Shown here: positions 1 through 64,000 of the stretch, one piece after another | Layout of the letters: the number at the start of each line of letters is the position of its first letter | Position numbering within the stretch: position 1 is the first letter of the stretch | Origin: a virus | DNA: 64,000 nt | IMG/VR virus record: IMGVR_UViG_3300013126_000031 | Span: 1 to 64,000 of that record | Strand: one strand, 5' to 3' | Program-made: the position numbers and the translations under genes | Notes under the pieces: generated by a model | The model's database searches: none | The model's input: the letters and a program-made list of their open reading frames with translations, nothing else | Told to the model about the DNA's origin: nothing

Positions 1-188
1 ATTTCACCACTCTCATATGATTTTAACTCTTTAGTCTTAACATTTATTTGAGCATTTATTTCGGCTCTTTGAGCTTTTAGTATTTCAATCTCTTTAGTTA
101 ATTGAGCGATTTTCTTACTAATACCTTCTGGACCATAAACACCGCCTTCAACCAATGTTTTTAACTTTTCTTTTATTTGTTCTTTCAT
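1..188 (-). CDS. Coiled-coil protein, C-terminus cut by window edge
   Basis: Reading starts at 188 with MKEQIKEKLKTLVEGG and stays open to the window edge, so only the first 62 residues are visible. The later part is charged and heptad-like (KIAQLTKEIEILKAQRAEI), which suggests a coiled coil. An ATATTTATA motif lies just upstream (about 202-210), as before many putative virion genes here. The N-terminus (MKEQIKEKLK) resembles the shared MKxxIKxxL leader of other proteins in the window. Function unknown. Confidence 0.7.
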   Translation of the reverse strand, partial: MKEQIKEKLKTLVEGGVYGPEGISKKIAQLTKEIEILKAQRAEINAQINVKTKELKSYESGE

Positions 189-227
189 AATCATCTTTTG
201 ATATAAATATCAAATAAACAACCAAAT

Positions 228-416
228 TTAAGATTTCAATAGTATTTCTTTGATGTCGTTAACCAGTTTTCTATGACCATCACCGTATGGTGTCCAAGCT
301 AATCCCATTTTCTTTAAGTCATAGTGTTTCCACTACACTAATGAATTAACTACATCCTTTTGTTCGGCAAAACTCCATTCAGTAGACGGATTATACGATA
401 TTAAGCAGATTGCCGT
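228..416 (-). pseudogene. Small broken gene with in-frame amber
   Basis: One frame is open on both sides of a single TAG near 335: upstream it reads STEWSFAEQKDVVNSLV, downstream WKHYDLKKMGLAWTPYGDGH and on to a TAA. There is no start codon in the upstream part. The composition looks like real protein. TAG is a normal stop elsewhere (the gene ending at 13188), so this is more likely a decayed fragment than recoding. Family not recognised. Confidence 0.4.
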
Positions 417-445
417 CCGCTATCATTTGCACTCCCCTATTTTGT

Positions 446-524
446 TGACACAGAGTGGGCTCGAACCACTATTTCTCTCTTTGTACGTACCGCAGAGCGC
501 ATTATCCAATTATACTACTGTTCA
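446..524 (-). tRNA. Aberrant tRNA with enlarged anticodon loop
   Basis: A T-arm (AGTGG, TTCGAGC, CCACT), a D-arm (GTAT/ATGC) and a CTCT/AGAG anticodon stem can be drawn, but the anticodon loop is about 12 nt and contains the palindrome GTACGTAC. The acceptor stem has two mismatches. Total length is 79 nt. The anticodon cannot be assigned. It may be a decayed tRNA or one carrying a 5-nt insertion. Confidence 0.45.
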
Positions 525-869
525 ATCCATGAGCAATATTTTTAGGTTAAAACATTACTCACCTAAATGCTTTTATCTGGTAAAAGCTAAACCTCTGAAC
601 CCCATACTTTTTTCATTTAACGTCTTGAAAAAAGTTCCTCGACAAACAGAGCAACCGTAAAAAGACGACCTATGGTACTCTCACAAGGTTGCTACCCTTA
701 GATGGAGTTCTCATCTCTTGGAGTTTACTAACATGGTGTACTTTTCTATAACCTTCTATATCCCCTCACAAGAATAATCACTCTTGCTACTTGTATAGCC
801 GCACGTAGGCATTGCCATGTTTCCATTTTCTGCTGATTAGGCCGAATCCAGCAATTGGATGAGAGTAAT
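525..869 (-). other. Non-coding stretch in tRNA array, unresolved
   Basis: No convincing gene is present. Several short hairpins occur, for example CAAGA/TCTTG around 775 and GCTG/CAGC around 830-850, and short pieces look like tRNA D-arms. I could not fold it into a recognised RNA by eye. Apparent ORFs here run through tRNA-like sequence. Confidence 0.4.
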
Positions 870-925
870 TGGTTGCGATGGAAGGACTCGAACCTTCATT
901 CTCTGGCACATGTACGCCAACGATG
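870..925 (-). tRNA. tRNA 3' fragment with encoded CCA
   Basis: A good T-arm (GAAGG, TTCGAGT, CCTTC) is followed by CATCGCA, discriminator A and an encoded CCA. A TGGC/GCCA stem with an 8-nt loop precedes it. No matching 5' acceptor strand lies at normal distance. TGCGGTG near 1160, inside the structured element at 1096-1189, could pair with CATCGCA. The gene is therefore fragmentary, split or interrupted. Confidence 0.4.
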
Positions 926-1095
926 TATTCCTTTCTCCGTTTGTAAACCATCCATTTCGTGTTGTACACCACTACGTTTAAAAACAAACATCAACAAAAG
1001 ACTACCATTCATCTTCATCGGGTAAAGTTTAAATTTGGGCCGAGAGTTTTAACACTCCGAGTTCCACCACTTTGTTTTACTAAACAAAGAAAAAA

Positions 1096-1189
1096 GGATA
1101 GGGACTAGTGGGAATAAACCCATTGTGGCCACAATCTCATTCAACCTACGGTGACACACCGCAATAATTGAACTAACACTAGTTTATCC
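1096..1189 (-). ncRNA. Structured RNA element closed by GGATA/TATCC helix
   Basis: On the minus strand GGATA-AA-CTAGTG pairs with CACTAG-TCCC-TATCC, giving an 11-bp closing helix with an internal loop. Inside are a CGGTG/CACCG hairpin, the palindrome ATTGTGGCCACAAT and a TGGG/CCCA hairpin. It directly follows the tRNA at 1193-1270. Part of the inside can also be read as the 5' portion of a class II tRNA. Function unknown. Confidence 0.45.
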
Positions 1190-1192
1190 TTG

Positions 1193-1270
1193 TACAGCGT
1201 GTAGGACTCGAACCTACGCCCCATCCACCAGTTAAAACCAGCAGTGCTCTACCAGCTGAGCTAACGCCAT
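1193..1270 (-). tRNA. tRNA-Lys(TTT)-like with extended anticodon stem
   Basis: The acceptor ATGGCGT/ACGCTGT, the D-arm (GCTC, GAGC) and the T-arm (GTAGG, TTCGAGT, CCTAC) are sound. The anticodon arm is unusual: CTGCTGG can pair with CTGGTGG over 7 bp, leaving loop TTTTAA. TTT (Lys) is the most likely anticodon. The gene is about 5 nt longer than normal. CCA is not encoded. Confidence 0.6.
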
Positions 1271-1276
1271 AAGTGA

Positions 1277-1372
1277 GTACCAAGATTGCCTTTCTTTACA
1301 TGCTACCATTACACCACACGCCCTACCTCTGTTCGGACATGCTGGGATTCGAACCCAGACCCCTTGTTATCC
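1277..1372 (-). tRNA. tRNA 3' half followed by 5' half (permuted order)
   Basis: In transcript order the DNA gives a T-arm (CTGGG, TTCGAAT, CCCAG), acceptor CATGTCC, discriminator G (1334), an 11-nt linker, then GGGCGTG (5' end 1323), TG and a D-arm of tRNA-Gln type (GTGTAATGGTAGCAT). GGGCGTG pairs with CATGTCC over 7 bp. The parts of one tRNA are thus present in circularly permuted order. The anticodon arm could not be closed with certainty, so decay is an alternative. Confidence 0.4.
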
Positions 1373-1450
1373 ATACAATTTTTAAGTTAAATTGCTGAAA
1401 CAATCTTTTAATTACTCTAGTTAAGGAGCAGAGGACTCCAATATTGAGGT

Positions 1451-1498
1451 CAAGATTACCTTTTTTCATACGTGCTCTACCCACTGAGCTACGGTACC
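1451..1498 (-). tRNA. Isolated tRNA 5' half
   Basis: GGTACCG, TA, GCTC-AGTGGGTA-GAGC form a normal acceptor 5' strand and D-arm, but no matching 3' half follows. Downstream of the D-arm it shares about 38 nt with the 5' half at 1277-1323, including AAAGG(T/C)AATCTTG. The shared tail implies that both derive from one interrupted or duplicated tRNA. Confidence 0.45.
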
Positions 1499-1506
1499 AT
1501 ATTTTG

Positions 1507-1578
1507 TAGCCCCACCTAGAATCGAACTAGGAATTAATCTTTAGAAGAGATTTGTTATATCCATTTAACTATGGAGCC
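1507..1578 (-). tRNA. tRNA-Arg(TCT)
   Basis: Acceptor GGCTCCA/TGGGGCT, anticodon arm AATCT-CTTCTAA-AGATT with anticodon TCT, and T-arm CCTAG-TTCGATT-CTAGG. The gene is 72 nt and CCA is not encoded. It decodes AGA, a frequent codon in AT-rich genes. A second TCT tRNA lies at 23729. Confidence 0.85.
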
Positions 1579-1588
1579 ATTTTATATG

Positions 1589-1662
1589 TGGTCCATGTAG
1601 GACTCGAACCTACGACCTTCTCGTTATGAGCGAGCTGCTCTAACCAACTGAGCTAAAGGACC
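1589..1662 (-). tRNA. tRNA with anticodon CAT (elongator Met or Ile2)
   Basis: Complete cloverleaf: acceptor GGTCCTT/ATGGACC with one T-T mismatch, D-arm GCTC/GAGC, anticodon arm GCTCG-CTCATAA-CGAGA, T-arm GTAGG-TTCGAGT-CCTAC. The D-arm is not of initiator type. CCA is not encoded. Confidence 0.9.
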
Positions 1663-1666
1663 ATAT

Positions 1667-1842
1667 GTAACCGAAGATAGTTTTATCGGGAATCTGGGGC
1701 TGTATCACTACAGTGCTTCACACGCCATTAGAGAGTCGGGTTGTTACATCAATACAGTTATGTTAGATTGAAGACCTATCCTTAGTGTGTACCCTTGCGA
1801 CACGTCTCTCCACGTCTACTATCCTACGCTTTTTTCGGTTAC
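1667..1842 (-). ncRNA. Structured RNA closed by GTAACCGAA/TTCGGTTAC stem
   Basis: The ends pair as GTAACCGAA with TTCGGTTAC, and then GATAGT with ACTATC. Inside, GAGAG...GTCG...GGGT pairs with ACCCGACTCTC, and CTGTA-GTGA-TACAG forms a hairpin. It lies 4 nt from the tRNA at 1589-1662 and is probably co-transcribed. It is not tmRNA, SRP RNA or RNase P RNA by any motif I can see. Function unknown. Confidence 0.5.
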
Positions 1843-1851
1843 TATTTTTTT

Positions 1852-2313
1852 TTAGATTACTTCAATGTAATCACATTTAGCAAATACTTTACCTAACCCT
1901 TGGATTTTAGTTAAAGATTTTTCTGTTAATGTTCTTTTGTAAACATGGTCGTTATCAATCACTCTTTCAAAAGCGTTTGCACCATAAAAAAGTTTACCAT
2001 TAATCAATGTTTCGTTGTTCTCTGTTAAACGATTGTACAATTGAGATGTCAATTCGTTTTTCTTAATAACAGCAACTTTAGTAAAATTGATTGTTAACTT
2101 TGTGTTAGACTTAACACTAGGTTTTGTAATTTTGTTAGCTTTAGTAACATCAGACTTTAAAAAATCATTTGATACTTCACCTTTTCTTTTCATTGCTGCT
2201 AACACACCAGCAAAAGTCATTGTAGGCACACCTAATTTAGTAGCCATTTCAGCGTTAGTTAATTTGTCCCCTTTTTTAAGGATGAACGATTTGATTTGTT
2301 TAGAACTTTTCAT
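1852..2313 (-). CDS. Small helix-turn-helix protein
   Basis: The reading frame opens at 2340, but the -7 box TACATTTG lies at 2342-2350, so the methionine at 2313 (MKSSKQIKSF) is the better start. Residues 1-50 look like a winged or helix-turn-helix domain (LTNAEMATKLGVPTMTFAGV, then LAAMKRKGEV). The C-terminal 90 residues are basic and unrecognised. A DNA-binding or regulatory role is inferred from the fold pattern only. It has its own host-type promoter. Confidence 0.75.
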   Translation of the reverse strand: MKSSKQIKSFILKKGDKLTNAEMATKLGVPTMTFAGVLAAMKRKGEVSNDFLKSDVTKANKITKPSVKSNTKLTINFTKVAVIKKNELTSQLYNRLTENNETLINGKLFYGANAFERVIDNDHVYKRTLTEKSLTKIQGLGKVFAKCDYIEVI

Positions 2314-2393
2314 ATTTATTTTTGTTTTTAAATTTAACATTGCAAATGTACTAACTATTTTTTATAGTTGCAAATTTTTTTTAACATTTTTTT

Positions 2394-2555
2394 TTAATCT
2401 AAATAAATGTCATGATATACAATAGCATATGCATTAATCATCGCACCTATTTCAAAATAATAATTAAACATAGCCTTACTACGTGTATGTTCTAACATAC
2501 TGATTACATAATCGGCAAGAATCTGTAATACTTTTATTTTAAGTTCTTTTTTCAT
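2394..2555 (-). CDS. Small hypothetical protein, 53 aa
   Basis: ATG at 2555 opens MKKELKIKVLQILADYVISM and the frame ends at TAA 2394. The product is mostly helical with a central aromatic patch (MFNYYFEIGAMINAYAIVYH). A host-type -7 box TACATTTG lies directly upstream at about 2560-2568. Family not recognised. Confidence 0.65.
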   Translation of the reverse strand: MKKELKIKVLQILADYVISMLEHTRSKAMFNYYFEIGAMINAYAIVYHDIYLD

Positions 2556-2578
2556 AATACAAATGTACAATTAAAATT

Positions 2579-2758
2579 TTACTTTTTCAAATCTTCTCTT
2601 AAATTTTTATTAGCTTTTGTGTGTGCTGGGTTGAAAGGGCAATGTCTACAACCGCTTCCGCAGCATATCCCTCTTTTTTTAAGATAATGTTCTGTGTATA
2701 TAATTTTACCTTTTTCCAAGTAATAATCAATACCTTCTTCAAAACTAAATTTTTCCAT
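2579..2758 (-). CDS. DUF5522-like cysteine-rich small protein
   Basis: A 59-residue protein with the motif RGICCGSGCRHCPFNP, which matches the short CCGxxCxxCP zinc-type family known from Bacteroidota (DUF5522). The likely start is 2758 (MEKFSFEEGIDYY). That ATG begins one nucleotide after the discriminator base of the tRNA-Ala gene, so the message is probably exposed by tRNA 3' processing. Metal binding is inferred from the cysteines; the biochemical role is unknown. Confidence 0.8.
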   Translation of the reverse strand: MEKFSFEEGIDYYLEKGKIIYTEHYLKKRGICCGSGCRHCPFNPAHTKANKNLREDLKK

Positions 2759-2759
2759 G

Positions 2760-2833
2760 TGGAGTAGATGGGAAACGAACCCACCACAGATTGCTTGCAA
2801 AGCAGTCTCGCCAGCCTTGGTACATGCTACCCC
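2760..2833 (-). tRNA. tRNA-Ala(TGC), unusual D-arm
   Basis: Acceptor GGGGTAG/CTACTCC, anticodon arm ACTGC-TTTGCAA-GCAAT with anticodon TGC, T-arm GTGGG-TTCGTTT-CCCAT. The D-arm is irregular: CCA-AGGC-TGG rather than the GCTC/GAGC type. CCA is not encoded, and the next gene's ATG begins almost immediately. Confidence 0.75.
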
Positions 2834-2839
2834 AATTAG

Positions 2840-2911
2840 CGGTCCCGAAGGGAATCGAACCCTCATCTTCTGATAGACAGTCAGACATCGTAGCCATTGG
2901 ACCACGGGACC
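2840..2911 (-). tRNA. tRNA-Asp(GTC)
   Basis: Acceptor GGTCCCG/CGGGACC, anticodon arm TCTGA-CTGTCTA-TCAGA, T-arm GAGGG-TTCGATT-CCCTT, discriminator G. The gene is 72 nt without encoded CCA. Confidence 0.9.
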
Positions 2912-2915
2912 AAAT

Positions 2916-3058
2916 AAAACATTAAGTTACACAATTTGTCCTACACCAAACTCAATACTTCGAACAAATCCCTTCAACTAACTAATCGTTTGGTTCTTTC
3001 GTTAGTCTCCCCTATTTAAGGGTTAGAAGCCTACCAGTCTTACCTCACTTAATGTTTT
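2916..3058 (-). ncRNA. Structured RNA closed by 12-bp AT-rich stem
   Basis: AAAACATTAAGT at one end pairs perfectly with ACTTAATGTTTT at the other. Inside are CCCT/AGGG, CTAAC/GTTAG and ATTTGT/ACAAAT helices, giving a multibranched RNA of about 143 nt. It fills the space between tRNA-Asp and tRNA-Glu exactly. The same arrangement is seen at 1667-1842 and 23979-24075. It has no recognised family motif. Confidence 0.55.
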
Positions 3059-3059
3059 G

Positions 3060-3133
3060 TCACCCGTATGGGATTCGAACCCATGCTCTTCTCCGTGAAA
3101 GGGAGACGACTTAAACCGCTTGTCCAACGGGCG
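3060..3133 (-). tRNA. tRNA-Glu(TTC)
   Basis: Acceptor CGCCCGT/ACGGGTG, D-stem GAC/GTC, anticodon arm TCTCC-CTTTCAC-GGAGA, T-arm ATGGG-TTCGAAT-CCCAT. No encoded CCA. Confidence 0.9.
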
Positions 3134-3139
3134 TTACTT

Positions 3140-3215
3140 TGGTGGGACGGGAGGGATTCGAACCCCCGACACTCGCATCTTCAGTGCGATGCTCTACCAA
3201 CTGAGCTACCGTCCC
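3140..3215 (-). tRNA. tRNA-Phe(GAA) with encoded CCA
   Basis: Acceptor GGGACGG/CCGTCCC, D-arm GCTC/GAGC, anticodon arm TCGCA-CTGAAGA-TGCGA, T-arm GGGGG-TTCGAAT-CCCTC, then ACCA. It is the first gene after the array promoter at 3226-3259. Confidence 0.95.
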
Positions 3216-3225
3216 ATTTTGTTAA

Positions 3226-3259
3226 TACAAATGTATGAACTATTTTTTAATTATCCAAA
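3226..3259 (-). promoter_or_regulatory. Host-type promoter of the first tRNA array
   Basis: On the minus strand TTTGG (-33) is followed after about 19 nt by TACATTTGTA (-7), the Bacteroidota primary sigma consensus. The tRNA-Phe 5' end is 11 nt downstream. It probably drives the genes down to about 2579. Confidence 0.75.
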
Positions 3260-3276
3260 TTATTTTGTATTTTTTT

Positions 3277-3918
3277 TTAATTAATTTCTTTTAACCATAA
3301 ATTATAAGGATAAAAAGCTTCCATATATTTTATATAACCACTTTCTTTATTTCTAATCTTACTTTCCCATGAGTTATACTTTATCGTATAATACCATAAC
3401 TCTTGTCTAGTCCAATTTAATTTATTCTCCACATATTTTGCAACTTGATATCCAGTTCTATCAGCACCATGTGTGCAATGTATTAAAACATGTCCGTTTT
3501 GTAATAGTGGTTGTATTTGATTTAATGATTCAACATAACCCTTTCCTTTTACATAACCTAAATGTGCATTAACCCAAACATATTTAACACCCATGCTTTC
3601 AACTAAGTGTTTTTCTTGCTCTGGTGATACGTTTGTAGTTTCTTTAGCATTCATTCTTATGACGGTTTTAATATCATACGTTTTCAAAATCGCTTCCATT
3701 TGTTTTAAAGATGGTTGCGAACTTCTAAAAACATAATTACCCCCAGGCACCGTATCAAAGTTTTTCGGTAAATTAGTTATCCTAACAAAATGATAAGTAG
3801 TATCTTTTATTTCCACTTTAACAACTTTGGTAGTATCAACCAATTCTACTTTTTTATCAACAGATTGACTAGAGCATGCTGTTGAAATCAATAACCCAAT
3901 AAAAATAAATTTCTTCAT
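3277..3918 (-). CDS. Lipoprotein with tyrosine/dual-specificity phosphatase domain
   Basis: The likely start is 3918 (MKKFIFIGLL), giving a lipoprotein signal peptide with lipobox STAC about residue 15-17. The rest has the phosphatase P-loop HCTHGADRT (HCxxGxxR) with a preceding FRSSQPS segment typical of dual-specificity phosphatase-like proteins. It should act in the periplasm or at the outer membrane, where phage enzymes of this type are unusual; a superinfection or envelope role is possible. A host-type -7 box lies at 3938-3946. Confidence 0.8.
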   Translation of the reverse strand: MKKFIFIGLLISTACSSQSVDKKVELVDTTKVVKVEIKDTTYHFVRITNLPKNFDTVPGGNYVFRSSQPSLKQMEAILKTYDIKTVIRMNAKETTNVSPEQEKHLVESMGVKYVWVNAHLGYVKGKGYVESLNQIQPLLQNGHVLIHCTHGADRTGYQVAKYVENKLNWTRQELWYYTIKYNSWESKIRNKESGYIKYMEAFYPYNLWLKEIN

Positions 3919-4003
3919 AATCTTAAATTGTTTATACAAATGTAATAACAATTTTTTAATTATCCAAATTTTTTAACTAATATTTCAAAGAACTTAAATA
4001 AAA

Positions 4004-4029
4004 AAAGGTTGGCGTTTCGGCCAACCTTT
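4004..4029 (-). terminator. Terminator of micro-ORF unit 1
   Basis: Minus-strand hairpin AAAGGTTGGC-CGAAAC-GCCAACCTTT followed by a T-run. It ends the short transcript from the promoter at 4191-4223. Confidence 0.85.
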
Positions 4030-4053
4030 AAATCAATATCGTTAAACAGTTTG

Positions 4054-4143
4054 TTAACTTTTGACATGAGTTGACCTTCCTAGGCTAAAATCGGCCTCGG
4101 CTGCAAAGAAATCAAACTCAAATATGTTATTAACTGTTTTCAT
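4054..4143 (-). CDS. Micro-ORF 1, 29 aa
   Basis: ATG at 4143 opens MKTVNNIFEFDFFAAEADFS and ends at TAA 4054. It sits alone between a very strong host-type promoter and a terminator, and shares its leader (ATATTTAATATAAAAA then ATGA) and first residues (MKT/MRT) with the units at 6066 and 26216. It may be a peptide, or the transcript may act as a small RNA. Confidence 0.5.
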   Translation of the reverse strand: MKTVNNIFEFDFFAAEADFSLGRSTHVKS

Positions 4144-4190
4144 CGTTTTTATATTAAATATATTGTTTTTTCTAAAAATTCAATTTATAC

Positions 4191-4223
4191 TACAAATGTA
4201 CAACATTATTTTTAATTTGTCAA
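4191..4223 (-). promoter_or_regulatory. Strong host-type promoter, micro-ORF 1
   Basis: TTGACAAAT (-33) and TACATTTGTA (-7) with normal spacing on the minus strand. The same two boxes recur almost unchanged at 6187-6219 and 26362-26394. Confidence 0.8.
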
Positions 4224-4241
4224 GTTTTTTTTGTTTTTTTT

Positions 4242-4892
4242 TTATTTTCTTATACCACTTAAAAAATCTTTAGCATTGTTAAAACCAATAATACCAATTA
4301 TTTGTTTTAAAAAACTATTTTTATCTTTAACATTACTTTCTTTATATTTGTTGATGAGATTCACAACTTCTTGTTCTTTTTCTCTACCCAACTTTGTTTT
4401 ATAATCAGCAACATCTGCCATGTTCATAAAATAATACCCATTTATAAAATCAGCATCTTTTAATATTTCATTTGTTGACCTAACTTTTACATCAGCATAT
4501 CTACCACTAGCTTTTTCTGGTGACCAAAGTGTGAATGCTTCAATACTACCATCTTGTGTCGGTCTGTAAATACCACCATTTTTCAATTCTTCTGTTAATC
4601 CAGCTTGAACCCAAAGTTCTTCGTTAGGTATTACAATATCTAAATCTCCAATAGTTCCAGTCAACCCAAATGCATCTCTTAATTTAGGATACAAATACAA
4701 TCTAGCTGAACCAGCAATAAAATAAACTCTATCTTTTGGGTTTATTTTAAATTTTTCAAATATAATTTTGTTAGCTTGAGATAACAATGAGTCTAAACCA
4801 CCACCATCAACTTCATCTAACAAATCTTCACTTACTTGAGACCAAAATTCTTTTAAAAAGAATTCTTTAATGTAAATCTCACTTAATCTCAT
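4242..4892 (-). CDS. Nucleotidyltransferase-fold protein
   Basis: The middle of this 216-residue protein reads FIAGSARLYLYPKLRDA followed by GTIGDLDIVIPNEE. The GSAR helix followed by a DxD strand is the usual pattern of the pol-beta type nucleotidyltransferase fold. The substrate is unknown; antitoxin or nucleotide-modifying relatives are alternatives. The N-terminus (MRLSEIYIKEFFLKE) again has an amphipathic LxE pattern. Start overlaps the end of the next gene upstream by 14 nt, so the two are co-transcribed. Confidence 0.65.
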   Translation of the reverse strand: MRLSEIYIKEFFLKEFWSQVSEDLLDEVDGGGLDSLLSQANKIIFEKFKINPKDRVYFIAGSARLYLYPKLRDAFGLTGTIGDLDIVIPNEELWVQAGLTEELKNGGIYRPTQDGSIEAFTLWSPEKASGRYADVKVRSTNEILKDADFINGYYFMNMADVADYKTKLGREKEQEVVNLINKYKESNVKDKNSFLKQIIGIIGFNNAKDFLSGIRK

Positions 4893-5202
4893 ACTTTTTT
4901 AATTTTTTTAACACTTCTTTATTGTAAACGTTTTCCAATGTTAATGGTTTAAATGATAAATACATTTGTTTAGGGCTTGGTCCTTTCAAAAACAAAAAGT
5001 TATATGCTGACCATTCACTAGTTAAATAATATCCATTCTCATTTTTCATCTTATCAAGCAAACACTCTGGATTTTCATTGATATATTTCCAATCATATTT
5101 GTTACACATTTTACTAACTTTACTTAAAAAGATTCTTACTTCAAAGTATCTTGCTAGTAATAAAAAACAAATACCCCACATTACCATCGTTAACGTTATC
5201 AT
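4879..5202 (-). CDS. Small membrane-anchored protein
   Basis: The better start is 5202 (MITLTMVMWGICFLLLARYF), which follows a host-type promoter (TTTGG and TACATTTG near 5224-5250). One N-terminal transmembrane helix is followed by about 80 mostly polar residues. It overlaps the nucleotidyltransferase-like gene downstream. Function unknown. Confidence 0.65.
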   Translation of the reverse strand: MITLTMVMWGICFLLLARYFEVRIFLSKVSKMCNKYDWKYINENPECLLDKMKNENGYYLTSEWSAYNFLFLKGPSPKQMYLSFKPLTLENVYNKEVLKKLKKYEIK

Positions 5203-5276
5203 ATTATAAATATTAGTGTTAAAACAAATGTAAGAATAATGTTTTAAATATCCAAATAAAAGACATTTTTTTTTTG

Positions 5277-5350
5277 TATCTTCGGTGAGATTCGAACTCA
5301 CACTGTATAGGGTCTAAGCCTATTGCCTCTGCCAGTTGGGCTACGAAGAC
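5277..5350 (-). tRNA. tRNA with anticodon TAG, class I body
   Basis: Acceptor GTCTTCG/CGAAGAT, anticodon arm ATAGG-CTTAGAC-CCTAT, T-arm GTGAG-TTCGAAT-CTCAC. Anticodon TAG would read CUA leucine codons, but the variable loop is short (about 5 nt), whereas leucine tRNAs are class II. The neighbouring Leu(TAA) gene does have the long arm. The amino acid identity is therefore open. Confidence 0.8.
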
Positions 5351-5353
5351 ATT

Positions 5354-5441
5354 TGGTAGGGCGAGAGGGAGTCGAACCCTCACGGGACTAAGCCCAAGGG
5401 ATTTTAAGTCCCTCATGTACTACCAATTTCATCACCGCCCC
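5354..5441 (-). tRNA. tRNA-Leu(TAA) with encoded CCA
   Basis: Class II tRNA: anticodon arm AGGGA-CTTAAAA-TCCCT, long variable arm, T-arm GAGGG-TTCGACT-CCCTC, acceptor GGGGCGG/TCGCCCT, then ACCA. A boxA-like GTTCTTTGAT lies upstream at about 5450-5461. Confidence 0.9.
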
Positions 5442-5447
5442 ATATTA

Positions 5448-5462
5448 TAATATCAAAGAACT
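5448..5462 (-). promoter_or_regulatory. boxA-like antitermination element
   Basis: Minus strand reads AAGTTCTTTGATAT between tRNA-Val and tRNA-Leu. It matches the boxA core (GTTCTTTRA) used for processive antitermination of stable RNA operons. Similar sites are at 25197-25210, before the tmRNA and at 33008-33018. Confidence 0.45.
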
Positions 5463-5465
5463 TTG

Positions 5466-5538
5466 TAGGGGTAGAGGGATTCGAACCCCCGACCTATTGC
5501 ATGTAAGGCAATTGCTGCTACCGCTGAGCTATACCCCT
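5466..5538 (-). tRNA. tRNA-Val(TAC)
   Basis: Acceptor AGGGGTA/TACCCCT, anticodon arm ATTGC-CTTACAT-GCAAT, T-arm GGGGG-TTCGAAT-CCCTC. No encoded CCA. Confidence 0.9.
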
Positions 5539-5729
5539 ATTTTTTATCATTAATCATTTTACTCGCACAGCACTCATATATTTCTGCTATGTTTTTCTTT
5601 CTTGGATTTGTGCCTGGTACGTCTAGTTCATCTAGCAACCCACTATCAATCCATTTCTGAATTATTTCTTCACGTCTTTTTTTTCATATGTACAATATTT
5701 TCAGATATTGTATGACCTAAATTTTCCAT
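5537..5729 (-). pseudogene. Small gene with frameshift in an A8 run
   Basis: ATG at 5729 gives MENLGHTISENIVHMKKK and then a premature TGA. With one A fewer in the A8 run near 5683 the frame continues as RREEIIQKWIDSGLLDELD to a TAG at 5537, about 63 residues in all. The downstream part looks like real protein. Either the gene is broken or the homopolymer is miscounted in the assembly. Family not recognised. Confidence 0.5.
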
Positions 5730-5739
5730 GTTCTTATTT

Positions 5740-5895
5740 TTACTTTCTTTTAGTCTTTAACAACTTTCTTATTATTTTACCCCAATCAAAGTTATTTTTA
5801 ACTTCGTTTACTTTTGGTCTAAGGTATTTTCTAGACCCTTCCATTTTGCCAGTGATAACTGTCCTAGTTACCATTTTTTCTTTGTTTGTTTCCAT
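5740..5895 (-). CDS. Small basic hypothetical protein, 51 aa
   Basis: Opens METNKEKMVTRTVITGKMEG and ends in a lysine-rich tail. It lies between tRNA-Cys upstream and the frameshifted gene downstream (11 nt apart), so these are probably one transcript. Basic composition allows nucleic acid binding, but nothing more can be said. Confidence 0.55.
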   Translation of the reverse strand: METNKEKMVTRTVITGKMEGSRKYLRPKVNEVKNNFDWGKIIRKLLKTKRK

Positions 5896-5928
5896 ACTCT
5901 TTTTTTACTTTTAACATTATTATTTTTG

Positions 5929-6002
5929 AGCACCGAGTAGGATTCGAACCTACGAATAACGGTTTTGCAGACCGCCCCCTTAAACCACTTGAGCATCGGT
6001 GC
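5929..6002 (-). tRNA. tRNA-Cys(GCA)
   Basis: Acceptor GCACCGA/TCGGTGC, anticodon arm GCGGT-CTGCAAA-ACCGT, T-arm GTAGG-TTCGAAT-CCTAC, discriminator T as in other tRNA-Cys. No encoded CCA. It lies directly downstream of a terminator hairpin. Confidence 0.9.
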
Positions 6003-6009
6003 ATAAATT

Positions 6010-6037
6010 AAAAAAGGCCCATCGTTTCTGATGAGCC
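6010..6037 (-). terminator. Terminator of micro-ORF unit 2
   Basis: Minus-strand hairpin GGCTCATC-AGAAAC-GATGGGCC followed by a T-run. Confidence 0.85.
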
Positions 6038-6065
6038 TTCATATGTAGTTATAATTAGTTAAACT

Positions 6066-14094: not shown

Positions 14095-15046
14095 CTAAAC
14101 ATTTTACTTTCCAACCATTAGTTGATTTATTTTTACTTTTTAATTTAAAATTAATAACACCATCAATTATATTTTCTTTTCTAGGGTATTGTAACCCATT
14201 TTTATTAAAAAATTCTCTGAAATTAAACGTTTTATATGTTTTACCATCTAAATCAGTTATTATCCATCTTTTGGATGTAGTGCTACCAAACTCACCATTT
14301 TTTAACCTAATATCATCTTTGTGTATTCTATGAAAATTACCATCCCAATCTTTAGCTGTAATAAATCCAATTCTTATTTCAGATAATTTATTTTTTAGTT
14401 CAGCACTATGTTTTCTACCTTTATTATGGTGTTTGTATTTGTCTTTATTATTATTAAACTCTTCTTTAGTTATCATTTTTTTATTATTAGTTTCTAATTC
14501 TATAACTGAAACTAAACCAACTGTATGTCCAGAAAGGTTTATATCAGAATCAAAAACTTCTTTAGAAACTCTAACTTTTTCATTTGTTAATACATTAATA
14601 GCGACAACTTCATTGGTTTTACCATACATTGGATTGTCTTCACCATACATAGGGGTCAATTTATGATATTTACCTTTTTCATGGTTGTCTTTAGCTATTT
14701 TTGATAACATTGTTTTGTGTTCATCTGTAATCATCATACCAAAAAAACCATTTATATTAGCTAAAGATTCATTCATATACTCATTTGACTTAACAACATT
14801 TCGTTCTTTTTGAACCCTCAATTCTTCAGCTAAAGCATCTTGTCTAGTTCCATGATAACTTAATATTTCCGATTTAAAAAGTTCTCTATTGTTTTTAACT
14901 TCTATCTCAAAAATACTTTTCCATCTTTTAGATTTAACACTACCTAAATAACCTTTATTAATTTTTTCCATACTAGTAGACCCAATATAATATTTTGGTA
15001 ACTTATTACCGCTATATGTAACTAAATAAACAACATATTTTCCCAT
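14087..15046 (-). CDS. GIY-YIG homing endonuclease
   Basis: Start taken at 15046 (MGKYVVYLVTYSGNKLPKYY), which follows a late-type box at about 15048-15072; the frame is open 16 codons further. VVYLV and YYIGS are the GIY-YIG strands. Two short repeats (PMYGEDNPMYGKTN) and a C-terminal WIITDLDGKTYKTFNFREF module are typical DNA-binding parts of these nucleases. It sits between the RNA ligase and a hypothetical gene with an 8-nt overlap. Confidence 0.85.
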   Translation of the reverse strand: MGKYVVYLVTYSGNKLPKYYIGSTSMEKINKGYLGSVKSKRWKSIFEIEVKNNRELFKSEILSYHGTRQDALAEELRVQKERNVVKSNEYMNESLANINGFFGMMITDEHKTMLSKIAKDNHEKGKYHKLTPMYGEDNPMYGKTNEVVAINVLTNEKVRVSKEVFDSDINLSGHTVGLVSVIELETNNKKMITKEEFNNNKDKYKHHNKGRKHSAELKNKLSEIRIGFITAKDWDGNFHRIHKDDIRLKNGEFGSTTSKRWIITDLDGKTYKTFNFREFFNKNGLQYPRKENIIDGVINFKLKSKNKSTNGWKVKCLDE

Positions 15047-15095
15047 AATTAAACTATTTATTAATAAATATCTAGGTATTGTATGGAAAGACAAA

Positions 15096-15938
15096 CTATT
15101 TTAAAGAAAATTTAATAAAATTAACACCATTAGGACTTTTAAGACGTTTTTCTTTGAAAATAGATTTTAATTTATCTTTAATCGGGTTGGTAAAATTGGG
15201 TAATGATTCATTTTCAAACCAAATATTTCCATTTTCATCTTCATATGCAGTATTGTTTTCTAAAACAGAGAAACCAAAATGTTTAGCAACTGGACATTCT
15301 TCCTCAACAGCAATAGTCAATTCAGATAACTGATTTTGTACCAATTGTGGCATGTTAAAATCGATATCGATTGAGTGTGTAGAAAAGTCATCGATATTGT
15401 AAATTTTAGCATCATTATCCTTCAAATAAGAATAATCAACCCAATATGCTGGATTAGCTTTCAATTCTTCTTCAGTTTCAGTGTGTGGTGTAATTTTAAC
15501 ACCAAAAATAAAGAATGATTTAGGTAAGTTAGTAACACCAACACCTTTTTGAATATTAGCACCAGCCCACTCACCGTAAATGGTGATTGTATTTTTATGC
15601 GTGTCGATATTTTCATTTACCGCCACATCATGAAATAATCTCATGAATTCAACTTCATGTGAATGAGCAAAAAATGCAAACCCAGCATTATCTTTTTCTG
15701 GTGTGATGATATTCTCACGTGATTGAGCCCACATACCAGATGGCGCATTATATGAAACAGCAGCGTTAGTACCATGTATTTTCACAGTACCTTTGAATGC
15801 AATCGTTGGTTTTGGTAACGTTGGGTCATAGATTGCTTCTCCGTTATCATCTAAACCAACAAAATTATAATGTCTATTGATATTAGAAATTACTGTTCTA
15901 AATTGTTCAATAGATGGAAATTTAATCATTTTTTTCAT
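15096..15938 (-). CDS. rnlB: RNA ligase, T4 Rnl2 family
   Basis: A 280-residue nucleotidyltransferase with motif I at residues 51-58 (TVKIHGTN; K53 would be the adenylated lysine) and motif III-like IYGEWAG. This matches Rnl2-type ligases that seal 3'-OH/5'-phosphate nicks in RNA duplexes. It is followed by the homing endonuclease and preceded 10 nt upstream by the DNA ligase gene, forming a ligase pair. Confidence 0.9.
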   Translation of the reverse strand: MKKMIKFPSIEQFRTVISNINRHYNFVGLDDNGEAIYDPTLPKPTIAFKGTVKIHGTNAAVSYNAPSGMWAQSRENIITPEKDNAGFAFFAHSHEVEFMRLFHDVAVNENIDTHKNTITIYGEWAGANIQKGVGVTNLPKSFFIFGVKITPHTETEEELKANPAYWVDYSYLKDNDAKIYNIDDFSTHSIDIDFNMPQLVQNQLSELTIAVEEECPVAKHFGFSVLENNTAYEDENGNIWFENESLPNFTNPIKDKLKSIFKEKRLKSPNGVNFIKFSLK

Positions 15939-15947
15939 TTTTTTATT

Positions 15948-17342
15948 TTAAACAGTTAAACCTATTGCTGCATTTTGTATTTCAATACACTCGTCAAGTG
16001 AGTTAGCTTCTGATTTGTCATCTCTAAAGTGTTTAAACGCTGGATATAACAACGAGTAAGCACCAGTATGGTCAAAAGATAACCCAGAACACTTAACTTC
16101 AATAATTGTACCTAATAACTTATCTTGATTTTCTGTAATTTCAGTCATAAGTGCTTCAGTTAACCCTTGTGGTCTTGTTTTTAACTTACCACATGATGTT
16201 TCAGCATTAAAAGAACTGATTACATTCTCGTTTTTCGTACCTTTAGTACCATAATTAAACCCAGTTATAACCAAATCCAATGTTAATTCCAACTTCATCT
16301 TGATTTGATGTGTTGGTTTACCATCTTTCCATTCACCATCGTAAGCTTTTAAGATAGTCCCTTCTTCACCACGACCCAAAATCTCTTGGAAATGGTTCAT
16401 AGCTTCTTCATATGTGTTAACAACCGTACCCTCTACGATAGATACACGTGTTACATCGATTGCTTTTAACGCTCTGTTTAATTCAATAGCACGTTTGCTG
16501 TATGGTACAGTAGATTTAGCATCAAAATACTCATCAACACTAATTCTATCCCATACTGTATATCGTATTTTAGATAAAGCTTCATCAAAATCACCATGTT
16601 TTTCAACAAACGCTGATAATTTCTTTTCGTTTTCCTTATCAGTACGACTATCTCTCTTACCACAGATGTCAATTATAGATGCAATAATACCGTTTGACTC
16701 ATAACGTGGTATACCATCCATTGTTAACTCACCATTTAAGACACAATCCTCTAGTTGTGCAAGTTCTTCAGCAAATTTAGCACCAGTCACAATAGTAGGT
16801 TCACCTTGTCTTGACTCCAATTCAACCTCACCATTTCTAATAACAGCGTTACAGTAACGACCATCCATTTTTACTTGTGATATACCTTTACCACCTTTTT
16901 CAAAAATCTTACGTGCTTTTTTCTCATCAAATGATACAGCACCCATGTATGGTGTTTCTTCAATCAACCCTTTAAATAGTTTGTTGATAAAAGTTGTACC
17001 CATACCAATTTTACAATCTTTATCGATAATACGTTCAATGATATACGCATCATCAGCAGATACATTCTCTAACCAAATTGTTAACTTATCAATTGCATTC
17101 TGACCAGTAATATCACGGTTTGCAATTTCCATAAGCATACCCAACGCTTGTTCCAATGTCCAAGACACTTCATTATGTGTGTATTCTGGTACTCGTTTGA
17201 TGTAAAACTTAACTCGTTTAGAGTTAGCCATATAAAGTACTCGTCTTAACAACTCATTGTCAGTGTATTTCTTTAATACATCAATCTTAGCATTGTTACC
17301 ACTTGTTGATGCAATTTCGTCAAAGATTTCTTTAATTGTCAT
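15948..17342 (-). CDS. ATP-dependent DNA ligase (T4 gp30-like)
   Basis: 464 residues with motif I QVKMDGRYCN (K158 adenylated), ELTMDG as motif III-like, and a C-terminal EVKCSGLSFD with the OB-fold motif. Size and layout match T4-type ligases, which join Okazaki fragments and repair nicks. Promoter with -7 TACATTTG at about 17362-17371. It shares an operon with the Rnl2-like gene. Confidence 0.92.
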   Translation of the reverse strand: MTIKEIFDEIASTSGNNAKIDVLKKYTDNELLRRVLYMANSKRVKFYIKRVPEYTHNEVSWTLEQALGMLMEIANRDITGQNAIDKLTIWLENVSADDAYIIERIIDKDCKIGMGTTFINKLFKGLIEETPYMGAVSFDEKKARKIFEKGGKGISQVKMDGRYCNAVIRNGEVELESRQGEPTIVTGAKFAEELAQLEDCVLNGELTMDGIPRYESNGIIASIIDICGKRDSRTDKENEKKLSAFVEKHGDFDEALSKIRYTVWDRISVDEYFDAKSTVPYSKRAIELNRALKAIDVTRVSIVEGTVVNTYEEAMNHFQEILGRGEEGTILKAYDGEWKDGKPTHQIKMKLELTLDLVITGFNYGTKGTKNENVISSFNAETSCGKLKTRPQGLTEALMTEITENQDKLLGTIIEVKCSGLSFDHTGAYSLLYPAFKHFRDDKSEANSLDECIEIQNAAIGLTV

Positions 17343-17375
17343 ATGTTTTTAATTTTATAATACAAATGTATAAAA

Positions 17376-17885
17376 TTAATTTGATTCCACCAAATTTATT
17401 TTCAATAATTTTTCTAAATGTTCCCACAATTTGTGTGCTGAAACGGGAGTGCTCAAATACAAAGCACCCTTAAACTCTTGATATTCTTTAGCATACATAT
17501 CAATTTTACCACCATGTTCAATGTTAGCAATTCTATCAGCTAACTTTAAAATAACAGCATCTGGATTACTAGCAGTCTTTGGAAGGGTTTTTGATTTCTT
17601 CTCTTTACGGTTTCTACCTAACTCATCGGTTACACAATAAACCATTTCGGCAATTTCCTCACCAAAATGTCTTTTCACATCATTGTAACTTAATCCAGTA
17701 TCCTCTAGGATATCATGTAAATAACCAGCTATAATGAATTTACCAGAATAACCGAATCTTTTTAATACATCAACAACATCATCCAAATGTTTTTCGTATG
17801 GAAACACTTCATCATACGTTTGTGAAGAATGAGCTCTCTTGGCTACCATTCTTGCTTCTCTGTAATTCTTCTCACTATAAGTCAT
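17376..17885 (-). CDS. MESH1/SpoT-like alarmone hydrolase
   Basis: A 169-residue HD-domain protein with H33, LHDILEDT (HD at 57-58, ED at 61-62) and VILKLADRIANIEHG (D117). This is the order of the (p)ppGpp hydrolase domain of SpoT and of small alarmone hydrolases. It would remove (p)ppGpp, and so counter the stringent response or a toxic alarmone synthetase. Overlaps the next gene upstream by 4 nt. Confidence 0.85.
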   Translation of the reverse strand: MTYSEKNYREARMVAKRAHSSQTYDEVFPYEKHLDDVVDVLKRFGYSGKFIIAGYLHDILEDTGLSYNDVKRHFGEEIAEMVYCVTDELGRNRKEKKSKTLPKTASNPDAVILKLADRIANIEHGGKIDMYAKEYQEFKGALYLSTPVSAHKLWEHLEKLLKINLVESN

Positions 17886-18250
17886 AACTCTTTTTTTCTT
17901 TTTTCTTCGTGTGTATCACACAATGTTTTTATCCAACCACCATCTCTACGTTCACCTTTCTCACCACAAACTTCACATATCTCATATGATAATCTTTCGT
18001 ATGTTAATATTACTTCTTGCATCTCTGGTGTCGGTTCTTTTATGTAGAAATTAAGTCCACCAAACTTCTCTTTTGACAAATACATGTGTCTATCCCATCC
18101 CAATGATATAAGTTCATCTATGAGGTTCTTTAATAGCTGAAACCAACCCTCACCAACACCAAACACATATGGGTTAGTGCGGTTGACACCTCTCCAACTA
18201 TAAACACCACCAATCGATACTAGATATTCTTCAAATTGTTCTTTATTCAT
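17882..18250 (-). CDS. Conserved phage protein with CxxC
   Basis: 122 residues, starts MNKEQFEEYLVSIGGVYSWR. The C-terminal part reads CEVCGEKGERRDGGW and later LCDTHEE, which looks like a metal site. Contains GWDRHMYLSKEKFGGLNFYI, a stretch I associate with widespread phage hypotheticals. Coupled to the alarmone hydrolase gene. Function unknown. Confidence 0.7.
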   Translation of the reverse strand: MNKEQFEEYLVSIGGVYSWRGVNRTNPYVFGVGEGWFQLLKNLIDELISLGWDRHMYLSKEKFGGLNFYIKEPTPEMQEVILTYERLSYEICEVCGEKGERRDGGWIKTLCDTHEEKRKKEL

Positions 18251-18528
18251 TTTTTACTTTCTTTTAATATTCCCCAATAAGTCCCCAAAGTTCCCCCTAT
18301 CAAATAAGCTAATATGGGTAAAAATTCACCATGCATAATAGAATTACCACCGATAGACATAGAAACCAACCAAGCTAACCCAATACCATTGCCACTTATA
18401 ATTGCTGGTAGTATTCTTCTTTCAGATGTGTAAATAACATTGATTGTTCTCAAATATATAAACACTATCTGACTAACTAATACCACCAACGCAGATAAAT
18501 AAGGGTTAGATAAAATATAATTCATCAT
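18247..18528 (-). CDS. Small membrane protein
   Basis: Start taken at 18528 (MMNYILSNPYLSALVVLVSQ), just after the stop of the RNA ligase gene. Three hydrophobic segments are visible, about residues 10-27, 42-60 and 65-88. It looks like a small membrane accessory protein. Coupled to the downstream gene by a 4-nt overlap. Confidence 0.65.
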   Translation of the reverse strand: MMNYILSNPYLSALVVLVSQIVFIYLRTINVIYTSERRILPAIISGNGIGLAWLVSMSIGGNSIMHGEFLPILAYLIGGTLGTYWGILKESKK

Positions 18529-18529
18529 C

Positions 18530-19654
18530 TTATAACATCTTATATAACGTTTTATCGTCATAGTTAAACATAAAATCCTCAACAGATTCAATTTTACGGT
18601 CTTTCAACCCAAAATACAATCCAGTGAACATTTTCACATCATATTTCTCACAAACTTCAAAAACAGCTGCCGCATATTTTTTTTGTTCTTCTTTTGTTAC
18701 GTTTTTTGGTCTACGCAATTGTAATTCATCCCAAACAACATTCAATTTACCAACCAAAGCATCGTAAGATACTTTAAGACGTAAAAGTTCATCTTTTCTT
18801 TCTGGGAAAGTAGATGCAAATTCTTCTATCTCATTAGTTTTCACGATAGTCAATATATTGTGTTCAGCAGTTTTACCTTTCAAGTGGTGAACCGCAACAT
18901 ATGCTGGGTTTTTAACTTTAACACGATTGTCATTACCATCACGTACAACATACCCTTCTTCAGACCATGGCATACCTTCAAATGTTTTCAACAAGTGACC
19001 AATATTTGATGCGTTTATATCAAAAGATTTAACCAATGGTACACCTATTGATATAGCAACCATTTCTAAGTCTTTTCCAGACAACTCAACTAGTGTTTCT
19101 CTGTTTCTAACTGTCAACAATGTTGCAGATGATTCACCATGTGGTTTAACAACTATATTATATGGTGTAGTCAACTCAAAAACGTATATATAATCTTTAT
19201 TTAACAAACATTCGTTAAATGTATATTTGTTATTTAGAGTATCCCAAAACAAATCGTTAAATGTAGTACCATTTTTGTTGTTTACTTCACCTTCACCATT
19301 AGCAGTACCAGTAGTACCAGCATACCAAGTCATATCATGCCAGTCATAGTACACTTGTATCATAGTACCATCTAATTTTTCAAGTACTTGTGCTGTATTC
19401 CAATCTATTTTAGCAGCGTTTCCTTCTTCAGCGTTGAAGAATTTACGAAAAGCCAATGACATTACTTTCCATGTACCTTTTTCTAAGATGATTCCACGAC
19501 AATCTTGCATCTCTGGCAAAGCCATAAGAGTTGGAGATACTAATTGGTTATATTTTAGTAAAATTTTTGATGGGTAATGTTTACAAATTAAACTAAAATC
19601 ATTTATAGCTTTTTCCAAACCGTGTGTTCTTAAATAATTTTGTATAGCTAACAT
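18530..19654 (-). CDS. rnlA: RNA ligase, T4 Rnl1 family
   Basis: 374 residues with motif I LEKLDGTMIQ (K93) at the position known for T4 gp63/Rnl1, and a preceding CRGIILEKG segment as in that family. Rnl1 rejoins tRNA cut in the anticodon loop by host anticodon nucleases. Promoter with -7 box at about 19677-19685. Together with the kinase-phosphodiesterase at 20961 it would make a complete tRNA repair set. Confidence 0.9.
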   Translation of the reverse strand: MLAIQNYLRTHGLEKAINDFSLICKHYPSKILLKYNQLVSPTLMALPEMQDCRGIILEKGTWKVMSLAFRKFFNAEEGNAAKIDWNTAQVLEKLDGTMIQVYYDWHDMTWYAGTTGTANGEGEVNNKNGTTFNDLFWDTLNNKYTFNECLLNKDYIYVFELTTPYNIVVKPHGESSATLLTVRNRETLVELSGKDLEMVAISIGVPLVKSFDINASNIGHLLKTFEGMPWSEEGYVVRDGNDNRVKVKNPAYVAVHHLKGKTAEHNILTIVKTNEIEEFASTFPERKDELLRLKVSYDALVGKLNVVWDELQLRRPKNVTKEEQKKYAAAVFEVCEKYDVKMFTGLYFGLKDRKIESVEDFMFNYDDKTLYKML

Positions 19655-19719
19655 ACTTTTGATTTTAAATGTTAGACAAATGTAGTAGTAATATTTTAAT
19701 AAAACAAATAAAAGGATGA

Positions 19720-20073
19720 TTATTTTTCATCATCGTTTTTATCGTTATCTTTTTTTCTCATCTTATTGATTTTCTTGACGAACTCTTCATAAGTTTCATC
19801 ATCTAATCTTTGATTAAACAAATCCTTTATTGGATTTTGTTCCTCATGCATAGCATCTAATATCTTTTTTGATGAAAACATGGATACCAAGTCCGAAAAC
19901 TTAAAAATATCATCATCACCACCAATCAACAAACCACTCATAAAGATTAAAATAGTGCCAACTTGAGCTAATGCTATATCTTTGTTTTCTCTACCTTCAT
20001 TCATTAGAGATTGACCCATTTTCATGAATTTGGCACTCAAATCCAATCTTCTATCGATTTCTTTTCCTTTCAT
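19720..20073 (-). CDS. Hypothetical protein, possible one-TM, charged tail
   Basis: Start taken at 20073 (MKGKEIDRRLDLSAKFMKMG), after the stop of the Nudix gene. A hydrophobic stretch (VGTILIFMSGLLIGG) is followed by acidic and then alternating K/D residues at the C-terminus. No family recognised. Confidence 0.6.
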   Translation of the reverse strand: MKGKEIDRRLDLSAKFMKMGQSLMNEGRENKDIALAQVGTILIFMSGLLIGGDDDIFKFSDLVSMFSSKKILDAMHEEQNPIKDLFNQRLDDETYEEFVKKINKMRKKDNDKNDDEK

Positions 20074-20108
20074 AAAACTATTTTTAACAAATATACTAAA
20101 TAAAACTA

Positions 20109-20765
20109 TTACTTGCAATAATAACTTGAATCGATTCTGATAGTAACACCATATTTTCTGGATAATGCATCTAACCTAGTATCAAGTTTCTTATCTTCAC
20201 CGAATGTTTCTTCCAATTCACCCATTTCATCAACAAAATAAATCACGTATGAATTATCACCCCATGATTTTCTTACGAACTCAACTTTTATCTCACCTTT
20301 GAAATGTTCGTTAATCGCTTTTGAAACATCTTCTTTTATAGCTTTAACATCTACATTGTATTTGTATTGAATACCCATGTCATTCATAGATTCAGACACT
20401 AATTTGTTGTATTTACCAAATCTACCGTTCACCAAAACTTCCATTGGTTGCCATTTAACAACATGTGGTTCATTATGGTCTATTGTACCAGAATAATCAG
20501 CCAAATAAGTGAAACCCATAAAACCATCTTTATGAATTGCAAATATAAGTCTTAGGTTGGTGACATCTAAACCAGTTTCTTCTTTGGTTTCACGAATAGC
20601 TGTGACTTTAGGGTCTTGACCATCTTCTGGGTCCATCTTACCTCCAGGTAATCCAAAATCATTGTGGTCGTCTTTTCTAGAAACGCCTAAAATATATCCC
20701 TCTGGGTTAATCAAAACTACTTGTGCTGAAACTTTAATATCTTTATCAATCATCATATCTTTCAA
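20109..20765 (-). CDS. Nudix hydrolase with C-terminal extension
   Basis: The Nudix box reads GGKMDPEDGQDPKVTAIRET followed by KEETGLD, with a small insertion relative to the consensus. The N-terminal strand VSAQVVLINPEGYILGVSRK is typical. About 80 further residues follow the domain. It would hydrolyse a nucleoside diphosphate derivative; the substrate is not predictable. Overlaps the upstream gene by 20 nt. Confidence 0.85.
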   Translation of the reverse strand: MKDMMIDKDIKVSAQVVLINPEGYILGVSRKDDHNDFGLPGGKMDPEDGQDPKVTAIRETKEETGLDVTNLRLIFAIHKDGFMGFTYLADYSGTIDHNEPHVVKWQPMEVLVNGRFGKYNKLVSESMNDMGIQYKYNVDVKAIKEDVSKAINEHFKGEIKVEFVRKSWGDNSYVIYFVDEMGELEETFGEDKKLDTRLDALSRKYGVTIRIDSSYYCK

Positions 20766-20964
20766 ACTTTGTTATTTTTAAATTAGAGTCAATGAAAATA
20801 TCCGCAATATTTAATATTTCTCTAACATGGAAAATCTCAGTTTTAACATCACAAAGAATGTTATTATCTGGAACAAATTTTATTTTGTAAAGGTTCCCTT
20901 CAATCCATAATACCTCAGCATATACTAACCCCCATCCTTTTAAATGTAATTTAACGTCACTCAT
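20746..20964 (-). CDS. Hypothetical protein, 72 aa
   Basis: MSDVKLHLKGWGLVYAEVLW suggests a small beta-barrel-like protein. It overlaps both neighbours, the RNA-repair enzyme upstream by 4 nt and the Nudix gene downstream, so all three are one operon. Confidence 0.6.
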   Translation of the reverse strand: MSDVKLHLKGWGLVYAEVLWIEGNLYKIKFVPDNNILCDVKTEIFHVREILNIADIFIDSNLKITKFERYDD

Positions 20965-21893
20965 TGTTTTTTGATTTCAGAAACAACTCCATTAACCATA
21001 AATTTCTTAATGGGTTGCCATTTTGTTATTTGATTACTCATTGCTGGTTTACCACCATCTGGATTAACCGCAATAGTAATGTGTGGTGTTTCATTTTTAG
21101 ATTGGTAACCACTAACCTTTACAGCCATAGCCATATCAGATAAACCTAATTCACCAACAGTTAAAGTAACTTGTTTACCTAAATCAGTTTTATCTTTAAG
21201 TTCACCCAAATTTATTGTCATATGATGAGCAATTACTTTCCACCCCTCTGGTATTCTATCACCAATCATATCTAACAATGTTGTTCTAGATTGATTATCC
21301 AACAATACACAAGAGTACAACACATCAGATTGTTTGTACATATCTTTCGAGTCTAAAACACTTTTAAGCGTAAGAGGACCTTGAGCTGTATGACTAGCTA
21401 TCATGGCTTCAATCTTTTCTAAAGGTACACCGTGTGCGTTTCTTTTAGCCAACTCAGCTGCCTCTAAACCAGCAGTACCTATATCGACAAATTTAATGTT
21501 GTTATCAGCATAACCCATTTCCAACGCAGCCACAATATAAGCTTTGGACTCATTTTGTTTTATATTTGTATTGTCTATGATTACTGGACTAATACCAGAT
21601 TTCATAGATGCAATAGCATTCTTTAAATTTGTTGAGTGAGCTCTACTTAATGGTGTAAAATCTTTAGATGCTATCATCTTAGCAAAAAATTCATTGTAAT
21701 CACCACCAGCTTCAATAACATCATCAGTCGAGTGTATTTTACCTTGACCAACAAGTGACTTAGCTTTTGTTGATTTTCCAGCACCTGGGATTCCACGCAT
21801 AACAATGAGTTGTTGATTAGGTTTTGTTACTGTAACACCTAGGATATTTTTGGACATAGATTCCCTTAATATTTGTTTAATATTTTCTTTCAT
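20961..21893 (-). CDS. Polynucleotide kinase fused to 2H cyclic phosphodiesterase
   Basis: Residues 30-180 are a P-loop kinase (MRGIPGAGKST, K40; IIDNTNIKQNES). Residues 195-310 have two HxT motifs, HHMTINLG at 223 and PHITIAV at 270, the signature of 2H phosphodiesterases such as the CPD domain of fungal tRNA ligase. The fusion can open a 2',3'-cyclic phosphate and phosphorylate a 5'-OH, which are the healing steps before Rnl1 sealing. The N-terminus MKENIKQILRESMS resembles a capsid-targeting peptide. Promoter -7 box at about 21896-21904. Confidence 0.85.
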   Translation of the reverse strand: MKENIKQILRESMSKNILGVTVTKPNQQLIVMRGIPGAGKSTKAKSLVGQGKIHSTDDVIEAGGDYNEFFAKMIASKDFTPLSRAHSTNLKNAIASMKSGISPVIIDNTNIKQNESKAYIVAALEMGYADNNIKFVDIGTAGLEAAELAKRNAHGVPLEKIEAMIASHTAQGPLTLKSVLDSKDMYKQSDVLYSCVLLDNQSRTTLLDMIGDRIPEGWKVIAHHMTINLGELKDKTDLGKQVTLTVGELGLSDMAMAVKVSGYQSKNETPHITIAVNPDGGKPAMSNQITKWQPIKKFMVNGVVSEIKKQ

Positions 21894-21942
21894 ATCGCAA
21901 ATGTATGGATTATTTTTTAATTAGACAAATTTTTTGATGAAA

Positions 21943-22611
21943 TTATGAATAATATTCATCATAAATGTCTTGGGTTAAGCCGAAATCAACAATAACAATA
22001 ATATCCTCACCATTTCTATTAACAATACCATATGAGTTTAATCTCATTAAATCACCAGCTGGTGAATCAGTATTTAACATAAATTCACAAATAGTTTGTG
22101 TAAATTGATTTTCATCTAGTATTTCTTTGTGTGCTTCAGTCATATCATAAAAAGGTTTTCTACCTTTGTTTGTTAATTCAAAATTTTTAAGATATCTACC
22201 AAATTCATCAAAGTTAATACCTTCTAATCTTTGGAAATCAGATTTCTTAACTTTTTTAGCCAACTCCATTTCCACCCATAAATCATCTGGGTGATATTCA
22301 ATAGTTCTAGCTAATATTTCATCAAAATAACTATCGCCACCCCATTGTATTTCGGTAGAACATTGAGCCAAACCTTTAGCGTTCTTAGCTAATTTTAATA
22401 CTTTGGTATCGTCAACTAAATAAACTATTCTTGATGAACCAGAAGAAATTTTTCTTAAATGCTCATTACAATATTTAATTCTTTGAGTAAAATTTGTTAA
22501 CGATTTAAATTCGTCCATATTAAAACTTGATGGATATTCTTCACTCATGAACCTTTCAATAAGGTTATATGTCATTTCTTCAGAAATTCTTTTTTTAATA
22601 AAATCTTTCAT
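21943..22611 (-). CDS. Protein-kinase-like fold protein
   Basis: Residues 36-66 hold a glycine-rich loop (ISSGSSRIVYLVDD) and VLKLAKNA with a candidate ATP lysine; near the C-terminus IIVIVDFGLT looks like the metal-binding DFG. A clear HRD motif is missing, so activity is uncertain. The N-terminus (MKDFIKKRISEEM) is of the shared capsid-targeting type with an ISE pattern, and an ATATTTATA box lies at 22636-22644. It may be a packaged kinase-like effector. Confidence 0.6.
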   Translation of the reverse strand: MKDFIKKRISEEMTYNLIERFMSEEYPSSFNMDEFKSLTNFTQRIKYCNEHLRKISSGSSRIVYLVDDTKVLKLAKNAKGLAQCSTEIQWGGDSYFDEILARTIEYHPDDLWVEMELAKKVKKSDFQRLEGINFDEFGRYLKNFELTNKGRKPFYDMTEAHKEILDENQFTQTICEFMLNTDSPAGDLMRLNSYGIVNRNGEDIIVIVDFGLTQDIYDEYYS

Positions 22612-22635
22612 TGTATTTTTTATTATATTTTTTAT

Positions 22636-22644
22636 TATAAATAT
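22636..22644 (-). promoter_or_regulatory. ATATTTATA late-type box
   Basis: Minus strand ATATTTATAATAAAAA lies 25 nt before the start of the kinase-like gene. Confidence 0.5.
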
Positions 22645-22645
22645 C

Positions 22646-23581
22646 TTAATATTTTTGGTTATTTATCTTCATAGCACTTCCATCACTATAAAGGTAAATA
22701 ATTAACCCATTATAGTCACCAGTAACATCTTGACCTAATGTGTTCACTGTTTTAATAACATATGGTTTATCTTTTATTTTTGTATCAACTGAAATAATTT
22801 CACTATATTCAAACTTACCATCATAATCAGTTTGTTTTAATCTATAATAAGTAATTATTGGTTGTACATTTGTGTCATGGAACTCATAATATAATTGATG
22901 TAAAGAATAACCAGCACCTTCTATATGGTCAACAATATTAAAAACATAACCATCATAGCTTTTTTCAATTGTAAAATAATCGTTGTTGATTTCAGATGCT
23001 GTTGACCAAAATAAAATATTGGTTTCATTCTCATACTTACCTTTAAAATATAATAATGTAATTGGTAAACCAATTGGTGGTGATTCTACTATTGTAACAT
23101 CATCTATATAAATCGATGTCGGACCACCATATACAGTGTTAGCAACTATTTGAAAATACATAACACCAGTATATGATGCTATATAAGTATCACTCCATTC
23201 ATACCACGTTGAAAAATTTGAATTACAGTTTGAATTGGAATAGCTGTCTGAACTTAATAATGTTGTCTGATTAGCAGTTTCATTTGTGTTTATGGTTAAA
23301 CTACAAATTCTTTTAGTCCAAAATGTTATAGTATAAACATACCCATCTTGAACATTAATCGGAATATAAATATATTTACCATTGTTATTTTGAGCACTAG
23401 ATAATCGTAATGCATATGCACCAGAACGTGCGTTTCCAACACCATAATTGCTTATAGCCCACCCAGATGGTGTTGTGGTTAACCAACCACTTGGTGCTGT
23501 AGCAGAAAATTGCTCATTTATTAGCGTTGTTTGACCGAAAGAATATATGGTCATTAACAAGAAAATTATTATCAGTCTCAT
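22646..23581 (-). CDS. Secreted host-like protein with T9SS-type C-terminal module
   Basis: Start at 23581 gives signal peptide MRLIIIFLLMTIYSFGQ. A jelly-roll domain follows, and the C-terminal half has LPITLLYFKGKYENET, LFWSTASEINNDYFTIEKS and YYRLKQTDYDGKFEYSE, the linker typical of Bacteroidota type IX secretion cargo, then a short YSDGSAMKIN ending. The gene was probably captured from a host. It may display an adhesin or carbohydrate-binding protein during infection. Confidence 0.85.
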   Translation of the reverse strand: MRLIIIFLLMTIYSFGQTTLINEQFSATAPSGWLTTTPSGWAISNYGVGNARSGAYALRLSSAQNNNGKYIYIPINVQDGYVYTITFWTKRICSLTINTNETANQTTLLSSDSYSNSNCNSNFSTWYEWSDTYIASYTGVMYFQIVANTVYGGPTSIYIDDVTIVESPPIGLPITLLYFKGKYENETNILFWSTASEINNDYFTIEKSYDGYVFNIVDHIEGAGYSLHQLYYEFHDTNVQPIITYYRLKQTDYDGKFEYSEIISVDTKIKDKPYVIKTVNTLGQDVTGDYNGLIIYLYSDGSAMKINNQKY

Positions 23582-23636
23582 ATCATATTGTTTATTAATA
23601 AATACCAATATACTGATAAAAAATTTATTAATCAAG

Positions 23637-23722
23637 AGGAGAGCAGAGGAATCGAACCTCACACCAAAATAGGTGCGTCACGATTAGCAGTCGGACCCTA
23701 TCGCCATCAAGGATTACTCTCC
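23637..23722 (-). tRNA. tRNA-Ser(GCT)
   Basis: Class II tRNA: acceptor GGAGAGT/GCTCTCC, loop CTGCTAA with anticodon GCT, long variable arm CACC/GGTG, T-arm GAGG/CCTC. One mismatch in the anticodon stem. Confidence 0.85.
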
Positions 23723-23728
23723 ATATTG

Positions 23729-23801
23729 TACACCTATAGGGATTCGAACCCCAACGAATTGCTTAGAAGGTAATTATGCTATCCAGTTACATCATAAGTG
23801 C
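23729..23801 (-). tRNA. tRNA-Arg(TCT), second copy
   Basis: Acceptor GCACTTA/TAGGTGT, D-stem ATGT/GCAT, loop CTTCTAA, T-arm TGGGG-TTCGAAT-CCCTA. One A-C mismatch in the anticodon stem. Differs in sequence from the TCT gene at 1507. Confidence 0.8.
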
Positions 23802-23810
23802 ATATTTTAG

Positions 23811-23883
23811 TAGTTCCCACGAGATTCGAACTCGTACTACAACTTTCGTAGAGTTGGGTGCTAATCCGTTACACCAAGGAACT
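23811..23883 (-). tRNA. tRNA-Arg(ACG)
   Basis: Acceptor AGTTCCT/GGGAACT, D-stem GTGT/GCAC, anticodon arm CAACT-CTACGAA-AGTTG, T-stem ACGAG/CTCGT. Confidence 0.9.
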
Positions 23884-23905
23884 AAATGTACAAAAAAAGT
23901 CAAGG

Positions 23906-23975
23906 TACCGACCATGAGGTTCGAACTCACTTAATCATCCATATGAGGGACGACCCTTTTCCACTAAGTGTCGGC
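23906..23975 (-). tRNA. tRNA with anticodon CAT (Met or Ile2)
   Basis: Anticodon arm CGTCC-CTCATAT-GGATG, acceptor GCCGACA/GGTCGGT with one mismatch, T-arm GTGAG-TTCGAAC-CTCAT. The D-arm is short. It may be the isoleucine type that needs lysidine. Confidence 0.75.
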
Positions 23976-23978
23976 ATA

Positions 23979-24075
23979 AAAATAAATGTCGCCAGTTCCT
24001 CATGTCTAGCAATTATGTCTAGACTGTCCTATTGTTTCTGCGTTCTCAATTTCAAACGTTTGGGACATTTATTTT
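23979..24075 (-). ncRNA. Structured RNA closed by 12-bp stem
   Basis: AAAATAAATGTC pairs with GACATTTATTTT. Inside are the palindrome CAAACGTTTG and a GTCTAG/CTAGAC hairpin. It fills the space between two tRNA genes, as at 2916-3058 and 1667-1842. Confidence 0.5.
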
Positions 24076-24076
24076 G

Positions 24077-24178
24077 CTCTTCGGGGGAATTTCGAAATCC
24101 CGACCTATCGGTTAACACTCCTTGTATGAACTTACTTATCATACCTAGCCGATTGCTCTACCTCTGAGCTACCGAAGA
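24077..24178 (-). tRNA. tRNA-Asn(GTT) interrupted by 30-nt anticodon-loop insertion
   Basis: The acceptor TCTTCGG/CCGAAGA, the D-arm GCTC/GAGC and the anticodon stem ATCGG/CCGAT are intact, and a T-arm with TTCGAAA is present. Between T33 and G34 there are 30 extra nucleotides (24117-24146) that form a GTATGA/TCATAC hairpin. Removing them leaves loop CTGTTAA and a normal 72-nt tRNA-Asn. The insert is too short for a group I intron. An uninterrupted tRNA-Asn lies at 24587. Confidence 0.85.
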
Positions 24179-24185
24179 ATAATTA

Positions 24186-24527
24186 TTATAATTTAATTAA
24201 ACCATCATGAACTTCTCTATGACAATTTGAACATAACATGATACATTTATCTAGTTCTGTTTTAACTTTTTCCCAAGACCTAGTATAACCTTTATGCGAT
24301 ATACCAAAATCTTTTTCATTAGGATTCAAATGATGAAATTCTAAAGCTCCATTACATCTATCATAACCACAAACTTGACATTTACCACCTTTGTATTCAA
24401 TAGCCATTTCTTTTACTTTATCTCGCCTTCTTTGAACAGCATCTACAGCACATTTTTTACATCTATGACCACCATCTTGTCTTAAAACATATTCTGTGAG
24501 CCCATGTATTTTACATTCTTTTTCCAT
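24186..24527 (-). CDS. HNH endonuclease
   Basis: 113 residues with two cysteine pairs (CKKCAV, CQVCGYDRCNG) and the HNH core LEFHHLNPNEKD ... LCSNCHREVHDG. It is complete for a small HNH protein, starts after an ATATTTATA box, and ends 7 nt before the interrupted tRNA-Asn. A homing role at that tRNA is a reasonable guess. Confidence 0.88.
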   Translation of the reverse strand: MEKECKIHGLTEYVLRQDGGHRCKKCAVDAVQRRRDKVKEMAIEYKGGKCQVCGYDRCNGALEFHHLNPNEKDFGISHKGYTRSWEKVKTELDKCIMLCSNCHREVHDGLIKL

Positions 24528-24586
24528 ATATCTTTTATTATAAATATACGGATTAACAAAATAATGTAAACCGTTAATTAAATTTG

Positions 24587-24659
24587 CGGACTACCTTGGA
24601 TTCGAACCAAGACCATCGATATTAACAGTATCGAGCACTACCAGTTATGCTAATAGTCC
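24587..24659 (-). tRNA. tRNA-Asn(GTT), uninterrupted
   Basis: Acceptor GGACTAT/GTAGTCC, anticodon arm CGATA-CTGTTAA-TATCG, T-arm CTTGG-TTCGAAT-CCAAG, discriminator G. Confidence 0.92.
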
Positions 24660-24669
24660 ATAATTTTTG

Positions 24670-24741
24670 TTGTCTAACCCAGACTCGAACTGGAAATACT
24701 GCCGTATCAGAGCAGCGTGATAACCATTTCACCATTAGACA
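24670..24741 (-). tRNA. tRNA-Ile(GAT)
   Basis: Acceptor TGTCTAA/TTAGACA, D-stem GTGA/TCAC, anticodon arm CTGCT-CTGATAC-GGCAG, T-arm TCCAG-TTCGAGT-CTGGG. Confidence 0.9.
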
Positions 24742-24752
24742 AGATTGTGGAA

Positions 24753-24941
24753 TTACTTCCACTGTGTTTTTCGGTAGTGTTTCCAAGTTTTGTACATTCT
24801 AACTTGATAACTCATTTTATTTCCATAAAACGTAATACCTTCATCCCAATAAATTGGATATAAATCATTGATTAACATGATTCGGTATTGTCTACCATTT
24901 TGTGCTTTGTTCAGTTTTGCTCTGTTAATGTTTACGCTCAT
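24753..24941 (-). CDS. Small basic hypothetical protein within tRNA array
   Basis: Start taken at 24941 (MSVNINRAKLNKAQNGRQYR), 62 residues, basic and aromatic. The 45 nt before it fold into a nested hairpin (ATGTTGT/ACAACAT around GTCTG/CAGAC), so the leader may be regulatory. No family recognised; the open frame further upstream is less likely coding. Confidence 0.5.
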   Translation of the reverse strand: MSVNINRAKLNKAQNGRQYRIMLINDLYPIYWDEGITFYGNKMSYQVRMYKTWKHYRKTQWK

Positions 24942-25010
24942 AATGTTGTGAGTCTGTGAATAGCAGACCTTACAACATATCAAATTTCTTTTTCATAGTT
25001 TTAAAATTTG

Positions 25011-25097
25011 CGGAAGAGGAGAGATTCGAACTCTCGGAGCCCTTTCGAGCTCGCTGGTTTTCAAGACCAGTGCCATAAACCACTCGGCCACCCTTCC
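25011..25097 (-). tRNA. tRNA-Ser(TGA)
   Basis: Class II: acceptor GGAAGGG/CTCTTCC, anticodon arm CTGGT-CTTGAAA-ACCAG, long variable arm, T-arm GAGAG-TTCGAAT-CTCTC. Confidence 0.93.
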
Positions 25098-25108
25098 AGT
25101 TTATTTAG

Positions 25109-25179
25109 CACAACTATACAGATTCGAACTGTAAACGCTGGTTTTGGAGACCAGAATGATACCATTTCACCATAGTTGT
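25109..25179 (-). tRNA. tRNA-Trp(CCA)
   Basis: Acceptor ACAACTA/TAGTTGT, D-stem GTGA/TCAT, anticodon arm CTGGT-CTCCAAA-ACCAG, T-arm TACAG-TTCGAAT-CTGTA, discriminator G. Confidence 0.92.
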
Positions 25180-25196
25180 GTATTTATTAATAACCA

Positions 25197-25210
25197 ATAT
25201 GTCAAAGAAC
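25197..25210 (-). promoter_or_regulatory. boxA antitermination element
   Basis: Minus strand reads TGTTCTTTGACATATTGG between tRNA-His and tRNA-Trp, a good match to the boxA of bacterial stable RNA operons. It implies that the array transcript uses Nus-factor antitermination. Confidence 0.55.
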
Positions 25211-25226
25211 ATTTTAAGTTCAAAAG

Positions 25227-25299
25227 GGTGATTAACCAGAATCGAACTGGTATCAATAGAATCACAATCTATCATGTTAACCGTTACACCATAACCACC
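25227..25299 (-). tRNA. tRNA-His(GTG)
   Basis: Acceptor GTGGTTA/TAATCAC with the extra G(-1) opposite discriminator C, as required for His. Anticodon arm ATAGA-TTGTGAT-TCTAT, T-arm ACCAG-TTCGATT-CTGGT. Confidence 0.93.
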
Positions 25300-25301
25300 A
25301 T

Positions 25302-25880
25302 TTATTTATTCTTACCAGCGTATGTTTCAGTCTGTGAATGACAATTAGGGCACATAAAACGTAAATTTTCTATTCTATTATCATTATTTATGCCGTTAAT
25401 ATGGTCTATTTGTAATATTAACTTACTACCCATCCATTCACCAATATTACCACAACTTACACATTTATACTCTAATAAATTACTTCTTAATACTCTATTC
25501 TTCAAATGACCAGAATTATATTGTGAATTCTCACAAAATATTTCAGAATCACTATATTTTACCTTAGTAACGTTTCTTCTAGGGTTACCTTTATATAAAT
25601 CATTATCTATTTCATATAAATCAAAATACCTTTTTAACGTTCTATAATTTCCAGCTTTTAATGTTAAACCCATTTTTTCTAACACTTCAGCTTTAGAGGT
25701 TGAAGAATCTATCAACGGTTTTAACTCTTCAAAACTCCATTTATGATAATATTTTTTAGGTTTAACATCATATTTATTCGCCCAATATCTTATAGTTGTT
25801 AGTGATTTATTAGTTCTTTTACTTATTTCTCTTAAAGATAAACCTTCTTTAAGAAGCTTTTCTAAATCTATTTTTTCCAT
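25302..25880 (-). CDS. HNH homing endonuclease with HTH domains
   Basis: 192 residues. The N-terminal half has a helix-turn-helix (LSLREISKRTNKSLTTIRYW) and a second DNA-binding segment; the C-terminal half has CVSCGN, LQIDHINGINNDNRIENL and CPNCHSQ, a classical HNH core. It begins after a late-type box and lies directly downstream of a truncated tRNA-Lys. Confidence 0.9.
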   Translation of the reverse strand: MEKIDLEKLLKEGLSLREISKRTNKSLTTIRYWANKYDVKPKKYYHKWSFEELKPLIDSSTSKAEVLEKMGLTLKAGNYRTLKRYFDLYEIDNDLYKGNPRRNVTKVKYSDSEIFCENSQYNSGHLKNRVLRSNLLEYKCVSCGNIGEWMGSKLILQIDHINGINNDNRIENLRFMCPNCHSQTETYAGKNK

Positions 25881-25932
25881 ATTTATGTTTTTATATAAAT
25901 ATATAATAATAGTTCAAAAAGTAAATACCACT

Positions 25933-25971
25933 TTAAAAATCTAGCACTCTAACCAACTGAGCTAACACCAC
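25933..25971 (-). pseudogene. tRNA-Lys(TTT) 5' half remnant
   Basis: GTGGTGT, TA, GCTC-AGTTGGTTA-GAGT, CTAGA and loop TTTTTAA are present, after which tRNA homology ends exactly behind the anticodon loop. The 3' half is absent. The break point adjoins the HNH gene, so insertion or deletion linked to homing is likely. Confidence 0.7.
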
Positions 25972-26146
25972 CATCTATTGTAACAAATATAAGAATGTTA
26001 CCTTTTTCTTTTTTAAATCTTAGGTCACCGTTGTAACCCATGTTTATTGCTTTTTGTTTATACTCGTCAACAATGTTGTCAAAGTTTTCTTTGAACTTAG
26101 TTGCTTTGACTTTTCCGAGTGGTCTTACTAATTCTTCTTTACTCAT
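25949..26146 (-). CDS. Hypothetical protein, 65 aa, ends inside tRNA remnant
   Basis: Starts MSKEELVRPLGKVKATKFKE, basic N-terminal half, then a beta-rich C-terminus. The last residues (GGVSSVG) are encoded by the tRNA-Lys remnant, so the original C-terminus may have been replaced. No family recognised. Confidence 0.55.
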   Translation of the reverse strand: MSKEELVRPLGKVKATKFKENFDNIVDEYKQKAINMGYNGDLRFKKEKGNILIFVTIDGGVSSVG

Positions 26147-26155
26147 AGCATTAAA

Positions 26156-26191
26156 ATAAAAAAGCCTTAGATTTTTTGGTCTAAGGCTTTT
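26156..26191 (-). terminator. Terminator of micro-ORF unit 3
   Basis: Minus-strand hairpin AAAAGCCTTAGAC with CTAAGGCTTTTT. It separates the micro-ORF 3 unit from the gene at 25949. Confidence 0.85.
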
Positions 26192-26215
26192 TAAATTTAT
26201 CTTTAAAATGTTTTA

Positions 26216-26311
26216 TCACTTTGCGATGTCATTTAACATACCTTGACCAGTATGGATGCTATTGCGTCTCCAATTACTAATCGAAATCATATGTATGTTA
26301 ATTGTTCTCAT
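26216..26311 (-). CDS. Micro-ORF 3, 31 aa
   Basis: Opens MRTINIHMISISNWRRNSIH and ends at TGA. Promoter, leader and terminator are laid out as for micro-ORFs 1 and 2, and the leader plus first codons are nearly identical (ATATTTAATATAAAAAAC then ATGAGAAC). Confidence 0.5.
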   Translation of the reverse strand: MRTINIHMISISNWRRNSIHTGQGMLNDIAK

Positions 26312-26361
26312 TGTTTTTTATATTAAATATGTTATTCTTTTAAAAAGTTTTAATTTTATAG

Positions 26362-26394
26362 TACAAATGTACAAACTATTTTTATATTTGTCAA
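26362..26394 (-). promoter_or_regulatory. Strong host-type promoter, micro-ORF 3
   Basis: TTGACAAAT and TACATTTGTAC on the minus strand, the same as in the two other micro-ORF units. Confidence 0.8.
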
Positions 26395-26413
26395 GTTTTT
26401 TTTAAATTATTTT

Positions 26414-27208
26414 TTAAAAACCTCTTTCACGTCTAAAAGTATCTTCATCATGTTGTATTTGAACCCATGTAATATAATCCATATCATTACTTAACCCTTG
26501 TTTAACTGAATCTGATAAACCTTGATAACCATTATTGATATAATTGCTCAGCTCATGGTTTAATTCTAATTCACTATTAACATATCTAGAAATGTACTCT
26601 TTCATCTGTTCTTGGTCTGGTGTTAACTGACCTAAATCTGATAATTCTGGTTGTTCTTGATATGGGTCTAAACCATATTCAGCACTTCTATGTTGTCTAC
26701 CAATTTCACCCATATCTAATTCATTTTCATTAACAACACCAACATGATATCTTAAAATAAATTGTAAAATTCTTTCAGATGTTTCATCAGCACCTTTATA
26801 TGTGTATTTAAATGTAGAATCACCTTCAATAAAAGAACCAGAATGTTTATCATACATTAAGAACGCTATTTTACCACCTTGTGGATTCATTACTTTAAGA
26901 CCTTTTACACCGAACTCATTAACTATTTCACCGATAACACCATCTAATTGTTTATCTTCGGTTACTTTATTCATTTCACCAGTCTCTGGATTATATTTAC
27001 CACGAGTGTGAAGTGTTCTTATTAAACTAATTGGTTTTCCAATTAATTCATTTAATTTATCTTCGGCTGTTACCGCTTCACTAACTTCATTCTCATCAAT
27101 ACGTTTGATTTTGTTAAATGTTTTTGCGAATGATTCTAATATAGCTTTTTCTTTATCAGCAATGATAGCTTTTCTTTTTGCTTCAGTTAAAAATTCTTTC
27201 TTTTTCAT
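26414..27208 (-). CDS. Putative virion or packaged protein, 264 aa
   Basis: Begins MKKKEFLTEAKRKAIIADKE, close to T4 internal protein leaders (FxxEA). The middle is globular and the C-terminal third acidic and glutamine-rich. It follows the next gene by 1 nt under a shared late-type box. No enzyme motif recognised. Confidence 0.65.
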   Translation of the reverse strand: MKKKEFLTEAKRKAIIADKEKAILESFAKTFNKIKRIDENEVSEAVTAEDKLNELIGKPISLIRTLHTRGKYNPETGEMNKVTEDKQLDGVIGEIVNEFGVKGLKVMNPQGGKIAFLMYDKHSGSFIEGDSTFKYTYKGADETSERILQFILRYHVGVVNENELDMGEIGRQHRSAEYGLDPYQEQPELSDLGQLTPDQEQMKEYISRYVNSELELNHELSNYINNGYQGLSDSVKQGLSNDMDYITWVQIQHDEDTFRRERGF

Positions 27209-27209
27209 A

Positions 27210-28220
27210 TTAATCTGGTTTTATTATTTGAGCAAATGTACCTGGTTCTAGACCAGCTGGAACTACATTTTTATTTAAGTATGAGAATTTTTTATTTTCT
27301 CCATCAACTTGCATAGCACATCTTATATAAGATATTTTATCTAAATCTAAATTTTTAAAACTATAAAGGTTTTCCACTGCAAATATTTCTTGTGCTGCTT
27401 CTTGGTTTTCCATACTTAATAATCTATATGGCATTTTAGACTCTCTAGATGTTGTATCTAATACATTAAAAAGGAAATTCATTTCTTCTGGTGTTAATTC
27501 TTTAATTTCACCTTCAAAATTTAAGAAAAATTTACTTTTACCACTTTTAATTGATTCTCTTTTACCATAAATTGCTAATCTTTTTGTACCAGTATCTTGA
27601 TGTTGTGAAAATGGTGTGCCTTGAATTGGTTCCCAACCTCTACCTCTTTTATCGTTAACATCTATCTCACCACCTTCTGGCCATTCGATACCGTATTTAT
27701 CATAAACACTTTTAACAGCAGCATCTTTATCCGCTTTGCTTCTAATATTACCCCATTGAATTGTGAAATTTTTAGTTGAATACACTTGAGAAGGGATTTT
27801 AACACCTTTCTCGGTTCTAGGCGCATAAGGGTTTTTAAAACCTTTACCCTTAGCAACAGCAGTTTTCCAAGCATCAGATTCAATCATATGGTTAAAAATC
27901 GGACTATTTAATTGTCTAGCCATACCTTCAATTTGTGCTAAATTTTCATTTTTAATTGTAACACTAATATCAACTGTATTAACATAACCAACTGTCATAA
28001 ACCAACTATTGTTAGGTTTGTATTTAGAAAACATTTTAAGCAATGTATCAACATTATCTGTTACATCACCAAAAAATTCAGACATTGATATCCTTTCAGC
28101 TTCGTATAAATCTGACTCGTCAACAATGTTTTCTTTTATAATACCTTTTGATTGCAAATATCTTTGCTCAGCCAATAAATTAGCTTTTTGAATGTTTTTT
28201 GTTTTATCAAATCTTCTCAT
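27210..28220 (-). CDS. Putative virion protein, 336 aa
   Basis: Begins MRRFDKTKNIQKANLLAEQR. An ATATTTATA box lies about 10-20 nt before the start (near 28236). The sequence is mixed alpha/beta with no enzyme motif. Late promoter plus coupling with the gene at 26414 suggest a structural or packaged protein. Confidence 0.65.
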   Translation of the reverse strand: MRRFDKTKNIQKANLLAEQRYLQSKGIIKENIVDESDLYEAERISMSEFFGDVTDNVDTLLKMFSKYKPNNSWFMTVGYVNTVDISVTIKNENLAQIEGMARQLNSPIFNHMIESDAWKTAVAKGKGFKNPYAPRTEKGVKIPSQVYSTKNFTIQWGNIRSKADKDAAVKSVYDKYGIEWPEGGEIDVNDKRGRGWEPIQGTPFSQHQDTGTKRLAIYGKRESIKSGKSKFFLNFEGEIKELTPEEMNFLFNVLDTTSRESKMPYRLLSMENQEAAQEIFAVENLYSFKNLDLDKISYIRCAMQVDGENKKFSYLNKNVVPAGLEPGTFAQIIKPD

Positions 28221-28252
28221 TATAATATTTTAATTATAAATATCATAAAAAA

Positions 28253-28696
28253 TTAAAAAATCTGAGCTGTAATATAAACACTTTGTGTTTCTGCTATTAG
28301 TTCTCTTCTCTTCAACCAATCTCCTAAATTGTTAAGTGATTTTAATTGTTGACCCCATATGTAATCAATCTCTAATGTGTTTGGATAATCTTTTAATTTA
28401 TTACCCCAACCTTGACCTCTTACTTCTTCACTAACAGCTATTACAACACCTTCAACACCTTTTAAATTAACATATTTTTCATCTTCAACCAATGAACTTA
28501 GCTGACTATCCCCTAACAAATAAACACCTTTAATGTCATTGTTTTCATCAACTAGCATAGCTGATATGTCCCAGTTAGATTCTTGTTCCAATATTGCATG
28601 GAAATAATATTCTGATGTGACATCTTTGAAATATTGAAAAGTCCAAGTTATTAGTTCTTTTCTTCTTTCTTGTGGTATACCTTTAATTAATTTCAT
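28253..28696 (-). CDS. GNAT-like acetyltransferase
   Basis: 147 residues with motif A VEGVVIAVSEEVRGQGWGNK, the acetyl-CoA pyrophosphate loop (RGQGWG) of GNAT enzymes, preceded by a strand GVYLLGDSQ. Size is right for the family. The acceptor substrate is unknown. It overlaps the C39-like gene upstream by 14 nt. Confidence 0.75.
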   Translation of the reverse strand: MKLIKGIPQERRKELITWTFQYFKDVTSEYYFHAILEQESNWDISAMLVDENNDIKGVYLLGDSQLSSLVEDEKYVNLKGVEGVVIAVSEEVRGQGWGNKLKDYPNTLEIDYIWGQQLKSLNNLGDWLKRRELIAETQSVYITAQIF

Positions 28697-29162
28697 AACC
28701 AGTTACTTCAAAAAATTGATAATCTCTCCCTCTCCAAACATAATCTAAATCTTCTTTATCGTATTTTATTTCACCTAACCATGGGTCTTTAACGCTATAA
28801 AAATTTTCATCACATCCATCAACAATAATCCAATGTGGTATACCTTGTGTAAATGTTCTTAACAAAGGAATATTACCATTATCAATTACAGTTTTAAGTA
28901 ATTCAAAAGGATGTGGTGATGATATGTATTCTACATATTTTAATTTTAAAGCATCTAAACCTAAAATCATTTTATCTGGTGGTGTCCCTACCGACCAATC
29001 AGTTGTACAAAGAGTTGCTATGTCCTCAATACTATATTTCATATCAATATCAAACTGAATAGTATTGTTTTTGTTGATGAGGTGATACCAAGCCATATAA
29101 ATACATGCTGGACCACATGTATTACCAGATGGTTGTTTGAATAGTTTAATAGTTGTCATCAT
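28683..29162 (-). CDS. C39-like papain-fold cysteine peptidase
   Basis: Start at 29162 (MMTTIKLFKQPSGNTCGPAC), coupled to the acidic gene upstream. The motifs QPSGNTCGPACIYMAW (Cys), HWIIVDG (His) and FYSVKDPW (Asp) match C39-type peptidases. It may process a leader peptide or a host protein. It is soluble, without the ABC transporter usually fused to C39 domains. Confidence 0.75.
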   Translation of the reverse strand: MMTTIKLFKQPSGNTCGPACIYMAWYHLINKNNTIQFDIDMKYSIEDIATLCTTDWSVGTPPDKMILGLDALKLKYVEYISSPHPFELLKTVIDNGNIPLLRTFTQGIPHWIIVDGCDENFYSVKDPWLGEIKYDKEDLDYVWRGRDYQFFEVTGYEIN

Positions 29163-29541
29163 ATTCATCATCGTAGAAATTTGTACCATATCCATCGTAC
29201 CCATCATCATCGAATTCGTCATCTTCACCATCAAAATCATCATCTTCCTCAACTATCCCTTCTAAAAAATCAATTCCTATGAAAACACCAAAATCATCAT
29301 TGAATAATTTTTTAAGTGTTTTTGAATCCTCAAAAGATACTTCTTTAAAATCAATTTTAGAAAGTAAATCATCCCCATTTGAAAACTCTAATTCATATTC
29401 ACCAATCTTATAAGTGAACGGCCACGTAATACTGTACGCTAATTCTTCATACTCGTCCACTTCTTTTTCAGTGAAAACGGTAAAACCGTTGATTTCAATA
29501 TCATCAACGGTATCATTAAAAATTGCTATAAATTTTGCCAT
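29146..29541 (-). CDS. Acidic hypothetical protein
   Basis: 131 residues; the last 45 are almost all D, E, G and Y. Such tails can mimic DNA or bind basic proteins. It overlaps the peptidase gene by 17 nt. A DNA mimic or a substrate/partner of the peptidase is possible, but nothing decides. Confidence 0.65.
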   Translation of the reverse strand: MAKFIAIFNDTVDDIEINGFTVFTEKEVDEYEELAYSITWPFTYKIGEYELEFSNGDDLLSKIDFKEVSFEDSKTLKKLFNDDFGVFIGIDFLEGIVEEDDDFDGEDDEFDDDGYDGYGTNFYDDEYDDNY

Positions 29542-29593
29542 AATTTTTTTTTAAAACTAAATGTAATGTTATTATTTTAAAAAATAAATATAA

Positions 29594-30709
29594 TCATTTT
29601 AAAAGTTTTTTAAAGTTATCTTTCTCAATACTTTGTATTGCTTTACCCAATTCTGGACCAGGTTTCAATCCCATTTTATCCATAACTTCTGGACCAGTAA
29701 CACTTAAACCAAATTTTAAAAACGCATCAACTAACTTTTCATTAATACCTTCTAATTTAGAAAATTTAGTTATTTGCTCTGGTGTTATACCAGAATGTTT
29801 TTGTGCTTTTTTAAGTATAACAGCTGTATCAACAGATAGTTTTAATAACCCAACTAAAAATACAACACCTTTAATTTCTTCGGCTGAGTATTTTAATGTG
29901 TTTAATTGTTTATTTAACATATCGATATCGTTATGCTTCAATAATGTTGCCAAAATTATAATTGGGTCATTATCCTCAATAAATCTTTTGTCAACTTTTA
30001 ACCCTTTAAAGACCCAATCAAATAATCCGTATTTGTCAATCATTTTTAAAAATGATTTAACTGATTTAGCTGATTTTATCCCTTTTAAAAATTCATCTCT
30101 AATTCTTTCACCAGATATACCTTCAAGACTTGCATCTTTTTTTAATGCAGCATCTGTTGATGGGTCTAGCTGATTTCCAAACCTACCAGCAAATCTTATC
30201 GCTCTAAGTATTCTAAGTCTGTCTTCGCCAAATCTATCTTCTGGTGAACCAACTGTTCTTACAACACCATTTTTAAGGTCTTCCACACCACCAACAAGGT
30301 CAACAACCTCTTGTGTATCTATATCATAAAATAAAGCGTTAATTGTTAAATCACGTCTTTTAACATCGCCTTCTATGTTTGTAAAAGACACAGCGTCTGG
30401 TCTTCTACCACCAGATAAATCATTTCTAAAAGTAGCTACTTCATACTCTCCCATATCAGTAAAAACATTGATAACACCAAAAGCTTTACCAGTTGGTAAA
30501 GTTTTAAGACCAGCTTTAGCCATCATTTCTTCAACCTTGTCTGGTATAGCATCTGTTGCCAAATCGTAGTCTTTAGGTTCTTTACCTAACAACGCATCTC
30601 TAACAGCACCACCAACAACAAATAATTTAAAACCATTATTTTTAAACACATTAGCTATTTCTAAAATGTCTTTAGGTATTGGTATATCAAATTTAATTCT
30701 CTTTTCCAT
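29594..30709 (-). CDS. cca: CCA-adding tRNA nucleotidyltransferase
   Basis: 371 residues. The N-terminal catalytic domain has LFVVGGAVRDALLG and KDYDLAT (DxD), followed by TFRND and RRDLTINALFYD, as in class II CCA-adding enzymes or poly(A) polymerases. Most phage tRNAs and the tmRNA here lack encoded CCA, which makes this enzyme directly useful. Host-type promoter at 30712-30746; it follows the FKBP terminator. Confidence 0.92.
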   Translation of the reverse strand: MEKRIKFDIPIPKDILEIANVFKNNGFKLFVVGGAVRDALLGKEPKDYDLATDAIPDKVEEMMAKAGLKTLPTGKAFGVINVFTDMGEYEVATFRNDLSGGRRPDAVSFTNIEGDVKRRDLTINALFYDIDTQEVVDLVGGVEDLKNGVVRTVGSPEDRFGEDRLRILRAIRFAGRFGNQLDPSTDAALKKDASLEGISGERIRDEFLKGIKSAKSVKSFLKMIDKYGLFDWVFKGLKVDKRFIEDNDPIIILATLLKHNDIDMLNKQLNTLKYSAEEIKGVVFLVGLLKLSVDTAVILKKAQKHSGITPEQITKFSKLEGINEKLVDAFLKFGLSVTGPEVMDKMGLKPGPELGKAIQSIEKDNFKKLLK

Positions 30710-30711
30710 AC

Positions 30712-30746
30712 TACAAATGTAATAATATAATTTTAAATATACAAAT
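30712..30746 (-). promoter_or_regulatory. Host-type promoter of the CCA enzyme gene
   Basis: TTTG near 30743 and TACATTTGTA (-7) at 30712-30721 on the minus strand, immediately before the ATG at 30709. Confidence 0.65.
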
Positions 30747-30750
30747 AAAA

Positions 30751-30784
30751 ATAAAAAAACCCAGACATTAAATCTGGGTTTTTA
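30751..30784 (-). terminator. Terminator after FKBP gene
   Basis: Minus-strand hairpin AAAACCCAGA / TCTGGGTTTTTTT with a T-run. Confidence 0.9.
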
Positions 30785-30803
30785 TTTTTTTTTCCGAATT
30801 AGA

Positions 30804-31220
30804 TTAAACCACTTCAACAACTTCTAAATCGAAGATTAAGTCTTTACCAGCCAATGGATGGTTCGCATCCAATACAACTGTGTTCTCTTTAACTTCAGCA
30901 ACCGTTACTATAATTGGCCCTTGCGGTCCGTTTGCTGTTAATTGTGCTCCAACTTCAACTCCTTCTGGTACAAATTGTTTTTCCACTTCTTGAGTCATGT
31001 CTTCTCTAACTGGACCATAAGCTTCAGCAGATGGGATAGTGATTGTTTTCTTCTCACCAGCTTTCATACCTTGTAATCCTTGCTCAAAGCCTGGTATTAA
31101 CATACCTTTACCTAACTCAGCTGTTAATGGTTCTCTATCAATAGATGAATCAAAAACTGTGTTATCTTCTAATCTACCAGTGTAATGTACTTTTACAGTA
31201 CTGTTTTCGTTTACTGTCAT
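30804..31220 (-). CDS. FKBP-type peptidyl-prolyl isomerase (SlyD-like)
   Basis: 138 residues: VKVHYTGRLEDNTVFDSS, GKGMLIPGFEQGLQGMKAGE and the flap domain starting EAYGPVRED, as in SlyD-type FKBPs. It would speed prolyl isomerisation and chaperone folding, perhaps of virion proteins, beside the phage DnaJ. It has its own terminator. Confidence 0.93.
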   Translation of the reverse strand: MTVNENSTVKVHYTGRLEDNTVFDSSIDREPLTAELGKGMLIPGFEQGLQGMKAGEKKTITIPSAEAYGPVREDMTQEVEKQFVPEGVEVGAQLTANGPQGPIIVTVAEVKENTVVLDANHPLAGKDLIFDLEVVEVV

Positions 31221-31276
31221 ATTTTACTTTTTAAATTAATTTATTTTAACAAATATACAATTAATATTATTACTTG

Positions 31277-31828
31277 TCAACTATATTTGAAAATAATTTT
31301 TCCTAATCTAATTGCTTTTTCTTTGAATTGTTCATAAGTGCCATTATTTTCAATGATTATGTCAGCACACGATTTGTCAATGTTGAATGAACTAGCATCT
31401 TCGTTAGGTAATCTATCAGATGCATCCACCCAAAGAACCAAATCAAAAATACCTTGTCTTAAACATTCTTCAATCTCATCTCTATCACGCATTCCAACGT
31501 AACAATCTGAACGTTCTAAAATACCTTTGGCTAATCTAGCTCTATCATTTTTGTTGTAATCACAAATAGCTTCATACCATTCTTGTCTGTGATTTACTCG
31601 GTCCTCAAAACATTCTTCTGGTGTTTTGTAACCATACTTATCTTTCAATAAATCATACAAAAAGATATTTGCAGCTGATTGTGATGATGATTCAAAAGTA
31701 TAACCAAATTCTTCATTGAAAATCTCTGCCAACGAATCCTTTCCGTGGCGCATGTTACCTATAATCAACAATTTAGGTTTACTTTCTTTACCAATTAATC
31801 TTTTTAAGATTTTTGTTTCTACATCCAT
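31277..31828 (-). CDS. Deoxynucleoside monophosphate kinase (T4 gp1-like)
   Basis: 183 residues with P-loop LLIIGNMRHGKDSLAEIF, and a later RDRDEIEECLRQG segment as in phage dNMP kinases. It would phosphorylate dNMPs from degraded host DNA for phage DNA synthesis. It lies 21 nt downstream of the small gene at 31850. Confidence 0.85.
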   Translation of the reverse strand: MDVETKILKRLIGKESKPKLLIIGNMRHGKDSLAEIFNEEFGYTFESSSQSAANIFLYDLLKDKYGYKTPEECFEDRVNHRQEWYEAICDYNKNDRARLAKGILERSDCYVGMRDRDEIEECLRQGIFDLVLWVDASDRLPNEDASSFNIDKSCADIIIENNGTYEQFKEKAIRLGKIIFKYS

Positions 31829-31849
31829 TATATTATTATTATTTAAAGT

Positions 31850-32110
31850 TTAATCCCATTCTAAAATATTTTGGTCACGGTCTTCAATGACACAACGTAA
31901 CCCTTTTTCCACATCACAATGATAAGTAATATAATCATTACCTATAACCATACATGTATTAACACCCAACGCTTCATAAAATTTATCACTATCTATTTTG
32001 TATTTTTCTAAAATAAATTCTATCTCACCACTAGTAAACCCTTCTTTATGTTTGGTTTTATAAGTGTCAATAAATAATTCTAAATTTTCACTTGTTAATT
32101 TCTTTACCAT
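31850..32110 (-). CDS. Hypothetical protein, 86 aa
   Basis: Starts MVKKLTSENLELFIDTYKTK. Helical first half (a small helical domain of EF-hand-free type) and a short beta C-terminus. Probably in the same operon as the dNMP kinase. No family recognised. Confidence 0.6.
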   Translation of the reverse strand: MVKKLTSENLELFIDTYKTKHKEGFTSGEIEFILEKYKIDSDKFYEALGVNTCMVIGNDYITYHCDVEKGLRCVIEDRDQNILEWD

Positions 32111-32229
32111 CTTTTTCTATTTTTTATTCGACTTTTCTTATTAAGAATAACAATAAGTATTATGAATATAATAAGAATCATTTTTTACAAATTTACATAT
32201 TTTTTTGTTATTATGCAAGTATAAAACAA

Positions 32230-32255
32230 AAAAAGCCATCATTTAGATGGCTTTT
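32230..32255 (-). terminator. Terminator of the third RNA array
   Basis: Minus-strand hairpin AAAGCCATCT / ATGATGGCTTTTTTT just after the tRNA-Cys-like gene. Confidence 0.9.
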
Positions 32256-32263
32256 AATAAGGT

Positions 32264-32341
32264 CAGAATAGTCTTTGTGGAATTGAACCACTAATCAAAT
32301 TTGCAATTTAATATTAACCTTAGTTTTGCTGGAACTATTCT
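32264..32341 (-). tRNA. tRNA-Cys(GCA)-like, second copy
   Basis: The acceptor AGAATAG/CTATTCT is perfect, the anticodon arm TTAAA-TTGCAAA-TTTGA is good, and the T-loop is TTCAATT. The T-stem has only 4 clear pairs and 3-4 extra nucleotides precede the acceptor 3' strand. It may be a divergent tRNA-Cys. Confidence 0.6.
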
Positions 32342-32347
32342 TTTTAG

Positions 32348-32418
32348 TAGCGTAGCGTGGAGTCGAACCACCCTTCAAGGTTATGAGCCTCGTGTGCAAC
32401 CTCTTACACCATAACGCA
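32348..32418 (-). tRNA. tRNA with anticodon CAT, weak acceptor
   Basis: The anticodon arm CGAGG-CTCATAA-CCTTG and D-stem GTGT/ACAC are clear. The acceptor TGCGTTA/CTACGCT has three mismatches and the variable loop is short. It may be an isoleucine (lysidine) type or partly decayed. Confidence 0.6.
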
Positions 32419-32419
32419 A

Positions 32420-32475
32420 TATATCCTCGGCACCAGTTACGTTACCACTAAGGTAAGAGGCTTTACTGGGCCATT
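32420..32475 (-). ncRNA. Hairpin element between CAT tRNAs
   Basis: GGC-CCAGT pairs with ACTGG-TGCC around an inner TTACC/GGTAA hairpin. It occupies the whole space between the two tRNA genes. Confidence 0.35.
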
Positions 32476-32477
32476 TG

Positions 32478-32549
32478 TAGCGGAAGATGGACTCGAACCA
32501 CCGACCTCAAGGTTATGAGCCTTGCGAGCTTCCTCTGCTCTATTCCGCA
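32478..32549 (-). tRNA. Initiator tRNA-fMet(CAT)
   Basis: The D-arm GAGC-AGAGGAA-GCTC and anticodon arm CAAGG-CTCATAA-CCTTG are of initiator type, and the acceptor TGCGGAA/TTCCGCT has the mismatched first pair (T-T) that marks initiators. T-arm GGTGG-TTCGAGT-CCATC. No encoded CCA. Confidence 0.85.
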
Positions 32550-32559
32550 ATGTTGTATC

Positions 32560-33026
32560 CTAGGTTGGCAGTGAGCCAACTATTAAATAGTTGCTTGGCA
32601 CCCATTTAATAAGGACAATTCCTCTAGAATAAGTTTGGCCAGAATCTTCTTTTTTACTTTTGTTTTCTGAATAATAGTATAAATAAATTGCTGAATAGAT
32701 TCTTTCTGCCAATAAGTTTATCTCAAGATGGTTTTCTTAATATTTTTCATCCCAGCGGATTAACCCTTTTTACGTCTTCGGCTTAGCTTTGGCGAGAGTC
32801 TACTGTTCTTCAACTACATCCTACTCGCACCTATTGGGGTGGTTGTGACGTGATTTTTGTTTTAGTTGGAAACCTAACCAATTTTGTTTAATTCCGTTGT
32901 TAAAGCATGTTTTCACATTTCTAACATACCAATTAAACGAATCATAGTTGTATCTGTTTTTGTTTGGTTGCAGAACCCATCTTTTTTAGATAATATTTTT
33001 AATAAGTTAAAGAACGTTGTTTTTAA
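32560..33026 (-). ncRNA. Long structured leader or novel ncRNA
   Basis: No gene of convincing size lies in these 470 nt, yet a strong host-type promoter and a boxA-like CGTTCTTTAACTTATT precede it. The minus strand has TTGGTTAGG/CCTAACCAA-type repeats, GGCGAGAGT/ACTCTCGCC around 32790, an AAGCTAAGCCGAAGACG segment and a terminal ACTATTTAATAGT hairpin. It leads into tRNA-fMet. I could not match RNase P, 6S or group I introns. Confidence 0.4.
33008..33018 (-). promoter_or_regulatory. boxA-like element before RNA array
   Basis: Minus strand CGTTCTTTAACTT close behind the promoter at 33033-33066; near match to the bacterial boxA. Confidence 0.45.
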
Positions 33027-33032
33027 TTATAT

Positions 33033-33066
33033 TACAAATGTACAAATAAATATCTCGTTTGTCAAG
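33033..33066 (-). promoter_or_regulatory. Host-type promoter of the third RNA array
   Basis: CTTGACAAAC (-33) and TACATTTGTA (-7) on the minus strand. The next clear genes downstream are tRNAs. Confidence 0.75.
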
Positions 33067-33098
33067 TAAAAACCAAAATATTTTTAAAAAAAAATAAA

Positions 33099-33308
33099 TT
33101 ATTCTGGTTTTATTGGTTGGTTGAACTCTTCAACCACCACAAACACATAGTGTTTTTTCTCAAGATTGTGTACCACATTTAAAACACGATAATATCTATC
33201 GATGTAAATAAATTCATCCCTTCTTGGTATAATAGTAAATTTAACATCTATTTTTAAAGGTTGCCATTTACTATCCAATAATGTTATATTATATTTTCGT
33301 CTAAACAT
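33099..33308 (-). CDS. Hypothetical protein, 69 aa
   Basis: Starts MFRRKYNITLLDSKWQPLKI. Beta-rich with VVHNLEKKHYVFVVVEEF, similar in style to small phage accessory proteins. Divergent from the GIY-YIG gene at 33384. Confidence 0.55.
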   Translation of the reverse strand: MFRRKYNITLLDSKWQPLKIDVKFTIIPRRDEFIYIDRYYRVLNVVHNLEKKHYVFVVVEEFNQPIKPE

Positions 33309-33383
33309 GATTAAATATATGATTATTTTTATTATTAGTCAATATTTATAGATAAATAACGAATAACTTAAAACTTAGAAATT

Positions 33384-33971
33384 ATGGGATGCGGAATATA
33401 TAAAATTATTAACAACGTTAATAATAAATTATATATTGGTAGTTCTATGAATATTAAATCTAGATTTAGTAAGCATAAATCATTATTAAAAAATAACAAA
33501 CATGATAATGATTATTTACAAAATTCTTTTAATAAATATGGTATAGATAATTTTTCATTTGAAGTTATTGAATTTTGTGAAGTTAGTGAATTAATTGATA
33601 AGGAAAATTATTATATCAATTTTTATAAAAGTAATAATCTAAACTTAGGTTATAATTTGGCAACTGTTAATGAATTTAGAAGAAATAATTATAATAAGGA
33701 AGTTAAAATTAAAAACTCTAAAATAAACTTATTAAAAAACGGTAATTTTACTAATTTTAAAGCAATTAATTTAACAACAAATGAAGAAATAATATTTGAT
33801 TCATTAGTCACCGCTGCCGATTATTTAGCTAACAAAAATTTTTCAAAAGGTAAATTATCTAACATAAGACAAAAGATATCTTATTGTTTAAGAGGAAAGA
33901 AAGTTAATAATGGTTCTAAAGGTTCAATTAGAAAAACCGCCTACAATCATTTGTGGGTTATAATAAAATAA
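33384..33971 (+). CDS. GIY-YIG homing endonuclease
   Basis: 195 residues: GIYKIINNVNNKLYIGSSMN (GIY and YIG strands), RFSKHKSLL (Arg), the catalytic-type E in NYYINFY region, then a NUMOD-like C-terminus (AINLTTNEEIIFDSL). Preceded by a late-type ATATTTATA box at about 33341-33349. AT-richer than its neighbours, as expected for a mobile gene. Confidence 0.9.
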   Translation: MGCGIYKIINNVNNKLYIGSSMNIKSRFSKHKSLLKNNKHDNDYLQNSFNKYGIDNFSFEVIEFCEVSELIDKENYYINFYKSNNLNLGYNLATVNEFRRNNYNKEVKIKNSKINLLKNGNFTNFKAINLTTNEEIIFDSLVTAADYLANKNFSKGKLSNIRQKISYCLRGKKVNNGSKGSIRKTAYNHLWVIIK

Positions 33972-33995
33972 CATAAATAAAAAAGACAGAAAAAA

Positions 33996-34082
33996 ATGGT
34001 AAAACAAGATTTAAATTTTGGATGCGGATGCGGTAAACCAAAAACTAACACAACAACACCTCCACCACCACCAAGTAAATAA
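33996..34082 (+). CDS. Short Cys/Pro-rich peptide, 28 aa
   Basis: ATG at 33996 gives MVKQDLNFGCGCGKPKTNTT then P5-SK, ending just before a bidirectional terminator. The CGCG and polyproline make a coding origin plausible, but nothing homologous is recognised. It could be a small metal-binding or virion tip peptide. Confidence 0.45.
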   Translation: MVKQDLNFGCGCGKPKTNTTTPPPPPSK

Positions 34083-34100
34083 TGTGTTGTTAAAGAAATT

Positions 34101-34128
34101 AAAAGGGGCTTATTGAGCCCCTTTTTTA
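34101..34128. terminator. Bidirectional terminator
   Basis: AAAAGGGGCT-TATTG-AGCCCCTTTTTT works on both strands between the peptide gene and the convergent membrane protein gene. Confidence 0.85.
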
Positions 34129-34467
34129 TTCTATTGGGTCTGGACCAGTTGGCATATCTACTGATTGAGTCTGTGTTGTACCAGATGGTGATGTTGTTTG
34201 TGTATCACCACTAGTTGGTGCTTTAGGTTCTTCTGGTTTTTCCTCTTCTTTTTTACCAAACCTTTCTAATAATATAGCACCCATTCCAATTTCAACAATC
34301 CATTCCATTGATTTGAACATATGCTCTTCGACTTTAAACCCCAAATATAAATTCGATATAAAGCCAATTACCATCATTAAAAAAGCTAAAAAGGCAATAA
34401 ACCTTTTGCTCGATACATCGCTTTTAGAACTAAAAGCCTTTAATAAAAATTTTTTAAAATCGTTCAT
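34126..34467 (-). CDS. Two-TM holin-like membrane protein
   Basis: 113 residues. The N-terminus is basic; hydrophobic segments at about 23-45 and 55-70 are followed by a charged and then Thr/Ser/Pro-rich tail. This layout fits a phage holin, but homology is not certain and it is 16 kb from the lysozyme. A late-type box is at 34482-34490. Confidence 0.55.
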   Translation of the reverse strand: MNDFKKFLLKAFSSKSDVSSKRFIAFLAFLMMVIGFISNLYLGFKVEEHMFKSMEWIVEIGMGAILLERFGKKEEEKPEEPKAPTSGDTQTTSPSGTTQTQSVDMPTGPDPIE

Positions 34468-34481
34468 AGTTTTACTTTTAA

Positions 34482-34490
34482 TATAAATAT
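34482..34490 (-). promoter_or_regulatory. ATATTTATA late-type box
   Basis: Minus strand ATATTTATATTAAAA 15 nt before the start of the holin-like gene. Confidence 0.5.
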
Positions 34491-34500
34491 ATCAAAAATA

Positions 34501-34533
34501 AAAAACCCCCAGTAAAGCGACTTACTGAGGGTC
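34501..34533 (-). terminator. Terminator after tmRNA
   Basis: Minus-strand stem CCCTCAGTAAG / CTTTACTGGGGG followed by a T-run; about 50 nt after the tmRNA 3' end. Confidence 0.8.
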
Positions 34534-34582
34534 ATAATTTCATTTCTCGTGGCGTGTTGTTTGAGAATGAATCTGTTAGAAG

Positions 34583-34936
34583 TGGAGATAATGGGATTCG
34601 AACCCATGTGTTGAATATTCTTCGATGCTTTCTACATGTTTAGGTCATGATTTTCTAACCATCCGAAACTTTCCTTAATTTTATAGTGGTTTTGGTTCCA
34701 CTAGTATTCATACCATAGATGGTTTACCATCATCTCGTTAGTGGATTACCACTATCAGCAGTGTTAGGCAACTGCAAGCTCTCCGTTAGAAACGAATGTC
34801 GCTTCGTCAAGGAAATTTTCTGATACGATTAAATCGTTGTCATTTCTTGTTCTAATAGTATTTTTTAAAGTGCTTCCAATCTAGCACTACATGCTTACTA
34901 CCTACGACTATACCCAGTCAATACCGTCATATCCCC
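34583..34936 (-). ncRNA. ssrA: tmRNA (one-piece)
   Basis: The 354-nt RNA starts GGGGATATGACGGTATTGAC and ends with a T-arm (ATGGG-TTCGAAT-CCCAT), TATCTCC and discriminator A. GGGGATA pairs with TATCTCC. In the middle an open tag frame ends ...GELAVA-stop at 34764 and begins about NDNDLIVSENF near 34844, so the tag is long (up to about 27 residues). Several pseudoknot-type hairpins follow. CCA is not encoded. With host SmpB it would rescue stalled ribosomes and tag phage or host proteins. Confidence 0.9.
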
Positions 34937-34939
34937 ATA

Positions 34940-34953
34940 ATTTTAAAGAACGT
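34940..34953 (-). promoter_or_regulatory. boxA-like element before tmRNA
   Basis: Minus strand ACGTTCTTTAAAATT ends 4 nt before the tmRNA 5' end, as in other RNA arrays of this window. Confidence 0.4.
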
Positions 34954-34958
34954 GTCTT

Positions 34959-35093
34959 TTAATTTACTAAGTAAAAAACCTCACCATTGTAAACAATGAA
35001 ATTAAAATAATTTTTTGAAGACTTAGAGTATTCTAAAGTCTCGTTTTCTAAATTTAAGAAAACAGAATTATTTATAAATTTTACTGTATTCAT
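34959..35093 (-). CDS. Hypothetical protein, 44 aa
   Basis: Start at 35093 (MNTVKFINNSVFLNLENETL), after a late-type box (ATATTTATAAAA near 35104-35112). It ends 23 nt before the tmRNA, so both may be on one transcript. Function unknown. Confidence 0.55.
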   Translation of the reverse strand: MNTVKFINNSVFLNLENETLEYSKSSKNYFNFIVYNGEVFYLVN

Positions 35094-35152
35094 AATGTGT
35101 TTTATAAATATGTGGGTTTTCGTTAAAAAACCCACTTTATTTATTTTCTTAT

Positions 35153-35187
35153 TACAAATGTACAAACATTTTTCAAATAATGCAAAT
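35153..35187 (-). promoter_or_regulatory. Host-type promoter upstream of tmRNA unit
   Basis: TTTGC near 35182 and TACATTTGTA (-7) at 35153-35162 on the minus strand. No other gene intervenes before 35093. Confidence 0.7.
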
Positions 35188-35197
35188 ATTTTTGCAA

Positions 35198-35914
35198 TTA
35201 TTTTTTCTTTTTTGTTGTTATGATATGGTCAACAATACCATAAGCCAATGCTTCATCAGAATTTAACCATAAATCACGACTTGCATCTTCCATAACTTGT
35301 TTAGGGTCTTTATCAGTGTATTTACCTAACAACCCGAATAATAACTCGTTATATTTTTCACCCTCAGCAATTGAACGTCTGATGTCTTGGATATTACCTT
35401 GAGCACCAGTCGATACTTGGTGTAGCATAACTCTACTAAAACGCAGCGTATAACGTTTACCTTTTGTTCCAGCACCTAATAATATACTCCCCATACTTGC
35501 AGCCATACCAGTATTGATAGTGATGCAATCAGATGTGATGTAGTCCATTACGTCAACAATTGATAACCCAGATTTTACTGAACCACCTGGACTATCGACA
35601 TGTAATGTGATGTCTTTTCTTTCTAAATTATCTAAGAACATCAACTGTGCTTGTACAACTGTACTCATTCTGTCGTTAACTGGTCCAGCTAACCATATAA
35701 TTCTATCCATCATCATTCTGGAGAAAATATCCATCTGTGTCACTCTTAATTCTCTTTCTTCAAGAATGTATGGTGTTAATGACGCTGAAGGAACCATAAG
35801 TGATGCTTGAGAACCGTAAAGTTTTTCTTGCATTTGTTCCCATTGGTAAAAATCCGTTGAAGAAATCCCCATATGCTTAATAGCATAATCTTTAAATTCG
35901 TTAGTTAAATTCAT
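35198..35914 (-). CDS. clpP: ClpP-type serine protease
   Basis: Motifs for the catalytic triad are clear: GMAASMGSILL (Ser), RVMLHQVSTG (His) and DASRDLWLN (Asp), with HVDSPGGSV before them. Start taken at 35914 (MNLTNEFKDYAIKHMG), directly behind the upstream stop; the frame is open 13 codons further. A phage ClpP could work as prohead protease or with host ClpX/ClpA, and it may degrade tmRNA-tagged proteins. Confidence 0.92.
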   Translation of the reverse strand: MNLTNEFKDYAIKHMGISSTDFYQWEQMQEKLYGSQASLMVPSASLTPYILEERELRVTQMDIFSRMMMDRIIWLAGPVNDRMSTVVQAQLMFLDNLERKDITLHVDSPGGSVKSGLSIVDVMDYITSDCITINTGMAASMGSILLGAGTKGKRYTLRFSRVMLHQVSTGAQGNIQDIRRSIAEGEKYNELLFGLLGKYTDKDPKQVMEDASRDLWLNSDEALAYGIVDHIITTKKKK

Positions 35915-35915
35915 A

Positions 35916-36170
35916 TTATTGTATTTTTCCATCTTTTTTAATAACACACTCACCAGACATCATTAAAAATTCATATCTGTTTAATGTTTCTAATTTATCA
36001 TCAGCTTCTGTCAATGCTGCTAAAGCTTCTTCAGCGTTTTTATAATAATCATCAGTTGAATGGTCACCAATACCTACTGAATGGTGAGATAACAATTGAA
36101 GAGTTAATAACGCTTTTTGTCTTTGAGCTTCTATCGATGCTCTTAACATTTGTTTTAATGGTTTATTCAT
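35916..36170 (-). CDS. Hypothetical protein, 84 aa
   Basis: MNKPLKQMLRASIEAQRQKA, helical throughout except a C-terminal hairpin. Directly upstream of clpP with stop and start adjacent. Function unknown. Confidence 0.65.
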   Translation of the reverse strand: MNKPLKQMLRASIEAQRQKALLTLQLLSHHSVGIGDHSTDDYYKNAEEALAALTEADDKLETLNRYEFLMMSGECVIKKDGKIQ

Positions 36171-36173
36171 ATC

Positions 36174-36470
36174 TTATAAAAAACTACCTCTAATAAATAC
36201 TGGTGTGTTTTCACCCAACCAAGCACCTTTAATATTATACTCGAAATACTCAATCGCCATTATATACTTTTCACTTTCAATTTCATCTTCAGTCATACCT
36301 TCAGTATCTTCCAATTCCATTTGTTTTGATAGTATATCAACTATTTTTTCTTCGTCATAGGCGACAACTGGGCCGAGGTTAATTCTCTCGGCCATGCCTA
36401 TGATAGCACTATCAAATCCATCAATTAATAATGCTTCTTCATTTATTTCAGCTATCTCTTCTCTAGTCAT
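36174..36470 (-). CDS. Acidic hypothetical protein, 98 aa
   Basis: MTREEIAEINEEALLIDGFD; acidic and helical, C-terminal IRGSFL. Start and stop overlap the upstream gene by 1 nt. It contains AIEYFEYNIKGAWLGENTPVF but no recognised motif. Confidence 0.65.
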   Translation of the reverse strand: MTREEIAEINEEALLIDGFDSAIIGMAERINLGPVVAYDEEKIVDILSKQMELEDTEGMTEDEIESEKYIMAIEYFEYNIKGAWLGENTPVFIRGSFL

Positions 36471-36922
36471 TAGTATGCTTTTACTTTTTTACTCGTTGCG
36501 CTAGAAGCCTCATCTTCAGCTTGTTTTGCTGCATCATAAAGAGACTTAATAGATTCTCTTAATGTGTTCCATTTCTCGAATGTATGTTTAGATAACACAC
36601 CACTGAAAGTGATAACATCTGCTTTTGTGATTACTAACTTATCGTTTTCGGTATCATAATGAATACTAGCTAATGATTCTTCAACTACAATACGTCTTTG
36701 TTCGTCAGTTAATTGTTCAAAGATTTGTTCATTAAGAACGATAATGATGTCATCACCAGTTCTATACTTCAATAATTCGTTAGCCTTGTTAACTTTGAAC
36801 AATTCTTTTGCTCTGTTATTAACTAATACTGTGATGTTAACGTATTGGTCTAAACCAACAGCTTTAATTACTTCGTTGTACAAATCCAACGTGTCTTCAA
36901 ATGGTTCTTCAAATTTTGCCAT
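36470..36922 (-). CDS. Hypothetical protein, 150 aa
   Basis: Starts MAKFEEPFEDTLDLYNEVIK. Mixed alpha/beta, with LTDEQRRIVVEESLASIHYD in the middle, which recalls a small metallopeptidase-like helix but lacks HExxH. It opens the four-gene clpP operon. Confidence 0.6.
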   Translation of the reverse strand: MAKFEEPFEDTLDLYNEVIKAVGLDQYVNITVLVNNRAKELFKVNKANELLKYRTGDDIIIVLNEQIFEQLTDEQRRIVVEESLASIHYDTENDKLVITKADVITFSGVLSKHTFEKWNTLRESIKSLYDAAKQAEDEASSATSKKVKAY

Positions 36923-36967
36923 ATTACTTTTCTTTTTATTTATTAAACATTTATTTATACAAATATA

Positions 36968-38017
36968 CTAATTTGTTTTCTCGGTTTCAACCTTTTTATC
37001 TAATTTTTCTTTTAAATTGATGATAAGTGCTTTAGTGTCATCATCTATTTTTTTAGGTATATCAATTCCTAATGTTATTAGAATATCACCTCTATTTTCC
37101 CTACCATATTGTCTAGTTCCTTTAAACGGTATTCTAAGGTTAGAACCAACATCACTATGTTCTGGTATTGATATTCTTATTTTAGAACCTTCGATTGTAT
37201 CTATTTCTATTTTATCACCTAATATTAATTGTGGGTAACTTAATTTCAACGTCATTTTTAAATCAGCACCAGACCTTGTAAATATATCATGTTTTGTTTC
37301 ATGAACTCTTATGTGTAAATCACCTTCCTTACCACCTTTAACCCCATGACCTTTACCTTGCATAATAAAAGTCATACCATCCATCACTCCAGATGGTACT
37401 TCAACTTCAACGGTTTCTGTGTTATCAACAACACCGTTTCCATTACATGTTTTACAAGCTTTGGTATAAGATTTACCTAACCCATCACAAGCTTGACAAG
37501 TTACCATTTGTTGAATAATACCCATAGGTGTTTTTATAACATTTATTGAAACACCAGAACCGTTACAAACACTACATTGTGTCACATCTTCACCGCCATG
37601 TCCATCACACGTCTTACAACTAACTTTTCTAGTGTATTTGTATGTTTTTTTAACACCGTTAAACGTTTCCTCTAATGTTAATTTTAAAACTAATGACATA
37701 TCGGAACCAACCCTAATTTGGGGTTCGCTATGGTATCCACCAAAACCACCACCGAACCCATTTCCAAAAGGGTTTCTAAAACCACCAAAAGGGTTTCCAC
37801 CTTGCTGTGGACCAGAGTGACCAAATCTATCATAATTAGCCTTCTTATCGCTATCTGATAATGTTTCGTATGCTTCTGATATTTCCTTGAATTTTTGCTC
37901 ATCACCACCTTTATCTGGGTGATATTCTTTTGCTAGTTTTCTATATGCTTTTTTTATTTCGTCTGGACTAGCACCTTTCTTGATACCTAATACATCGTAA
38001 TAATCCCTTTTACTCAT
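36968..38017 (-). CDS. dnaJ: DnaJ co-chaperone
   Basis: 349 residues in full type I order: J-domain with YHPDKGGDE (HPD) at about 30-40, Gly/Phe region ([18 protein letters not shown]), four zinc-finger CxxCxG repeats (CKTCDG, CSVCNG, CQACDG, CKTCNG) and the C-terminal substrate domain. It would stimulate host DnaK. Expressed divergently from the gene at 38074. Confidence 0.95.
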
Positions 38018-38073
38018 ATTAATCTTTATTTTTTTACAATATTACGTATTTTTATTATTAATTTCAAGTGTTT

Positions 38074-38727
38074 ATGATTTATAGAGTGATTTTAACATCA
38101 AATGGGGAATATAAGAAAACGTTATACAAATGCAAAACAAAAGAATCTGTTTTCTTAAAATACCATAAGTTGAGAGAAGATAATGATATTTTATTTCCAA
38201 AAAAGTTTTTAAACACAAATGGTATTAGACCAGTGAGATATGAGATATGTGTTATTAAACCAACAGAAGAAACTGATACATTTAGATTATTGAGGGATGA
38301 GTATGGTAAACTATACACTGAAAAACCTCTAGGTGATTGGACTATATTAGCTTCTGATGAATATAATCTAGAGGAAACGTTTTATATCTATGGTCATGAA
38401 TCAGAAGAACGTCCAACGATTAGAGAAGTTGTCAAAAGACTTATGATTGGTGCCCATTCAAAGAAAATGGTTAAACAAATTATTGTTGTTCATAATAAAT
38501 TATTAATTTACAGTGAAGACCAATTTGATATGATAATTTGTAAAAACTTAGAAGAAGCTCAAAGACTACACCATACTTTGGCTAGAATAGCCAAAAAACA
38601 AAAGATAAAAAGTTTGTTATTCATGGGTACAGCCACACCAGCCAATATCGGTAGAATGTATGATGTCATACATGAAGAAACTGGTTGGCCATACACAAAA
38701 ATAAGAAGGACTAGTACTAGGCCTTAA
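38074..38727 (+). CDS. Conserved phage hypothetical, 217 aa
   Basis: ATG at 38074 (MIYRVILTSNGEYKKTLYKC) is preferred to a GTG 6 nt upstream. It ends SLLFMGTATPANIGRMYDVI and a basic tail. The sequence suggests a nucleic-acid binding alpha/beta protein. One of few plus-strand genes; convergent by 4 nt with the gene at 38724. Function unknown. Confidence 0.65.
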   Translation: MIYRVILTSNGEYKKTLYKCKTKESVFLKYHKLREDNDILFPKKFLNTNGIRPVRYEICVIKPTEETDTFRLLRDEYGKLYTEKPLGDWTILASDEYNLEETFYIYGHESEERPTIREVVKRLMIGAHSKKMVKQIIVVHNKLLIYSEDQFDMIICKNLEEAQRLHHTLARIAKKQKIKSLLFMGTATPANIGRMYDVIHEETGWPYTKIRRTSTRP

Positions 38728-39098
38728 TCACGTGTTTCAGTCACAAAATCAATAAGGATTTCACCAATATTTTCATCAACACCTTTTTGATAAACAAATA
38801 CTTTATTTTCTGGTAGCGTTGCATCTAAATTTACTGGATACCTAAGACTTACAAATGTTACACCTTCTTTTTCTGTGTTAAATGGTATTTCCTTTATCAA
38901 GATATCAAATAATGTAGGGTGAACTGATATACCAATTTCAGCATTTTCATCTAACACCTTTATTTGTATTGCTAAAAAATTAACTTTAGTAACAAATGTA
39001 CTGTTCCAATCTTTTTGCATAGTATCACGGTTTGGGATTATATCTAAATAATCTTTCCAACCGTAGTAATTCCATTTTTCCTTCCATTTAGTTTCCAT
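38724..39098 (-). CDS. Hypothetical protein, 124 aa
   Basis: METKWKEKWNYYGWKDYLDI, beta-rich after residue 30. No family recognised. Start lies 2 nt from the stop of the preceding gene. Confidence 0.6.
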   Translation of the reverse strand: METKWKEKWNYYGWKDYLDIIPNRDTMQKDWNSTFVTKVNFLAIQIKVLDENAEIGISVHPTLFDILIKEIPFNTEKEGVTFVSLRYPVNLDATLPENKVFVYQKGVDENIGEILIDFVTETRD

Positions 39099-39100
39099 AC

Positions 39101-39292
39101 TTAATCCAAATATAGTTTTTCTAAGTTTCTAACCAAAACATCTAATCTAGCATTATTTCTATCAATGATTTCTTGTTTGTCTTGTGGTATGTTGAAAACA
39201 TACTCTGATTTTATTTTAGATATTTCTCTTTGTAGTCGGTCACTTTCTCTGATATAATCATCATATAACCTTGCTTTGTCTTCTCTAGTCAT
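39101..39292 (-). CDS. Small coiled-coil protein, 63 aa
   Basis: Start at 39292 (MTREDKARLYDDYIRESDRL), overlapping the upstream stop by 8 nt. A charged helix probably forming a coiled coil. Confidence 0.6.
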   Translation of the reverse strand: MTREDKARLYDDYIRESDRLQREISKIKSEYVFNIPQDKQEIIDRNNARLDVLVRNLEKLYLD

Positions 39293-39644
39293 TACATTTA
39301 CATTTACCGCCTGGATTATTACCACAGTCACATGGTTTTTCAATTACTTCTTCAATTTCTATTTCTTCGTCTTCTAAACCTAAATCCTCACCAACAGAAA
39401 AGCTTTTCTTTATATCTTCAACCATTTCGTTTATTTTAGCCATATCTGGTTCAGACACTATCATTGGATTGATACACTCAACTCTTTCCTCCCCTTGTGT
39501 TGGGATAAAGAAAGCCATTGCGTTTGCATTTTTATGTGCTAACATATTATTTACTGAATCAGCAAATGGTTGAATTATTTCTTTGATTTTCATCATTTCA
39601 GCGTCCAAATAGAACACAATTATTAATGGGTAATTTTCTTTCAT
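39285..39644 (-). CDS. Hypothetical protein with C-terminal Cys cluster
   Basis: 119 residues, MKENYPLIIVFYLDAEMMKI. The end reads PCDCGNNPGGKCKCND, a short metal-binding type cluster after an acidic stretch. Overlaps both neighbours. Confidence 0.65.
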   Translation of the reverse strand: MKENYPLIIVFYLDAEMMKIKEIIQPFADSVNNMLAHKNANAMAFFIPTQGEERVECINPMIVSEPDMAKINEMVEDIKKSFSVGEDLGLEDEEIEIEEVIEKPCDCGNNPGGKCKCND

Positions 39645-39916
39645 TGTTTAATTTTTAAGTATTCCAAAAATGTTACTTCTTGAATTATTTCTTTCTTATC
39701 TATTTTACTAAGTGTTTCGTTATTAATAAAATGTTCAATAATAAGTTCGTTGATTCTAGCTTCTTTGTTTTGTTCACCATATTCAGTAAACCCATGTAAA
39801 ACAATATCACCACCACCTTGATTTAAAATTAAATAAATTAGATACTCTGAAACTAGTTTATCACCAAACATACTACTTTTTAATTTGTCGATTTCTTTTA
39901 CAACAATTCTTTTCAT
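39641..39916 (-). CDS. Hypothetical protein, 91 aa
   Basis: MKRIVVKEIDKLKSSMFGDK, helical. First gene of a five-gene overlapping set (39916 to 38724). No motif recognised. Confidence 0.6.
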   Translation of the reverse strand: MKRIVVKEIDKLKSSMFGDKLVSEYLIYLILNQGGGDIVLHGFTEYGEQNKEARINELIIEHFINNETLSKIDKKEIIQEVTFLEYLKIKQ

Positions 39917-39996
39917 TCTATATTCTTTAAATATGTGTTATTTTTAAATGTTAATTAAGTTTATCGATTTTTTTTAATATAGTAAAGTATAAAAAC

Positions 39997-40025
39997 AAAA
40001 AAAGGACCCAAAATGAGTCCTTTTT
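39997..40025 (-). terminator. Terminator after hairpin RNA
   Basis: Minus-strand AAAAAGGACTCA-TTT-TGGGTCCTTTTTTT. Confidence 0.88.
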
Positions 40026-40165
40026 AATTGGTGTTTGTAACAAAATGCGGAGGTAGTTTCAATTCTAAACCTTATAAAGAACCCCAGTTTTAGTGACGTG
40101 GTTCACAATTAAGCCACATCTGGTTTTGATAGACTGGAAACTATGCTGTCTGAACTATATTAATT
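40026..40165 (-). ncRNA. Hairpin RNA next to DUF2828/Ro-like gene
   Basis: TAGTTTC (about 40137-40143) pairs with GAAACTA (40054-40060), and inside AACCAG pairs with CTGG-GG-TT and GTGG with CCAC, giving one long interrupted hairpin. It is closed by its own terminator and is separated from the upstream gene by another terminator. Long hairpin RNAs beside Ro-type genes are known as Y RNAs, so a Y-like role is inferred. A clear -7 box for it was not found. Confidence 0.5.
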
Positions 40166-40221
40166 GTATAAATTTTTTTAAGTTGCAGAAAGCATTTTTC
40201 TATACAAACATTTGAAGAAAA

Positions 40222-40243
40222 TTGGGGCTTTTACACCCCAACT
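40222..40243 (-). terminator. Terminator after DUF2828/vWA gene
   Basis: Minus-strand TTGGGGTGTAAAAGCCCCAA followed by TTTTCTTC. Confidence 0.8.
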
Positions 40244-40245
40244 TC

Positions 40246-41685
40246 TTAGATTGTTACTGGTGAGTAACGCTCAGAGTTGATGACACTCAACATCATTGAT
40301 ATTGGTGATAAATCTCTTCCAGCTAACAAGTTTGTTAATAAAGAAGGTGAAAAACCACTAACTAAACAAGTACCATTCGTGTCAAAGTGTACTGGCTTGT
40401 TGTTATCGCCTCTTGATTGGATGTTCCAATATACAACTTTTGGTGTTTTGTATCCAGCCTCAGCGTACATTGACTCAATCATTTTTTGAGCAGTTGGGTT
40501 CCAACCTCTACCTCTTACAGCAGAATTGAACTCCATGTCAGACAAGATTAAAATCATTGTCGGCATCTCTGATTGTGGCACGTTAGACTCTTTAGCTTTT
40601 TTAAGGATTAACTTAAATACAGCTTCCAAGTTTGTTGACATATCCCAATCAGCTCTTTGAAGTTGGTTGTAACGCTCGTTCAAGCTACCTTTCAAGATTT
40701 GTAATTTTGGACTTTCAGAGAAAGTCACAAAAGCATCTTGGAAAGGACCTACGTTTCTTTCAGAGATGTATAATCCCAAAGAGATTGCTACATCCATACA
40801 AGTAACGTTAGGGTTACCACCAGCTGGGCATGACATTGACCCAGAAACGTCAACTACTGGTAATACATACTCTTCGTTAGTAGCCATGTAGTTTGGTAAT
40901 GCTTTCCATTGCTCGTTAGCACCTCTAGCATTACCATACTTCAAGTTTTTTACAATGTCATATGGGTACACCGCTCCAGCGTTAATCTTAGTTTCACCTT
41001 TTTCAAGAGAAGCTAAATAAGCTTGGAATCTCTCTAAGTCGTTCTTAGAGAACGCTTTCATGTAGTCACTCATTGCTTTTGATGGCAATTTAGAGTACTC
41101 AATCTTAGAGTATTCTCTAGCACACATTAATTGCTCAACTGTGTTAGAGTTTTCTGACAATAACTTACGGTATTGTTTTGGTGTAAGACCCAAATGTTTT
41201 CTCAACACATTTGCCCATCTTTTTTTCTCACGGTTAGATACGTTTGGACGTGGCATCCATTTAGCTGCTAATCCATCTTTTCTATCTAACGCATCAGAGA
41301 TTAAGTTCAACGCTTTAGTTTGCAATGGTGTACCAACAAGAGTTAGTAAATCATCCCAACGACCATACTCGTTGAACAAATGTAAGTTCTTACCTAAAGT
41401 CTCAGTACGGTTTTCAGCCAAGTACGCAACAATATCTCTAAAGATTTGTCTTTCTCCAGCTCCACCTCTGATATCACGAGCCCAAAATAACAATTTCATT
41501 GCATGTAACGGGTTCTCAGCAAATGCTTTCGTAAAAGCATTGATAAGTCTTTGCTTATCTTGACCTCTCATCGCACCAATTTGGAAGAATAAATCTACAC
41601 AGTGGTTCAAAGATGATGAGTTTGTTGCCATTCCGTTTTCAGTTAACGAATCTGCTGTTTGCATTGCTTTTAAAAATGTGCTCAT
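40246..41685 (-). CDS. DUF2828/TROVE-like helical repeat plus vWA protein (Ro-like)
   Basis: 479 residues. The N-terminal 270 are helical repeats with ALKLLFWARDIRGG-type sequence (MKLLFWARDIRGGAGERQIF) and LFNEYGRWDDLLTL, as in DUF2828 and related Ro60/TROVE proteins. The C-terminal 200 form a vWA domain with MIDAS motif PVVDVSGSMS. Ro proteins bind Y RNA and misfolded RNAs and work with exonucleases. Strong host-type promoter at 41720-41752. Confidence 0.8.
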   Translation of the reverse strand: MSTFLKAMQTADSLTENGMATNSSSLNHCVDLFFQIGAMRGQDKQRLINAFTKAFAENPLHAMKLLFWARDIRGGAGERQIFRDIVAYLAENRTETLGKNLHLFNEYGRWDDLLTLVGTPLQTKALNLISDALDRKDGLAAKWMPRPNVSNREKKRWANVLRKHLGLTPKQYRKLLSENSNTVEQLMCAREYSKIEYSKLPSKAMSDYMKAFSKNDLERFQAYLASLEKGETKINAGAVYPYDIVKNLKYGNARGANEQWKALPNYMATNEEYVLPVVDVSGSMSCPAGGNPNVTCMDVAISLGLYISERNVGPFQDAFVTFSESPKLQILKGSLNERYNQLQRADWDMSTNLEAVFKLILKKAKESNVPQSEMPTMILILSDMEFNSAVRGRGWNPTAQKMIESMYAEAGYKTPKVVYWNIQSRGDNNKPVHFDTNGTCLVSGFSPSLLTNLLAGRDLSPISMMLSVINSERYSPVTI

Positions 41686-41719
41686 AAATTTTAGTTTTTA
41701 AGATTAATAATTAAGTGTT

Positions 41720-41752
41720 GCAAATGTACTAACTATTTTTTGTTTTTGCAAC
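41720..41752 (-). promoter_or_regulatory. Host-type promoter of Ro-like gene
   Basis: TTGCAA near 41747 and TACATTTGC (-7) at 41720-41728 on the minus strand. Confidence 0.65.
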
Positions 41753-41804
41753 TTTTTTTTAAAAAATTTTTAAATTATTTTTTACTTTATTGATTTTCAG
41801 TTAA

Positions 41805-42323
41805 TTAAAGTTTAGTAAACCAAGCTTTTACTGTCATAGTAGTATTTTGTATGTTTGTAAATTCAGCATTGGCAATAAAACCATCACTAACAAAATAATA
41901 CCCAACTTGTGCACTATAATGACTCCCACCAAATGGTGCAAAATAATATAATGCCAATGTTTTATTTGTACTACCAGCACTACTACTTAATTGGTATGGT
42001 CTTATAGCCCCATTATTTAAAGTATAATTAGTATTACCAACAAATCTAATCGTATCGTTAGGATAAGATGTGGCAAATGCTGTAACCACTTTTGTTAATA
42101 CCCATGTAGTTCCATATAAATCATTATTTTGATTGGGGCTCCAATTTGGTAATGTTCCACCATTACCATATTGCCAAACCCATGTTGTTGTATCTTCTGG
42201 TGGGTCTACATTAGGGTTATAATTTCCAGGTGTTATCGGTTCTTTTTTACATGATGCCAACAACAAACACGTTAAAAAACTAATCAAGATAATTATTAAT
42301 GATGTTTTAGTAATCTTATCCAT
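41805..42323 (-). CDS. Lipoprotein of Bacteroidota type
   Basis: Signal peptide with lipobox LLLASC followed by KKEPITPGNY. The mature part is a beta-rich domain with aromatic residues (YGTTWVLTKVV). It should reach the outer membrane of the host, where it could act in superinfection exclusion. Host-type -7 box near 42341-42350. No family recognised. Confidence 0.75.
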   Translation of the reverse strand: MDKITKTSLIIILISFLTCLLLASCKKEPITPGNYNPNVDPPEDTTTWVWQYGNGGTLPNWSPNQNNDLYGTTWVLTKVVTAFATSYPNDTIRFVGNTNYTLNNGAIRPYQLSSSAGSTNKTLALYYFAPFGGSHYSAQVGYYFVSDGFIANAEFTNIQNTTMTVKAWFTKL

Positions 42324-42359
42324 TTTTTTAATTTATAATACAAATGTAATAATAAATTT

Positions 42360-42968
42360 TTAATCCACCAAATTTTTTACGAAATTTTTTACATATTGTG
42401 TTCTATGATATTTGTTAGAACCATTTTTCTTCAACGCTTCAATATGGTCTGGTGTTAAATAACCCTTGTTTTTACACCAATTATACTCTGGATGCAATAA
42501 ATGTAATTTACACATATATTCGTCACGTCTAACTTTAGCAACAATAGCGGCTGCTGCGATGCATGTGTAAGTATCATCACCTTTTGGCACAAGAGTTACT
42601 TCTGGGTCTTGTTCACGTTCATTCCATACCGTACCATCAATAAGAATGTGGTCTGGTTTAACTGTTAATTCATCAATACATTTATACATAGTGTTAAATG
42701 TTGATGGGTTAATACCTATTTCATTGATTTCTTTTACTGAACCAGCATGACATGATACAGCCACAGCATTAGCCATAATAAGGTCATACGCTTCTTTTCT
42801 TTGTTTTTCAGATAGTTTCTTTGAATCTCTTATCAATGGAGAGTTAAACCCTTTTGGTAATATTACAGCAGCTGTTACCACTGGACCAGCACCACACCCT
42901 CTACCAACTTCATCTAAACCAGCGACATATTGGTGTGTTCCGTATTCTTCTAATAATTTTTTACCCAT
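42360..42968 (-). CDS. rnhB: Ribonuclease HII
   Basis: Start at 42968 (MGKKLLEEYGTHQYVAGLDE). VAGLDEVGRGCGAGPVV, RDSKKLSEKQR, ILIDGTVW and AAAAIVAKVRRDEYM are the four RNase HII motifs with the D-E-D-D residues. It removes RNA primers or ribonucleotides from DNA. Promoter -7 box at about 42981-42990. Confidence 0.95.
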   Translation of the reverse strand: MGKKLLEEYGTHQYVAGLDEVGRGCGAGPVVTAAVILPKGFNSPLIRDSKKLSEKQRKEAYDLIMANAVAVSCHAGSVKEINEIGINPSTFNTMYKCIDELTVKPDHILIDGTVWNEREQDPEVTLVPKGDDTYTCIAAAAIVAKVRRDEYMCKLHLLHPEYNWCKNKGYLTPDHIEALKKNGSNKYHRTQYVKNFVKNLVD

Positions 42969-43015
42969 ACATTTTTTTTTACAAATGTACAAATTTTAAA
43001 GTTAAATACAAATAT

Positions 43016-43243
43016 TTATTCAGTTTTTTTGATAAATCTAACTAAGATTCCACCTAACTCAACCTCAAATTCATCAGTATATATACACGGTTCAGTCATA
43101 GGGTTAGATTTGTAAAACAATTCTTCAGTTGTTTTTTTATGGTTTTTTTCATCTAAATAATATACTAAAACTAAACCATCTTTTATGATGTTTTCATTAT
43201 TATATATTTCAGATATTGTTTCTATTAATTCTTGATATCTCAT
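43016..43243 (-). CDS. Hypothetical protein, 75 aa
   Basis: MRYQELIETISEIYNNENII, small acidic alpha/beta protein. It follows the gene at 43245 by 1 nt. No family recognised. Confidence 0.6.
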   Translation of the reverse strand: MRYQELIETISEIYNNENIIKDGLVLVYYLDEKNHKKTTEELFYKSNPMTEPCIYTDEFEVELGGILVRFIKKTE

Positions 43244-43244
43244 A

Positions 43245-43463
43245 TTATAACGTTCTAAAAATTTTTTTAAAGAAATTTGAAACCTTTTTATACCATGGTT
43301 GTTTAAGTATTTTGACTTTGTTTGGGTTCTTTTTTATTTCATCACCTAAACCATTTTTTAAATCCCCAATAAATTTTTTCTTTCTAATTTCTGTCATAAA
43401 CATATCGGCTTTAATTTCATTTTCGATTTGTTTAATTTCTTTATCAATCATTTTATCATTCAT
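43245..43463 (-). CDS. Small charged protein, 72 aa
   Basis: MNDKMIDKEIKQIENEIKAD, a charged helix followed by a lysine-rich tail (WYKKVSNFFKKIFRTL). Overlaps the Nudix gene by 4 nt. Confidence 0.6.
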   Translation of the reverse strand: MNDKMIDKEIKQIENEIKADMFMTEIRKKKFIGDLKNGLGDEIKKNPNKVKILKQPWYKKVSNFFKKIFRTL

Positions 43464-44017
43464 ATCCTATTAATTTTTTCAGCTAAACCTTTATATAACG
43501 GTGTTGGTAATTTATTTTTAGAAAACCAACCATAGTTTAAATTTTCATGGTCTAATTTAGGGATAAATTCTGACATTGTAAACCCTTTATAATAGTGAAA
43601 ATTTCTATTTTTCTCTGGTATATATTCTGTTCTGTCGTATTCAAATTGAATTAACTTGTCAGCATCTATACTTAATTCTTCACCTATTTCTCTGATAAGT
43701 GTATCAACTGGTTTTTCACCTTCATCCATACCACCAGACATAAGAGCCCATTTAGGGCTAGGGTCATTTCTATAAAGTAAAAAAACACGATTAGTTGTTA
43801 AGCATTTAATTAATACACCAGCAACATTCTGTTCACCTTCCGATTCATTCAATGTTTCATCATCGTATGGTGGTTCATTATCGTGACCACATTTATGACA
43901 AACATATAAATCAGATTTGTCTGATTCTGAAGCGTTCCAATGCCAATCACAAGCTTCACACGTTATGGTGAAATCTTTTATCGCCTCTTTTAATAAATTC
44001 TTAATAAGTGTTTTCAT
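43460..44017 (-). CDS. Zinc-ribbon Nudix hydrolase
   Basis: Residues 20-45 are a zinc ribbon (CEACDWHW ... CHKCGHD), and residues 65-185 a Nudix domain with box SGGMDEGEKPVDTLIREIGE then ELSI. The first 13 residues, MKTLIKNLLKEAI, match the shared capsid-targeting type with LKE. A late-type box at 44030-44038 precedes it. A packaged Nudix enzyme acting early on capped or alarmone nucleotides is a possibility. Confidence 0.8.
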   Translation of the reverse strand: MKTLIKNLLKEAIKDFTITCEACDWHWNASESDKSDLYVCHKCGHDNEPPYDDETLNESEGEQNVAGVLIKCLTTNRVFLLYRNDPSPKWALMSGGMDEGEKPVDTLIREIGEELSIDADKLIQFEYDRTEYIPEKNRNFHYYKGFTMSEFIPKLDHENLNYGWFSKNKLPTPLYKGLAEKINRI

Positions 44018-44029
44018 ACTTCTTTTTAA

Positions 44030-44038
44030 TATAAATAT
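44030..44038 (-). promoter_or_regulatory. ATATTTATA late-type box
   Basis: Minus strand AATATTTATATTAAAAAG 12 nt before the Nudix start. Confidence 0.5.
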
Positions 44039-44079
44039 TGACTAAATGAATCATAATACGTATATTTAAACAAAAAACT

Positions 44080-44424
44080 ATGATTACATTAATTTTTATT
44101 CTTATTTGCTATGGTGCTTGTAATAACATGATATACGGTTCCGTATTTGAAGGTTGGAGAAGCTTTTTAGCAAAAATGGGTACTGGAGGTTACAGTATTC
44201 ATAAACTATTCACATGTTTTATGTGTTTAGGGACATGGATGGGGTTTGCCGTTTCTGGGATTATGTTTTATTTCGGATACAGTAAATTAACACCCATGGG
44301 TAGTTTAGGTGTTGATTCACCTTATTTACTCGTTTTCTTTAATGGTTTAATCTCTGCTGCTGGTGTTTGGTTGATACACACAGTACAAGAGGCGTTTGAA
44401 CGTGCTTTTGCCGAAAAAAAATGA
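44080..44424 (+). CDS. Small membrane protein (DUF1360-like)
   Basis: 114 residues, three hydrophobic segments (about 2-18, 45-65, 80-100), with FTCFMCLGTWMGF, which recalls small CxxC membrane proteins of phages and spores. Divergent from the Nudix gene, convergent to within 1 nt of the protease gene. Confidence 0.6.
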   Translation: MITLIFILICYGACNNMIYGSVFEGWRSFLAKMGTGGYSIHKLFTCFMCLGTWMGFAVSGIMFYFGYSKLTPMGSLGVDSPYLLVFFNGLISAAGVWLIHTVQEAFERAFAEKK

Positions 44425-45330
44425 TTAAACTTTGTATGGGACGTATCTAACCAACCTTTTCATGAATTTATCAAATAAGGTTGGTTTGGTAGCCCAATTT
44501 TGAGCGGTTGCAACGAATTGATAAAAGTTGTGTCTTAACCCTCTAAAATTTTTAGAACTTACACCATTTTCAGTAAACAATCTAATAACGCCATCACTAT
44601 AATACTCTTTATACAAAACATTTGCTGAAAATCCATTTTTCAAACTTTGTATAATATACCACAAACTTTTAATTAAATCATTTTTAGTTTCCTCATCAGT
44701 AACTAAATTTAAATTCTTAGTTATTGTTGTAATAAATTCATGTGAAAAAGCATCAAATTCATATGGTAATTTATCATATTCAATTTCTTTATCATTAAAA
44801 TTTTTCGCTATTTTTTTGTTCACAACTTTTGGGTCAGCAGCATGTATCAATTCATGTCTTATTGTTGATTCTAATTGATTCAAATTATTCATACTTAATT
44901 TAGCAACATTTATTGCTATACCATTGTTTTCAGTTTCAAAGTACGCTATATTGTTTGCGTTCTTATAATAGAAAAAACCAACCGATATTCTTTTGTTGCT
45001 ACCTCTTAAAGTTTTTACCTTATAAATTTTATAAAAGTCACCAGGTCTTACATAAGCACCAACAGTTTCAAAATTCTTATTAAATGTTTTAGTTTTATTA
45101 TCAACGATTTTAGGAAATATTTTTTTAATGGTGTTTTTTTCATCATTAGTCAACGATTGATGTTCACCTCGTTTAATTTTGTTTATACCACGATATAACG
45201 ATTTAACTATTGGAAAAACAACTGTACGAGTTATCTCATCAGCATCTGGTGAAACCCTATCAATAGTAATAATATTTGATTCGTCAACGTTTAGAACTTC
45301 TAAAAGTTTAGACTTAATAAAATCTTTCAT
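44425..45330 (-). CDS. Putative zinc metalloprotease, packaged type
   Basis: 301 residues with STIRHELIHAADPK, an HExxH zinc motif, in the middle. The N-terminus MKDFIKSKLLEVLNVDE is again of capsid-targeting type (LLE). A late-type box at 45341-45349 lies 11 nt upstream. A protease packaged in the virion and acting on entry is the working guess; the HExxH family is not identified. Confidence 0.65.
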   Translation of the reverse strand: MKDFIKSKLLEVLNVDESNIITIDRVSPDADEITRTVVFPIVKSLYRGINKIKRGEHQSLTNDEKNTIKKIFPKIVDNKTKTFNKNFETVGAYVRPGDFYKIYKVKTLRGSNKRISVGFFYYKNANNIAYFETENNGIAINVAKLSMNNLNQLESTIRHELIHAADPKVVNKKIAKNFNDKEIEYDKLPYEFDAFSHEFITTITKNLNLVTDEETKNDLIKSLWYIIQSLKNGFSANVLYKEYYSDGVIRLFTENGVSSKNFRGLRHNFYQFVATAQNWATKPTLFDKFMKRLVRYVPYKV

Positions 45331-45340
45331 TTGTTTTTAC

Positions 45341-45349
45341 TATAAATAT
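45341..45349 (-). promoter_or_regulatory. ATATTTATA late-type box
   Basis: Minus strand ATATTTATAGTAAAAAC before the metalloprotease gene. Confidence 0.5.
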
Positions 45350-45358
45350 TTTGAAAAA

Positions 45359-45383
45359 TAAAAAAGCCCTTTAAAAGGGCTTT
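45359..45383 (-). terminator. Terminator after gene 45411
   Basis: Minus-strand AAAGCCCTTTTAAAGGGCTTTTTT. Confidence 0.88.
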
Positions 45384-45410
45384 AATATTTTAATTTTAAT
45401 CACAATCGGG

Positions 45411-46094
45411 TTATCTTGGTGGTAATTCTACTTTAGAAGAAATGTTTTTTAGCTTGTCATTTTGTTTCTTAGCTTTTATCATTTCCATGTTTCTTTTAGC
45501 TCTTTCCTCTTCTTCAATCATTTCTAACTCTTCTTCAGAAAGTTCTATTGGAGTTCCGTTTTCATCTAAATATGTAGGTATTGATTGTTTAACATCAAAT
45601 TTTTCCTCACCAGAAGTTTGATATTCTTCAACATTTTCTGGGTACAAATTAGGTTGTGGTGTTTCAACAATCTCTTCCTCATAAGATTCATCAATATCAA
45701 CATCTACATCAAACTCATTTAATTTAGGAACTAAATCTTCTTCAGTAAAATTGAATTTCAATCGTTTTAGTTTATCTAACGTATGTTTTTTGAATAACTC
45801 TTTTAATTCATTTACCTTCTCACGAAGTAGTTCGTGTTTCTTTTCACGTTCAACGTTTATGTCTATTGTTTTTTTAACATAACCTAACAGCTCATCTAAA
45901 CCAACCCCTTCTATTTCGCTAAATAACATATAGTAATTCATTTCCTCATTACCTTTAACTTTTTTAACTCTAGGGTCTTCTGGCACCATCCAGCCTTCTT
46001 TAAACACCGCATCTACTAACGGTGTACCTTCTAAATAACGGATACCGATAACGTATGGTTGTAAAGAATCTAATGTTTTTTGTATATTTGACAT
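45411..46094 (-). CDS. Acidic coiled-coil protein, 227 aa
   Basis: MSNIQKTLDSLQPYVIGIRY; the C-terminal half is acidic with predicted coiled coil (LSEEELEMIEEEERAKRNME). It resembles phage scaffold or head-completion accessory proteins only in style. Last gene of a run from 47278 downward. Confidence 0.6.
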   Translation of the reverse strand: MSNIQKTLDSLQPYVIGIRYLEGTPLVDAVFKEGWMVPEDPRVKKVKGNEEMNYYMLFSEIEGVGLDELLGYVKKTIDINVEREKKHELLREKVNELKELFKKHTLDKLKRLKFNFTEEDLVPKLNEFDVDVDIDESYEEEIVETPQPNLYPENVEEYQTSGEEKFDVKQSIPTYLDENGTPIELSEEELEMIEEEERAKRNMEMIKAKKQNDKLKNISSKVELPPR

Positions 46095-46106
46095 ATGTTA
46101 AAGTCT

Positions 46107-46319
46107 TTAAATTGTTATGCCAGTAAAAATAGCAGATAAAATATATGCGATAGATATACCCAATAAATACAATGAAAGGTTTTCTATTTTGTATTTTTTA
46201 GGTTCTTCTTCTGTTGAAGTTAGAACTGCTTGTGAAAAATAAAAGACATGTCTTAATATATTCAAACACGACATAATAAACAACATTATCAATATTTTAT
46301 TAAGTATACCTATTAGCAT
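46107..46319 (-). CDS. Small two-TM membrane protein, 70 aa
   Basis: MLIGILNKILIMLFIMSCLN and SLYLLGISIAYILSAIF are two membrane helices separated by a short charged loop. Small T4-like membrane proteins of this sort are often unassigned. Function unknown. Confidence 0.6.
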   Translation of the reverse strand: MLIGILNKILIMLFIMSCLNILRHVFYFSQAVLTSTEEEPKKYKIENLSLYLLGISIAYILSAIFTGITI

Positions 46320-46334
46320 ATTTTTATTTTTTAA

Positions 46335-46520
46335 TTAAGCAGTTTTAGCTGTTTTATTCTTTGCAGAAACGTCTTGTCTTAATGTTTGTGACAATGTTCT
46401 GATTTCTTGTAACCCTTTTCTAAGTCTTACACCAGCAGCCTTGTTACCTTTTTCGTAAAATTTTGCAGCATCTTCTTCAATAGAAGCAATCAACGTTTTT
46501 AATTCTTCAAATTTTTCCAT
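46335..46520 (-). CDS. Small histone-like helical protein, 61 aa
   Basis: MEKFEELKTLIASIEEDAAK followed by a basic C-terminus (AKNKTAKTA). The acidic helix plus AKTA tail resembles the Hc1-like small proteins of Bacteroidota (histone H1 family start). DNA binding is possible. Confidence 0.6.
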   Translation of the reverse strand: MEKFEELKTLIASIEEDAAKFYEKGNKAAGVRLRKGLQEIRTLSQTLRQDVSAKNKTAKTA

Positions 46521-46521
46521 T

Positions 46522-46746
46522 TTAGTTTTCTTTTTCGTTTTTGTTATTGTTATTTAATAGATTACCAAACGTGGCAATCGCATTTTCAGTACTAGAAAGT
46601 CTATATAGTATAGCCTTAGCCTCAGCCATTTTTGAATCGATAGATTTATCCTTATCATTAATGATTCTTTCTAAATCATCTTCAAGTTTCATCTTATCCA
46701 TGGTCATATCAGTCATAACCAAGTTAAATAATCTTTCCGTGTTCAT
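46522..46746 (-). CDS. Small helical protein, 74 aa
   Basis: MNTERLFNLVMTDMTMDKMK, helical throughout, ends in asparagine/lysine. Stop 1 nt from the next start. Function unknown. Confidence 0.55.
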   Translation of the reverse strand: MNTERLFNLVMTDMTMDKMKLEDDLERIINDKDKSIDSKMAEAKAILYRLSSTENAIATFGNLLNNNNKNEKEN

Positions 46747-46804
46747 AATTTTTATTTTAAAACTAATACATTTTTTTATAAAAATAAATAGTAAAACCTA
46801 TTTT

Positions 46805-47278
46805 TTATTCACTAATCAGTGATTTTTCAAAAATATTATAAACTTCAATCATTGTATCTATATCAGCTTGCGTTTTTGGTTTATCATAACTTAGAACATT
46901 TTCCCATATTTTTAAAATACCAGAATCACTATAATTTTGTTGTTCTTTACCATCATACATATAAAACACCTCTAACATAAACTCTAAAAAATAATTATAT
47001 AATTTAGGGTTTTTGATATAAATACCTTCTTCTTTGAAATTATCAACCACTTTATTCCAACACCATCTAAAATGTTTTATCTGGTCCTCAACCTTCATGT
47101 ATTCATCACCCAAATATGTGTCAAACACCAATGACAATAATGATTGAATGAAATCATTATACAATTCACATTTTTCATATAGTATATTATTGGAAGCATA
47201 GATAACTGAAACGCTCTCTTTGCTTATTTGGTTATGAAGGTATGCCAACAGACTTGTCTTATCAAATTTATTATCCAT
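46805..47278 (-). CDS. Hypothetical protein, 157 aa
   Basis: MDNKFDKTSLLAYLHNQISK, helical and aromatic, with DQIKHFRWCWNKVVDNFKEE. Conserved-looking, no family recognised. Confidence 0.6.
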   Translation of the reverse strand: MDNKFDKTSLLAYLHNQISKESVSVIYASNNILYEKCELYNDFIQSLLSLVFDTYLGDEYMKVEDQIKHFRWCWNKVVDNFKEEGIYIKNPKLYNYFLEFMLEVFYMYDGKEQQNYSDSGILKIWENVLSYDKPKTQADIDTMIEVYNIFEKSLISE

Positions 47279-47324
47279 AGTAAACTTTTAAGGAATATAA
47301 TATCTACCCCTAAAAAATAAAGAC

Positions 47325-47936
47325 TTATTTTATGTCAGTTGAATTTAATAAAGTATATGAGAAAGAATTACCATGTATCTTAGCCGCTCTTCTTACTATA
47401 ACCATAAACGCATCAAAATCCATAGCTCTTTTGAATACTTGACAACCAGCACTCCAGTTTTCAACCCATGTAGAATCTCTACCAGCTTTGTGTATATTTA
47501 TACCGTAAATACCTTCAGTTATTTTGTTCTCATCATATTCTAAATCAAAATCAGCATCACGGTAAACTTTAACTTTACCATTTCTTTGACATAACGCATC
47601 GTATTTACCTTGATGTTTATCAATCTTCCATGTACTTCTATATTGACCTTCCACCAATCTGGCACAACCACCGCTAATACCCATTTTGTTCCATTCTAAC
47701 ATTGATTTTTTACCTGGGTCGGTTGTTGCCGCCCATGCGTAAAATTGCCAAACACCCTTCTCATCTTTAAACGATACTGTCAATGTGTCATCAAATACGT
47801 TAGTAACTTTTTTACCAGTAGCGGCATTTCTAATACCTACAATATTAACATCATAAGTTTTGTTAGCGTCATCATTAAACCATTTAAAACCTTTAGCTTC
47901 TACAGCCGCTTTGATTTGTTCTCTTGTGTAACTCAT
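47325..47936 (-). CDS. L,D-transpeptidase-like fold protein
   Basis: 203 residues. IYGINIHKAGRDSTWVENWS with AGCQVF gives the H...S.GC arrangement of YkuD-type enzymes. Phage proteins of this kind may act on peptidoglycan. It ends a four-gene run that includes the two-component system. A cell-wall role is inferred, not proven. Confidence 0.65.
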   Translation of the reverse strand: MSYTREQIKAAVEAKGFKWFNDDANKTYDVNIVGIRNAATGKKVTNVFDDTLTVSFKDEKGVWQFYAWAATTDPGKKSMLEWNKMGISGGCARLVEGQYRSTWKIDKHQGKYDALCQRNGKVKVYRDADFDLEYDENKITEGIYGINIHKAGRDSTWVENWSAGCQVFKRAMDFDAFMVIVRRAAKIHGNSFSYTLLNSTDIK

Positions 47937-47937
47937 A

Positions 47938-48495
47938 TTATTTCTTTTTATCCATTTTATCTGAGGCGTATTTCACCCCCATTATTGTACCTATTATACT
48001 AAAACTGTTTGTTAACAAAATACCAAACATATTCGCCCATGATGATTCAATTATCGTTGAATCACCACCTATACTAATTATGTAAATATATATGGCTGTT
48101 GTTATAACACCAACACCTATTATAATCGATAGAGCTATTTTTACTGTTAAACCTATCAATTCAAATTGAGTTCTTCTTTGAAGTAAATCTAAATCACTTT
48201 CAGCTAATTCTTTTGCTTCTTTTGTTTGAGCTAACGCTATTTTAAGCTCTTCATTGATTCGCTCATTTTCTTCCTTTGCTTTTGTTAATTCAGTGTTTTG
48301 CGCTTGTACTTGTTTTGTGATTGTTAATCTTTTTCTTCTATTCTCATTATCATTTTCAATACAAGTTTCTAAATATTTTTTAAAAGCTTCATCATCAGTT
48401 TGAATTAATTTGACAATATTACCTTCTAAACCTATTTTTTTAGATTCATATAACTTTAATAACTCGGTAATTGTTTTTTTATCAAAACTTATCAT
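47938..48495 (-). CDS. Coiled-coil membrane protein
   Basis: 185 residues: soluble N-terminal part, a coiled coil at about 60-115 (KEENERINEELKIALAQTKE), then two membrane helices (VKIALSIIIGVGVITTAIYI and a second). Stop of the response regulator overlaps its start by 1 nt, so it may be the third component of the signalling module. Confidence 0.65.
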   Translation of the reverse strand: MISFDKKTITELLKLYESKKIGLEGNIVKLIQTDDEAFKKYLETCIENDNENRRKRLTITKQVQAQNTELTKAKEENERINEELKIALAQTKEAKELAESDLDLLQRRTQFELIGLTVKIALSIIIGVGVITTAIYIYIISIGGDSTIIESSWANMFGILLTNSFSIIGTIMGVKYASDKMDKKK

Positions 48496-48932
48496 TATTT
48501 GTATATTTTAAATTTGGATTTACCATTTTTATATTTATCAAAATCGGCTCTAAAAGCTTCTAATCTTGGTTCTATGTCATCTGTTTTAACAATCCAAAAT
48601 TGAGCACCAGCCTTTACTGCCTTTGCTTGTTCTTCTGGTTCATCACTAGATGAAATAATTCCAATGATAACATGATTACCATATTCAAAATTTATTCTTC
48701 TAACCAACTCGATACCGTCAAAACTAGACCCAATCATGTTTAAATCTACAAAAACACATTCTGGTCTTTCATCTGTTTTATTCTGCTCATACCATGCTTT
48801 AAACATTTTCTCAGCTTCATCTGCTGATGAAACGCTTTGTAGTGAGAGTGTAATATCTAGAAGACTGCAAGCATCTTCAAAAACTAAGTGGAATAAATCT
48901 TCATCATCCACTAATAAAATTGAATCTATCAT
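48495..48932 (-). CDS. Stand-alone response regulator receiver
   Basis: 145 residues: acidic pair DD at 9-10 (ILLVDDEDLFHL), phospho-acceptor D63 (VFVDLNM), IGIISSS with the Ser/Thr switch, and K116 (IVKTD). No output domain. It is coupled to the histidine kinase gene 2 nt upstream. It would signal by protein contact, perhaps with the coiled-coil membrane protein or the host transcription machinery. Confidence 0.92.
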   Translation of the reverse strand: MIDSILLVDDEDLFHLVFEDACSLLDITLSLQSVSSADEAEKMFKAWYEQNKTDERPECVFVDLNMIGSSFDGIELVRRINFEYGNHVIIGIISSSDEPEEQAKAVKAGAQFWIVKTDDIEPRLEAFRADFDKYKNGKSKFKIYK

Positions 48933-48934
48933 AA

Positions 48935-50695
48935 CTATTTAATTTTAATTCTAATCTTAGTCCCTTTATCTTTTTCACATGTAATACCAAAACCATGTTC
49001 TTTTAGTATTGCAACACATATGCTTAACCCTAGACCAGTTCCTGGTTCTTTTTGATTCCTTTTTCTGGAATAAGGTTTTGAATAAAGTTCGAATTCTTTT
49101 TGTGATAACCCTCTACCGTTATCTTGTACAACCAACGTATCTTCATCTTCCATGTAAATATTGATTAGTTTACTATTTGAGTCATTATACTTCAAACCAT
49201 TTCTAATTAGATTATCGATTGCTGTACAGAATAATGATTCATTCACTTCATGGTTTGGTAAATCATCTATTTTAACTTGACTTAAATAAGCTGTTGATTT
49301 TAAAAAATTAATTAATTTTTCTCTTAGATTATGATAATCTTTTGATAACACAGCATCTTTTTTAACTAGATTTGTAAATTCATAAACACCTTTGTAAACT
49401 TTTTGTGTGTGTTTCAAACCCTCTTTCAACATTTTTAACGGTGCTTCTAGTTTTAATTTATCTACCAATTCTGGTGTTAATCTTCGTTCTAACGAACTTA
49501 TACCTCTTGGGATATATGTGTTTATCCCAGAATGCATATCGTGTCTTAAAATCTTCGCAGCGTGTTCTAAATAAGTATTCTTTTTGTTTATTTCATTTAG
49601 TGATTCATATAACTCTGTTACATCTTGTCTAATTGACATAAAACCTAATAATTCACCAGTTTCTTGGTCAAAATCAGCTTTAATGTAAGTATCAACATAA
49701 TATAGTGTACCATTCTTTCTTTTATTGATAACTAAATCGTGCCAAATCTTTTTTTCAGAAACCGTTTTTTTATACATTTTAGACCAATAGTCTTTTGTTT
49801 GTATTCCAGAATTAACAATATTGTGGTCTTTACCTATTATTTCTCTTAATGAATAACCACATACTTCTGAGAATTTTTTATTAGCATATGTTATTTTACC
49901 ATGTTTATCAGTTTTTGAAATTAAAGCTGTTTCATTTACAAATTCTTCAAATTCGATAAGATTTTGTTCTACTTTTTTATTTTCTTTAACTGAATACATA
50001 AATGCAAAAATAGATGATAACATTTCTGAAAAATTAATCTCAACTTTATGCCATTCTCTTTGTTCTAATGATTCTAAACAAATAACCCCAATAACTTTAC
50101 CTTTATAGATAATTGGAACGTCCAACATAGATTTGATACCCAATGGAATTAAATATGATTCACCAAAACATTTTGTAGATTGATGTGTTAAGGCATCATC
50201 TGCAATAATTATAGGGTCAACTATCAACGAATTAAAATAAGGTTCGTAATCTTTCTTGTATAACGTAATATCTGTATACCATTTATCTTCTGATTTGATA
50301 TAAAGTTGTTCACATTCTATTGCTGTCTTATCTTCATTGTATAACCATATTGAACATCTATCCACACCAGTTGCTAACGTAACTTCTTTAGTTAAATGTT
50401 TTGACCCTTCAACTACATTACCATCATAAAATAATTGATTGTGTGATTGTTTAATCAATATTTCATTTAAATTTTTAGCGTAATAGTTTAAATTGGTAGA
50501 CTCTTTGCTTTTTCTAATGTAGTTTCTTATAAATAAAGTAGATGGTATTGAAAACAATAAAATAGTAACGTAATTAAAAACAGCCACTTCTTTACACATG
50601 GGAAAATAATCTAACATTAATAATGTATGTATTAAAATATAAAACACTATAATTGTTGAGCAAACACCTATGTATATTCTGTTTAATTTTTCCAT
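48935..50695 (-). CDS. Sensor histidine kinase with GAF and PAS domains
   Basis: 586 residues: two membrane helices at 9-28 and 39-57, a GAF domain at about 80-235, PAS with PAC at about 245-370, the H-box AAKILRHDMHSGIN near 395, and an HATPase with N box DNLIRNGLKYND, QDNGRGLS and GTGLGLSI. All parts for a functional kinase are present. Together with the receiver it makes a complete two-component system, rare in phages. It lies directly upstream of the wall-active gene set. Confidence 0.92.
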   Translation of the reverse strand: MEKLNRIYIGVCSTIIVFYILIHTLLMLDYFPMCKEVAVFNYVTILLFSIPSTLFIRNYIRKSKESTNLNYYAKNLNEILIKQSHNQLFYDGNVVEGSKHLTKEVTLATGVDRCSIWLYNEDKTAIECEQLYIKSEDKWYTDITLYKKDYEPYFNSLIVDPIIIADDALTHQSTKCFGESYLIPLGIKSMLDVPIIYKGKVIGVICLESLEQREWHKVEINFSEMLSSIFAFMYSVKENKKVEQNLIEFEEFVNETALISKTDKHGKITYANKKFSEVCGYSLREIIGKDHNIVNSGIQTKDYWSKMYKKTVSEKKIWHDLVINKRKNGTLYYVDTYIKADFDQETGELLGFMSIRQDVTELYESLNEINKKNTYLEHAAKILRHDMHSGINTYIPRGISSLERRLTPELVDKLKLEAPLKMLKEGLKHTQKVYKGVYEFTNLVKKDAVLSKDYHNLREKLINFLKSTAYLSQVKIDDLPNHEVNESLFCTAIDNLIRNGLKYNDSNSKLINIYMEDEDTLVVQDNGRGLSQKEFELYSKPYSRKRNQKEPGTGLGLSICVAILKEHGFGITCEKDKGTKIRIKIK

Positions 50696-50730
50696 TTATT
50701 GTTTTAACTATAAATATTAAAAAAAAATGA

Positions 50731-50757
50731 AAAACCCCAGCCGTAGCCAGGGTTTTA
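50731..50757 (-). terminator. Terminator after lysozyme gene
   Basis: Minus-strand AAAACCCTGGCTACGGCTGGGGTTTT. Confidence 0.85.
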
Positions 50758-50763
50758 TTAATT

Positions 50764-51225
50764 TTATTTGGTGAAATATAAATCAGCTTCTGCTTGTCTT
50801 CTTAATACCAATCCTTTTAACACTTTATTTGAAGCTTTTGTCCACTTCATAAATTCAGCTCTGATTGTTTCGTCATTAGGATTTGCATTAACTTTTTTAA
50901 GTAACGTACTACTTTTAAGATTATTTGGTCCTAAATTATAACAAAATGATACCAAAGCATCAAATTGATTTTGTGTAATCGTATCAATACAATAAGAGTC
51001 AACATATTGTTCAAATTTTGATAACATAGATTTTAATAACGCAACACCTTCTTCTTCAGTGATTGCTTTATCATTCATTGTTACTTTTTTACCATCTGGA
51101 TAAAATGTTGCACCATATCCTATAGTACAAATTTTTGCTGGACATAAATAAGGCTTACTTCTAAAACCTTCAAATTTTTTGATTAATTCGATACCTTTGG
51201 TACCAGTTTTTGTAATTTTTCCCAT
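50764..51225 (-). CDS. GH24 lysozyme (endolysin)
   Basis: 153 residues: IKKFEGFRSKPYLCPAKICT with the catalytic Glu, TIGYGATFYPDG with the G-Y-G strand, and NQFDALVSFCYNLG, all typical of T4/P21-type lysozymes. It cleaves peptidoglycan at lysis. Late-type box at 51237-51245 and terminator make it an independent late unit. Confidence 0.95.
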   Translation of the reverse strand: MGKITKTGTKGIELIKKFEGFRSKPYLCPAKICTIGYGATFYPDGKKVTMNDKAITEEEGVALLKSMLSKFEQYVDSYCIDTITQNQFDALVSFCYNLGPNNLKSSTLLKKVNANPNDETIRAEFMKWTKASNKVLKGLVLRRQAEADLYFTK

Positions 51226-51236
51226 AACTTTTTATT

Positions 51237-51245
51237 TATAAATAT
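51237..51245 (-). promoter_or_regulatory. ATATTTATA late-type box of lysozyme gene
   Basis: Minus strand ATATTTATAAATAAAAAG 11 nt before the start. Confidence 0.55.
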
Positions 51246-51252
51246 CCAGAAT

Positions 51253-51283
51253 GAAAAAAGGTACCCGTTATGAGTACCTTTTT
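51253..51283 (-). terminator. Terminator after gene 51307
   Basis: Minus-strand AAAAGGTACTCATAACGGGTACC followed by T-run. Confidence 0.88.
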
Positions 51284-51306
51284 TATATTTAATTTATTCA
51301 TTTATT

Positions 51307-53175
51307 TTAAAATTCTTCATCACCTTCTTCATACATACCTTCTTCATACATACCTTCTTTATACATACCTTCTTCATACATACCTTCTTCATACATACCT
51401 TCTTCATACATACCTTCTTCTAATTCATTTGCGGCTGGTTCACTTTTCTTTTTGGTTGGTTTTTTAAAATCAGCCATTATCATTGGAACTAAAGTTCTTT
51501 CAAGATAATTAAAAGCTTTATCATTAATTGAATTTACATCACCTTTTACAACCTCATATCCTTCAGCACCAACATGTATTAACACACCATCAACACCAAA
51601 TAATACCCCATTCTCATCAAATCTTTGAATATTACCAATTTGTAAAATAGCGTCTTTAATTTTTGGGTTTAAATAAGATGAAAAATTTGTTAGCTTTCTT
51701 CCATATTTTGAAGCTTTTAATTTATCATCTTTTAATTCATACCCTATTTTTTGATTCCAAGCAATATCCGCAGCTCTTGCTGCCAAACCAGTTGAGATTT
51801 CATCAATTGTTTCTTCCATCCATGATTCATTCATCGGTTCAAATTTGATACCACCTAAAACAACGCTTTCAGTTACTTCTTCTTTACCTTCAGTTTCTAA
51901 ATTAGCTTTAGATTCTTTACCCATGTGGATATGTTTTTTAGCTTCAGCAGCATGAGGAACTTTTATTTCATCCCAGTTACCTTCTTTTGTTTTACCTTTT
52001 GCAATGTTTTCAGATTCTTCCATTTCAACACCTTCTTCCATTTCAACAGATTCTTTCATTGTTACATGTTTAGTTGCTTCTGGTGCTGATTTTTTTATTT
52101 TTTCAAATTCACCAGTTTTAGGTGTTGGTGCTTCAGTTTTCTTTTCAGTCGGAACCGAACCTTCTACATGTTTTTTAGCTTCTGGTGCATGTTTAACCGC
52201 ATCGTCAGCATCACCTTCTTTTGCATCAACTGATTCGATGTCTTCCATTTCCATCAATTGTCTAGTTTTTTTCCAGATATCTGTAAATTTAGCGTTTTCA
52301 TCTAATCTAGATTTACCTTTAACAGTACCCAATGTTTCTTGAGATTTATACCCCATAAGGTGTTTCATCTTTTGCATATCTTCATTAACCAAGTTTTTGT
52401 CAGATGCCATAAGTACAACAGCTTTACCTTCAGTTAAATTACCTTCCCAACGGATTTTATAGTTTTCAACACCGTCAGTCATTTCAAATACTTTGTTATC
52501 TACTTTGTACGATTCTGGTATCATTTTAAGTGCATTTCCTACACCGTTAAACTCTTTTTTGAATTTAAGTCTTTTCATTGTTTCTTTTATTTGTGGTTTA
52601 TTGTTATCATTGTTTTCTGCTAAAGCTGAAAATCTAGCCATTGGTTTTGAACCTTTTGGTAGTGTTTCAATATCCTCACCAAAACTAATAATACCTTTTT
52701 CAGCATCAATTCTTTTTTTGAATGAAGCTTCAGCGTTTTTAACTAAATTTTTACCGAACTCTGGACCAGTGAATCCTTGTTGGGCTGGAATAACGTTAGC
52801 CCATTCATTTGAATTACCCATTCTAGCTGAACCTTCAATTGCTTCTTTTGCTCTATCTTTAAATTCTTGGATTGGGTCTCTATCATATTGAATCATCTCT
52901 TGACCATTCATGATTTCCATTTGGTTATGGAATTCAACTTCTTTATCATTTGAATAATTAAATTTATTCTCAACTTTTGTTGTATCCATACCCTTTTTTA
53001 AAGATTTTTCATAATCAGCCAAACCTTTATCCATATCTTTAACAGCTTTTTTGTTTTCTTCACCAGATTTCTTTTTAGCAGCATCAGTTACAGTAATACC
53101 TGGTGTTGCTGTTTCTTCTTTGGCTTCGTTAACAAATTTTTGTGTCAAATGTTTTTTTATTATATTTTTATCCAT
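51307..53175 (-). CDS. Large putative virion protein with EEGMY repeats
   Basis: 622 residues. N-terminus MDKNIIKKHLTQKFVNEAKE is of the shared leader type. The centre is helical and acidic with repeated PEAKKH/AAEAKKH segments. The C-terminus carries seven EEGMY-type pentapeptides before EEGDEEF, encoded by a 15-bp tandem repeat. An internal scaffold or core protein, or a surface fibre, is possible. Late-type box near 53192-53200. Confidence 0.7.
   Translation of the reverse strand: MDKNIIKKHLTQKFVNEAKEETATPGITVTDAAKKKSGEENKKAVKDMDKGLADYEKSLKKGMDTTKVENKFNYSNDKEVEFHNQMEIMNGQEMIQYDRDPIQEFKDRAKEAIEGSARMGNSNEWANVIPAQQGFTGPEFGKNLVKNAEASFKKRIDAEKGIISFGEDIETLPKGSKPMARFSALAENNDNNKPQIKETMKRLKFKKEFNGVGNALKMIPESYKVDNKVFEMTDGVENYKIRWEGNLTEGKAVVLMASDKNLVNEDMQKMKHLMGYKSQETLGTVKGKSRLDENAKFTDIWKKTRQLMEMEDIESVDAKEGDADDAVKHAPEAKKHVEGSVPTEKKTEAPTPKTGEFEKIKKSAPEATKHVTMKESVEMEEGVEMEESENIAKGKTKEGNWDEIKVPHAAEAKKHIHMGKESKANLETEGKEEVTESVVLGGIKFEPMNESWMEETIDEISTGLAARAADIAWNQKIGYELKDDKLKASKYGRKLTNFSSYLNPKIKDAILQIGNIQRFDENGVLFGVDGVLIHVGAEGYEVVKGDVNSINDKAFNYLERTLVPMIMADFKKPTKKKSEPAANELEEGMYEEGMYEEGMYEEGMYKEGMYEEGMYEEGDEEF
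51322..51420 (-). repeat. 15-bp tandem repeat encoding (E/K)EGMY pentapeptides
   Basis: ACCTTCTTCATACAT recurs about seven times in frame within the gene at 51307. Copies are nearly identical (one carries TTT instead of TTC), which implies recent slippage and variable copy number. Confidence 0.92.
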
Positions 53176-53220
53176 TTTAATCGATTTAATTATAAATATC
53201 TTAGTTTTTAATAAAGTTTA

Positions 53221-54864
53221 TTACTTATTCTTTTTTGATTCAATTATTCTTTTTACTTCATCTATCGTTTTACCAGTTTGTTTAGCAATAGTTTCATAGA
53301 TTTTGTTTTCAGCCAACGAAGGTGCGTTTACGCTTCCCTTAGCTTTTCTTAATTTAACAACACCATCAACTGCACCAGCACTACAACCAGCACCAGCTGG
53401 TTTATTGTTTAGTTTAGTACAATCATTAAATTCAACAAATGCACCTCCAGCATATTGTGGTGTTTTTTCAGCTTTAGTTTTACCAACATTTTTAAATTCA
53501 CCATTTCTACCTATTGGTAATGCGTTTGCATCGTATTGACCTATTGAACCTTCACCTTGTGTTGTTTCATTTAATTCTTCTTTAAATGTTCTTTTTAAAG
53601 GTTCACCAAATTTACCAACTGGTGTGTTTAATCTAGCACCAGCACCGCCACCTCCAAAAACACTAGTACCACCACCTATAGCACCAGAAGTGGTTGCTTC
53701 ATCAAAAGGTAATCTTGTTTGTGTATAATTAGGGTTTTTTGATTGTGGTAATTCTATTGTTTTACTAGTCACACCTTTAGCACTTGCAGAGTTAGCTGCA
53801 TCTCTTTGTGCAAATCTTTCAGCGTCTTGTGCTTGTGACCTAGCTCTAATTGCCGCTAATTTTTGTTTAATCATTTCTTTTTCTTCTGGTGATTTTTCTT
53901 CATAACCACTAGGTTGTTGTTTGAATGGTTCACCTAATTTAGATTTGATATCAGACATTTCCATTTCGTTAACAGCAGACAATAAAGATGTTAATTTTGT
54001 ATCTTTATCATAAAGGCTCAATAATTCATTTTTAAGCGCATCATCTATTTTAACCAATTCAACACCGTTTTCCCAATCTTCCAAACCTTCACCAGCTTCA
54101 TTTGCTATCTCGTCAGCATATGCCGCTAGTACTATTGGTTCTTGTGCTTCATTACCTCTCCAATCATAATGGTATTCAAAATCTGGCATACCATCTTCAT
54201 CTTTACCTATAAATTCTTCTTCAGCAAAACCTAAGTCATACGCTATCGAATCCAATTCTTTTTCTGGAACGTTATCATGATAAAAAGCGTATAATGAACC
54301 AGATTTATCTTTTAATAGTGCAATCTCACCATTTGAAAATAACCCTTCAAAACTTAATTTATTACTATCAATACTTGCTTTAGAATATGATGGGTCTTTT
54401 TGATTCCATGGAGCATTAGGGTCAGCATCTGCACCCATAGGATAATTATAGTTATCGTATTCAGTTATCTCACCACCAATCATTTTCGATAATTCTTCTT
54501 CTAGTTTTTCTTTAGCTTTTTCAGCTGAACCCAATGATTTAGATATTTCATACTTGCCGTCTTTTTTAATAATCATACCTTTCGATTCTAATGTTTCACA
54601 TATATCATCGTATGTTAAATCATGGTTAGCCCAAAATGGTGAAAAATCTTCACTTTTTCTGTAAAGATATTTAATAAGTTCAACAGTTTCATGTTTTAAA
54701 TCAGCGTCTGATTCTCTTATGAACTTTTTAACTTCAGAACCAGAAAAAGCCATCTTAAATGTTTTATCAACTTTTTTACCCATATTAGGTATTGCTGGCA
54801 TATTTTCATTTATTAAACTAACAATTTTATTATATTGTTCTTTGGTAATTTTTAATTTTTTCAT
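53221..54864 (-). CDS. Large putative virion protein, 547 aa
   Basis: Begins MKKLKITKEQYNKIVSLINE, again with an LxxxINE leader. Mostly acidic; a glycine- and alanine-rich central part (GAIGGGTSVFGGGGAGARLN) separates two domains. The C-terminal region has two isolated cysteines. No family recognised; promoter environment and size suggest a structural protein. Confidence 0.68.
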   Translation of the reverse strand: MKKLKITKEQYNKIVSLINENMPAIPNMGKKVDKTFKMAFSGSEVKKFIRESDADLKHETVELIKYLYRKSEDFSPFWANHDLTYDDICETLESKGMIIKKDGKYEISKSLGSAEKAKEKLEEELSKMIGGEITEYDNYNYPMGADADPNAPWNQKDPSYSKASIDSNKLSFEGLFSNGEIALLKDKSGSLYAFYHDNVPEKELDSIAYDLGFAEEEFIGKDEDGMPDFEYHYDWRGNEAQEPIVLAAYADEIANEAGEGLEDWENGVELVKIDDALKNELLSLYDKDTKLTSLLSAVNEMEMSDIKSKLGEPFKQQPSGYEEKSPEEKEMIKQKLAAIRARSQAQDAERFAQRDAANSASAKGVTSKTIELPQSKNPNYTQTRLPFDEATTSGAIGGGTSVFGGGGAGARLNTPVGKFGEPLKRTFKEELNETTQGEGSIGQYDANALPIGRNGEFKNVGKTKAEKTPQYAGGAFVEFNDCTKLNNKPAGAGCSAGAVDGVVKLRKAKGSVNAPSLAENKIYETIAKQTGKTIDEVKRIIESKKNK

Positions 54865-54871
54865 ATTAGTA

Positions 54872-55114
54872 TTAATTATTTTTATTTGACAAGTTATTAA
54901 CCCAAGTTGCCCTTTTTATCCAAAGTGTTTTGTAAAGTTGTGTTAATACATTTTTAGTTATATCAACAATTTTATCTTCCAATTCTTTTTCATTTTTAAG
55001 TCGGTCTTTGACAATTTTTTCTATTTTGTTTTTAAACTCAGAAGAATCTAAATAAACTTTTATTTGTTTATTAACATCAGTCTTTGTCATATCCTCATTT
55101 AATTTTTTTTTCAT
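54872..55114 (-). CDS. Small charged helical protein, 80 aa
   Basis: MKKKLNEDMTKTDVNKQIKV with long charged helices, ends in a hydrophobic-aromatic segment. It lies 7 nt before the 547-residue gene and shares its late promoter box at about 55128. Confidence 0.6.
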   Translation of the reverse strand: MKKKLNEDMTKTDVNKQIKVYLDSSEFKNKIEKIVKDRLKNEKELEDKIVDITKNVLTQLYKTLWIKRATWVNNLSNKNN

Positions 55115-55151
55115 ATAAGGGCTTTTTTATATATAAATATAATAAATAAAC

Positions 55152-55178
55152 AAAAAAAGCCCTAAGATTAGGGCTTTA
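55152..55178 (-). terminator. Terminator after tail tube gene
   Basis: Minus-strand AAAGCCCTAATCTTAGGGCTTTTTTT. Confidence 0.88.
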
Positions 55179-55197
55179 TTTAATTATTATAGTAATA

Positions 55198-55890
55198 TTA
55201 TTTAATCATGTAATCGCTAGGTGAAATAACTAGTTCACACTCTGAAAATGAACCATCTGAATAATCAAGCGTTCCAAAATCTATTGATTTAATCTGACAC
55301 CCAGTCATTATCCAACTTTCATAAACAACACCATTTGGTTCTAAAATTTCAATTTTCATCCCAAAATATTTTTGGTTTAAACCATATTCTAACAATTTTT
55401 TGTTTATTCCATTAGTAAATGCTGATTTAAACTTTAAAATAACATCTTCTATTTCATATTTTTTTATTAAGGTTTTGATTCCTAATATTTTAACATTGTC
55501 AAAATTTATCCTTGGTCCATTTACACTACTAACATAAAAGGGTTCTATACCTAATTCTTTATCTAATACAACCAAAAATCTATTTTTTCTACCAAATTCT
55601 GGTAAACCAATATGTTTACCAGTTGTTGGTATTTTATGGTTATCACCATGTTTTGTTTTGGAGATAGCGTCTTCATTTTTTACCAACAAAGGATTTTTTT
55701 TACCAGTTAATTCTTCATAGTACGGATTAGGTTCACCAGTGTATGGGTCATACATAGGTATCTCTTTTTTCTTTTGTTCTACATAATCTTTAGGTAAAGG
55801 TTTAGACATAATTGCTTTTGGTGGTTGCACTTTTCGTGTTCTTTGTTTATAATTTTTTTTCTTACTTTGTTGCGGTGTTTGTTCGCTCAT
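55198..55890 (-). CDS. Tail tube-like protein (T4 gp19 family)
   Basis: 230 residues. The C-terminal half reads YESWIMTGCQIKSIDFGTLD and YSDGSFSECELVISPSDYMI, the pattern of T4-type tail tube proteins (TGC..KSIDFG.LDYS). An N-terminal basic region of about 70 residues is extra. It could be the tube or a related baseplate tube-initiator protein. It is the last gene of a late operon that ends in a terminator. Confidence 0.8.
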   Translation of the reverse strand: MSEQTPQQSKKKNYKQRTRKVQPPKAIMSKPLPKDYVEQKKKEIPMYDPYTGEPNPYYEELTGKKNPLLVKNEDAISKTKHGDNHKIPTTGKHIGLPEFGRKNRFLVVLDKELGIEPFYVSSVNGPRINFDNVKILGIKTLIKKYEIEDVILKFKSAFTNGINKKLLEYGLNQKYFGMKIEILEPNGVVYESWIMTGCQIKSIDFGTLDYSDGSFSECELVISPSDYMIK

Positions 55891-55894
55891 AAAA

Positions 55895-56458
55895 CTATTC
55901 TTTTATCTTTATGTTATTTATAACACTAATAGTGTCTTTCATACATTCACTATAAACTTTGGCATTGTAATAAGGTTTAAATTTCAATAAACCCCATAAG
56001 TATTTTTTCTCCCAATCTTTATATAGAAATGTTGTTATATTATCATTAAATTCTTTGTTAGTAAATGATATTGAATCTCTTTTGATATAACCAGAAAAAT
56101 TATAACATTTCTCTTTTAATGTAAAATAACTTTTCTCAGATACACTATCAGTTTTTAATACTGTTGATGTAACTACAGAATCTCTGAACCTATATTTAGT
56201 ATCAACAATATTTGTAATATACTTTGTTTTTATATTCAAAACTTTAGCCAAAGAATCATATTTAGGATATAACTCTTTTAATTCTTTAGCTGTCAATTCT
56301 TGTTGTCTAGATTTATCTGTAATCAATGCAACCATGTTGTTGCTAAATCTTTTTCGCTCTTCTTTTTCGTTTTGATAAAGTTTAAAAATACCAGCTAATG
56401 TAGTGAACAATAATATCACTACCACTACCAACCCGATTAAAATTCTATTTTTTAACAT
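55895..56458 (-). CDS. Membrane-anchored coiled-coil, spanin-like
   Basis: 187 residues: one N-terminal membrane helix (ILIGLVVVVILLFTTLAGIF), a coiled-coil section, and a periplasm-type domain with two or three cysteines. This is the layout of an i-spanin or Rz-like protein of Bacteroidota phages; it sits near the amidase gene. Not proven. Confidence 0.55.
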   Translation of the reverse strand: MLKNRILIGLVVVVILLFTTLAGIFKLYQNEKEERKRFSNNMVALITDKSRQQELTAKELKELYPKYDSLAKVLNIKTKYITNIVDTKYRFRDSVVTSTVLKTDSVSEKSYFTLKEKCYNFSGYIKRDSISFTNKEFNDNITTFLYKDWEKKYLWGLLKFKPYYNAKVYSECMKDTISVINNIKIKE

Positions 56459-56469
56459 GTTAATTTTGT

Positions 56470-57006
56470 TTATTTTTTGTCTAATTTTTCATCATAAAGA
56501 TATTCACTGGTACCAGTTACATCATCCCTTAGATTATCTAAAAACCCTTGTAATTTTTTGATTATTTCATTTGGTTCATCACCTTCAACATTTTCACTAG
56601 ATGTTAATACATCTTTTTTAGATAACGCCATTGTGAAATACAACCCAGAATTTTCATATTGTAAAGCTTCACCAGAAACAACTAAATCTTTGTTTGGTGA
56701 TACATATACACTAGTTACTTCAACGTTTGCTATATCTTCTAGTTTTTTAGATACGTCTTTAACTCTTTGGTCATCTTTTGATAACTCAATGTATGAACTA
56801 TTTAATTTAATCATAGGCTCACGACCATCTGATGGAGATTTAGCTAATTTTTCTTCTGGTTCTGGTAAATCATCACCAGGTACTAATTGTTGTTGAACTG
56901 GTGCAGTTTGTATTTCTTCAACTTCTTTTATTAACGATTTTTGTTGACCTCTCATGATTTGCATCATTTTTTTTGTCATGTCGTGTTCGTTTATGTTTTC
57001 TTTCAT
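56470..57006 (-). CDS. Hypothetical protein, 178 aa, packaged type
   Basis: N-terminus MKENINEHDMTKKMMQIMRG carries the leader-type INE. A low-complexity section (VQQQLVPGDDLPEPEEKLAK) and a beta domain follow. It lies 4 nt from the amidase gene in one operon. No family recognised. Confidence 0.6.
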   Translation of the reverse strand: MKENINEHDMTKKMMQIMRGQQKSLIKEVEEIQTAPVQQQLVPGDDLPEPEEKLAKSPSDGREPMIKLNSSYIELSKDDQRVKDVSKKLEDIANVEVTSVYVSPNKDLVVSGEALQYENSGLYFTMALSKKDVLTSSENVEGDEPNEIIKKLQGFLDNLRDDVTGTSEYLYDEKLDKK

Positions 57007-57010
57007 TTGT

Positions 57011-57619
57011 TTAGTTTTTATTTTCTAGTTTATTTTTAAATTCATCGCAATCCCATGCTGGTGATACATCAAAATAATGTTTACCTATATTGCTTTTATA
57101 CAACACTCCATTATACTCAGATATATCTTCAATTTTTGTATTATGTCCTATCGCTATTTTTGGAATAAAGAAATCTTCACATAAAGTGTTAACTAATTCA
57201 ACACAAGCATTCATTTGTTCTTGTGTGTAACTAGCCCATTTGTTAAACCCTTTCCATAATTTACCAACGACTATACCATTATAAATATTACCTTTCCAAT
57301 CATAAAATCGTTCATCTGGTAAATTTCTAGATAACCAACCCTCATTTTCTAATAAAATAACAATTGATTTGGTATTTTGTTCTAGTGTTGAGAAATATTT
57401 GGATTGATAACTAGGTTCAAAGTGTTTATAAACAACACCAGCCGCATCTATTGTAAACGCAGATGTTTTGTTATACTTCCCATTATTTCTTTTTTTCCAA
57501 CCTATAACATGTTTCATGTTGCTGTTGTATGTATTACCTATGACTATTTGTTTTTTAATACATTCAATAGGTATATAATGTTTATCTTCTAATCGATAAG
57601 TTTGGTCATCTATAATCAT
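57011..57619 (-). CDS. N-acetylmuramoyl-L-alanine amidase
   Basis: 202 residues with the Amidase_2 layout: MKHVIGWKKR (His), a central NTKSIVILLENEGWL strand, the W-rich YDWKGN region, and AIGHNTKIEDISEYN (His) near the C-terminus. It should cleave peptidoglycan, with the GH24 lysozyme as a partner. The start codon overlaps the stop of the membrane protein gene upstream. Confidence 0.82.
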   Translation of the reverse strand: MIIDDQTYRLEDKHYIPIECIKKQIVIGNTYNSNMKHVIGWKKRNNGKYNKTSAFTIDAAGVVYKHFEPSYQSKYFSTLEQNTKSIVILLENEGWLSRNLPDERFYDWKGNIYNGIVVGKLWKGFNKWASYTQEQMNACVELVNTLCEDFFIPKIAIGHNTKIEDISEYNGVLYKSNIGKHYFDVSPAWDCDEFKNKLENKN

Positions 57620-58905
57620 TATCCACGTCTGAAAAATACTTTGTTATTGTCACCGTTTTTTATTAGTTTATTTGAACCTATTCTTTCAATTGTGTTGCTT
57701 GTTTTTGGTTTAGGTATATCTACCGAAAAACCTCTGCTACCTTCTTTTATTTCTTTAATATCCTCTAAATTAACTTTACCAGTTGGTATTACTGGTTCTC
57801 TTTTAGATTTTTGTTCTATTTCTTCTGGCATAGGTTTTAAATCCCATGGTTCGATTACTTCCTCAACCACATCTTCTTCAATTAAATCTAATGGTGACAT
57901 TTCGTCTTCATCATGTTGCTCATCTGGCATTGTTGGTTCCTCTTCTGGAATAAATATCTCTTGTGGTATTGGTAATTCTTCTTTTGCTATTTTTACCTCA
58001 CCAGTTTCCTCATTCCATTCATATTCTTTAGCGTTTTCCTTCATTACTTCAACAATCGTTGTTGGTGTTTCAGCAGATGGAGAAAAATCAACTTTAGGTT
58101 CTAACGGAGTTTGTTTACCTTCTAACTCAAATATTCTGTTAGTTACCAACACCAATGCTATTGCCAATGGGTCAAATACAAATATAAGTAACAATATCAA
58201 GTAGTTAACAACATTCGCCATCGGAATACCAGTCAATTGTGAAATATATTTAAGTGGTCCAACTTCACCAGCAATATCGCTACCAGCTTTTAATTCAATA
58301 GCTTTAACATTATAGGCATTTACTGAATCAGATAATACAATATTTTTAGCATTAAGTGCATCTATTTCAGTGTTTAATGTTTGAATTTGTTTATCAGAAC
58401 TTTCAATATCTCTTCTAGCGTTTCTTTGATTTCTATTGTTAGTTGAATTATCTAATCTCGTTTCTTGATTACCTCTAAGATTATTTAATTGGTCAACACG
58501 TTTTGTTTTTGTTTCAATAATTTTTGTATTGTCAGCAATAGTCTTTTCAAATGTTTGCTTTTTAGCTTCTAACACACCTAATTCACCTTCATGTATTTCT
58601 AACTTATTTGCAGTTGATTGATAGGCATTTGACAAGAAACCATAAATACCAACAGATGTTATTATCATAAGAATAGCAACACTTATCGTTAAATAAAATT
58701 TTAACCCTCTGGCTAATTTATTCCAATAAGTATGTAACGCAGTTGTTGTAACAACCTTACCAATTTCAAGTGCAGATGCCATAACGATAACAGCTGTACT
58801 AGCACCAGCAAATAATTGACTCAAACCCCATATTGAAAAATATGCAGCACACCCAGCAACTGTTAGTGCTAATATTAACATTATGTAACTAAATTTTAAT
58901 TTCAT
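57619..58905 (-). CDS. Four-TM coiled-coil membrane protein
   Basis: 428 residues: membrane helices at about 5-25, 35-55, 70-95 and 225-255, a long coiled coil between (GELGVLEAKKQTFEKTIADN onward), and a cytoplasmic acidic/proline-rich C-terminus. Similar proteins occur in T4-like phages of uncertain role. Late-type box variant (GATAAATAT) at about 58921-58929. It may localise the lysis or assembly site. Confidence 0.65.
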   Translation of the reverse strand: MKLKFSYIMLILALTVAGCAAYFSIWGLSQLFAGASTAVIVMASALEIGKVVTTTALHTYWNKLARGLKFYLTISVAILMIITSVGIYGFLSNAYQSTANKLEIHEGELGVLEAKKQTFEKTIADNTKIIETKTKRVDQLNNLRGNQETRLDNSTNNRNQRNARRDIESSDKQIQTLNTEIDALNAKNIVLSDSVNAYNVKAIELKAGSDIAGEVGPLKYISQLTGIPMANVVNYLILLLIFVFDPLAIALVLVTNRIFELEGKQTPLEPKVDFSPSAETPTTIVEVMKENAKEYEWNEETGEVKIAKEELPIPQEIFIPEEEPTMPDEQHDEDEMSPLDLIEEDVVEEVIEPWDLKPMPEEIEQKSKREPVIPTGKVNLEDIKEIKEGSRGFSVDIPKPKTSNTIERIGSNKLIKNGDNNKVFFRRG

Positions 58906-58938
58906 ACTCTTTGTTTTTAAGATAAATATATTTAAACC

Positions 58939-58963
58939 AAAAAAGGGTTAAAAACCCTTTTTT
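58939..58963 (-). terminator. Terminator of the sigma factor gene
   Basis: Minus-strand AAAAAAGGGTTTTTAACCCTTTTTT overlaps the last codons of the sigma gene. Confidence 0.8.
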
Positions 58964-59792
58964 ATTCGTTAATTAAATCATACAAATCATGTGCATTATG
59001 CCTCAATTTTCTGATTGCTTTTTCTTTTATTTGTCTAATTCTCTCTTTCGTTAATCCGTATCTTTCACCAATCGCTTCTAATGTCATTGCTTCACAATTA
59101 GTATCGATACCAAAATAACATTGAATTATGGTTCTTTCTCTATCATCTAAAATAGAAAGAGTTTTGTTTAATTGATTTTTTATTCTCTCATCTATTTCTA
59201 ATCTATCTTCATCTGGAACTTCACCAGCTATTAAATCAATTAATTCATCACCTTCTTCATTAATGTGTTCATTTAATGATGCACATCTTTGATTTTTAAG
59301 CAAAATAAATTCTATTTCATCATCCGTAAGTTCAGTATCCATTGGTTCTCTTTCGTTAGCGAATTCAAACTTAGAAATTTCTTTGTTTAATTTTGAAATC
59401 TTATTGATAACATTTGCTGGTAATCTAACCATTCTAGCGTTATCATTTAAACTTTGTAATATCGATTGTCTAATCCACCACACAGCATAAGATATAAATC
59501 TAAAACCTCTTTTATGGTCAAACCTAGTAGCAGCCTTTACAAGACCGTAATTACCCTCACTAATTAAATCTGATAAAGGTAACCCTTGTCCTTGATATTC
59601 TTTTGCTATTGAAATAACAAATTTCAAATTAGCATTAACTAATTCTTCAATAGCTTTTTTATCACCGCTTTTTATTCTTTTAGCCAATGAAGCTTCTTCA
59701 TTAGAAGACAAGGCTGTGGATTTTCTTATATCTTTAAAATATTTTGTTACACTATCCTCTGAATCAAAATTTACATATTTTTTATTCATCAA
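58962..59792 (-). CDS. RpoD-type sigma-70 factor
   Basis: 276 residues, typical for Bacteroidota primary sigma without region 1.1: region 1.2 at 12-45, region 2 with ANLKFVISIAKEYQGQGLPL, DLISEGNYGLVKAATRFDHK and FRFISYAVWWIRQSI (-10 binding), region 3, and region 4 with AIGERYGLTKERIRQIKEKA (-35 binding). All regions are intact, so it can direct host RNA polymerase. Whether it reads the TAnnTTTG or the ATATTTATA boxes cannot be told. Confidence 0.95.
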   Translation of the reverse strand: MMNKKYVNFDSEDSVTKYFKDIRKSTALSSNEEASLAKRIKSGDKKAIEELVNANLKFVISIAKEYQGQGLPLSDLISEGNYGLVKAATRFDHKRGFRFISYAVWWIRQSILQSLNDNARMVRLPANVINKISKLNKEISKFEFANEREPMDTELTDDEIEFILLKNQRCASLNEHINEEGDELIDLIAGEVPDEDRLEIDERIKNQLNKTLSILDDRERTIIQCYFGIDTNCEAMTLEAIGERYGLTKERIRQIKEKAIRKLRHNAHDLYDLINE

Positions 59793-59875
59793 AACTTTAC
59801 ATTTACTCTCATATTGTTATCTTTAATCTCTTAAATATACTACAAAACCTTCAAAAAGTCAAGTATTTTAAGGGT

Positions 59876-60409
59876 TTATTTTACCAAAAACGGTAATATT
59901 TTTTTATCGTAATCGGTCAAATTTTCAACACCTTTATCAATGATAGTATTCATCAAAGTTTCTTTTTCTGATGGTGTCATCGATTCAATTTCATCCAAAG
60001 ATAATCGTTTAGGTCTAATAGAACCCTTAACATCAATAGGTTTATCAAACTTAATTTTTTTGCTATTTTCTTGAATAATTTTGGCATCCTCAATAGCACT
60101 CATTAAATCCGATGCTCTTTTATCTAAAATATCTTTGTTCATAACACCTAAGAACCCAAATAACCCTTCATGGATTTCTTTCTTCGTTATATTAAAACCA
60201 GAAATACTTAAATCGAAAACAAAATAACTTCTGTTATTCATTTTAAACCATTCATTAAGTTCATTTATTCTAAGTGTTGATGAAAAGGTTGCGATGACAA
60301 TACCCTTAGCATCCAATATATTGGGTTTGTCTTCGCTTACTTTTTCTATCTCGGTAAACACATCTTTTGTGTCCCCCATGATAATTACGCAATAATTTCT
60401 AAATCTCAT
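59876..60409 (-). CDS. Conserved phage hypothetical, 177 aa
   Basis: Start taken at 60409 (MRFRNYCVIIMGDTKDVFTE). An N-terminal alpha/beta half and a C-terminal helical half (LSLDEIESMTPSEKETLMNT). Between gp46 and sigma factor genes, T4-like phages often encode a small middle-gene protein here, but I cannot name it. Confidence 0.6.
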   Translation of the reverse strand: MRFRNYCVIIMGDTKDVFTEIEKVSEDKPNILDAKGIVIATFSSTLRINELNEWFKMNNRSYFVFDLSISGFNITKKEIHEGLFGFLGVMNKDILDKRASDLMSAIEDAKIIQENSKKIKFDKPIDVKGSIRPKRLSLDEIESMTPSEKETLMNTIIDKGVENLTDYDKKILPFLVK

Positions 60410-60461
60410 AACCCCCCTTTTTTTTAAACAAATATACAGCATTGTTTTTAACAATACAATA

Positions 60462-62705
60462 TTATTTCATTGAAATTTTTGAGATGTTATTATTCCCCTT
60501 AACCACAGTCACTACATTATCACCCCAATCTTTGACCAAATCATTGTGTGTAATGAAGAATACAATCTCATACATATCTTTTATTTTATCAAAAAGTACT
60601 TTCAATTTTTCTAGGTTTTCTGGGGCCACTTTACCTAACACTTCATCAAATGTTATAAAATTTGGCATAGGTAATGTTGATAATTTACCTAATACCGCTC
60701 TTAACGCTAAACTGGCAGCAGTTTTTTCTAACCCAGAACCAGATTTAAGTAATTTAGAGACCTCATCTTTAACCAATAAAAATTGAACATCGTTCTTATC
60801 ATTAATAAATATCTCAACATCGAAATCTACAACCTCATCTAACAATCTTTGTACTTCAGAATTTATAATTGGTAATACAGAACGCAACACTAATTTACTA
60901 ATACCTTTTTTACCAACTAATTCAATATAAGTTTTAAATATTTTATCTATTTCTTCTTCTTTTTTAATAGTTTCGATAAGTTTTGTTTTGGTTTCAATAC
61001 CAGATTTATGATTTTTTATTTCTGTTTGAACCCTTTCAATTTTTGTAATCGTGTCATCTTTAGTATGTTCCAATACTGAAAGTTTAGTTTTAACGTTGGT
61101 TATTTCAATATCAATCTTTTTGTTTAACTCGATTGCATCTAAATTAAGTTTGTATTTTTTCAAGTCATTTCTCTTTTCAACTATTTTATTTCTAAGAGAA
61201 CCAATCTCAACTTCTAATCTATCTTTAGCAAGTTCCAATTTATTTTTTTCGTCAACTAATTTTTTTGTGGTGTTAAGTTCATTTAAACCTTTTTCTAAAT
61301 CCTCTTTAGTGTCAGTCAACTGATTCATTAATAAATGAATTTCATGTAATTGCTTAGAATGTGTTTCTATGTGTTCAGTATTATCAACATCATCTAATTT
61401 TCTGTTACATGATTGACATATACCACCAGCAACTAAATCTTCAATAACCTTGTCAATTCTTTTGTATTCAGCATCATTCAAAGCTAAATCAGTATTAGTT
61501 TGGTTTAATTGTTTGGTCCATTCAAAATGCGTGTCCTCATCAAAAACTAATACACCAATTTCATCTATTTTGGTTTTAAGTTCCTTAACATCATCAGCCA
61601 AACTAGTACCTTTTTCAGTTATTTTTTGAATGTCGCTTTCTAATGACTCTGGGTTTAATTCAGAAATGGTCACATCTATTTTTTCTTTACTGTTAATTAA
61701 CGTTTCTTTTTCAGTGGTTAATTTTGTAATATCTTTTTTAGTCGTTTCCAATCTTTCATTTAAAGACTTTTCTAGGTCAGCACATTCTTGTCCTTTTTCT
61801 TTATGGTCTTCAATTTCTTCAGTCAACGTAATAACATCATAGTCATTAGATTTTTTCTTTTTGGCAAACTCGTTATACATATCCCTAGCAGCCTTTTCTT
61901 TTAGTTCTAATATCTCTAACCCTATAAGTCTAGTTAACACTTTACCAGATTCAGTAGTAGTCAAACCAATTAAATCATCCAAATTCTTTTCAGTTGCCAA
62001 TACAAGCATCTCAAAATCTTTTTCACTACCAATAGTTTCTTTTAATTTTTTAGTTGTTCTGGTAGCATCTTCTTCATTTAATTGTTTTTCTTCGCCATCT
62101 GGTAATAATTCATAGTAATTAACTTTGTTAACAACAGTCCAACCACCACCTTTTTTGGTAGTTCTTTTCATTTTACGTTCAATTATTACTTCTTCACCTT
62201 CAATATCAATCATCCCTCTTACAACTAACTCATCTTTGTTACTGTATTGGTTGAAAATTTGCTCGTTTGTATCAGTTTTGGTTGTACTACCATGTAATAA
62301 GAATTTCATCGCATCGATAGTCATAGTTGTATTATGTGATACAATACCGTTAGTATAATATTGGTGAACTTCTGCTACTTGAATATCGTATAGAGTATCC
62401 TTAAAATCCATCAATTCAATAGATTTTATCCTACTTATACCATCAATTGTTTGTATTGGTAACCCTACTTCAGCTTCTTTTAAATGAATAAAATCACCAT
62501 TCTCGTGTTTTAATCTATGATAATCAGCACCCTCAACATACATCCCGTTTTCAAGTTCACATTTATAAACATCAGCATTTTCTTCAGTGATACCACACCA
62601 TTCAATATCTTTATACCCATAAGGTGTATCAACTTTAAAACCTAAATCCCCATATTTTTGGTAAATTTCATTTAATTCACCAATTGTTATTTCTTTTATA
62701 CTCAT
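60462..62705 (-). CDS. 46: gp46/SbcC recombination ATPase C-part with C-intein
   Basis: Residues 1 to about 124 are an intein C-terminal part: TIQTIDGISRIKSIELMDFK (HINT strands), then DIQVAEVHQYYTNGIVSHN, ending in the expected His-Asn before TT. The rest is gp46/SbcC/Rad50-like: second half of the Walker A region (TTMTIDAMKFLLHG), a coiled coil with zinc-hook CQSC, a SGSGLEKTAASLAL signature and Walker B FITFDEV. The N-terminal extein is encoded separately at 63773. With gp47 it processes DNA ends. Confidence 0.9.
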   Translation of the reverse strand: MSIKEITIGELNEIYQKYGDLGFKVDTPYGYKDIEWCGITEENADVYKCELENGMYVEGADYHRLKHENGDFIHLKEAEVGLPIQTIDGISRIKSIELMDFKDTLYDIQVAEVHQYYTNGIVSHNTTMTIDAMKFLLHGSTTKTDTNEQIFNQYSNKDELVVRGMIDIEGEEVIIERKMKRTTKKGGGWTVVNKVNYYELLPDGEEKQLNEEDATRTTKKLKETIGSEKDFEMLVLATEKNLDDLIGLTTTESGKVLTRLIGLEILELKEKAARDMYNEFAKKKKSNDYDVITLTEEIEDHKEKGQECADLEKSLNERLETTKKDITKLTTEKETLINSKEKIDVTISELNPESLESDIQKITEKGTSLADDVKELKTKIDEIGVLVFDEDTHFEWTKQLNQTNTDLALNDAEYKRIDKVIEDLVAGGICQSCNRKLDDVDNTEHIETHSKQLHEIHLLMNQLTDTKEDLEKGLNELNTTKKLVDEKNKLELAKDRLEVEIGSLRNKIVEKRNDLKKYKLNLDAIELNKKIDIEITNVKTKLSVLEHTKDDTITKIERVQTEIKNHKSGIETKTKLIETIKKEEEIDKIFKTYIELVGKKGISKLVLRSVLPIINSEVQRLLDEVVDFDVEIFINDKNDVQFLLVKDEVSKLLKSGSGLEKTAASLALRAVLGKLSTLPMPNFITFDEVLGKVAPENLEKLKVLFDKIKDMYEIVFFITHNDLVKDWGDNVVTVVKGNNNISKISMK

Positions 62706-63715
62706 ATCTTTAAAAATTCTCTACATTTATCTATTATTTCTTGTTTATTACCCCATCTATATTCAGAATCCCATATAACCATTACCTCAAAACCTTTTTC
62801 ATTTGCAAGATTTAATTTTTGTTTATCCTTATCCCACATTTCTTGTGCTGTTATGTTTTTTCTAAAAGGGTGGGGTTTTTCATAATTTTTATACTTTTTA
62901 GGGTTACCATGATAGTCATCACCATGATATTCAATTATTTTTTTATTTTTGGTATCAGTGAAGTCGTATAACCAAACACCACCTTCTTTTTTTTCTAATC
63001 CGAATTCTTTATTATGTGAACCAAAATAAATTTTATCTCTTTTATTAACATTATAAAATTCTAATAATTTATAGAATAATTCTTGTGATATTTTAGAATA
63101 ACCTATTTTTAGATTACCACCAGATGATAATGATTCGCCCCATTTAATTTGTCTATCAGTGAATCGTTTTTTTCCTTCTTCTTCACCATATTTTAGAATA
63201 CATTTTTCAAGGGTAAAAGTTGATTGTCGTTCTGACCTTAATTTTTTTGCTTCTTCTTCGGAGTAACCTTTATTTATCCAATATTGTAAATTAGCAGAAC
63301 CCCTTTTACCAGCTTCACTTCTTTTACTTTCTCTTTCTTCCCATATTTTGACACCTTCTTTTTCACCAAACCTAGCAATACAACCTCTTAATGAAACCAT
63401 TTTTTGTCCTTCTATTTGTAACACAGCTTCTTCTTCTGAATAACCATTTTTAATCCAATACTCAACATTAACTGGTCTTAATGTTTTAATATGTTCTTCA
63501 AATTTATTTTCATCTAACCCTCTCTCTAACCAGTATTGTTTTGAATACGGTGAACCCTTTGGTATATTAATACCTATTTTTTTCAACCTACTAACAATGA
63601 CACTAGGGTCAACTTTAAAAATTGTTGCTATATTGTTTGTCGATTCGAAATCTTCTTTATACATTTTAACTATATTATCAATTTCTTCATCAGTGAATTC
63701 TTTTCTTTTACCCAT
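62702..63715 (-). CDS. Free-standing homing endonuclease (EDxHD/Vsr-like type)
   Basis: 337 residues: an N-terminal HTH (FESTNNIATIFKVDPSVIVS), three repeats around YWIKNGYSEEEA, and a C-terminal nuclease domain with EYHGDDYHGNPKKYKN and VMVIWDSEYRW, as in endonucleases associated with fractured split-intein genes. It sits between the two halves of gene 46 and overlaps the second by 4 nt. Late-type box at 63729-63737. Confidence 0.85.
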   Translation of the reverse strand: MGKRKEFTDEEIDNIVKMYKEDFESTNNIATIFKVDPSVIVSRLKKIGINIPKGSPYSKQYWLERGLDENKFEEHIKTLRPVNVEYWIKNGYSEEEAVLQIEGQKMVSLRGCIARFGEKEGVKIWEERESKRSEAGKRGSANLQYWINKGYSEEEAKKLRSERQSTFTLEKCILKYGEEEGKKRFTDRQIKWGESLSSGGNLKIGYSKISQELFYKLLEFYNVNKRDKIYFGSHNKEFGLEKKEGGVWLYDFTDTKNKKIIEYHGDDYHGNPKKYKNYEKPHPFRKNITAQEMWDKDKQKLNLANEKGFEVMVIWDSEYRWGNKQEIIDKCREFLKI

Positions 63716-63728
63716 TTTAATTTTTATT

Positions 63729-63737
63729 TATAAATAT
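63729..63737 (-). promoter_or_regulatory. ATATTTATA late-type box
   Basis: Minus strand ATATTTATAAATAAAAA 14 nt before the endonuclease start; gives it a promoter independent of gene 46. Confidence 0.5.
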
Positions 63738-63772
63738 AACCGTTTAACCAGAAAGGTAAGGGTATTTGTTAA

Positions 63773-63967
63773 TCATTTTAATTCATCTGGTAAAAAACCT
63801 AGTTTTTTAATTATTTCATCTGAGTTATAAGATATATTTACCTTAGTGTTAGACCTAATACATTTACCACCTTGGTTTGCTGGAATAGAATTTACAACTG
63901 TTAAACCTCTTAGTTTACTAAATGGTAAATAATTATCTTCACCAAAAGATAAAAAGTTATTTATCAT
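63773..63967 (-). CDS. 46: gp46 N-extein plus short N-intein
   Basis: 64 residues. Residues 1-35, MINNFLSFGEDNYLPFSKLR and on to PANQGGK, are the N-terminal start of a gp46/SbcC-type ATPase up to the Walker A lysine. From C36 the sequence CIRSNTKVNISYNSDEI is a very short intein N-part (29 residues) with Cys1. Splicing to the C-part gives GGK-TT. The start overlaps the upstream stop (ATGA), so it is translationally coupled. Confidence 0.88.
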   Translation of the reverse strand: MINNFLSFGEDNYLPFSKLRGLTVVNSIPANQGGKCIRSNTKVNISYNSDEIIKKLGFLPDELK

Positions 63968-64000
63968 AACCCATTTAACACTCCAATGTCTGTGTTGCGT
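63964..64000 (-). CDS. C-terminal end of upstream gene (gp47-like?)
   Basis: The frame RNTDIGVLNGL ends in TGA at 63964 with an ATGA overlap to gene 46. In T4-like phages gene 47 (SbcD-like nuclease) stands here, so that is the likely identity, but too little is visible to check. Confidence 0.45.
   Translation of the reverse strand, partial: RNTDIGVLNGL

Follow-up and report, generated by a model that had tools for sequence, protein, structure and literature searches.

A predicted kinase-2H RNA end-healing enzyme beside RNA ligases, one of them divided by a homing endonuclease, in an uncultured bacterial virus

Can a single phage locus encode enzymes that heal as well as enzymes that seal broken RNA, and in what form? 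The question was raised by DNA of IMG/VR record IMGVR_UViG_3300013126_000031, in which an earlier note had placed a P-loop kinase/2H fusion, an Rnl1-like ligase and an Rnl2-like ligase close together. The whole stretch that was analysed, 64 kb in length, is here called the window, and the genes discussed are all on its minus strand. The source virus is large, uncultured and bacterial, its host being probably a member of the Bacteroidota; no close isolate of the phage lineage was found in the phage collection searched. The best overall explanation, which we consider probable, is a phage tRNA-repair island in which the fusion heals both ends and two genes together encode the second ligase.

Sequence and predicted fold of the fusion

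The fusion is encoded by one ORF of 310 amino acids (20961..21893), and was analysed by Pfam search, an alignment of 14 sequences, and an AlphaFold (AF2) model that was compared with solved structures, T4 PNK and CNPase among them, by VIA-align. Its PNK domain (residues ~26-173) contains the P-loop GIPGAGKST (34-42), D57, D107-N110 and R151-N152, and residues 29-168 match Pfam AAA_33 (E=1.8e-9). The 2H domain (residues ~187-309) contains H224xT226 and H271xT273. The tRNA_lig_CPD family (PF08302) matched the fusion with E=2.8e-4 and 20.9 bits, under the cut-off of 23, while a stand-alone 2H homologue, L017, scored 24.7 bits, above the cut-off. Both H-x-T motifs are invariant in all 14 sequences, and their histidines are precisely the two, H224 and H271, that the earlier note had named; in the 12 kinase-bearing sequences, the P-loop S41-T42, D57, D107-N110 (DNTN) and R151-N152 are also invariant. 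We take R38 of T4 PNK to be the acceptor-binding arginine that follows the general base; the fusion has no obvious counterpart, D57 being followed by D/A/S/T-V/L-I-E.

The AF2 model had a mean pLDDT of 89, but a pTM of 0.59, which leaves uncertain how the two domains are placed relative to each other. The modelled kinase domain aligned with T4 PNK (1ltq) at Z 13.6 and 2.4 Å over 139 residues, and with the C. thermocellum Pnkp kinase at Z 13.3; the modelled 2H domain aligned with mouse CNPase at Z 13.1 and 2.1-2.3 Å over 121-122 residues. Judged by the model, T4 PNK and CNPase are thus the closest solved relatives of the respective domains. Structure prediction had been set beforehand as a check that could refute the 2H assignment, and the 2H fold is indeed present in the model; the claimed fusion is borne out by a single ORF with an AAA_33 match and a T4-PNK-like fold followed by a CNPase-like one. 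No match to a HAD domain was found in Pfam and phrog searches of the protein. Overall, the evidence supports a predicted end-healing enzyme of the PNK-CPDase type, in which a P-loop 5'-kinase is joined to a 2H domain beside RNA ligases.

The fusion profile matched 15 of 18 related records, including two stand-alone 2H proteins, one split form and one weak match. Stand-alone 2H relatives were found in crAss-like phages (in one case three genes from a TROVE gene), Lak phages and L017, and a scan of cellular genomes returned a single MAG contig with the 2H part only. Other candidate phage fusions were rejected: gp264 of Bacillus phage G, retrieved by viral fold search, is by sequence a kinase plus HD protein, which adjoins Rnl1 and KptA in that phage; the Streptomyces phage ‘polynucleotide kinases’ that match residues 20-292 have a HAD-like C-terminus and not a 2H domain, as read from the sequences of Bmoc and Naboo. 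In some other phages, a T4-type PNK-HAD enzyme is located near Rnl1. A phage PNK-2H fusion was not reported in the searchable literature, a body that does not extend to the 2016 NAR survey of RNA repair and in whose accessible portions the PNK, 2H and ligases of jumbo phages are discussed together.

Gene neighbourhood and the predicted repair pathway

The order KIN2H - NUDIX - o19720 - RNL1 - HD - DNA ligase - RNL2 - PARP is shared, apart from some genes gained or lost, by about 15 IMG/VR contigs with fusions of 59-91% identity, which exceeds chance, and every full-length relative of the fusion with long flanks has Rnl1 one to a few genes away. In the window, a small conserved ORF (20746..20964; present in several relatives, no family match) lies between the fusion and a syntenic NUDIX hydrolase (20109..20765; PF00293, E=7.5e-14), followed by o19720 (19720..20118), a small syntenic protein of 37-86% identity and no credible family, which probably starts at the ATG that yields 117 amino acids (19720-20073).

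Next is the Rnl1-type RNA ligase (18530..19654; 374 amino acids, motif I EKLDGT), the Rnl1-like assignment of which stands: it matches PF09511 (E=3.9e-15), and T4 Rnl1 in the PDB with E=1e-9, and with 6.7e-13 by family profile. The profile aligns with T4 Rnl1 residues 49-358, reaching the C-terminal domain, and the match to TIGR02308 (E=8.3e-17) is under the equivalog cut-off. By sequence, it is predicted to be a complete T4-Rnl1-type protein, with both the PF09511 domain and the T4-Rnl1-type C-terminal part. Among solved structures, at E up to 10, the profile retrieved only T4 Rnl1 entries and one chance match, Trl1 being absent; therefore, Trl1-type ligation that depends on a 2'-phosphate is not indicated. 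The earlier view of a ‘yeast-Trl1-like set’ accordingly suits the healing enzyme but is not supported for the ligase.

Beyond the ligase are an HD protein of the small alarmone hydrolase/MESH1-like type (17376..17885; PF13328, E=1.2e-13; Lmo0812, 2.1e-13; MESH1-type entries, 2.7e-10 to 3.2e-8), an ATP-dependent DNA ligase (15948..17342; PF01068, E=3.3e-12; phrog_114, E=7.4e-108) and a syntenic PARP-type ADP-ribosyltransferase in conserved order (11169..12476; PF00644, E=4.8e-27). The HD protein, the DNA ligase and the NUDIX protein lie in the stretch covered by the earlier note and are absent from it. It is to be noted that a PARP and a DNA ligase in the neighbourhood would fit DNA repair as well. 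The window also encodes RlaP, the RNA-ligase-associated nucleotidyltransferase (7690..8883; PF10127, E=3.7e-24; phrog_388, E=2.5e-46), a CCA-adding-type tRNA nucleotidyltransferase (29594..30709; PF01743, E=1.1e-35; phrog_2244, E=1.1e-58), 19 tRNAs and a tmRNA.

In the pathway that we propose, host anticodon nucleases or similar RNases would cut tRNAs to leave 2',3'-cyclic phosphate and 5'-OH ends, of which the PNK domain would phosphorylate the 5'-OH and the 2H domain would open the cyclic phosphate, most likely to a 2'-phosphate, as in CNPase chemistry. Ligases of the T4 Rnl1 type need a free 3'-OH and work with 2'-OH ends. Since the neighbouring ligase is of this type, a separate phosphatase probably strips the leftover phosphate before Rnl1 would seal, the best candidates being the HAD_SAK_2 phosphatases of related genomes. 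RlaP, the CCA-adding enzyme, the alarmone-hydrolase-like HD protein and the phage tRNAs and tmRNA may handle other translational damage. The pathway poses a biochemical question: by what route the product of the cyclic phosphodiesterase, probably a 2'-phosphate end, would reach a T4-type ligase.

The proposal that the 2H domain has replaced the phosphatase half of the T4 enzyme is not supported, since relatives with the same fusion encode separate HAD_SAK_2 RNA-repair phosphatases. By comparison with these, the phosphatase of this phage is probably located elsewhere in the genome, of which the window is a 64-kb fragment; within the window, neither a HAD_SAK phosphatase nor KptA was found. A PNK3P (PF08645) phosphatase was found neither in the window record nor in five related records. 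KptA was rejected as the remover of the 2'-phosphate, having no credible match in the window record and nine related records, with two weak sub-cut-off matches in G006 only.

It is unlikely, in our estimate, that the 2H domain acts mainly in counter-defence, destroying signalling nucleotides (as Acb1, in CBASS) or ADP-ribose cyclic phosphate, with the kinase as an accessory. Acb1 ranks 24th in the viral fold search (E 1.9e-4), relatives carry Macro, NADAR and SIR2 genes, which act on ADP-ribose derivatives, and PMC7824862 assigns such a role to phage 2H proteins; however, the domain ranks with CNPase in the PDB (Z ~13), its family profile is tRNA_lig_CPD, and it is fused to a PNK that keeps Rnl1 within a few genes. 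Still more doubtful is an island that mends breaks in phage DNA, in which the PARP would sense nicks, the PNK restore the 5'-phosphate and the DNA ligase seal, with the RNA ligases as bystanders. Synteny with the fusion does extend to the PARP (11169-12476) and the DNA ligase (15948-17342), and in vitro the lancelet PNK/CPDase acts preferentially on a DNA oligonucleotide (PMC5434554), but a 2H cyclic phosphodiesterase would have no role on DNA, which lacks the 2'-OH, and two RNA ligases, RlaP and the CCA-adding enzyme are found in the same region.

Division of the Rnl2-like ligase

The Rnl2-like ligase, previously read as one gene, has its motifs split over two ORFs with a GIY-YIG homing endonuclease between them. 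ORF 15096-15938 contains motifs I-IIIa only and, of the 341 positions in the ligase family phrog_548, covers no more than 2-204, while motifs IV-V are in ORF 13630-14094, which covers positions 166-330 (E=9.3e-21). Half A (15267..15938; motif I VKIHGTN, III YGEWAG, IIIa FFIFGVKI) comprises residues 1-224, homologous to intact ligases by tblastn, and runs into an insertion-borne tail of 56 codons and a stop (15096..15266) that is missing from intact ligases. The endonuclease (14087..15046; VYLVTYSG...YYIGST) has 319 amino acids from its ATG and matches phrog_10820 (E=2.2e-26) and the homing endonuclease family phrog_314 (E=2.3e-11). Half B (13630..13998; phrog_548) begins with an ATG immediately ahead of motif IV (MIGEGIVW; motif V RFKVKGEKH), although its ORF is open back to 14094. 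The second ligase is probably two genes because of an insertion at motif IV. The ligase is whole in ~45 relatives (345-354 amino acids among the eleven read out), against which the tblastn alignment of half A stops at ~222-239; five other contigs share the split.

Both halves are open and under selection around the endonuclease gene, as in splits of the Aeh1 nrdA type: dN/dS is ~0.15 for half A (window vs L019) and 0.05-0.11 for half B. The tail is under strong purifying selection (dN/dS 0.03-0.12), with 12 of 16 changes relative to L019, and 21 of 27 relative to L021, at third positions. An intein was rejected, as no Hint/intein domain was detected when half A, half B and the endonuclease were searched with Pfam. 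A self-splicing intron with the endonuclease inside (13630-15938), which would yield a normal Rnl2-like ligase after splicing, is a possibility to which we give a minor share of belief. In L020, most of the endonuclease is gone while the parts on either side of it remain, and the insertion that is left has an intron-like length (~370 nt), relatives carry another interruption of the same gene at residues 80-83, and the 87 nt ahead of half B have no codon bias. Against this, no Rfam intron match was obtained in the window (E up to 1) or in L020 or L068 (E up to 10), a search that can miss divergent introns; the 5' part of the insertion evolves as protein; joining of the flanks fails to restore exactly the G of intact ...FSG|IGEG...; and the ATG immediately precedes motif IV in all five sequences examined.

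In the favoured two-gene reading, the endonuclease insertion would have given half A a new, selected C-terminus and half B its own start codon, and the halves most likely associate into a putative working ligase. More tentatively, the insertion may be a mobile unit with its own mending parts, namely the half-A tail and the half-B start, such that the invaded phage keeps a working two-subunit ligase, alongside a PNK-CPDase fusion otherwise known from eukaryotic tRNA splicing. With the split ligase, one can test whether a selfish element carries parts that keep its target enzyme alive, as seems to be so here.

Comparison with known systems

The PNK-CPDase architecture is already known from Trl1 and the lancelet, and its occurrence in phage is a variant of it. 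What is added is that tailed phages, too, have a conserved gene of this architecture, known in tRNA splicing from fungi, plants and the lancelet, next to an Rnl1 ligase; the finding bears on the origin of the eukaryotic enzyme and on phage answers to tRNA-cutting defences. The yeast Trl1 kinase-CPD module and the lancelet BfPNK/CPDase likewise place a PNK-like P-loop kinase at the N-terminus and a 2H domain after it; the lancelet ligase is a separate protein, so that BfPNK/CPDase stands apart from it as the phage fusion does. The phage protein differs in its 310-residue length and compact 2H domain of ~120 residues, in a kinase whose matches are to AAA_33 and T4 PNK and not to the kinase family of fungi, and in its T4-Rnl1-type partner ligase. 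Both the yeast and the lancelet protein have demonstrated PNK-CPDase activity (PMC5434554). Vertebrate CNPase has the same domain order, and among solved folds its catalytic domain comes nearest to residues 187-309, but it has lost PNK activity (PMC5434554), whereas the P-loop, D57 and R151 of the phage protein are invariant and its context is not of the myelin type.

T4 Pnkp and Rnl1 resemble the phage set in the PNK fold (Z 13.6) and the nearby Rnl1-type ligase, although in T4 the kinase is followed by a HAD phosphatase and here by a 2H domain. For jumbo phages, a set comprising PNK, 2H, ATP-grasp ligases, RlaP, a CCA-adding enzyme, a SAK-HAD phosphatase and Macro/NADAR/SIR2 has been predicted (PMC7824862; PMC9503650); it is functionally the same set, and the accessible portions of these two papers mention neither a kinase-2H fusion nor a split Rnl2-like ligase. 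In Aeh1 nrdA/mobE and T4 gene 60/mobA, a homing endonuclease that interrupts an enzyme gene at a site critical for function leads to two polypeptides (PMC2988022). The phage ligase differs from these in that motif IV of an RNA ligase is the place of the cut, the endonuclease belongs to the GIY-YIG and not the HNH type, and half A receives a selected tail from the insertion.

The kinase-2H fusion and its neighbourhood

The ORF at 20961-21893 (minus strand) encodes a 310-residue protein in which a polynucleotide kinase (PNK) domain is followed by a 2H domain. Pfam matched AAA_33 at residues 29-168 (E=1.8e-9) and tRNA_lig_CPD at residues 239-291, the latter below cut-off (E=2.8e-4), and PHROGs returned polynucleotide kinase/ATPase families, together with a small unnamed family for the 2H part. 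In an alignment of 14 sequences over the 2H part, 12 of which also cover the kinase, the P-loop, D57, D107-N110, R151-N152 and both H-x-T motifs are invariant. T4 PNK was matched weakly by the sequence profile (E=8.7e-4); in the AlphaFold model built from the family alignment (mean pLDDT 89, pTM 0.59), the predicted fold of residues 26-173 resembles T4 PNK (Z 13.6, 2.4 A, 139 residues), and that of residues 187-309 the catalytic domain of CNPase (Z 13.1, 2.1-2.3 A, 121-122 residues). The two enzyme activities are predicted ones, as is the chemistry of their products. Acb1 is also among the viral fold matches, and an Acb1-like counter-signalling role of the 2H domain is possible, but the CNPase match, the fusion to PNK and the neighbouring ligases fit RNA repair better. 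The best viral-model match is a 292-residue Sylvanvirus protein, followed by giant-virus ligases; since it extends over the full length, the predicted architecture probably occurs in viruses of eukaryotes too. A similar short leader, M-K-x-x-I-K-x-x-L/I-x-E, starts the fusion and the proteins encoded at 21943-22611, 43460-44017, 44425-45330 and 6263-6889; this pattern, fitted by eye, is possibly a targeting or packaging signal. Proteins of the locus L077 start MNLLREYIR.

The fusion-family profile matches 15 of 18 related records, a count that takes in two stand-alone 2H proteins, one case in which the gene is split and one weak match. Apart from some genes gained or lost, about 15 IMG/VR contigs share the order fusion, NUDIX, small conserved protein, Rnl1, two small genes, HD protein, DNA ligase and Rnl2-like ligase, with a PARP gene further along. 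The Rnl1 gene (18530-19654, minus strand) is complete and T4-like; the profile of 12 relatives matched only T4 Rnl1 structures, and the alignment reaches the C-terminal domain. RlaP (E=3.7e-24) and a CCA-adding enzyme (E=1.1e-35) are likewise encoded in the window. The PARP-type ADP-ribosyltransferase gene lies at 11169-12476 (E=4.8e-27) and stays near the repair genes in relatives. Its proximity, with that of the DNA ligase, suggests DNA repair as an alternative role, a reading that nonetheless leaves the 2H domain and two RNA ligases unexplained. The HD protein looks like an alarmone hydrolase (Lmo0812, E=2.1e-13; MESH1 also), a class of enzyme that reverses the modification of tRNA CCA ends by toxSAS toxins; its putative part in tRNA repair is a tentative lead. 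The modification itself, a pyrophosphorylation, belongs to antiphage immunity (PMC11559606).

According to the earlier note, the 2H domain stands in for the phosphatase half of the T4 enzyme, but separate HAD_SAK_2 ('Swiss Army Knife RNA repair') phosphatases occur in related records that carry the same fusion. The 306-kb record G001 has a tandem pair at 264722-265637, and six others (G004, G005, G008, G009, G017, G020) have one each, those of G008 and G009 containing one in-frame stop. For jumbo phages, PMC7824862 proposes that 2H enzymes open the cyclic phosphate and HAD enzymes remove the resulting linear phosphate. Given these phosphatases and this division of labour, it is more likely that the 2H domain adds a step than that it replaces one, with phosphate removal presumably left to a HAD enzyme. 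The tandem genes adjoin NAMPT/NAPRTase, NADAR, Macro, SIR2 and a PRPP-synthase-like gene (L091, G001:C1:261000-269000). No credible KptA match was found in nine related records.

An Rnl2-like ligase gene split by an endonuclease

The Rnl2-like gene consists of two ORFs on the minus strand with a GIY-YIG endonuclease between them; about 45 relatives have a single intact ligase. Half A (15096-15938) aligns to intact relatives only to about residue 224; for half B (13630-14094) the alignment begins near residue 31. The same split was seen in loci L019, L020, L021, L024 and L043; in L020 the endonuclease is mostly gone, and both ligase halves are kept. The last 56 codons of half A are not found in intact ligases, and with a dN/dS of 0.03-0.12 and changes mainly at third positions, this tail evolves as protein. 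For half B the dN/dS is 0.05-0.11. Codon bias is absent from the 87 nt upstream of motif IV, and in 5/5 sequences examined this motif is immediately preceded by an ATG, so half B probably starts at that ATG. The two products may assemble into one ligase. A self-splicing intron is a less likely explanation of the split. Rfam found none in the window, L020 or L068, although a divergent intron could escape it. When L019 is compared with L043, no differences occur in the tail, the endonuclease or the 87-nt stretch, whereas half B differs at 28/381 bases; recent homing transfer of the insertion would leave such a pattern, and ordinary recombination could too. Precedents for an endonuclease-split gene are Aeh1 nrdA, which mobE interrupts, and T4 gene 60, interrupted by mobA (PMC2988022).

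A second site of interruption in the ligase, at residues 80-83, is seen in L043, L066, L067 and L068 (approximately 1.07, 1.34, 1.34 and 0.37 kb, respectively); the 0.37-kb interruption has no Rfam match. In L110 (G014:C1:46500-50500, 1067-2658) the kinase-2H gene is itself split, its kinase part being in frame with a GIY-YIG endonuclease (398-aa ORF) and its 2H domain forming a separate 129-aa ORF directly after. Kinase-2H genes in L111 (G018:C1:7500-11500) and L112 (G021:C1:9500-12500) are broken near the P-loop and contain in-frame stops, with nuclease-like ORFs nearby (L111, 1965-2810 and 3034-3423; L112, 2143-2763). Mobile endonucleases appear to have a hot spot in this repair locus.

Phage, host and known systems

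The window spans 64.0 of the 64.2 kb of its IMG/VR virus record and is a fragment, so genes absent from it prove nothing about the whole phage. It encodes 19 tRNA genes and a tmRNA, the latter at 34582-34936 with the tag VSENFLDEATFVSNGELAVA. ARAGORN assigns the tRNA at 1192-1270 an anticodon of four bases (ttta), and Rfam likewise scores this stretch as a tRNA (41.4 bits). A tRNA-Sec-like Rfam match below threshold (37.9 bits, cut-off 47) adjoins two tRNA-Arg genes at 23637-23723 and is probably a long-arm tRNA-Ser missed by ARAGORN. The host probably belongs to the Bacteroidota, because the ORF at 22646-23662 appears, on our reading of its sequence, to resemble a Bacteroidota secreted protein, 2H relatives are present in Bacteroides and Prevotella phages, and the sole match in the cellular collection is a Flavobacteriales MAG contig. 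The repair genes may act there against tRNA-cutting defences.

PNK-CPDase fusions occur in yeast and lancelet; CNPase is a fusion of this type that has lost its kinase activity (PMC5434554). Joint action of 2H, PNK and ligase genes was already predicted for jumbo phages (PMC7824862). No phage PNK-2H fusion was found in the literature searched, which did not take in one key survey, or in the isolate-phage collection.

What the first reader, a model, noticed from the sequence alone, without database searches (positions are those of the whole stretch)
34583..34936. Phage-encoded one-piece tmRNA with a long tag
Both tRNA-like ends pair, the T-arm is perfect and a tag ending in ELAVA is open. The tag frame may encode up to about 27 residues, much longer than the usual 8-15. 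A phage tmRNA together with phage ClpP and CCA enzyme suggests that the phage runs its own ribosome rescue and tagging.
Basis: partly seen in the sequence, partly recalled or inferred. Interest (0 to 1): 0.8.

Follow-up and report, generated by a model that had tools for sequence, protein, structure and literature searches.

The report
Phage tmRNA with a long tag
A large virus of Bacteroidota bacteria carries its own gene for tmRNA, the RNA that frees stuck ribosomes and labels the unfinished protein for destruction; its label is 25 amino acids long instead of the 9-10 usual in these bacteria, is conserved across dozens of related viruses, and sits next to the virus's own shredding enzyme (ClpP).

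Summary
The tmRNA is real: minus strand, 34582-34936, found by ARAGORN and by Rfam RF00023 above its curated threshold. Homology with 51 distinct tmRNAs of related IMG/VR phage contigs moves the resume codon five codons upstream of ARAGORN's call: the tag is DNDLIVSENFLDEATFVSNGELAVA, 25 residues (25-26 in relatives). It evolves as protein (53% synonymous against 26% with columns shuffled) and A at -4 is invariant. Acceptor stem, T-arm and P2 show covariation; G3-U70, the alanine identity pair, never changes. Sampled Bacteroidota tags have 9-10 residues and end A[LM]AA. In relatives the tmRNA lies just downstream of a catalytically intact Bacteroidota-type ClpP. The eight relatives of 274-380 kb also encode a ClpC-like unfoldase (8 of 8), a separate T4-type prohead protease (8 of 8, so ClpP is probably not the capsid protease) and often SmpB (5 of 8). 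Most likely function: phage-run ribosome rescue whose extended tag feeds a phage Clp protease. The destination of the tag is inferred, nothing shows expression, and SmpB and ClpC are not on this 64-kb fragment. Phage tmRNAs and phage SmpB were known; the long conserved tag with Clp linkage appears to be a new variant.

The parts
34582..34936 (-). one-piece tmRNA gene
   Evidence: ARAGORN; Rfam RF00023 (34580-34936)
34767..34841 (-). tag reading frame, 25 codons, DNDLIVSENFLDEATFVSNGELAVA; resume codon GAC at 34839-34841
   Evidence: homology with 51 relatives, A at -4, codon-level selection
34764..34766 (-). tag stop codon TAA
34930..34936 (-). acceptor stem, 5' strand GGGGAUA
34584..34590 (-). 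acceptor stem, 3' strand UAUCUCC, with U70 opposite G3; discriminator A at 34583; CCA not encoded
34591..34607 (-). T-arm with loop UUCGAAU
   Evidence: 100% of cells paired in 35 sequences
34910..34916 (-). P2, 5' strand UGGGUAU (3' strand AUAUUCA at 34612-34618)
34854..34888 (-). pseudoknot PK1 upstream of the tag (AGUGCU/AGCACU; GAU.GG/CUAUU)
   Evidence: 98% paired in both stems; stem 2 varies on one side only
34718..34754 (-). two covarying hairpins downstream of the tag
   Evidence: helices 5 and 6
34647..34662 (-). last hairpin (PK4 region)
   Evidence: weaker, 69% of cells paired
34504..34533 (-). terminator-like hairpin downstream of the tmRNA
   Evidence: 13 pairs followed by T-run; consensus scan only
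35198..35953 (-). ClpP peptidase, upstream neighbour on the same strand; start probably ATG at 35932 or 35914
   Evidence: PF00574 186 bits; triad intact; linkage in relatives
29594..30709 (-). CCA-adding enzyme / tRNA nucleotidyltransferase
   Evidence: PF01743, phrog_2244; tmRNA and 17 of 19 tRNAs lack encoded CCA

Best explanation
This is a functional phage tmRNA from a lineage of large, T4-like phages of Bacteroidota. It is processed, completed with CCA, charged with alanine, and with SmpB (phage-made in most large relatives, otherwise the host's) it enters stalled ribosomes. Translation resumes at GAC and adds a 25-residue tag, DNDLIVSENFLDEATFVSNGELAVA, after the alanine carried by the tmRNA. 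The tag has diverged from the short host tag (GENNYALAA type). It most likely marks the protein for a phage-encoded Clp machine, a ClpC-like unfoldase with the neighbouring ClpP. Shown by sequence: tmRNA identity, tag frame, selection on the tag, ClpP linkage, and the gene set in relatives. Inferred: expression, charging, tagging, and delivery to phage ClpC-ClpP rather than to host proteases.
For: tmRNA called by two methods. 51 distinct homologues with tags of 25-26 residues. Seven of eight tested helices show two-sided changes (the exception is PK1 stem 2): 209 cells against 59.5 in shuffles, 92.5% paired against 43-49% when slid. G3-U70 invariant. Tag synonymous fraction 0.53 against a column-permuted mean of 0.26, 0 of 200 permutations as high; no stops in frame, stops in 32-33 of 34 sequences in the other frames. 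ClpP upstream on the same strand, 54-2000 nt away, in relatives. SmpB in 9 of 40 records, 5 of the 8 over 270 kb. ClpC-like protein in 8 of those 8, with VGF/MGF in the six full-length ORFs read, aligned with the VGF of B. subtilis ClpC in the one aligned. Separate T4-type prohead protease in 8 of 8. Bacteroidota tmRNAs: 64 of 65 tags have 9-10 residues. Nearest bacterial ClpPs are Bacteroidota.
Against: No expression or biochemical data. SmpB and ClpC are absent from this fragment. Record G023 (380 kb) has tmRNA without SmpB, and G017 (345 kb) has ClpC and ClpP without tmRNA or SmpB, so the modules are separable and ClpC-ClpP must have other substrates. ClpC is not linked to the tmRNA. The C-terminus (AVA, AFA, ALA) departs from the LAA end that ClpX reads in E. 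coli. A few relatives have altered T-loops or a non-A discriminator.
Confidence: 0.6

Rival explanations
1. Phage tmRNA that feeds the host's proteases: it rescues ribosomes as a reinforcement of the host system, the tag is degraded by host ClpXP, and the phage ClpC-ClpP serves other purposes.
For: ClpC and ClpP also occur in records without tmRNA (G017). The tag still ends in small hydrophobic residues.
Against: The tag lost the host ending and gained 15 conserved residues that a host-directed degron would not need; ClpP is linked to the tmRNA.
Confidence: 0.25
2. The long tag is not mainly a degradation signal: it binds another partner, or protects rescued phage proteins from host ssrA proteolysis, so that the phage frees ribosomes without sending products to the host protease.
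For: The most conserved part of the tag is the internal [SD]ENFL core, not only the C-terminus; the end differs from the host tag.
Against: The C-terminal GE[LV]A-A motif is conserved too, and a protease gene is the neighbour.
Confidence: 0.12
3. ARAGORN's version is right: translation resumes at GTA and the tag has 20 residues.
For: ARAGORN output for this sequence.
Against: In homologues ARAGORN itself starts at the aligned GGC/GAC codon; the five codons in question are conserved; A at -4 is invariant at the upstream start.
Confidence: 0.04
4. Passive remnant: a captured host ssrA gene, a fragment at an integration site, or a decaying tmRNA without function.
For: ssrA is a frequent prophage integration site (noted in PMC9004378); a few relatives have altered T-loops.
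Against: Complete gene in many large T4-like phage contigs, compensatory changes, selection on the tag, conserved position.
Confidence: 0.03

Closest known systems
Bacterial one-piece tmRNA (Rfam RF00023), Bacteroidota type with tags such as GENNYALAA and ADDYSYAMAA
   Same: tRNA-like domain, G3-U70, P2, PK1, A at -4 of the resume codon, first tag residue often G or D, similar overall length
   Different: Tag of 25-26 residues instead of 9-10, conserved [SD]ENFL core, end ELAVA/EVALA instead of YALAA/YAMAA
Phage-encoded tmRNAs: phage G and mycobacteriophages (PMC4131195), Melnitz and 402 phage genomes (PMC9004378), huge phages (PMC7162821)
   Same: tmRNA in a phage genome; huge phages are also reported to encode SmpB
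   Different: The passages read describe no lineage-conserved long tag, no ClpP neighbour and no ClpC partner
Lak phage tmRNA (Prevotella phage Lak-C1, MK250029)
   Same: Bacteroidota host; phage genome with tmRNA, SmpB and ClpP
   Different: Short tag DDEIDFRMAA by homology; tmRNA about 55 kb from the ClpP gene
Mycoplasma extended ssrA tag read by Lon (Gur and Sauer 2008; Ge and Karzai 2009; cited in PMC3985003, originals not held)
   Same: Extended tag whose end changed from ALAA to AFA; similar length of about 27 residues (own knowledge)

Membership tests
tmRNA (RF00023) | covariance-model score above gathering threshold, full length | tested here: met
   65 bits against 47, model positions 1-374
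tmRNA (RF00023) | tRNA-like domain: 7-bp acceptor stem, T-arm, G3-U70 | tested here: met
tmRNA (RF00023) | P2 and PK1 | tested here: met
   P2 96.7% and PK1 98% of cells paired
tmRNA (RF00023) | downstream pseudoknots PK2-PK4 | tested here: inconclusive
   two covarying hairpins and one weak one; second stems not resolved
tmRNA (RF00023) | resume codon with A at -4 and open tag frame ending in a stop | tested here: met
tmRNA (RF00023) | transcription, processing, alanylation and tagging | not testable with these tools
   needs infected cells or in vitro assays
ClpP peptidase (as opposed to head-maturation protease) | full-length ClpP match and Ser-His-Asp triad | tested here: met
   it is below NCBIfam's curated cut-offs for named ClpP equivalogs
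ClpP peptidase (as opposed to head-maturation protease) | another protein serves as prohead protease in the same genomes | tested here: met
   Peptidase_S77 in 8 of 8 related records over 270 kb; the window is a fragment without it
Phage trans-translation plus Clp module (proposed here) | SmpB in the same genome | tested here: inconclusive
   not on the 64-kb window; 5 of 8 relatives over 270 kb, 9 of 40 records in all
Phage trans-translation plus Clp module (proposed here) | ClpC-type unfoldase with ClpP-docking loop in the same genome | tested here: inconclusive
   none recognised on the window; ClpC-like protein in 8 of 8 relatives over 270 kb; VGF/MGF in the six full-length ORFs read; G003 gene interrupted by an intein, loop not seen; G009 not read

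The most novel reading that the evidence does not exclude
Large Bacteroidota phages run a private protein quality-control pathway: phage tmRNA and SmpB attach a phage-specific 25-residue degron that only phage ClpC-ClpP reads, so that the fate of rescued proteins is uncoupled from the host's ssrA proteolysis.
Probability: 0.35. Interest if true: 0.85.

Novelty: new variant of a known kind. Interest (0 to 1): 0.58.

Why it matters
If right, a virus carries a complete route for ribosome rescue and protein destruction with its own degron, which makes it testable why phages bring a tmRNA at all. It would be a second case, after Mycoplasma, of an ssrA tag evolving towards a different protease, and would give a new degron-protease pair to study. 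Independently of that, it shows that ARAGORN starts the tag too late, picks another frame, or misses the gene for many phage tmRNAs.

Tried and rejected
(1) blastn of the tmRNA against named phages: no match. (2) ARAGORN's 20-residue tag: rejected, because the same tool starts at the homologous upstream codon in relatives, the five upstream codons are conserved, and A at -4 fits the upstream start. (3) A start well before GAC: many relatives have an in-frame TAA two codons upstream. (4) ClpP as head-maturation protease, as PHROGs labels it: not favoured, since a T4-type prohead protease is present separately in large relatives. (5) ClpX as partner: no ClpX zinc-finger domain in 13 records. (6) Lon as partner: none in 8 phage records. 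(7) tmRNA in the 634-642 kb phages LR745206 and LR756502, which have ClpP, SmpB and ClpC-like genes: none near ClpP and none above the Rfam threshold. (8) Library searches for a paper on this combination found none, but only open-licence papers are held. (9) The Mycoplasma long-tag papers were not held. (10) An alignment call with guessed ClpP coordinates failed and was replaced by scripted ORF calls.

Full report
What is there. The window is a 64-kb piece of a phage contig (virus record of 64,204 bases) with a tail-tube-like protein, a T4-type sigma factor and an SbcC/gp46-like protein. ARAGORN finds 19 tRNAs and one tmRNA, the latter on the minus strand at 34582-34936. Rfam's tmRNA model matches it from end to end at 65 bits, above the curated 47. 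The sequence shows a 7-bp acceptor stem with G3-U70, a canonical T-loop, discriminator A and no encoded CCA. A terminator-like hairpin lies about 50 bases downstream.

The tag. ARAGORN reads VSENFLDEATFVSNGELAVA (20 residues). In phages that encode a relative of the neighbouring ClpP, ARAGORN reads tags such as GNDFVVSENFLTEAACSFAGELAVA and DNDFIVSENFLDEAVYSFAGELAVA. A profile search recovered 51 distinct tmRNAs; the homologous frame in the window begins five codons earlier, giving DNDLIVSENFLDEATFVSNGELAVA (25 residues). At this start the base at -4 is A in 49 of 51. The two exceptions (L183, L228) were placed one codon too early by my pattern; read one codon later they also have A at -4 and tags of 26. 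L236 is the most divergent member (27). The stretch from -6 to +1 is known to position tag translation (PMC3985003). Many relatives have an in-frame TAA two codons upstream, so the frame cannot be much longer. In 34 relatives with 25-codon tags the frame has no stop, while the other two frames have stops in 32-33 of them. The synonymous share of single-base codon differences is 0.56 in frame against 0.19-0.23 in the other frames; on 32 distinct tags it is 0.53 against 0.26 on average with columns permuted (maximum 0.43 in 200). Related sequences are not independent, so this is a strong tendency and not an exact probability. The tag is therefore translated and selected along its length.

The RNA. 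On an alignment of 35 sequences I tested a hand-specified structure with eight helices: 92.5% of cells pair, against 80% in shuffles and 43-49% with partners slid; 31 pairs show changes on both sides. P2, PK1 stem 1, the T-stem and two hairpins after the tag are well supported. PK1 stem 2 is 98% paired but shows only one-sided changes. The last hairpin is paired in only 69% of cells, probably because that region is hard to align. The second stems of the downstream pseudoknots were not resolved. The acceptor stem changes in a compensatory way at positions 4-7 while G3-U70 never changes: the script counted 49 of 51, and in L235 and L240 it lost the first base. A few relatives have a non-A discriminator or altered T-loops (L141, L164, L166), which may be decay or variation in those lineages.

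Compared with hosts. Of 65 bacterial tmRNAs, five from named Bacteroidota genomes and sixty from the phylum of Flavobacterium (some genomes sampled twice), 64 have ARAGORN tags of 9-10 residues, mostly GENNYALAA-like or ADDYSYAMAA-like; the one of 14 looks like a miscall. The phage tag is about 2.5 times longer and has another C-terminus.

The neighbours. ClpP lies directly upstream on the same strand, and this order recurs in relatives (gap 54-2000 nt; later profile hits add more). The protein matches ClpP over its length, including an N-terminal part shared with NCBIfam NF011091, and keeps the Ser-His-Asp triad. PHROGs files such proteins as head maturation proteases, but all eight relatives over 270 kb also carry a T4-type prohead protease, so ClpP is more likely a true Clp peptidase.

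The rest of the pathway is seen in relatives, not in this fragment. SmpB occurs in 9 of 40 records and in 5 of the 8 over 270 kb, above NCBIfam cut-offs in the two tested; all nine SmpB records also have a tmRNA. A ~830-residue AAA+ protein occurs in 8 of 8. The one compared matches B. subtilis ClpC better than ClpB (755 against 653 bits), and its VGF aligns with the VGF of ClpC, known as the ClpP-docking loop (role from general knowledge). VGF or MGF is present in the six full-length ORFs read. In G003 the D2 half is interrupted by an intein and the loop was not seen. No ClpX zinc finger and no Lon was found. G003, G005, G008, G026 and G029 have all four genes; G023 lacks SmpB, and G017 lacks both tmRNA and SmpB. 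G009 resembles G008 closely in these genes and may be a fragment of nearly the same phage. Completeness of the records is not known.

Mechanism. Best supported: rescue of stalled ribosomes by an alanine-charged phage tmRNA with phage or host SmpB, adding a long phage-specific tag. That the tag is read by phage ClpC-ClpP is an inference from gene content, linkage and the divergence of the tag. Mycoplasma, where an extended tag with an AFA end goes with loss of ClpXP and reading by Lon, is the nearest precedent (PMC3985003; the length of that tag is from my own knowledge). ClpC and ClpP also occur without tmRNA, so they must have other substrates.

Novelty. Phage tmRNAs are known (PMC4131195; 402 phage genomes in PMC9004378), and huge phages were reported with tmRNA and SmpB (PMC7162821). 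In Lak-C1 the tmRNA has a short tag by homology. I found no report of a lineage-conserved long tag with ClpP linkage and a ClpC partner; the library holds open-licence papers only. I rate it a new variant of a known kind.

Noticed in passing
window 11169-12476 (-): Protein with a PARP-type ADP-ribosyltransferase catalytic domain (PF00644, 95 bits), unexpected in a phage.
   Followed up: no
window 7690-8883, 15096-15938, 15948-17342, 18530-19654, 20961-21893 (-): RlaP, two RNA ligases, a DNA ligase and a polynucleotide-kinase-like protein: an RNA/tRNA repair set beside many tRNAs.
   Followed up: no
window 1192-1270 (-): tRNA called with a four-base anticodon (ttta), also matched by the Rfam tRNA model: a possible frameshift-type tRNA or a miscall.
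   Followed up: no
L284 1933-3594 (G003, 362 kb): The ClpC-like gene carries an intein splicing domain within its D2 ATPase part (PF14890).
   Followed up: partly
G023 (380 kb): tmRNAs at 82619-82990 and 327939-328335; ClpPs at 81501 and 220177: One phage record with two different tmRNAs and two ClpPs; the second tag reads GNILENATVGHFVAEDAAVVA.
   Followed up: partly
MK250029.1 182229-182625 (L477): Lak-C1 has a tmRNA that ARAGORN misses; its tag by homology is DDEIDFRMAA.
   Followed up: partly
L023, L027, L090, L098, L105, L107, L122 and others: Viral tmRNAs outside this ClpP family also get ARAGORN tags of 21-31 residues, so long tags may be common in phages.
   Followed up: no
window 40246-41685 (-): DUF2828/DUF7788 protein of unknown function with relatives in 682 phage records of many hosts.
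   Followed up: no

What the first reader, a model, noticed from the sequence alone, without database searches (positions are those of the whole stretch)
47938..50695. Complete two-component system in a phage
A histidine kinase with two membrane helices, GAF, PAS and intact ATPase motifs is coupled to a stand-alone receiver and a membrane coiled-coil protein. Phages rarely carry even one of these. It stands next to the lysozyme unit, so it may adjust lysis or assembly to host physiology.
Basis: partly seen in the sequence, partly recalled or inferred. Interest (0 to 1): 0.82.

Follow-up and report, generated by a model that had tools for sequence, protein, structure and literature searches.

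The report
Phage-owned signalling system beside lysis genes
Large uncultured viruses of bacteria carry their own conserved sense-and-respond circuit (sensor kinase, receiver and a membrane rod protein), found almost nowhere in bacteria and often next to the genes that burst the host cell, so they may decide when to burst it by reading the cell's state.

Summary
Three minus-strand genes encode a membrane GAF-PAS histidine kinase (HK), a stand-alone receiver (REC) and a two-helix membrane coiled-coil protein (MEM). It is not a captured host island. REC relatives occur in at least 374 IMG/VR stretches and MEM in at least 484. MEM was found once in an 84,980-species genome set (probably a binned phage contig), and REC and MEM have no match in 50,697 phage records. 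In 94 dereplicated loci, REC directly precedes MEM in 85, usually with overlapping stop and start codons; HK lies within three genes upstream in 87 of 88 testable. The HK transmitter, REC and MEM are strongly conserved while the sensor part is swapped; 16 loci have two kinases for one REC. MEM's coil varies in exact heptads. Lysis genes lie within three genes in 45 of 94 loci (13% of near genes, 0.9% of distant ones). In a 296-kb relative lacking the triad, the two enzymes that flank it elsewhere are direct neighbours. About half the loci show no lysis neighbour, so lysis control is the leading hypothesis, not a demonstrated function. It is a new, phage-specific variant of a two-component system with an unnamed membrane partner.

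The parts
48935..50695 (-). HK: sensor histidine kinase, 586 aa; two TM helices, GAF, PAS, transmitter
50006..50398 (-). GAF domain of HK (residues 100-230); variable or missing in relatives
   Evidence: Pfam
49613..49921 (-). PAS domain of HK (residues 259-361)
   Evidence: Pfam
48938..49612 (-). Transmitter core of HK (residues 362-586): phospho-His hairpin and ATPase; conserved across relatives
49541..49543 (-). Codon of His385, predicted phosphorylation site
   Evidence: invariant column
48495..48932 (-). REC: stand-alone receiver, 145 aa; 69 residues invariant among 58 distinct relatives
48744..48746 (-). Codon of Asp63, predicted phosphoacceptor
   Evidence: invariant
47938..48495 (-). 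MEM: membrane coiled-coil protein, 185 aa, no known family; likely output of the receiver
48160..48390 (-). Cytosolic coil of MEM (residues 36-112), continuous with TM1; length varies in heptads among relatives
48103..48159 (-). TM1 of MEM (residues 113-131)
   Evidence: hydropathy
47974..48030 (-). TM2 of MEM (residues 156-174), nearly invariant
50764..51225 (-). LYZ: T4-type lysozyme/endolysin upstream of HK
   Evidence: Pfam (7.9e-42), PHROGs
47325..47936 (-). LDT: lysis-type enzyme one base after MEM; matches the C-terminal part of endolysin family phrog_33083 and phrog_3000
   Evidence: conserved IHKAG...S.GC motif
50731..50756 (-). Terminator-like hairpin between LYZ and HK
50709..50718 (-). 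AATATTTATA motif just before HK, shared with LYZ and other genes; possible late promoter

Best explanation
This is a phage-dedicated two-component system whose likely output is a membrane protein. HK reads the infected cell through its membrane, GAF and PAS parts, autophosphorylates on His385 and passes the phosphate to Asp63 of REC. REC has no output domain and is made coupled to MEM. It most likely docks on the cytoplasmic N-terminal/coiled-coil part of MEM, and the signal runs along the continuous coil into the two-helix membrane hairpin. The most likely purpose is to set when the inner membrane is breached late in infection, with MEM acting as a holin, an antiholin or a regulator of one, so that the neighbouring endolysins act at the right time. 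Shown by sequence: three conserved genes with intact catalytic motifs, a fixed unit, swappable sensors, phage restriction, frequent proximity to lysis genes. Inferred: phosphotransfer, REC-MEM contact, membrane topology, lysis control. The signalling unit as such is about 0.9 likely; the lysis purpose about 0.5.
For: Intact motifs and kinase fold. HK-REC-MEM order in 87 of 88 and REC-MEM adjacency in 85 of 94 dereplicated loci; stop-start overlaps in 75 of 85; REC and MEM present or absent together in 12 long records. Purifying selection. Heptad-step coil lengths in 78 of 80 MEM sequences, one continuous helix into TM1. Lysis genes 66 of 501 near against 14 of 1,531 far, of several unrelated families and in several arrangements on the tree. 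In G027, which lacks the triad, LDT and GH19 lie 39 bases apart; in L186, L061, L109 and L137 the same two flank the triad. HK and LYZ share a TATTTATA motif at -19 to -21, and the early-type TACATTTG motif is absent from 48-64 kb.
Against: 49 of 94 loci show no recognised lysis gene within three genes, and their neighbours are ordinary. A separate holin-like gene accompanies the triad in one clade, and no holin-like gene stands in place of the triad in G027, so MEM need not be the holin. MEM matches no holin family. No phosphotransfer, binding or phenotype was tested. The neighbour test ignores relatedness of loci. A terminator-like hairpin separates LYZ from HK.
Confidence: 0.5

Rival explanations
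1. The module senses envelope stress or superinfection and protects the infected cell (superinfection exclusion or a lysis-inhibition-like delay); MEM stabilises or guards the membrane rather than opening it.
For: T4-like relatives; T4 relays superinfection to its holin through RI and RIII (PMC6832632); second kinases with secretion-signal-like N-termini suggest a periplasmic input; works without an adjacent lysis gene.
Against: No homology to T4 r genes was seen; cytosolic GAF and PAS sensors suggest internal cues as well; frequent placement beside endolysins does not single out protection.
Confidence: 0.2
2. The lysis region is only a landing place for accessory genes; the triad is a movable module with another target, for example host signalling, motility or secretion.
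For: About half of the loci have ordinary neighbours; the triad sits in many genomic contexts; distribution among gp23 relatives is patchy; sites without it exist.
Against: Proximity to lysis genes is 14-fold above that of more distant genes in the same loci and recurs with unrelated enzymes; MEM is an invariant partner, so the output is probably at the phage's own membrane protein.
Confidence: 0.25
3. A recently captured host island.
For: GAF-PAS histidine kinases are ordinary in bacteria.
Against: At least 484 viral stretches against 1 genome of an 84,980-species collection, whose contig shares phage gene families; no close transmitter in 199 genomes of that bin's phylum; base composition as in the rest of the window.
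Confidence: 0.03

Closest known systems
Bacterial two-component systems (e.g. Thermotoga HK853-RR468, CpxA, ZraS)
   Same: Kinase core fold and ATP motifs, phospho-His helix, receiver with the acidic pair, Asp, Ser and Lys
   Different: About 20% identity; transmitter and receiver form a phage-specific group; receiver stands alone and is always paired with MEM
Single-domain receivers (CheY type)
   Same: One receiver domain, no output domain
   Different: No flagellar or chemotaxis partner; the coupled membrane protein MEM is the presumed target
Phage lysis control: T4 lysis inhibition (T, RI, RIII) and class II holins
   Same: Late membrane-level control of lysis by small membrane proteins (PMC6832632); MEM has two TM segments with a short loop
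   Different: No sequence match; a kinase and receiver take part; MEM has a long cytosolic coil
cREC domains of jumbo phages (PMC7824862)
   Same: Receiver-like fold encoded by large phages
   Different: Described as never found with histidine kinases and linked to NAD/ADPr enzymes; here the receiver is canonical and always follows a kinase
PHROGs phrog_857 and phrog_731
   Same: Weak to moderate matches of HK (2.5e-16, ATPase part) and REC (3.6e-8) to phage protein families
   Different: Both are listed as unknown function; matches are partial and distant
UniProt A0A6J5PRT3, uncultured Caudovirales phage
   Same: Only clear MEM relative in the viral structure library, 50% identity
   Different: Uncharacterised, no function given

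Membership tests
Two-component signal transduction system | Histidine kinase with phospho-His helix and N, G1, G2 ATP motifs | tested here: met
   Invariant H385 and ATP motifs, kinase fold
Two-component signal transduction system | Receiver with acidic pair, phosphoacceptor Asp, Ser/Thr and Lys | tested here: met
   D9/D10, D63, S94, K116 invariant in 58 sequences
Two-component signal transduction system | Phosphotransfer from kinase to receiver | not testable with these tools
   Needs biochemistry; gene linkage only
HisKA-type dimerisation domain (Pfam) | Match to a HisKA-family profile | tested here: not met
   No HisKA-type hit in HK or ten relatives, although the predicted fold is that of a histidine kinase
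Holin | Small phage membrane protein with TM segments near an endolysin | tested here: met
   Two TM segments, endolysins adjacent here and in 45 of 94 loci
Holin | Match to a known holin family | tested here: not met
   No holin match for any of 35 MEM sequences
Holin | Timed permeabilisation of the inner membrane | not testable with these tools
   Needs expression experiments
T4 lysis inhibition system | RI/RIII antiholins and T holin | not tested
   r genes were not searched for by name; no match surfaced in the scans made
cREC domains of jumbo phages | Never with histidine kinases; linked to NAD/ADPr enzymes | tested here: not met
   REC follows a histidine kinase in nearly all loci
T4-like (gp23 capsid) phages | Gp23 major capsid family in triad-bearing genomes | tested here: met
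   8 of 12 long triad records over the Pfam cut-off; the window fragment has gp63-like RNA ligase and SbcC-like genes

The most novel reading that the evidence does not exclude
MEM is a new kind of phosphorelay-gated lysis effector: a holin or antiholin whose long coiled coil is switched by a phospho-receiver, giving large phages a modular decision circuit for lysis timing in which sensor inputs are exchanged while kinase core, receiver and membrane effector stay fixed.
Probability: 0.3. Interest if true: 0.92.

Novelty: new variant of a known kind. Interest (0 to 1): 0.74.

Why it matters
Phages are usually thought to run on timers and to exploit host signalling, not to carry a complete sensor-receiver circuit of their own. 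Here one circuit recurs in hundreds of uncultured phage contigs, with a fixed core, exchangeable sensors and a membrane partner that has no name. If it sets lysis time, large phages measure host physiology with dedicated parts, and the question of which cue triggers lysis becomes testable with three genes in a laboratory strain. It would also be an unusually simple two-component system, in which the receiver's target is probably a membrane coiled coil.

Tried and rejected
Host-island origin: rejected. cREC family: rejected (and gene context). Cultured relatives: none for REC or MEM; kinase hits in the phage collection are PAS domains only, or distant kinases that look like bacterial DNA in phage records. 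Naming MEM by profile: only scattered coiled-coil noise. Structure search with MEM: long-helix noise apart from one uncharacterised relative. PDB sequence search with REC: designed proteins and distant receivers only. Prevalence by capsid gene: gp23 pulls in wide sister groups, so it shows only that the triad is patchy. 'MEM simply replaces the holin': not supported by the site without the triad in G027. More lysis genes in the loci without one: only one M15 peptidase seen. Sigma-70 promoter scan: not above chance. Correlated evolution of HK core with REC: weak rank correlation (0.26; REC-MEM 0.48), not used as evidence. Papers: no account of a phage-encoded kinase-receiver module in the held library; subscription papers are not covered. 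One search failed (wrong coordinates) and (term too short); both were repeated in corrected form.

Full report
WHAT IS THERE. Pfam finds GAF, PAS and HATPase_c in HK and Response_reg in REC, and nothing meaningful in MEM. HK has hydrophobic stretches at 4-27 and 38-56, the motif AKILRHDMHSGINTY around His385, the N-box DNLIRNGLKYND, DNGRG and GTGLGL. REC has LVDDE, VFVDLN, IISSS and IVKT. MEM has TM segments 113-131 and 156-174. Upstream lies a T4-type lysozyme and, one base after MEM, an enzyme called LDT here. Both match parts of one and the same endolysin family, phrog_33083: the lysozyme its N-terminal part, LDT its C-terminal part. LDT keeps an IHKAG...S.GC motif, which suggests a YkuD-like L,D-transpeptidase fold (inference).

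WHOSE IT IS. The window is a 64,204-base virus record with T4-type genes: gp63-like RNA ligase, SbcC-like nuclease subunit, DNA ligase, plus many tRNAs and a tmRNA. Eighteen long records of 110-321 kb each hold exactly one REC, and 8 of 12 tested carry the Gp23 capsid family above cut-off. REC and MEM have no match in 50,697 phage records. In a collection of one genome for each of 84,980 bacterial and archaeal species the MEM profile found a single locus, a 16.8-kb contig of an unnamed bin that shares further gene families with the viral loci, so probably a binned phage contig. In 199 genomes of that bin's phylum the best other transmitter scored 63 bits against 357 for the phage-like copy. 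The phylum is not named by the tool, so this test covers one unnamed phylum only. Host hints point to Bacteroidota, as an inference: the TTTG/TAnnTTTG promoter type occurs 25 times against 7.4 expected, none of 54 genes has a Shine-Dalgarno-like site, and a type IX secretion signal domain is encoded near one triad.

A FIXED UNIT WITH EXCHANGEABLE INPUT. Of 94 dereplicated loci with MEM, REC is directly upstream in 85, and HK is within three genes upstream in 87 of the 88 with room upstream. REC and MEM overlap by 4 or 1 bases in 75 of 85, so they are probably translated together. In 12 long records REC and MEM are both present (4) or both absent (8). REC is extremely conserved: 69 of 145 residues are invariant among 58 distinct sequences. 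The HK transmitter is conserved, whereas its sensor part ranges from none recognisable to PAS-PAS, GAF-PAS and GAF-PAS-PAS. In 16 loci two kinases precede one REC; all full-length copies keep the phospho-His motif and ATP motifs, and the second usually starts with a secretion-signal-like stretch. Pairwise dN/dS is about 0.05-0.16 between the window and close relatives.

MEM. It has a small N-terminal helical part, one uninterrupted helix from 36 to 142 that forms the coil and TM1, and a second helix 147-184 (AlphaFold2, pLDDT 84). The second TM (W.N..GILLTN.FSI.GTI.G.KY) is nearly invariant. The coil differs between relatives by whole heptads in 78 of 80 sequences (52, 59, 66, 73, 80, 87 or 94 residues). 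Such in-register changes are what one expects if the coil's phase relative to the membrane helix matters, as in chemoreceptor coils (established knowledge, used as analogy). Charges and the short loop suggest both ends in the cytoplasm (inference). No holin family matches.

LINK TO LYSIS. Known lysis families (GH19 endolysin, LDT, T4 lysozyme, PGRP-type amidase, Phage_holin_4_1-like; identities) make up 66 of 501 genes within three genes of the triad, and 14 of 1,531 further away in the same loci (Fisher p 1e-28). This p-value ignores relatedness. On a tree of the triad the arrangements change several times (GH19 downstream 5 changes, GH19 upstream 4, lysozyme/LDT 3, amidase/holin 4), so several unrelated lysis genes came to lie beside it. 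In the 296-kb record G027, which lacks REC and MEM, LDT and GH19 are direct neighbours 39 bases apart; in L186, L061, L109 and L137 the same two genes flank the triad. Against this, 49 of 94 loci show no such neighbour; scanned neighbours in these loci are ordinary phage genes, with one further M15 peptidase. In the window, a terminator-like hairpin separates the lysozyme gene from HK, and HK has its own TATTTATA motif 21 bases before its start. The same motif sits 18-25 bases before lysozyme and several other genes, and the early-type TACATTTG motif is absent from 48 to 64 kb. Across relatives 25 of 80 HK starts have this motif or its complement, against 2.7% of control windows; the control windows include coding DNA, so the enrichment is an upper estimate. 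This suggests expression from a different, perhaps late, promoter class; it is not proven.

MECHANISM. Shown: intact motifs, predicted fold, inheritance as a unit, selection, phage restriction, sensor exchange, proximity to lysis genes. Inferred: signal to HK, His385 to Asp63 transfer, REC docking on MEM, change in the membrane hairpin, adjustment of lysis. The closest functional parallel is T4 lysis inhibition, where an outside event is relayed to the holin by RI and RIII (PMC6832632), but no homology to it was seen.

NOVELTY. By composition it is a two-component system, so it is filed as a new variant of a known kind. New is a widespread, phage-specific version with a membrane partner that has no name. 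The published receiver-like domains of jumbo phages are a different thing, described as never paired with histidine kinases (PMC7824862). No paper in the held library was found to describe this module; papers that are not open were not searched.

LIMITS. All relatives are metagenomic contigs, many incomplete; the host is not identified; absence statements hold only for the named collections; the retrieval patterns favour close relatives, so counts are lower bounds; genes in relatives were called by simple ORF rules.

Noticed in passing
window 34580-34936 (-): A complete tmRNA gene (Rfam RF00023, 65 bits) in a phage with about 19 tRNA genes; one triad-bearing relative encodes SmpB near the triad, so these phages may carry their own ribosome-rescue pair.
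   Followed up: partly
window 2343-43012, minus strand: A family of Bacteroidota-type promoters (TTTG - about 20 bases - TACATTTG) before many genes, absent from 48-64 kb; none of 54 genes has a Shine-Dalgarno-like site.
   Followed up: partly
window 53221-54864, 54872-55114, 43460-44017; also L373, L135, L141: Many otherwise unrelated proteins start with a similar stretch (such as MKKLKITKEQYNKIV or MKITRRQLRQLI), perhaps a capsid-targeting tag for proteins packaged in the head.
   Followed up: no
L156:7613-8230 and relatives (family f11): A secreted coiled-coil protein sits between the two kinases in loci with two kinases; it may be a periplasmic partner of the second kinase or a spanin-like protein.
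   Followed up: no
L096:5934-6473 and relatives (family f13): A small two-TM protein with a proline-rich tail follows MEM in one clade; holin-like by shape, only a weak PHROG match of unknown function.
   Followed up: partly
window 51307-53175: C-terminal tandem repeat EEGMYEEGMY in a 622-aa protein next to the lysozyme gene.
   Followed up: no
window 1192-1270 (-): A tRNA gene with a predicted four-base anticodon (ttta), possibly a frameshift suppressor or a misprediction.
   Followed up: no

Follow-up and report, generated by a model that had tools for sequence, protein, structure and literature searches.

In a 64,000-nucleotide stretch of viral DNA (positions 1 to 64,000 of IMG/VR record IMGVR_UViG_3300013126_000031, called the window below), the gene of a gp46-like recombination ATPase very probably carries a short-N split intein with a homing nuclease in its fracture, with trans-splicing that rebuilds the Walker A motif and homing of the cassette into empty gp46 alleles. 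The gene is split at a site which, in related phages, is found empty, split, devoid of the nuclease or occupied by a contiguous intein. A contiguous relative is modelled with an intein fold, both intein pieces are under purifying selection, the intein is more similar between phages than the exteins, and the nuclease belongs to a family tied to such splits.

We propose that the ATPase is translated as two separate chains, each bearing part of an atypically split class 1 intein, and that these parts would associate, excise themselves and ligate ...NQGGK to TTMTI..., thereby restoring the Walker A loop. The nuclease, of the Vsr/EDxHD type, would cut intein-free gp46 at the Walker A codons, and repair would then copy the whole cassette (IntN, nuclease and IntC) into the cut allele. 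A candidate operator in the nuclease leader, resembling the homing site, might allow the nuclease to repress its own gene, as in I-TevI.

Locus layout and splice junctions

The gp46/SbcC-type ATPase gene lies on the minus strand in two ORFs (Table 1), and the break falls inside the ATP-binding loop, where it separates the Walker A lysine (NQGGK) from the threonine that follows it (TT). In translation, the N-half ends in ...SIPANQGGK followed by CIRSNTKVNISYNSDEIIKKLGFLPDELK and a stop. The second-half ORF (62705-60462, minus strand, 747 aa) opens with IntC as its residues 1-125 (MSIKEITIGEL...YYTNGIVSHN) and continues with TTMTIDAMKFLL. The nuclease stop codon and the IntC start codon overlap, sharing the nucleotides ATGA.

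Table 1. Features of the split gp46 locus in the window
Feature	Position	Strand	Basis
N-extein, 3' part of the gp46/SbcC-like N-half, ending ...SIPANQGGK	63863..64000	-	translation; intein-free homologues pass directly into TT
CCAGCAAACCAAGGTGGTAAA, presumed homing-site half on the N-extein side, reaching up to the insertion point	63863..63883	-	
IntN, CIRSNTKVNISYNSDEIIKKLGFLPDELK, 29 aa, with Cys1 and block A	63776-63862, stop 63773-63775	-	translation; 29 aa in 20/21 split alleles
Leader, from the IntN stop to the nuclease ATG	63716..63772	-	locus comparison
Conserved element CTTACCTTTCTGGTTAAACGG, candidate operator; inverted near-copy, altered at its centre, of the last 21 nt before the insertion site	63740..63760	-	profile and alignment comparison
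TATAAATA, predicted motif like a T4 late promoter, 17 nt ahead of the nuclease start codon; exact motif in some relatives only	63725..63732	-	
Putative homing endonuclease, 337 aa	62702..63715	-	helix-turn-helix ~4-50, YW..GYS repeats, Vsr/EDxHD-like catalytic domain 205-337
IntC, 125 aa, ending ...VHQYYTNGIVSHN	62331..62705	-	translation; TIGR01443 above cut-off, PF14890 below cut-off
C-extein (gp46/SbcC-like ATPase, 622 aa), first residues TTMTIDAMKFLL, with stop codon	60462..62330	-	phrog_77, E=1.2e-43; homologue alignment

A search of viral contigs with the C-half as query returned 52 loci. About 40 homologues aligned only from residue 126, the first of the C-extein, and read uninterrupted through ...N-GGK/T[TS]...; the closest intein-free one (L003) is 89% identical. 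Both splice junctions are thus fixed by comparison and not by motif, since these homologues cross the K/T point. With some 40 genes uninterrupted exactly there and 21 distinct alleles, that of the window included, broken at the same place, the split is not due to chance. A pseudogene or an assembly error was likewise ruled out by the 21 distinct split alleles together with the codon-position patterns described below. No second gp46 was found in the 64,204-bp record, a virus fragment, and each of ten related records searched whole (seven longer than 150 kb, eight with split alleles) contained a single gp46.

These results bear out most of the preliminary description, which had read the locus as a gp46 homologue in two pieces with an endonuclease gene exactly between them and a short-N split of the intein, the first piece ending with the Walker A lysine, a cysteine and 28 further residues. 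It had given the second piece about 124 intein residues ending in HN before TT; the HN and TT stand, and the length becomes 125. Its claim that splicing alone would rebuild the Walker A loop agrees with the position of the break between NQGGK and TT in the light of the uninterrupted homologues, and the intein-free gp46 elsewhere in the genome that would have spoken against it did not appear in the records searched. The spliced product of about 36+620 residues that it expected has to be revised. The frame of the N-half is open up to the end of the record, 63967 being merely the first ATG within the window, so that the N-extein comprises 113 residues or more; relatives have N-exteins of about 170 residues (N-halves of 166-184 aa), and a spliced product of approximately 790-800 aa is therefore expected.

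The intein

The class 1 splice-junction residues are present, namely Cys1, the terminal HN (Asn125 of IntC) and Thr+1, and the HN is invariant in 9/9 aligned IntC sequences. The block B histidine is invariant, and the residue three positions before it is Ala in place of Thr/Ser, as it is in the aligned segment of VidaL. IntC matched TIGR01443 with 22.8 bits (cut-off 15.6), and PF14890 below its gathering score, with the C part alone aligning. With 29 and 125 aa on separate ORFs, IntN and IntC have the sizes expected of atypically split inteins (~15-37 and >100 aa) and not those of a canonical split (~100-120 and ~35-50 aa).

The fold was assessed with AlphaFold2 on the natural contiguous relative L008, using an alignment that included the window and relative sequences. 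The model (pLDDT 90.3, pTM 0.78) was compared with the PDB using Foldseek, and the top matches were all inteins, led by VidaL (E 8.1e-11) and followed by gp41-1, NrdJ-1 and many others; VidaL was also the best phmmer match. A HINT fold is supported through this contiguous homologue, and of the checks called for at the outset, folding and alignment to inteins of known split type turned out in favour of an atypically split intein. In the L008 model the split position maps to a loop that connects a helix (14-21) to a strand (31-33). The idea that it corresponds to the C2-related counterpart of the canonical nuclease position was rejected, as the strand pattern of the model would put that counterpart near residues 54-55.

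Differences at codon positions 1/2/3 amount to 0.32/0.14/0.46 for IntN and 0.21/0.14/0.43 for IntC, and both pieces are therefore under purifying selection despite their separation.

Allele states at a single site

After deduplication, 32 alleles of the K/T site in related phage contigs were intein-free, 21 were split, and 2 held a contiguous mini-intein. The IntN of most split alleles ends in LPDELK. A nuclease gene lies between the intein halves also in L034, L037, L050, L058, L063, L066 and others, and five split alleles have no complete nuclease. Among these, L004 retains the nuclease leader, L186 retains 40 nt similar to the nuclease 3' end, part of the nuclease is left in L180 and L181, and the 27-nt gap of L027 shows no clear nuclease remnant. 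The contiguous inteins, of 147 aa in L005 and 151 aa in L008, share 82 and 85% identity with the window IntC. On the intein tree, L005 groups with the nuclease-less L027 (93/80), and the distribution of contiguous and split states requires two changes. As all splits have one common end point, we read the two contiguous alleles as re-fused split inteins, a direction that the tree alone does not give.

Probable horizontal gain of the intein

The IntC sequences of the window and L034 are 91% identical (89% at the DNA level), and the C-exteins 67% (70%); at third codon positions the values are 75.8% for IntC and 52.2% for the C-extein. The six gp46 genes nearest to that of the window are all intein-free. 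Since the intein is far more similar between phages than the exteins and the nearest genes are empty, the simplest reading of these sequences is that the window gp46 probably acquired its intein recently by horizontal gain. A co-conversion tract around the insertion was rejected, since the similarity of the window exteins to donors carrying the intein did not clearly increase locally.

The nuclease and its relatives

The full-length nuclease model is of moderate quality (pLDDT 76, pTM 0.41). Residues 205-337 superpose on Vsr (1cw0, Z 11.2) and on I-Bth0305I (PDB 3r3p, Z 10.0, 94/97 residues), and residues ~4-50 on helix-turn-helix domains; Foldseek E-values against Vsr and I-Bth0305I were weak (0.06-0.27). 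No Pfam family scored above cut-off in the nuclease, and its profile gave no credible match among PDB sequences. E262, D266, H269, D251 and D254 are invariant in 12 aligned members and are candidate active-site residues. By its modelled fold, the catalytic domain is of the Vsr/I-Bth0305I-like (EDxHD) type, and the protein is a putative homing endonuclease. I-Bth0305I itself is a group-I-intron homing endonuclease (PMC3943268); the window family shares its catalytic fold and differs from it in the DNA-binding modules and in its location in split inteins.

The nuclease scans yielded 82 distinct relatives after deduplication, and in 69 of them an IntC-bearing ORF follows on the same strand within 2.5 kb. 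IntN sequences of 15-58 aa were found at 60 loci, and the N-extein ends in GK at 58 of these 60, a figure that is somewhat biased because part of the IntN search demanded GK. Short-N splits, which the preliminary description had called rare, are the usual form in this family. Host genes, identified by Pfam on representatives, include ClpB-like AAA+ proteins (at both Walker A sites), T4-type terminases (TerL), DnaB-like helicases, and RecA-like and Rad50/SbcC-like ATPases. Judging from these sequences, nearly all of the 69 nucleases followed by an IntC lie in short-N splits at the P-loops of gp46, ClpB-like, TerL and DnaB-like genes. Distant members occur in canonically split polymerases (L073, positions 850-1920; L088; the cultured phages Aes123, CP21 and PTm1). 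A further short-N case, so far unannotated, lies in the gp41 helicase of the cultured Vibrio phage vB_VmeM-32, with IntN CFVAGEEIEVEMNEQTHQEYLRFKNEN.

The two ends of the nuclease differ in their affinities. Residues 1-140 are 70-80% identical to the gp46 nucleases of L034 and L037 and 11-34% identical to ClpB-located ones, and residues 206-337 are 55-59% identical to the former and 71-77% to the latter. A quick tree of the C-terminal parts intermixed gp46 and ClpB-like hosts. Catalytic domains appear to have been swapped between host genes, the N-terminal module remaining with the site.

A conserved element ahead of the nuclease gene

The autorepression of I-TevI is proven, and a sequence resembling its homing site (15/20 nt identity) lies upstream of its gene (PMC2988022). 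Similarly, a homing-site-like sequence lies directly upstream of the window nuclease, near a late-promoter-like motif; the reverse complement of this element agrees at 9-16/21 positions with the last 21 nt before the insertion point, the central GGN of the site being nearly always AAA in the element. The window element is a candidate operator, and differs from that of I-TevI in its inverted orientation, in the nuclease family and in belonging to a split intein rather than an intron. Against the leader profiles of the gp46 and TerL families, and against the one DnaB leader tested, the site outscored all of the approximately 1526 other extein windows (width 22), in the same inverted orientation for the three. 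One leader/site column covaries (C/T) in 17/17 loci, the sequences being related. The leader profile of the ClpB-like group gave no site match, single-locus local alignments of leader and site were mostly not significant, and a permutation of the per-locus pairing over the whole site gave p 0.56.

As significance is confined to the family profiles, with the ClpB-like group excepted, the operator idea is moderately supported. We prefer it as a possible reading, in which the leader would mimic the homing site and mediate nuclease autorepression as in I-TevI. That the likeness is due to chance or to an RNA hairpin, and that the leader is no nuclease operator, is a serious contender somewhat short of an even chance; the three null results just given speak for it, and the profile scores in a common orientation, the covarying position and the lack of a predicted site-leader RNA duplex speak against it. 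Such a duplex was rejected, RNAalifold predicting none and covariation not being clearly above that of shuffles. The exact motif TATAAATA occurs upstream of the nuclease in 4/14 gp46 loci only, so that a late promoter is weakly indicated.

Alternative explanations

Phage introns often bear nucleases, as is generally known (PMC2988022), and the insertion might be such a group I or group II intron with no intein at all. Its probability is negligible, and it was rejected, as no Rfam intron family matched the locus at a permissive threshold (E up to 1); moreover, the coding frame runs in-frame into Cys1 and out of HN, the intein is modelled with a HINT fold, and the mini-intein alleles are translated straight through. 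Nuclease-split phage genes that need no splicing are documented in Aeh1 nrdA/mobE and T4 gene 60/mobA (PMC2988022), and the two gp46 halves could by analogy form a non-covalent two-subunit ATPase with vestigial intein pieces. We consider this very improbable, given a break between the Walker A lysine and threonine, the retention of Cys1, the block B histidine, HN and Thr+1, the strong purifying selection on both intein pieces, and the existence of contiguous alleles that necessarily splice in cis.

It is also unlikely that the nuclease is a degenerate passenger or a phage-exclusion factor and not a homing enzyme. Homing cleavage is a prediction, 13/82 relatives are without IntC within 2.5 kb, and Cr30 carries a nuclease relative a short distance ahead of a terL gene that showed no IntC. 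Against this stand the conservation of the putative catalytic residues, the probable horizontal gain of the intein alone, an N-terminal module that, unlike the catalytic domain, follows the host gene, and the consistent location of the nuclease inside inteins at many sites.

Comparison with known systems

Genes fractured within a split intein, with a nuclease gene separating the two parts, are said to have been described by Dassa et al. in 2009. The polB gene of Aeromonas phage Aes123 (with a 'putative VSR endonuclease'), the polymerase gene of Tenacibaculum phage PTm1 and polB of Pseudomonas phage MIJ3 (with an HNH nuclease, PMC6892783) are likewise split within an intein around a nuclease ORF, and the nucleases of Aes123 and PTm1 are distant relatives of the window nuclease. 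These three splits lie at the canonical endonuclease position (IntN 120 and IntC 39 in Aes123 polB, PMC11923092), unlike that of the window, which concerns other genes and their P-loop. In its short IntN and long IntC the window intein resembles the atypically split AceL-TerL (IntN 25 aa), GOS-TerL (37), TerL CAT (30), VidaL (16) and PolB16 OarG (15), most of which also have Cys1 (PMC13014065, PMC11766414); among solved structures, VidaL is the nearest both in sequence and in fold. Descriptions of AceL-TerL/VidaL-type inteins place no nuclease in the fracture, and the gp46 site, with its Thr+1, is not among them (PMC13014065, PMC11766414). Two known kinds, fractured genes with a nuclease and atypically split inteins, are combined at this locus. 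Our literature search, outside which the key source papers (Dassa et al. 2009, AceL-TerL/VidaL) fell, returned no description of a nuclease in a short-N fracture.

Nested nuclease domains are reported at only one conserved intein position (Beyer et al., PMC6801210). The short-N position may be open to a nuclease gene because a separately translated nuclease need not obey the constraint on nested domains.

Biological significance

A broader proposal comes close to an even chance: that a Vsr/EDxHD nuclease family is specialised in P-loop genes of large phages by way of N-terminally fractured inteins, with DNA-binding modules specific to the host gene, exchanged catalytic domains and self-repression through an operator resembling the homing site, and that loss of the nuclease may permit re-fusion into a contiguous mini-intein, in which case homing would pass through the split state reversibly. 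Short-N split inteins are valued tools for labelling proteins. The loci described here supply dozens of new natural ones, and the comparable arrangement in the gp41 helicase of the cultured phage vB_VmeM-32 is directly testable. In several families of P-loop genes, they have nuclease genes in inteins fractured at the short-N position, as against the single position of nested domains (PMC6801210). The arrangement is of clear interest, being widespread in the nuclease family and having its whole life cycle visible at one site, where empty, invaded, nuclease-decayed, nuclease-less and re-fused alleles occur, and the origin and fate of split inteins thereby become testable.

Fractured genes and associated features in other phages

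Both Walker A motifs are fractured in a ClpB-like gene (L067), with a separate nuclease and a short-N split intein (short IntN, long IntC) at each fracture, so that the protein would need two splicing events joining three polypeptides. A terminase gene (L071) apparently also has two fractures, the second gap holding an ORF of another kind, HNH-type-nuclease-like. Vibrio phage vB_VmeM-32 (KU160494) has a gp41-like helicase gene broken at the P-loop, and the nuclease there carries no annotation beyond 'hypothetical protein'. A SegG-like nuclease and a HintC part interrupt a RecA-like gene of this phage as well.

In Caulobacter phage Cr30 a member of the window nuclease's family immediately precedes the gene for the terminase large subunit, in which no IntC was detected; this nuclease is possibly a free-standing form. 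One phage with a nuclease-less split gp46 intein (L027) appears to carry, besides it, another intein in an upstream gene, this one contiguous and including a region that resembles an endonuclease.

Coordinates of the features, on each locus or in the window
Locus	Feature	Position
L067	ClpB-like gene	459-7405
L071	Terminase gene	2489-5952
L200 (vB_VmeM-32)	Helicase fracture: 27-aa IntN, family nuclease, IntC ORF	1834-4906
L197 (Cr30)	Nuclease and terminase large subunit gene	2614-5332
L027	Upstream gene with apparent contiguous intein	1019-2683
L034	Additional small ORFs	4575-4993
L037	Additional small ORFs	4793-5011
L050	Additional small ORFs	4481-5002
Window	Sigma-factor gene	58962-59792

Possible late promoters and cargo genes

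The T4-late-promoter-like motif TATAAATA occurs 29 times in the window (1-64000), versus 15.7 expected from shuffles, and the sigma-factor gene makes a T4-like late promoter system plausible in this phage. Three phages (L034, L037 and L050) have additional small ORFs between nuclease and IntC; these ORFs differ among the three, suggesting that cargo genes accumulate in the fracture.
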